The notes under the pieces: model-generated | What the model was told of the DNA's origin: nothing | The model's input: the letters and a program-made list of their open reading frames with translations, nothing else | The model's database searches: none | Source: Victivallales bacterium | GTDB lineage: Bacteria > Verrucomicrobiota > Lentisphaeria > Oligosphaerales > Oligosphaeraceae | Assembly: GCA_017431185.1 (NCBI GenBank) | Contig: JAFRLP010000508.1 | Span: 1 to 13,173, forward strand | Direction: 5' to 3' | Length of the DNA stretch: 13,173 bases | Shown here: positions 1 through 13,173 of the stretch, piece after piece | How positions within the stretch are numbered: the stretch's first letter is position 1 | Layout: the number at the start of each line of letters is the position of its first letter | Made by a program: the position numbers and the translations under genes

Positions 1-303
1 GCGAGGGTCATCCGCGCTGTCACAGGCGCCAGTTTCAGGATTCCACGAAAAAAGGAGACCATGAACATGTGCAAGGCGGAACAGGAGTTGTGCGAAGAGG
101 CAGAGAGAATCGGTGAGACAAGAGGCAAGGAAGCGGGAATGCAAGCGGGAATGAAAGCGGGCAGGAAGGTAGGCAAAGAAGAGGGCATTCTGGCGTACGT
201 GGCCAGGCTGCTGCGGATGAACGTCAGCAGGAAGGATGTCCTTGTCGCCTTGTGCGAGGATTTTCATCTTTCACGTGAAAAGGCGCTGACCTACCTGCAA
301 TAG
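1..303 (+). CDS. C-terminal tail of a probable Rpn/PD-(D/E)XK nuclease-transposase-like protein (5' end outside window)
   Basis: The frame is open from base 1 to the TAG at 301-303, giving 100 codons. The visible part has a MNMCKAEQE segment, a charged Gly-rich repeat (KEAGMQAGMKAGRKVGKEEG), then a short helical end (VARLLRMNVSRKDVLVAL). From family knowledge, an 'MCKA...E.G...G...G' stretch followed by a small helical bundle is the usual C-terminus of Rpn-family recombination-promoting nucleases; the catalytic nuclease domain would lie upstream of the window. The alternative is a free-standing small protein: GGAG at 54-57 precedes ATG at 61 (3 nt gap) and ATG at 67 (9 nt gap), and the latter is well spaced. 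I prefer the partial-gene reading because the frame stays open upstream and the tail-like composition makes little sense alone. It ends 9 bases before the end of the convergent AraC gene. The Rpn link is inferred from composition, not from catalytic residues. Confidence 0.55.
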   Translation, partial: ARVIRAVTGASFRIPRKKETMNMCKAEQELCEEAERIGETRGKEAGMQAGMKAGRKVGKEEGILAYVARLLRMNVSRKDVLVALCEDFHLSREKALTYLQ

Positions 304-312
304 GCATCAGGA

Positions 313-1239
313 TTATGGCGTGGCGGGAATATGGTTTTTCCGGTAATCGGAAGGTGACACGCCTGTTGAACGGGAAAAGACCGATGAGAAATAGAAGGCG
401 TTTGGGAAGCCGAGTTTTTCCGCAATCTCCTTGATGGAGTCGGTGCTGTTCTTCAGCAGGTACTGCGCTTTCTCCACTTGAAGGCGCTGGCGGTAGGCAT
501 GGGGTGTGACACCGATGTATTGCTTGAACAGGCGGAAAATTGAACGGATGCTGACCCCACAGCCTTTCGCCAATTCCTCGATGGAACTGTGCCGTCCACT
601 TTCGGTCTCCATGATTTGCAGCAACGCCATAACGGATTTGGGGATTTCCTTCAGCTCATTCTGGTTTTTATTGATGCAGTCGGCCAGAAACAGCAGCAAT
701 TCATGGCAGCGGAGGGAGTTGAGCCAGGACTCTGCGGGATTCTTCTGATGCAGAAGCGTGAAGAACTGCTCCAGCCGACTGCGGAAAAAATCCCCATCCT
801 CCTTGGCAAAGCAGAATTTGAAGCCGGCCATGATTTGCAAGGAGTCCATGATGATTTGCGCGTTGCATCCGGAAATCAGCAGTTGCAGTTGCCGGGACTC
901 CTCCGTCCCGGCATTGCGCATAATCACAGTATCGCCTGGTCTGGTCACAAACAGTTCTCCGGGGACAAGTACCGTCTTCTGCCCGTTCTGGATATAAATC
1001 ACCTCGTTCTCCAACTGCAACTCCAGCGCAATCTGATGGTAGTTCTGCCGTGTCAAATGCCATTGCCCGTGCCGCGTGTTGTCGGCAACCTGGTGCGCCC
1101 ACAGCACCGATGAAAACGGATAGACATCATACCAGTCCTCCAGACGGTTCCGATGAAGCATCCGCTCATATCCCGGTGAATAGATGGTGACCGAATTTTT
1201 CGCCTCCCGCAGCGTCAGACCCGGTTTCAGTTTTCTCAT
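313..1239 (-). CDS. AraC-family transcriptional regulator of cassette 1
   Basis: This 308-residue protein has a typical AraC layout. The N-terminal half (about 15-195) is a poorly conserved sensor domain with a cupin-like run (ENEVIYIQNGQKTVLVPGEL then PGDTV, about 78-104). The C-terminal double helix-turn-helix spans about 200-303. Helix-turn-helix 1 is around SIEELAKGCGVSIRSIFRLF with the linker GVTPHAYRQ. Helix-turn-helix 2 is around SIKEIAEKLGFPNAFYFSSV with the family signature FSRSTGVSPSDYRK. I chose the ATG at 1239 because AAGGAG lies 5 nt upstream (1250-1245). A longer reading from 1317 adds 26 residues but has no such site and would run through the likely promoter. The gene diverges from the pseudopilin at 1381 across 141 AT-rich bases, so it probably regulates that pseudopilin and the DUF4838 gene in response to a sugar. 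The ligand is unknown. The family call is secure. Confidence 0.93.
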   Translation of the reverse strand: MRKLKPGLTLREAKNSVTIYSPGYERMLHRNRLEDWYDVYPFSSVLWAHQVADNTRHGQWHLTRQNYHQIALELQLENEVIYIQNGQKTVLVPGELFVTRPGDTVIMRNAGTEESRQLQLLISGCNAQIIMDSLQIMAGFKFCFAKEDGDFFRSRLEQFFTLLHQKNPAESWLNSLRCHELLLFLADCINKNQNELKEIPKSVMALLQIMETESGRHSSIEELAKGCGVSIRSIFRLFKQYIGVTPHAYRQRLQVEKAQYLLKNSTDSIKEIAEKLGFPNAFYFSSVFSRSTGVSPSDYRKNHIPATP

Positions 1240-1264
1240 TTTTTCTCCTTGGTAAAAATGGTAT

Positions 1265-1318
1265 GTATTTGGCATTAAATTATATGGTTTTCCACAAAAA
1301 TCAAGTTGTATTGGCATT
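1265..1318. promoter_or_regulatory. Candidate AraC operator: direct repeat GTATT(T)GGCATT
   Basis: GTATTTGGCATT (1265-1276) and GTATTGGCATT (1308-1318) are near-identical direct repeats. Their GGCATT cores are 42 bp apart, about four helical turns and twice the 21-bp spacing often seen for AraC half-sites. One copy lies at the expected transcription start of the AraC gene; the other overlaps the -35 of the pseudopilin promoter. This fits joint autoregulation and activation. Binding is inferred. Confidence 0.4.
1279..1284 (-). promoter_or_regulatory. Probable -10 box for the cassette 1 AraC gene
   Basis: Read on the minus strand this is a perfect TATAAT, 40 bp before the AraC start codon and 28 bp before its AAGGAG site. 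No good -35 hexamer sits 16-18 bp upstream (the 17-bp position reads AACTTG), so the promoter may be weak or need an activator. Confidence 0.45.
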
Positions 1319-1333
1319 TTTTCAGATTATATT
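1306..1333 (+). promoter_or_regulatory. Probable sigma70-type promoter for pseudopilin 1
   Basis: TTGTAT (1306-1311), a 16-bp spacer and TATATT (1328-1333) lie about 50 bp before the ATG at 1381. The -35 overlaps the second copy of the GTATTGGCATT repeat, as expected for a promoter activated by an AraC protein. AAGGAG at 1367-1372 is the ribosome binding site, 8 nt before the start. Confidence 0.45.
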
Positions 1334-1380
1334 AAAAATCATAACCTGTTCAATCAATCAACAGCGAAGGAGTTTGCCTT

Positions 1381-2166
1381 ATGGTACAAAACAAACGCCA
1401 TACCTTTACTCTCATAGAACTTCTGGTTGTAATAGCCATCATCAGCGTTTTGGCGGCCATGCTGCTGCCGGCGTTGAGCAAGGCGCGGGAGAAAGCGAGG
1501 GGGATCAGTTGCCTGAACAACTTCAAATCCATCGGCATTGCGAGCCTGTTCTATTTCGAGGACTATGATTGCATTCCTCCATATTTGGGGCTTGATTCCA
1601 CCGAGGCAGTCGGTCCCGCCTGGTGGAAGGAGAACCCTGCGAACGGTCTGCTGACCCAATACATCACTGGCAATGCCAACAGCGCCGTGCTGGGCGGATG
1701 GTGCAGCAAAAGCGGAATCCTTTATGCCAGCAAATACCATTGTCCCAGTCGTAACGCCGAGCCTCGGTCAGCCAGTGAAACCCTGAGTACCGGATTGGGG
1801 CTGAACAGCATGCTCCACTGGAAAGCCCAAGGTCTTCGAAACGGTGGCAGGCCTTTTCCAACCAAGTACCGGGTTTCAGGGGTCAAGCGCCCATCCCGCG
1901 GAATGTTGTTCATGGAAAGGAAAATGGACTACGGGCGAAGCGATTTTACCGTCAGCTACAATTTCAACGAACAGACGGGTTCCACCGGCGAGCATCTCGG
2001 AGCCTTCCCGCATGTGGGGAAAGCCAATGTCCTGTTTCTGGACGGCCATGTCGCGTTTATGAAACCGCAACAGATTCCCGACAACAAACTAAGGCCGAAC
2101 GGCAATGATGCCGCCTACAAGTCCACCTTTTGGGATCCCTTCACATTTACCAACGACAAATGGTGA
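1381..2166 (+). CDS. Prepilin-type pseudopilin with H-X9-DG motif (cassette 1)
   Basis: This 261-residue protein opens with a short basic leader (MVQNKRHT), then [12 protein letters not shown], a hydrophobic helix up to about residue 31, and an amphipathic continuation (SKAREKAR). This is the N-terminal cleavage/methylation domain of type IV pilins and type II secretion pseudopilins, with Glu13 as the conserved Glu at mature position 5. The residue before the cleavage point is Thr8 rather than the classical Gly. The soluble domain carries HCPS (120-123), VKRPSR (168-173) and, near the end, His211-X9-Asp221-Gly222, the 'H-X9-DG' processing-associated motif. AAGGAG (1367-1372) precedes the ATG by 8 nt. 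The stop overlaps the start of the next gene (ATGGTGA at 2160-2166), so the two are probably translationally coupled. The protein is expected in the inner membrane with its C-terminal domain outside the cytoplasm; its exact job is unknown. Confidence 0.92.
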
Positions 2167-4640
2167 AAAACATGTCCCAAAGTTTTCCGTTTCTTCTGGC
2201 GATTGTCCTTTCCTGCGTTACGCTTTTCGGCACCCCTTCCGAATTGGTGGTGGCCGACCAGGGCAAGTCCGCATATACCATCGTCTATGCTGACAGAGGT
2301 TCCGCTGAAATCAACGTCATGGTCAAGGAAAGCGCCCGGACGCTTCAGCAGATTGTACGCCTGGCCACCAATGCGGAGTTGCCATTGCAGCCGGAAAGCG
2401 CATTTACTGGAAACACGCCCGCCATTTTCATCGGCAGAGTCGCCGTCCTGAAGCACAACGAGCCGGAAAAACGCTGGGCCAGCCATATTCGTGCAGAAGG
2501 ACAGAATCTCTTTCTCTGGGGGGATGACCGGAAATGCGGTCCTCCGAACCAGGATCGTCCCGACTCTTTTCGCTCCTTTATTTTGGGGACGCACCATGCG
2601 GTGCTGCACTTCGCCCAGCGCTTTGCGGACGCGGTGTTCCTTGTCCTGCCTGACTTGAAGCATTCCATTCCCTTCACGGGAAAGATCACGGTTCCTGCCG
2701 CATTTTGCGATGACCAGATTCCTCAGATAGAATACTGCATTGCCCGCGGCAAAGGACTGAATTACGATTTGGGCAACAACTATCGCTATGCCCCATGGAA
2801 CCGGACTTTCGGGGGACACTCCCACACCAAGGCCATTCCGTGGCAGCAATACTGGGAGACCCACCCGGAATATTTCTGGAAAGCGGCACCGGACAAACCG
2901 CCATTCTGCTACAAGCCACGTCCGCAGTACTGCCTTTCCAATCCCGAGGTCAGGGAACTGATCTACCAGCATTTGGTACGCGAGCTAGACCAGGGCTACG
3001 AGCAGGTCCAGCTAGGCCAAAGCGACAGTTTCCACACTTGTTACTGCACGCAATGCATCAAAGACCGAGGGGAAATTTCGTCTGGGGGATACCTTTGGCG
3101 GATGCATCGGGACATGGCTCTTCGTCTGATGAATGACCGTCCTGGCAAACGGGTGGTCATCATGGCCTACGGCCCCACTTGGGAACCGCCAAAGACCTTT
3201 GACAATTTTCCCCCGAACGTCACCATCGAATTGGCCAGTTTCGACCTGAAAGAGGCCGTGTCACCCGGCAGCGCCTGGCAGCGGTGGCAGACCTTCACCT
3301 GCCCCAAAGTGGTCTATCTTTACACATGGGGCTACTACAATTACGCGGGTTTCACACCCAATGCGGATTTTGCCAGCCTGTCCCAGCAGGTGAAACTCTT
3401 CCGTGACGCAGGGGTGGTTGGAATATATCGTTGCGGTTTCGGAGAGCAGCCTGGCCTGGAAGGACCTGAATACTTCATCTTCGGACAACTGCTGGACAAC
3501 CCCTCTGCGGATGTCCGTGCGCTCCTGCACCGATACTGCCGACAAGCCTTCGGCAAAGCCGGTTCAACAATGGTGCAATTCTTCACGATTCTGGACGAGG
3601 CGGTGAAGAGCAAGGAGCCGTATATCAGCGATTGGAACAAAGACATCAATCCCTCCAGAAAGCAATTCCGTCGTTTTGACCTTGAACTGCTGGCGGAACG
3701 CTATCCTGAAACACGCCTGAACCAACTGGAAAACCTGCTGAACCAGGCGGAAGCCCTGGAGCAGACACCCATGCTCAAAATCGTGCGGGCTGAATATACG
3801 CTGCTGAAGCATAGCGCACGCTGTGCCGCGCTGTTCTGGAAGGGCATGACAGAACGGACAGCCGAGAATGCCAAAGCCTTGATGAACGCCGTGCTGTCAC
3901 GTTCCGAATACATCGATTCCCTGCCGTCCGATGAAAAAGGCGTGTCGCGTCTGGAGGATGTCATTCTCTATGGCGGAAGCACCAAGGATGTCATAAAAAT
4001 CGGCGGACGGCTGAACTGCCTTTTCAACGCTCCCTTCCATTGGAATCTTGAAGCCATGAAAGCAGGGAATATCCTTCCCTTTGGCCGCACTCTGATCGCT
4101 GACGGCAAGGACACCCAGTTCCTGGTTCCCATGTGCATGGATGACCGTACGCCTCCCACCGTGAAATTCGAGCGCACTGTCCAGGTCCGCGCCCGCCAGG
4201 AGGATTCCAGGCTAATCATTTCACTCATCGGGAAAAACCTGAATCATGAAAACCGCAAGAGGCTGCGGCTCAGGATCAAACTGGGACCGGACAAGGGGCA
4301 GCGTCATCAGGTATTCGGCGCATTTGCCAACGGCGCGCTCTCCGACAGCGTGCAGGATGGTTTCATCACCGACCCGCACATCAACGGACAGCAGGAAAAA
4401 TGGGTTCCATCCAGCGCATTGCGTCCCTTGGTGAAATGCCCGACGCCGGATACGGCGGAAGTCACCATTCCCTTGGACAAGTTTGGCGGAAAACTGCCCC
4501 GTCCCGGCGATAAATGGCTCTTCAATGTCGCTGTTTACGTGCCGAACCGAGTGTTCGCGGGCGGTCTGGTCTGGGAAGCCGCCCTGGACCACCTGGACTG
4601 GCAGCAAGCCTTTGAACGAGAGGGGACCCTGCGCTTCTGA
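2160..4640 (+). CDS. Secreted DUF4838 glycosidase-like protein with C-terminal carbohydrate-binding-like domain
   Basis: This 826-residue protein has a signal peptide (hydrophobic [16 protein letters not shown], about 9-24). Residues about 28-170 ([20 protein letters not shown] and following) resemble the N-terminal domain of alpha-glucuronidases. The DUF4838 core (about 185-500) shows HPEYF (235-239), QYCLSNPEV (256-264), [12 protein letters not shown] (288-299), VVIMAYG (332-338), PPNVTIE (351-357) and YTWGYYN (388-394). A helical region follows (about 500-600). The last part (about 610-820, with [18 protein letters not shown] and [10 protein letters not shown]) looks like a CBM9/DOMON-type beta-sandwich. 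DUF4838 proteins are related to GH67 alpha-glucuronidases, but activity is not established here. The start at 2160 overlaps the pseudopilin stop. ATG 2172 is possible, while 2130 would lie well inside the pseudopilin. Neither 2160 nor 2172 has a clear ribosome site, consistent with coupling. The CxCxxC cluster (294-299) may bind a metal or form disulfides. Confidence 0.88.
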
Positions 4641-4691
4641 AAGTGGTTGGCGGCTCGTTGTTAAAACCGCAATATATACCCCTACTGCAAT

Positions 4692-4715
4692 CCGCGAGGC
4701 CTGAAGGCCTTGCGG
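4692..4715 (+). terminator. Strong hairpin after the DUF4838 gene, possible transcription terminator
   Basis: CCGCGAGGCC (4692-4701) pairs with GGCCTTGCGG (4706-4715) around a TGAA loop, giving ten pairs with one G-T wobble. It starts 52 bases after the DUF4838 stop. Only TTT follows, after a short gap, so it is not a classical intrinsic terminator. It may be a processing or stability hairpin, or part of the repeated element it overlaps. Confidence 0.4.
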
Positions 4716-4824
4716 GCAAGTTTGGGGTCTTCACTCCCTGCACACCAGGTTTTACCGCTGTATATTGAAGGCCTCGCGGGCAAGTTGGGGGTCTTCACTC
4801 CCTGAATGCCAGATTTTATGGTTG
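4702..4824. repeat. Two-copy 59-nt intergenic tandem repeat
   Basis: Copy 1 (4702-4760) and copy 2 (4766-4824) match at 50 of 59 positions with a 64-bp period; the first 39 positions differ at only two. Each contains GGGGTCTTCACTCC, able to form a small stem with a CTTC loop (six pairs in copy 2). Only copy 1 has the upstream arm that makes the large hairpin. The region 4641-4867 holds no plausible gene; the rest is unremarkable apart from the small palindrome CACTACTAGTG at 4849-4859. With two copies and a 5-nt gap this is not a CRISPR array. Confidence 0.75.
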
Positions 4825-4867
4825 ACCTGTCAAACAAGGACGATAGCTCACTACTAGTGTATCCTCA

Positions 4868-5452
4868 CTAGCCACTAACCACTGCCTTCCACCGCACTCC
4901 CTGGGCGGCGGCCCAGGAGGCCAGGCGGCTGTCCACCAGGTCGCCGTTCTGCACGGCGGCGGACAGCACCTGGGGCAGTTCCTCCAGAGAAACCAGTTTT
5001 AGGGAGATATCCTCCCCCTCTTGCAGATTGCGCTGATGCAGCTGGTTAGCCGGGCTGTCTTCGGGAATATCCATAAACACCACAGAGACCAGCTCGCCGC
5101 TCAAGCCGGCGGAACTGCTGCATGGGCCGGTCTGCCAGGTCACCGTGCCCTCATAGCCCGTCTCCTCCTTCAATTCGCGGACGGCTGCCTGCTCGACGGT
5201 CTCCCCTGGGTCAACCAGACCCGCCGGCATCTCAATGACAAAAGAGTTGACAGGCGGGCGGAACTGGCGTATCAGGATGACGCGGTTGCTTGGACGCAAT
5301 GTCGCCACCACCAGAGCCGCCAAATTGGTGCCAGGCCGCTGTGCCGCTTCCCATTTGCGGGCAGCGCCCGTCGCATCCGTCCAATGAATCAAATCCAGCC
5401 GCAGGAAACGTCCTTCGGCCAAGTGTTCGGTTGTGTCACAATGAGGAAACAT
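4868..5452 (-). CDS. Nudix hydrolase, ADP-ribose pyrophosphatase type
   Basis: This 194-residue cytoplasmic enzyme has a complete Nudix box at residues 78-100: Gly78, Glu84, then RELKEETGY (92-100), matching G-x5-E-x7-R-E-U-x-E-E-x-G-U. The preceding IRQFRPPVNSFVIEMPAGLV is typical of the ADP-ribose pyrophosphatase subgroup, where a beta-hairpin before the box contacts the substrate. Such enzymes cleave nucleoside diphosphate derivatives, mostly ADP-ribose, to AMP and ribose 5-phosphate using Mg2+. Length fits the family. The ATG at 5452 is the only good start before the fold, but no Shine-Dalgarno site precedes it; an AAGGAGG nearby (5456-5462) faces the other strand. It lies 59 bases downstream of the cassette 2 AraC gene in the same direction and could be cotranscribed with it, though no functional link is evident. 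The family is secure; the exact substrate is inferred. Confidence 0.92.
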   Translation of the reverse strand: MFPHCDTTEHLAEGRFLRLDLIHWTDATGAARKWEAAQRPGTNLAALVVATLRPSNRVILIRQFRPPVNSFVIEMPAGLVDPGETVEQAAVRELKEETGYEGTVTWQTGPCSSSAGLSGELVSVVFMDIPEDSPANQLHQRNLQEGEDISLKLVSLEELPQVLSAAVQNGDLVDSRLASWAAAQGVRWKAVVSG

Positions 5453-5511
5453 TCTAAGGAGGAGTTTGGGTGATTGGTTTGGAAAGTTTTGAAGAAGAAC
5501 TACAAAGACTA

Positions 5512-6444
5512 CTACCTGTTTTTGAAAATTGCTCTTTGACGTACAGCAAGTGGAGTGAGACCAGTCATTTTTCGGAAAAGACGACTAAAGTAATTGGCGT
5601 CTGAAATGCCGATGGCGGAGGCTACGGCTGATATTGGCAGAGAAGTGTCTTCAAGAAGCCTTCTGGCGCGGCCAATTCTGAGGTTTAACTGATACTGACG
5701 TGGGGTAGTCCCTGTTGTCATGGCAAAATGACGCATCAGGGTAGCCTTTGACACATGTGCGATATGGCATAAGTCGTATATGCTGACCTGCTCGTGATAA
5801 TGGCGATTCAGGAAGGAAATGACCTTGGAGCACTCCTGATGCGTGGCATGGCTTGCCTCACCGCCACCTTGGTAGTTTCGGATAAGCACGCTCAAAATGC
5901 TCATGTAATTGCCCAGAGTGGCGAAGGCAAATCCTGGAGGACGGTTCAAGTTATCGTCTCGCATTCTCTCGCAAAGAGACCGAATCATCGGCAATTCGCT
6001 GTCAGGTAGGTGCATTTGAGCGAATTTAACGCCTGATGGAGGTTTGCCAAGGTAAAAGGCGCTGAATCCAGGCAGGTGCGCCACATCCAACTGTGGCAAT
6101 GGCATATTTGCGGGGCGAACCAGCAAATTGAGCAGCACCAGTTTCTCACACTGTTCGTATGCGTGATAAACTCCCTCTGGTATGCAGAAGACATCGCCTG
6201 CACCGATGACATCTCGCCGTCCTGCCGTCACATGCACGCCTCTGCCCTCGAAAACCAGCACCAATTCCACAAAGTCATGGCAGTGACGAACCCTGTCATG
6301 TTGATATTCGAACCAAGTCGGCACAATCGGCAAAGTGCGAAGCACTTTTGGAGAAGGAAAAGCATAGAAGCTTCCCCGTCGCTCATCATAGGGTTGCTCC
6401 ATGGCAAGCGACATGTGTTTCATGCTCTGGCTGATATTTCTCAT
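5512..6444 (-). CDS. AraC-family transcriptional regulator with cupin sensor domain (cassette 2)
   Basis: This 310-residue protein has an N-terminal cupin domain (about 25-115). The stretch HCHDFVELVLVFEG (54-67), GAGDVFCIPEGVYHAY (81-96) and His54, His56, Glu60 and His94 match the sugar-binding 'AraC_binding' cupin pattern. The C-terminal double helix-turn-helix (about 205-305) has SIYDLCHIAHVSKATLMRHF with TGTTPRQYQLNLRI, then LPISAVASAIGISDANYFSRLF with RKMTGLTPLAVR. It is more canonical than the cassette 1 regulator and only distantly similar to it, so the two cassettes probably answer different signals. I kept the ATG at 6444. It has no clear ribosome site, and Met8, Met11 or Met15 could be the true start because the fold begins near residue 20. 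It diverges from pseudopilin 2 across 247 AT-rich bases and likely controls that gene and the two downstream glycosidase genes. Confidence 0.93.
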   Translation of the reverse strand: MRNISQSMKHMSLAMEQPYDERRGSFYAFPSPKVLRTLPIVPTWFEYQHDRVRHCHDFVELVLVFEGRGVHVTAGRRDVIGAGDVFCIPEGVYHAYEQCEKLVLLNLLVRPANMPLPQLDVAHLPGFSAFYLGKPPSGVKFAQMHLPDSELPMIRSLCERMRDDNLNRPPGFAFATLGNYMSILSVLIRNYQGGGEASHATHQECSKVISFLNRHYHEQVSIYDLCHIAHVSKATLMRHFAMTTGTTPRQYQLNLRIGRARRLLEDTSLPISAVASAIGISDANYFSRLFRKMTGLTPLAVRQRAIFKNR

Positions 6445-6500
6445 TTATGAACCGTTATGGACAAAACGATGACACGAACCGCCTTTGAAGATTAAAAGCC

Positions 6501-6530
6501 GTTTTCAAGACTTTATTCCAGTTTTCTAGA
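6501..6530. promoter_or_regulatory. Candidate AraC operator: direct repeat GTTTTC(A/T)AGA
   Basis: GTTTTCAAGA (6501-6510) and GTTTTCTAGA (6521-6530) agree at 9 of 10 positions and repeat every 20 bp, about two helical turns, as expected for AraC half-sites. They sit just downstream of the predicted start point of the AraC gene, so they may serve autorepression. Binding is inferred. Confidence 0.4.
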
Positions 6531-6536
6531 AATAAT

Positions 6537-6564
6537 ACTATATATCCTAATTTAAAACTTGCAA
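6537..6564 (-). promoter_or_regulatory. Probable promoter for the cassette 2 AraC gene
   Basis: On the minus strand, TTGCAA (6564-6559), a 16-bp spacer and TATAGT (6542-6537) form a plausible sigma70-type promoter. The expected start point is near 6530, leaving a leader of about 86 nt before the ATG. Confidence 0.45.
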
Positions 6565-6594
6565 CTTTTATGCTAATTAAAGCGACTTTTTTCC

Positions 6595-6623
6595 TTGCAA
6601 GCAACCTGAAAAATACGTATATT
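6595..6623 (+). promoter_or_regulatory. Probable sigma70-type promoter for pseudopilin 2 and downstream glycosidase genes
   Basis: TTGCAA (6595-6600), a 17-bp spacer and TATATT (6618-6623) lie about 70 bp before the ATG at 6692. This is the best-spaced promoter in the window. The -35 hexamer is the same self-complementary TTGCAA used by the divergent AraC promoter 36 bp away. GGAG at 6681-6684 is the ribosome site, 7 nt before the start. Confidence 0.5.
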
Positions 6624-6691
6624 AAATGATAATCTCTAACCAGAACATTGAGTATGCTTCCCAGAGCATTTAAAACACCCGGAGACTGTCC

Positions 6692-7339
6692 ATGAAAAAG
6701 CAGCGGATTTTTACTTTAATTGAATTGCTGGTCGTCATCGCCATCATTGCCATTTTGGCGGCGATGCTGTTGCCTGCCTTGTCAAAAGCACGGGACAAGG
6801 CACGACTGACCTCATGCACCAACAACCTGAAGCAGCAATCAACATCAAACCTGATGTATGTCAACGATTGGGAGGACTACAATATCCCTGGCTACTCCAA
6901 TTACGGTACCAAGGCGGGGCAGAACTCGGCATTGACTGCTCCATATTGGATTTATCACCTTTACACCTACCTTGGAGACGCTTCGGTGAAAGTAGCTCAA
7001 TGTCCTTCGGAACCCAAAGGATGCGGTCCGTACTATTTTTGGATGATGGATCCCCCTGGCAAACAGTTTGAACGGGTGGGTTACGCGATGAACACCCGTC
7101 CAGGCTACTGGTACCAATGCTATAGGATGACCAACTTCAAGCGTCCCTCTTATGTTTCTCAATACCTTGACCAGACCTTTCCTGTCATGGCCGATTGCCC
7201 CGAGAACATGCACTCAAACATCTACTGGCCTCACAACAACCGCGAAAACATGAGTTTCCTGGATGGTCATGTCCAAGCGCTGACCGCCACCGAGTACCAT
7301 TTCCCAAATTACGGGCTTGGCAACGCCTCCACCTTCTAA
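6692..7339 (+). CDS. Prepilin-type pseudopilin with H-X9-DG motif (cassette 2)
   Basis: This 215-residue protein is a paralogue of the cassette 1 pseudopilin. The leader is only MKKQRI, followed by [12 protein letters not shown], a membrane helix to about residue 30 and SKARDKAR. Glu11 is the conserved mature Glu5, and the residue before the cleavage point is Ile6 instead of Gly. The outer domain has QCPS (103-106), FKRPS (149-153) and His181-X9-Asp191-Gly192 near the end, in the same order as in the first pseudopilin, but the sequence between these motifs is quite different and rich in Tyr, Trp and Asn. GGAG (6681-6684) supports this start. It heads a likely transcription unit with the two glycosidase-like genes; the next begins 60 bases downstream. 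It is expected in the inner membrane with an exported C-terminal domain. A role in secretion or enzyme display is inferred from neighbours. Confidence 0.92.
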
Positions 7340-7399
7340 ATGCCTAGACAATAGAGCAGACCATCAATTCCGTTCTTTCCACCTGTCACGAGAAACAAC

Positions 7400-10240
7400 A
7401 TGCAAAAAATATCCGTTCTCCTGCTTTTTTTCGCCATGACATGTCCGCTTCAGGCAGTCGGCAATTACCTCGTAAACGGTACGATGTCCGAACTGAATCA
7501 GCAGGATACACCCGCTGGATGGATGATTCAGTCTGGCTGCTGGCGCACTTTGCCAGACGGCGTGGAACTTTCCCCTGACCCAGAAAAACCTGGTAAAGTC
7601 TCCTTTGTTCAGATGCTGAAACTGCCTCTGGACAGCTGGTTGAAGGTCGGGGCAAAAGTGACCGCCCCTACTGGCACGCGCTTTCGCATCTATGTCGAGC
7701 ACCACACTGCTGAGAAGGAACCAGCCAAGCGCAAATACGGCTCCTCTGGGGCGGTATGGATGACAGGTGACGGAACAGAACAACTGTATTCACGCACCTT
7801 TCAAGTCAAAATTCCCTATGCCTACTGCTATGTGGCAGTCCAAACGGATGGCACAGCTCCAGTGACTTTCCGCGGACTCTTTGTCGAGCAAGACAAATCC
7901 CTTCAATGCCTGGGAGGAAAATGGAGGGTTGCTCCGCCCCATCAGCTCAACAATGGTGAAATCGAATGTGTAGGGAGAAAGGGAATGGTGACCATTCAGG
8001 ACATTCCAGTGCGTCCAGGGGCACATTATCGCCTGGAGTACGAGGCCCGCGGACTAGACGAGGCCAAAACGGTGACAGGCTTCCATGAAATCCAAAGCCG
8101 CATCACCCCTTCGGTGAACGGCTCCTTCGCGTTTAACGACGTCGGCGCTGTCGCCCAGCGCAAGTTCCAGATTTTCACCGTGCCGAAAGAGTCCAATGTG
8201 CAGACCATCGCCTTTTCCCTTCAGGTGGCCAACGAGGGCAAGGTCCTGTTCCGTGACTTTACTCTTGAGGAAATACCTGTTGATCCGACTGCGGACTGGT
8301 CGCTCCGTCTGGACACGCCGTTCTACCGTAACCTTATCTTTGCCAGCGATAAAGACCGAGCTGTAGCAGGAACCATTTTGGCAGACGCCACTGCCGCCCG
8401 AGGAAAACTCACCCTCACCCTGCCTGACGGTTCGCGCCAGACGTGTGAAATCGCCTTCACCAACGGAAAGGCTGCCTTCCATTTTGCCCCCTGGTCAGGC
8501 ACACCAGGCGGTGGTGAACTTGCCGCCGAGGTGGTGGCGGAGGATGGTCGCTCCCTGCGGACATTTACCGAGCATATCCGTTGGCTTGAGCCGCTTGAGC
8601 AGGAGGTCAAAGCCCATCCCAACGGCTATTTCACCCATAATGGGCAGTGGGTTTTCCCCATCTGCAAGTGGGGGGCGATGCCCGATCAAGAGCAGGAGGT
8701 CTATTTCCTTGCCAGGCAGGGATTCAATGTAGTAAAAACGAATTTTGACTGTACTCCGCGTCGAATGCTGGAACGGCTGGATATGGCGCACCGTTACGGA
8801 CTAAGGGTCTTCATCCATTCTGGCTGTCCCAGAAGCGAGAGTGACGTGCCCAGACATCTGGAACGGGTGCATCGTCTGTTCATTCCGTCAATCCTCGCCC
8901 ATCCTGCCTTCATGGGGCATTTTCTGGTGGATGAGCCGCTGTGGGCGGGGCTTTCCCATAAACCACTGCGGGCTGTGTATGAGGATTTGCGCGAACTTGA
9001 TCCTGGGCATCCTGTCTGGATTAATGCCGCGCCGCGCAACGAGATCGGCGATCTTCGCCCATACGGGGAGTGCTGTGATATCTACGGTGTGGACATCTAT
9101 CCTGTCCCCTGGCCAAATAGTCACTCCGCATTGGAGGACAAAACTCCCAGTTCATGCGGCAAATACGCCGCCAGAATGGCAGAGGTGGTCTATGGCCGCA
9201 AACCCATTTGGGACGCATTGCAGGGTTTCGCCTGGCACGAATGCACCAATGACCGCTGGAAACCGGAGGCCGTCAAACCGTATCCCACCTTGACGCAGGC
9301 GCGTTTCATGGCCTACGACACACTGCTCTCCGGCGGAACAGGCTATGGTCTATGGGGCATGAGTTATATCCAGCACAATGAGTTCTACGAAGTGTGTTTT
9401 CAGGTGACCCGTGAACTGTCCGCCATGTCCGCACCGCTGCTGCATGGTGCGCGCCGTGAACTGACGACCTCCGAATCGGCTCTCCGCGCCGTGGAACTCA
9501 CTCTGGACGGCAAGTTCTATTATATCATCCTCAACATGACCGAAAAGCCTGTGAAAGCCGCTGTCCACGCCACGGTCAAAGACCTACAGGACCATGCCAG
9601 CGGAGCATCGGTTGATTTCACCTCCATCAGCCTGGACGGCTATGGTGTCATCACCTGTGGAGCCCCTCTTCCTCCGCCTGTCAATCCGCTCCCCGCGTCC
9701 AATGCCGATTTTGACCGAATGGGTTCGCCGTATCCCGCCCTCATCCAAAAGATGAAGGCTGAAGCGCTCGCCAAAAAATACGACGGCTCCGCAAAATGGA
9801 TTTGGGACGCGACGACCACCCAGCCAGGCGGCTCCTGCCTGGCGGTCAAGGTCATCGATGTTCCGAACACCACCGTCGGCTCCTCCATTCGCTTCGCATG
9901 CGATGATTTCGCCACCCTCTTTGTGAACGGGGAGAAAGTGCTCGACTGGAAGGAGAAATGGAATTGGATGGCCGACGTTGACCTCACCCCTTTCCTGCGC
10001 AAAGGACGCAATGTCATCGCCATTCTGGGGCGGGATGCTGGTGCGCTCCCCTGTGGCATTCTAGCCGAAATCCGGGTCGGAGCCGAATGCTATCCCACAG
10101 ACGAGTCCTGGCGGACGTTCCCCGAAAACGACGGCCAGGGCATTCTCCCCGCCGATTCCGAATTGGACAAAGGGCGGCCAGCCGCCGTCATCGCTCCCTA
10201 TGGCGGCGGAGCATGGGGCAGAAATGTCAGAATGAAATAA
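7400..10240 (+). CDS. Large secreted multi-domain glycosidase-like protein (TIM barrel plus galactose-binding-like domain)
   Basis: This 946-residue protein has a signal peptide (MQKISVLLLFFAMTCPLQA, cleavage after about residue 19). The mature start NYLVNGTMSEL...PAGW is typical of CBM4/9-like beta-sandwich modules; a second such region may span about 170-292. A beta-rich linker (about 300-395) leads to a probable TIM barrel (about 405-680) with GFNVVKTNFD (441-450), GHFLVDEPLW (506-515), DIYGVDIYPVPW (560-571), KPIWDALQGF (601-610) and GGTGYGLWGMSY (645-656). Asp511-Glu512 lies where clan GH-A enzymes carry the acid/base, but I cannot assign the nucleophile or the GH family. Residues about 797-893 (SAKWIWD, DDFATLFVNGEKV, DLTPFLRKGRNVIAI) match the galactose-binding-like sandwich of alpha-rhamnosidase-type proteins. 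The ribosome site before ATG 7400 is weak. It is probably cotranscribed with the pseudopilin (60-nt gap) and the next gene (61-nt gap). The substrate is unknown. Confidence 0.87.
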   Translation: MQKISVLLLFFAMTCPLQAVGNYLVNGTMSELNQQDTPAGWMIQSGCWRTLPDGVELSPDPEKPGKVSFVQMLKLPLDSWLKVGAKVTAPTGTRFRIYVEHHTAEKEPAKRKYGSSGAVWMTGDGTEQLYSRTFQVKIPYAYCYVAVQTDGTAPVTFRGLFVEQDKSLQCLGGKWRVAPPHQLNNGEIECVGRKGMVTIQDIPVRPGAHYRLEYEARGLDEAKTVTGFHEIQSRITPSVNGSFAFNDVGAVAQRKFQIFTVPKESNVQTIAFSLQVANEGKVLFRDFTLEEIPVDPTADWSLRLDTPFYRNLIFASDKDRAVAGTILADATAARGKLTLTLPDGSRQTCEIAFTNGKAAFHFAPWSGTPGGGELAAEVVAEDGRSLRTFTEHIRWLEPLEQEVKAHPNGYFTHNGQWVFPICKWGAMPDQEQEVYFLARQGFNVVKTNFDCTPRRMLERLDMAHRYGLRVFIHSGCPRSESDVPRHLERVHRLFIPSILAHPAFMGHFLVDEPLWAGLSHKPLRAVYEDLRELDPGHPVWINAAPRNEIGDLRPYGECCDIYGVDIYPVPWPNSHSALEDKTPSSCGKYAARMAEVVYGRKPIWDALQGFAWHECTNDRWKPEAVKPYPTLTQARFMAYDTLLSGGTGYGLWGMSYIQHNEFYEVCFQVTRELSAMSAPLLHGARRELTTSESALRAVELTLDGKFYYIILNMTEKPVKAAVHATVKDLQDHASGASVDFTSISLDGYGVITCGAPLPPPVNPLPASNADFDRMGSPYPALIQKMKAEALAKKYDGSAKWIWDATTTQPGGSCLAVKVIDVPNTTVGSSIRFACDDFATLFVNGEKVLDWKEKWNWMADVDLTPFLRKGRNVIAILGRDAGALPCGILAEIRVGAECYPTDESWRTFPENDGQGILPADSELDKGRPAAVIAPYGGGAWGRNVRMK

Positions 10241-10301
10241 AATTGGGGTACCCCCTCCAGTTTTGTCATGCAGGGAAACAGATTTGCCAACAGGACATGA
10301 C

Positions 10302-13173
10302 ATGCCGAACATGAAAACCTTCCGCTTATGCCTACTCTGTTGCCTGTCTGCCGTACTCTGCCGCAGCGGGGAGAATCTGCTAAAGCGGGAAGGATGGACT
10401 TTCCTGCCCGTCGCAGATGCAAAGGGAGAGCGTCTCTCACTGGCTGACGGGACGGTGGAATTGTCCAAAACCTCCCCTGACGGGCACATCTTCTACCATT
10501 TCATCCCTGGTGACCTGAAAATGGAACCAGGGCAGGAGTATTTGGTCGAGGCGGATTATGAATGCCTGGACAGCGGTGTGCAGGGTTTGCTAATGGTTTC
10601 CATGCCTGGAAGCGCGCGGACACCCTATCCGACATCACGACCATTGAGTGGGGTTGGCAGGCCACTGCATGCCGCCGTGACCTTTCGCGCCAAAGTGGAC
10701 GAGACGAAAATCCGCATTCACTTCTGCCTCAAGGGACAGGGGCGGGTGCGCCTGACCTCCGTCACGGCACGCCCTTGGCAATCCCCCGTCAATATGCTGG
10801 AGAATCCTGCACTGGATTGGGCTGTGCGCACACCCCTGAATGCAGAGGGGTCGATGAAGCGGGATGGACATGCCTTTGTCATCACCAAGACGGGGACGAA
10901 AGGATACCTTGCCTTCGTGCAAGTGCCAGATATCCCGATAACGCCTGGCAAGAGCTATCGGATTGAAATGAACGTGACTCGGCTCGATGAAACGGCGACA
11001 TCCTCCATGATGGTCTCCATGCCAGGCGGCAAGCGCACACCATATCCCACAGTGGCGGCCATGGCCGCAGTCGAAGAAGCAGAGACTCTGGAGTACATTT
11101 TCACCGCTAGGGAGGATGAGACGCTTCTGCGTCCCCATCTGCTAATCAACGGCGAAGGACGCGTGCGCATTGATGGTTTTATCCTGGAGGAACTTTCAGT
11201 AAAACGGCTGCATGAACTTGAGAATGCCAGAAAAGCACGGCAGCATTCTTTTGATGTTTCCGCCTTACGGCGGTATTTTCGCCCTTTTTCGCAACTTCGA
11301 GCACGGCTGGAACGCGGGGCACTGGCCATGGATGGAGCGGTCAACTCTGGCTTCTCCTGTGAGTCGCTCTCCTGGCATGCCTCTGACATTCAGATGCTTT
11401 GGGTACGCTTCGCCTCCGAGGCTGGTGGCTATCTGCGAATGGACTTCACGTCGCAGTACGGTGGAGACACCCACTCTTCCATGCTGACCTGTTCCTCCTA
11501 TCCAGATGGCGAATGGCATGACCTCGTTTTTTTCGTTGGGAAAGACCCTGTGTGGAAAGGTGAAATCATCAGTATAAAACTGACCTGGATAGGGGGAGTA
11601 GGCCGTCGCGCCATTGCCGCATTGGAAGCGTTGCCAACCCCCAACGCCATCCCCTTTGCAGTTGCTCTTCCGACAGGAAAACCAGTGATTTTGGAGCATA
11701 TCAGTCCTCGCGGAAATTACACTCTTCGCTGGCAAGGCGGAGATAACCCAGGCTGTACGCTCACCTTTCTGGACAGAAACGGGAACACGCTGGCTGTCAA
11801 CCAACTCCCGCCTGGCGAAGAACGGCTCACACTGACTTGCCCGGAATTGGCGGTCACCGCCAAAATCGTCCGCAACGACGGAGCTGGCTGTCCTGTGCTC
11901 ACATTGGACAGTCTGCCCCCGCTTGACCCGCCCGATACTTACTGGCACGGCTGTTGGATATGGTCGCAAAGCGTCCCAGGTCCTATCAACACCACCGTCT
12001 GGTTTGAGCGTGATTTCACCTTGGAAAGCCTTCCTGCCATTGCCGAATATGTCGGGGTTGGGGATGACTCATTCGAACTGCATCTCAATGGCCAGGTGTT
12101 TTCTGGCGGCGATGACTGGAGCACCCCTGTCAGAATACCAGTCGCCCGCGCACTGCGCGTTGGATATAACCGAATGATGGTCAAAGTCCATAACATTGGA
12201 GCCTGGGGCGGTATGCTCGGTGAACTCTATATGGAAAACGGGGACGTTTCTCGGCTGATTGTCAGCGACGGCAGGTGGACTTGCTATGTGGGCGGGGAGA
12301 CGCCCCCTGAAAAATGCGACCAGGAAGTGGTGGTGCTGGGCGCGCCTCCTGTTGCCCCATGGAATGCCAGAGTGGGCTATCTGTATGTTGGGCCACGCGG
12401 TCAAGTGCGAATCACCGCAACCAGGCCAGGCGGTTGCACACTGACTGTTCTGAAGTCGCCGACCGTCAGCACTTCACATCTGCCCTTCCGCCTCTCCATG
12501 CCAGACGGCACATCCCGCCTGTTCACCGCCCAGGTCACCCCCGCGACAAACGTCTGGAAGACAGGAGAGAACGTTGAGCTGTCCTATAGACTGCCGCCCT
12601 GTCCGCCAGGTACACAAGCCTACCTGGCCGCCGATTTTCTCCATGTAGAAGGAGATGCGGATGTAGGTGCTCCGCCCATTGCGGAACCGCCAAATGGCCA
12701 GCTCGCTACCGCTAAGGTTGAAGGAACAGGACAACGCGCCTGGTTCGTCATTGATGGCCAGAAAGTCCCGCCCATGTATTTGGATTTTCCTGGAGGATAT
12801 CTGGACAATCCCGCCGCCAGGCGCTATCTGCTCGACAATGCCAAGGCAATGGGCTGCCGTCTGGTCCGTTTCCTGGGGGGGCGTTTTGATGATATCTGGA
12901 AAGCGCCAGGAAAGTATGACTTCACCCTGCTTGACCGCAGTCTGGAATATCTGGAGATCAACGCGCCTCGCATGAAGGCCATTGTCATCATTCAATGCGC
13001 CACTCCCCGATGGTGGATGAATGCTCATCCGAATGAGGTTACCGCATACGCCGATGGGCATCCCATTCATCCTCAGAAGGACCGACAGTCACTGGCCTCA
13101 AAAAAATGGCTGGAGGACGGCGGTGAGGTGCTTCGCGCCATCATCAGGCACATCAAATGCAGCCCCTACTCTA
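10302..13173 (+). CDS. Very large secreted glycosidase-like protein, GH42/GH-A-like barrel, 3' end outside window
   Basis: The frame is open without a stop for 957 codons to the window edge. The start at 10302 (MPNMKTFRL) has AGGA (10292-10295) 6 nt upstream; ATG 10311 is in frame but farther from it. A signal peptide (LCLLCCLSAVLC) is followed by two homologous beta-rich modules (about 24-158 and 163-298). Each contains VSMPG, RTPYPT and GRVR at matching positions 139 residues apart. Next come a region without recognised family (about 300-540) and a galactose-binding-like domain (about 548-645: CWIWSQ, FERDFTLE, GDDSFELHLNG, LRVGYNRMMVKVHN). The final part (about 820 on) begins a TIM barrel: PPMYLDFPGGYL, AKAMGCRLVRFLGG, GKYDFTLLDRSLEYLE, ATPRWWMNAHPNEV and SLASKKWLEDGGEVL, resembling beta-galactosidase-like GH42/GH-A enzymes. 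The catalytic residues should lie beyond the window, so the family and substrate stay open. Confidence 0.85.
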   Translation, partial: MPNMKTFRLCLLCCLSAVLCRSGENLLKREGWTFLPVADAKGERLSLADGTVELSKTSPDGHIFYHFIPGDLKMEPGQEYLVEADYECLDSGVQGLLMVSMPGSARTPYPTSRPLSGVGRPLHAAVTFRAKVDETKIRIHFCLKGQGRVRLTSVTARPWQSPVNMLENPALDWAVRTPLNAEGSMKRDGHAFVITKTGTKGYLAFVQVPDIPITPGKSYRIEMNVTRLDETATSSMMVSMPGGKRTPYPTVAAMAAVEEAETLEYIFTAREDETLLRPHLLINGEGRVRIDGFILEELSVKRLHELENARKARQHSFDVSALRRYFRPFSQLRARLERGALAMDGAVNSGFSCESLSWHASDIQMLWVRFASEAGGYLRMDFTSQYGGDTHSSMLTCSSYPDGEWHDLVFFVGKDPVWKGEIISIKLTWIGGVGRRAIAALEALPTPNAIPFAVALPTGKPVILEHISPRGNYTLRWQGGDNPGCTLTFLDRNGNTLAVNQLPPGEERLTLTCPELAVTAKIVRNDGAGCPVLTLDSLPPLDPPDTYWHGCWIWSQSVPGPINTTVWFERDFTLESLPAIAEYVGVGDDSFELHLNGQVFSGGDDWSTPVRIPVARALRVGYNRMMVKVHNIGAWGGMLGELYMENGDVSRLIVSDGRWTCYVGGETPPEKCDQEVVVLGAPPVAPWNARVGYLYVGPRGQVRITATRPGGCTLTVLKSPTVSTSHLPFRLSMPDGTSRLFTAQVTPATNVWKTGENVELSYRLPPCPPGTQAYLAADFLHVEGDADVGAPPIAEPPNGQLATAKVEGTGQRAWFVIDGQKVPPMYLDFPGGYLDNPAARRYLLDNAKAMGCRLVRFLGGRFDDIWKAPGKYDFTLLDRSLEYLEINAPRMKAIVIIQCATPRWWMNAHPNEVTAYADGHPIHPQKDRQSLASKKWLEDGGEVLRAIIRHIKCSPYS

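Follow-up and report, generated by a model that had tools for sequence, protein, structure and literature searches.

The SusC/SusD polysaccharide utilisation loci of Bacteroidota are inducible and bring together a regulator, a surface protein that handles glycans, and enzymes. Verruconatronum alginivorum (Verrucomicrobiota) has a PulG-like pseudopilin, with 67 homologues, inside an operon upregulated on alginate, and its authors raise export of the alginases by the type II system as a possibility (PMC13274419, 2026). Large DUF1559 families are recorded in the parts consulted of two Planctomycetes genome papers, with 74 members in Rhodopirellula baltica (PMC2754498) and 68 in Planctopirus limnophila (PMC10632474). 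Excerpts of other studies describe dextran bound to pili-like fibres in Planctomycetes (PMC5394234) and implicate a pilin-like protein of Ruminococcus albus in plant fibre adherence (PMC4300822). Pseudopilin expansion has already been published, as has the presence of a pseudopilin in one alginate operon (2026). A genome-wide rule linking regulator, pilin and enzyme was not found in the open-licence literature, and the accessible text of PMC6388578, PMC10880615, PMC5615132 and PMC7142884 contains no pilin or pilus words.

The window studied here is a 13,173-nucleotide stretch of Victivallales DNA that holds two units, each composed of an AraC-family regulator on the minus strand followed by a pilin and exported protein on the plus strand. 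In unit 1, the regulator AraC1 (313..1317; HTH_18, E 2e-22) probably starts at 1239, since a relative of about 76% identity aligns only from residue 30 onwards. With this start, the divergent gap to the pilin PIL1 (1381..2166) becomes 141 bp (1240..1380) with 71% AT. The exported DUF4838 protein (2160..4640; DUF4838, E 1.4e-31) begins before PIL1 ends. In unit 2, AraC2 (5512..6444; HTH_18 1.5e-21, AraC_binding 1.2e-9) is separated by an AT-rich region (6445..6691) from the pilin PIL2 (6692..7339), which is followed on the same strand by exported proteins of 946 aa (7400..10240) and 957 aa (10302..13172, open at the window end). AT content is 70% at 1318-1380 and 66% at 6445-6691, against 46% for the window overall. 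Consensus-like promoters occur on both strands of the unit 1 intergenic region; the window total of 10 is about that of shuffled sequences (7.2 ± 2.8). The arrangement originally predicted, with a divergent AT-rich gap between AraC gene and H-X9-DG pilin and exported proteins in the pilin's direction, is therefore present in both units, where export is called by a home-made, crude signal-peptide rule.

The same prediction spoke of two copies of one cassette. Order and orientation do repeat, but the term is misleading if taken as duplication, because the sequences are barely alike and a NUDIX gene (4868-5452, minus strand) lies between the units. AraC1 and AraC2 align over only 86 HTH residues (33%), PIL1 and PIL2 are 33% identical, the DUF4838 protein has no match at E<=1e-3 to either of the other two enzymes of the window, and the 946-aa and 957-aa proteins share about 110 residues at 29%. 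These alignments agree with the earlier statement that regulators, variable pilin domains and enzymes all differ between the units, and they rule out tandem duplication. Moreover, only unit 1 is matched by an orthologous block of three genes in the related MAG G001, with identities of about 76% for AraC (76.5%, contig C100), 65% for the pilin and 73% for the DUF4838 protein, whose relative there sits behind the orthologous pilin. The unit 1 block has low dN/dS against this genome (0.19 for PIL1).

The exported proteins of the window are probably carbohydrate-active, and their description as secreted glycosidases is weakly supported. For the DUF4838 protein, the link to carbohydrates is the DUF4838 domain match itself. 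The 946-aa protein has no Pfam match; its residues 797-942 match NF041573 and resemble lectin/rhamnosidase chains. Its relatives occur in 89 of 148 Lentisphaeria genomes, and its closest homologues have no adjoining pilin. The third protein matches GH42 below cut-off (E 0.0073), and neither it nor the DUF4838 protein has a match in a PDB sequence search.

Both pilins begin with a prepilin helix carrying FTLIE and Glu5 (PF07963), with N_methyl matches above cut-off (1.7e-7 in PIL1, 3.1e-7 in PIL2). Both also carry the H-X9-DG motif, as H211/D221-G222 and H181/D191-G192, and the three PIL2 residues are nearly invariant among its relatives. PIL1 exceeds the cut-offs of the DUF1559 (PF07596, 3.4e-11) and H-X9-DG (TIGR04294, 1.4e-6) models. 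PIL2 scores 21.8 bits against a DUF1559 cut-off of 23.3 and does not match TIGR04294 at E<=0.01. Scores for Verru_Chthon cassette protein D (TIGR02596), at 21.9 and 29.1 bits, fall below the curated cut-off of 70.

Prepilin cleavage sites typically have Gly (or Ala) at position -1. This position is T in PIL1 and I in PIL2; it is Gly in four and Ala in one of 67 pilins from G001, and Gly in 27 of 118 sequences of alignment A3. Since Gly is absent before FTLIE in the majority of these pilins, it is not certain that they are assembled into pili.

The pilin heads share one scaffold that displays hypervariable loops rich in Tyr and Asn. Tyr/Trp makes up 8.6% of head residues, compared with 5.5% in other exported proteins, and Asn 7.2% compared with 4.1%. 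AF2 models reach a pLDDT of 89.8 for PIL1 and 79.3 for PIL2. Foldseek searches at E<=0.001 return no match for PIL1 among viral structures or for PIL2 in the PDB, and the VIA-align rows bring up no head family besides type IV pilins.

Within a single window, two such units might be coincidence, but genome-wide counts show that the plan as a whole is not. In G001, where 150 of 262 pilin candidates were scored, 19 pilins are directly divergent from an AraC gene (1.6 expected) and 26 lie directly downstream of a GntR gene (1.2 expected), leaving 105 with neither regulator directly adjacent. A pilin stands directly upstream of 37 of 94 DUF4838 domains (1.8 expected), the 94 being what is left of 107 rows once 13 are removed as second pieces or as scoring below cut-off. 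A second genome, G164, has 13 AraC-divergent pilins where 1.9 are expected (150 of 341 pilin and 150 of 216 AraC candidates scored). The link between pilin, regulator and exported protein is thus real and genome-wide in G001, and its AraC part recurs in G164.

The neighbours of these pilins are not random gene families. In G001, the gene immediately after a pilin encodes an exported protein of 350 aa or longer in 33 of 67 cases, compared with 76 of 1052 among other genes and 18 of 82 among small exported non-pilins. The home-made gene calls behind these figures miss genes (67 pilins called against 84 raw open reading frames in the same sample), and nine of the ten contigs in one set were chosen from the pilin list. 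When those nine are left out together with C100 and C12, a long exported protein follows 21 of 42 pilins, and a divergent AraC gene accompanies 7 of 42. Single unrelated neighbours do occur. Scans of 46 of 47 upstream genes, 53 of 58 downstream genes and the window's own DUF4838 protein find SAICAR synthetase, ribosomal protein S16 and TrmO, each once in 54.

Both the plan and its over-representation relative to chance are observations. The plan comprises a sugar-type regulator (a divergent AraC, or a codirectional regulator of the GntR/LacI type), a pilin as first structural gene, and one or more exported proteins. We tentatively favour, with slightly more doubt than confidence, an explanation in which the two units of the window are part of a large set of such operons recurring in Lentisphaeria genomes, and in which exchangeable, inducible pilins, one per enzyme operon, use shared machinery to capture the polysaccharide of each operon. 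The regulator would sense a sugar from one polysaccharide and switch on pilin and enzyme together. One of a few shared type IV pilus or type II secretion machines would then assemble the pilin, and its head would keep hold of the polysaccharide at the cell surface, giving the enzymes a captured substrate to work on. Among the functions originally proposed for the pilin, substrate capture remains the best candidate on this evidence. The Tyr-rich loops also fit protein-protein contacts, which counts against glycan capture.

The available machinery was surveyed in seven genomes. Each has 12-14 T2SSE-type matches, a figure that includes pieces of one gene and some sub-cut-off rows. SusD has no match in any of the seven. 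In loci that cover part of each genome studied, a motif scan finds no prepilin peptidase. TonB plugs are absent from the matches in G001, G164 and G010 and number one to four in each of G009, G065, G028 and G004. G001 and G164, which have the most pilins among three genomes counted, both lack TonB-plug and SusD matches, and neither SusD nor a TonB-dependent SusC is found among the window proteins scanned. By analogy, a bolder and rather doubtful extension is that Lentisphaeria possess a pilin-based counterpart of the Bacteroidota polysaccharide utilisation locus. Hundreds of exchangeable heads, each supplied by its operon for one polysaccharide, would be extended and retracted by the shared machines to reel in glycans, in the way that competence pili bring in DNA.

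A pilin of this kind would be suited to its operon's substrate rather than to the adjacent enzyme protein. The original prediction suggested instead that pilin and enzyme are functionally matched, and this is not borne out, because similarity between heads does not follow similarity between enzymes. For 45 pairs from G001 and the window, the Mantel r is -0.008 (2782 of 5000 permutations as high); for 19 DUF4838 pairs it is 0.12 (443 of 5000). Among eight pairs of closely related enzymes, two have pilins that differ from each other far more than the enzymes do. Strict pairing of head and enzyme family is likewise not supported.

Some comparisons do lean towards matching. In 23 of 32 cases the best pilin match has a neighbour from the same enzyme family (8.3 expected), and heads of family E are more similar within the family than between families (0.081 versus 0.044; 0 of 1000 shuffles as high, against 241 of 1000 for family D). 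Both excesses are set aside because orthologous loci are included. Among non-G001 pairs without orthologues, E retains a small excess (0.063 versus 0.048) and D has none (0.040 versus 0.048), and within-family Mantel tests find 171 of 500 (D) and 177 of 500 (E) permutations as high. When genome is held constant, the three DUF4838-linked heads rank 1, 2 and 4 of 48 (1 of 10,000 random draws as high). However, these heads rank nearly as well when set against the other family of enzymes, and the family-specific excess is consequently not significant (D 2265 of 10,000, E 3336 of 10,000; raw E 5539 of 10,000).

The lack of co-variation bears on three alternatives to substrate capture. It is compatible with the pilins being generic pilus subunits that happen to be under sugar regulators, with heads varying through drift, phage or immune pressure and without any function particular to the operon's glycan. 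Around homologous enzymes the pilin may indeed stand upstream, downstream or be absent, and the large Planctomycetes families carry no assigned function in the sections seen of the papers cited above. This reading is nevertheless unlikely, given the strong rule that places the pilin directly after the regulator and before an exported protein, and given the dN/dS of PIL1. We consider it similarly improbable that the pseudopilin is a dedicated adaptor through which the neighbouring enzyme enters a type II secretion system. The pilin N-termini are closely related to PulG/GspG, the neighbours are predicted to be exported, and the proposal for alginase export is of this kind. However, an adaptor predicts co-variation of head and enzyme, which is not found, and the faster divergence of some pilins also argues against it. 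The same absence makes it very unlikely that the head serves to anchor the enzyme encoded next to it to the pilus or the cell surface, despite the linkage of pilin to exported protein, the overlapping genes of unit 1 and the short gaps (at most 100 bp to the next same-strand gene for 52 of 61 pilins, and likewise for 532 of 733 other genes). Finally, at least 150 pilins in the 5.5 Mb of G001 make some such neighbours inevitable, but chance adjacency has a negligible probability and is contradicted for G001 and G164 by counts 7 to 23 times those expected from uniform gene placement, with a peak at one orientation and distance.

In the Planctomycetes-Verrucomicrobia-Lentisphaerae group, DUF1559/H-X9-DG proteins make up very large families. 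The position rule gives many of them a testable role, and it points, for every pilin so placed, to the operon and hence the glycan to start with. It also offers an answer to how substrate is held by bacteria that are rich in exported sugar enzymes but lack SusCD. The nearest described case is the alginate operon of V. alginivorum, in which a pseudopilin with many paralogues lies within a polysaccharide-degradation operon seemingly upregulated as a unit; unlike the present analysis, that study, in its accessible portions, concerns a single locus with one proteome per treatment and states no genome-wide rule (PMC13274419). For that relative, the published proteome supports joint expression of pseudopilin and enzymes. 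The Planctomycetes families share the PF07596 domain and the large paralogue numbers, but no link to sugar operons is described in the text available. The dextran-bearing fibres are a precedent for polysaccharide held by fibres, although they belong to another phylum and the fibre protein is not named in the excerpt (PMC5394234). R. albus differs, as far as the sections consulted describe, in having one pil/sec locus, no induction on cellulose and no pilin for each enzyme operon (PMC4300822). As in the SusC/SusD loci of Bacteroidota, a regulator, a surface component and enzymes are found together, if the pilin does handle glycans; the difference is that here the pilin occupies the place of SusC/SusD in the gene order.

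The same gene arrangement occurs twice in the window, as had been claimed: an AraC-type regulator on the minus strand, an AT-rich gap, and then a prepilin-like H-X9-DG gene and an exported protein on the plus strand. Unit 1 consists of AraC1 (313-1317, -), PIL1 (1381-2166, +) and a DUF4838 protein (2160-4640, +). Unit 2 comprises AraC2 (5512-6444, -), PIL2 (6692-7339, +), a 946-aa exported protein (7400-10240, +) and a third exported protein (10302-13172, +), which is incomplete, with 957 aa seen, and continues past the window end. A NUDIX hydrolase gene (4868-5452, -) lies between the units, and the end of a small ORF (1-303) encodes a Gly/Lys/Glu-rich repeat-like stretch whose only matches are of FliH type and below cut-off. 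The units are not 'two copies' of one cassette, as the original prediction had it. AraC1 and AraC2 align over 86 HTH residues only (33% identity), PIL1 and PIL2 are 33% identical, and the DUF4838 protein has no resemblance to the other two window enzymes. The 946-aa and 957-aa proteins (7400-13172) have a stretch of ~110 residues in common (29% identity).

All three genes of unit 1 have counterparts on contig C100 of G001, a related Lentisphaerae MAG (AraC 76.5%, pilin 65%, DUF4838 protein 73% identity). Ratios of dN/dS between these loci, from our own NG86 script and with dS near saturation (1.3-1.4), are 0.11, 0.19 and 0.14, respectively. The flanks differ, being a further same-direction gene in G001 and the NUDIX gene in the window; the latter has no relative at E 1e-8 among the loci compared. 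The three-gene block is the unit that is conserved. The single relative of the 946-aa protein in a scan of genome contigs (33% identity) resides at a G001 locus where AraC (-), pilin (+) and enzyme (+) come in this order, ahead of one more pilin and one more exported protein.

The plan recurs throughout G001. This 5.5 Mb genome encodes at least 150 N_methyl pilins (150 of 262 candidates were scored, all above cut-off); a second genome, G164, also has at least 150 (150 of 341 candidates scored), and a third, G065, has 51. A G001 sample of 90 contigs (1.50 Mb) gave 1155 home-made gene calls, among them 67 pilins and 36 AraC. Here the next gene encodes a same-strand exported protein 350 aa or longer for 33/67 pilins, versus 76/1052 other genes (Fisher 4e-18) and 18/82 small exported non-pilins (Fisher 5e-4). 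Divergent AraC genes lie upstream of 12/67 pilins versus 20/1052 other genes (Fisher 7e-8). Without contigs chosen for pilins or cassettes, the corresponding fractions are 21/42 and 7/42. Position peaks from whole-genome profile searches, which do not depend on the home-made gene calls, are sharp. Among the 150 scored G001 pilins, 19 have a directly divergent AraC (1.6 expected) and 26 a GntR directly upstream (1.2 expected), giving 45 with one or the other and 105 with neither directly adjacent. A pilin is directly upstream of 37/94 DUF4838 domains (1.8 expected). The AraC-pilin link extends to G164, where 13 AraC genes are directly divergent from one of 150 scored pilins (1.9 expected). Given the sharp peaks in G001 and the excess in G164, the AraC/pilin/exported protein layout of the window is a rule rather than a coincidence. 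G164 also contains 15 same-strand pairs in which the AraC HTH is followed by the pilin at a distance of 1-3 kb, so a codirectional order exists too. DUF4838 is hugely expanded in G001, with 107 matches listed, of which 94 were used after second pieces and sub-cut-off rows were dropped.

Among 46 scanned same-strand upstream neighbours of pilins in the G001 sample, 13 carry a GntR domain, 12 Peripla_BP_3, six Peripla_BP_1 and three LacI. Downstream, 54 proteins were scanned, 53 of G001 and one, the DUF4838 protein, of the window, yielding DUF4838 in 15, Laminin_G_3 and CBM9 in four each, GH123_N and Glyco_hydro_20b in three each, and GH42 in two; SAICAR synthetase, ribosomal protein S16 and TrmO are unrelated single neighbours. 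Relatives of the window DUF4838 enzyme have an adjacent pilin in at least 15/33 rows and the 946-aa family in at least 15/38, counts that are lower bounds because flanks are short at many loci. In the latter family, whether the pilin lies upstream or downstream varies between genomes, and the three closest homologues have none alongside.

The main inference of the original prediction, that each pilin is matched to its own enzyme, finds no support in the tests of head against enzyme similarity. Mantel r is -0.008 for 45 pairs from G001 and the window (2782/5000 permutations as high) and 0.12 for the 19 pairs with a DUF4838-like enzyme (443/5000). Cross-genome best pilin hits looked strong for matching (23/32 versus 8.3 expected); with genome held constant, there was no specific excess in either enzyme family, and one raw rank result favoured matching. 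Twelve enzyme pairs exceeded the similarity cut-off. Among the eight at ≥58% identity, heads are kept at 57-86% in six, against a background with a mean of 28% and a 95th percentile of 33.5%. In one other (L066/L067), enzymes are 73% identical and heads are at background (33%); in another (L020/L021), enzymes are 88% identical and heads fall to 41%. The four enzyme pairs at 42-53% have heads at 25-33%. The cassette is passed on as a block over short times, without head and enzyme being tied to each other. L066/L067 and L020/L021 (enzymes 73% and 88%, pilins 33% and 41%) are candidate pilin swaps.

Textbook prepilins have Gly before FTLIE. This residue is T in PIL1 (1381-1419) and I in PIL2 (6692-6724), and it is Gly in 4/67 and Ala in 1/67 G001 pilins. 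On G001 contig C30, where a T2SSE match also lies, it is C, S and H in three pilins, and Gly occurs in 27/118 public relatives (alignment A3). Either the peptidase would be lax, or many of these pilins would remain uncleaved in the membrane.

T2SSE-type matches number 12-14 in each of seven genomes, with some matches being fragments of the same gene, and pilin numbers are about threefold or more apart between the three genomes counted (G001, G164, G065). Few machines must therefore serve many pilins. SusD has no match in any of the seven; for the TonB plug, G001, G164 and G010 have no match at E≤0.001 and the remaining four genomes have 1-4, so the usual PUL surface apparatus is absent or almost absent. 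On the preferred reading, every sugar-induced operon would have its own pilin head to hold polysaccharide, with regulation, assembly and binding inferred. Sugar would switch on an operon with its own pilin and exported enzymes, and the head would hold the polysaccharide while the enzymes cut it. The main rival is that a type II system exports the neighbouring enzymes, with the pilin acting in secretion; the authors of PMC13274419 propose that such a system could export the alginases of the verrucomicrobium Verruconatronum alginivorum.

Large DUF1559 families are already known (74 members in R. baltica and 68 in P. limnophila, PMC2754498 and PMC10632474), as is one published alginate operon with a pseudopilin. 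The open-licence papers searched yielded no genome-wide regulator-pilin-exported protein rule, no extension of it to GntR-type regulators and no precedent for the negative test of pilin-enzyme matching. Polysaccharide capture by pilin heads would fit two published results. In V. alginivorum, an alginate cluster that includes a pulG-like pseudopilin, with 67 homologues in the genome, seemed with alginate to be upregulated as one operon (one proteome per treatment); a pseudopilin is also among the over-expressed genes that lie outside the clusters (PMC13274419). In Planctomycetes, pili-like fibres carry dextran (PMC5394234).
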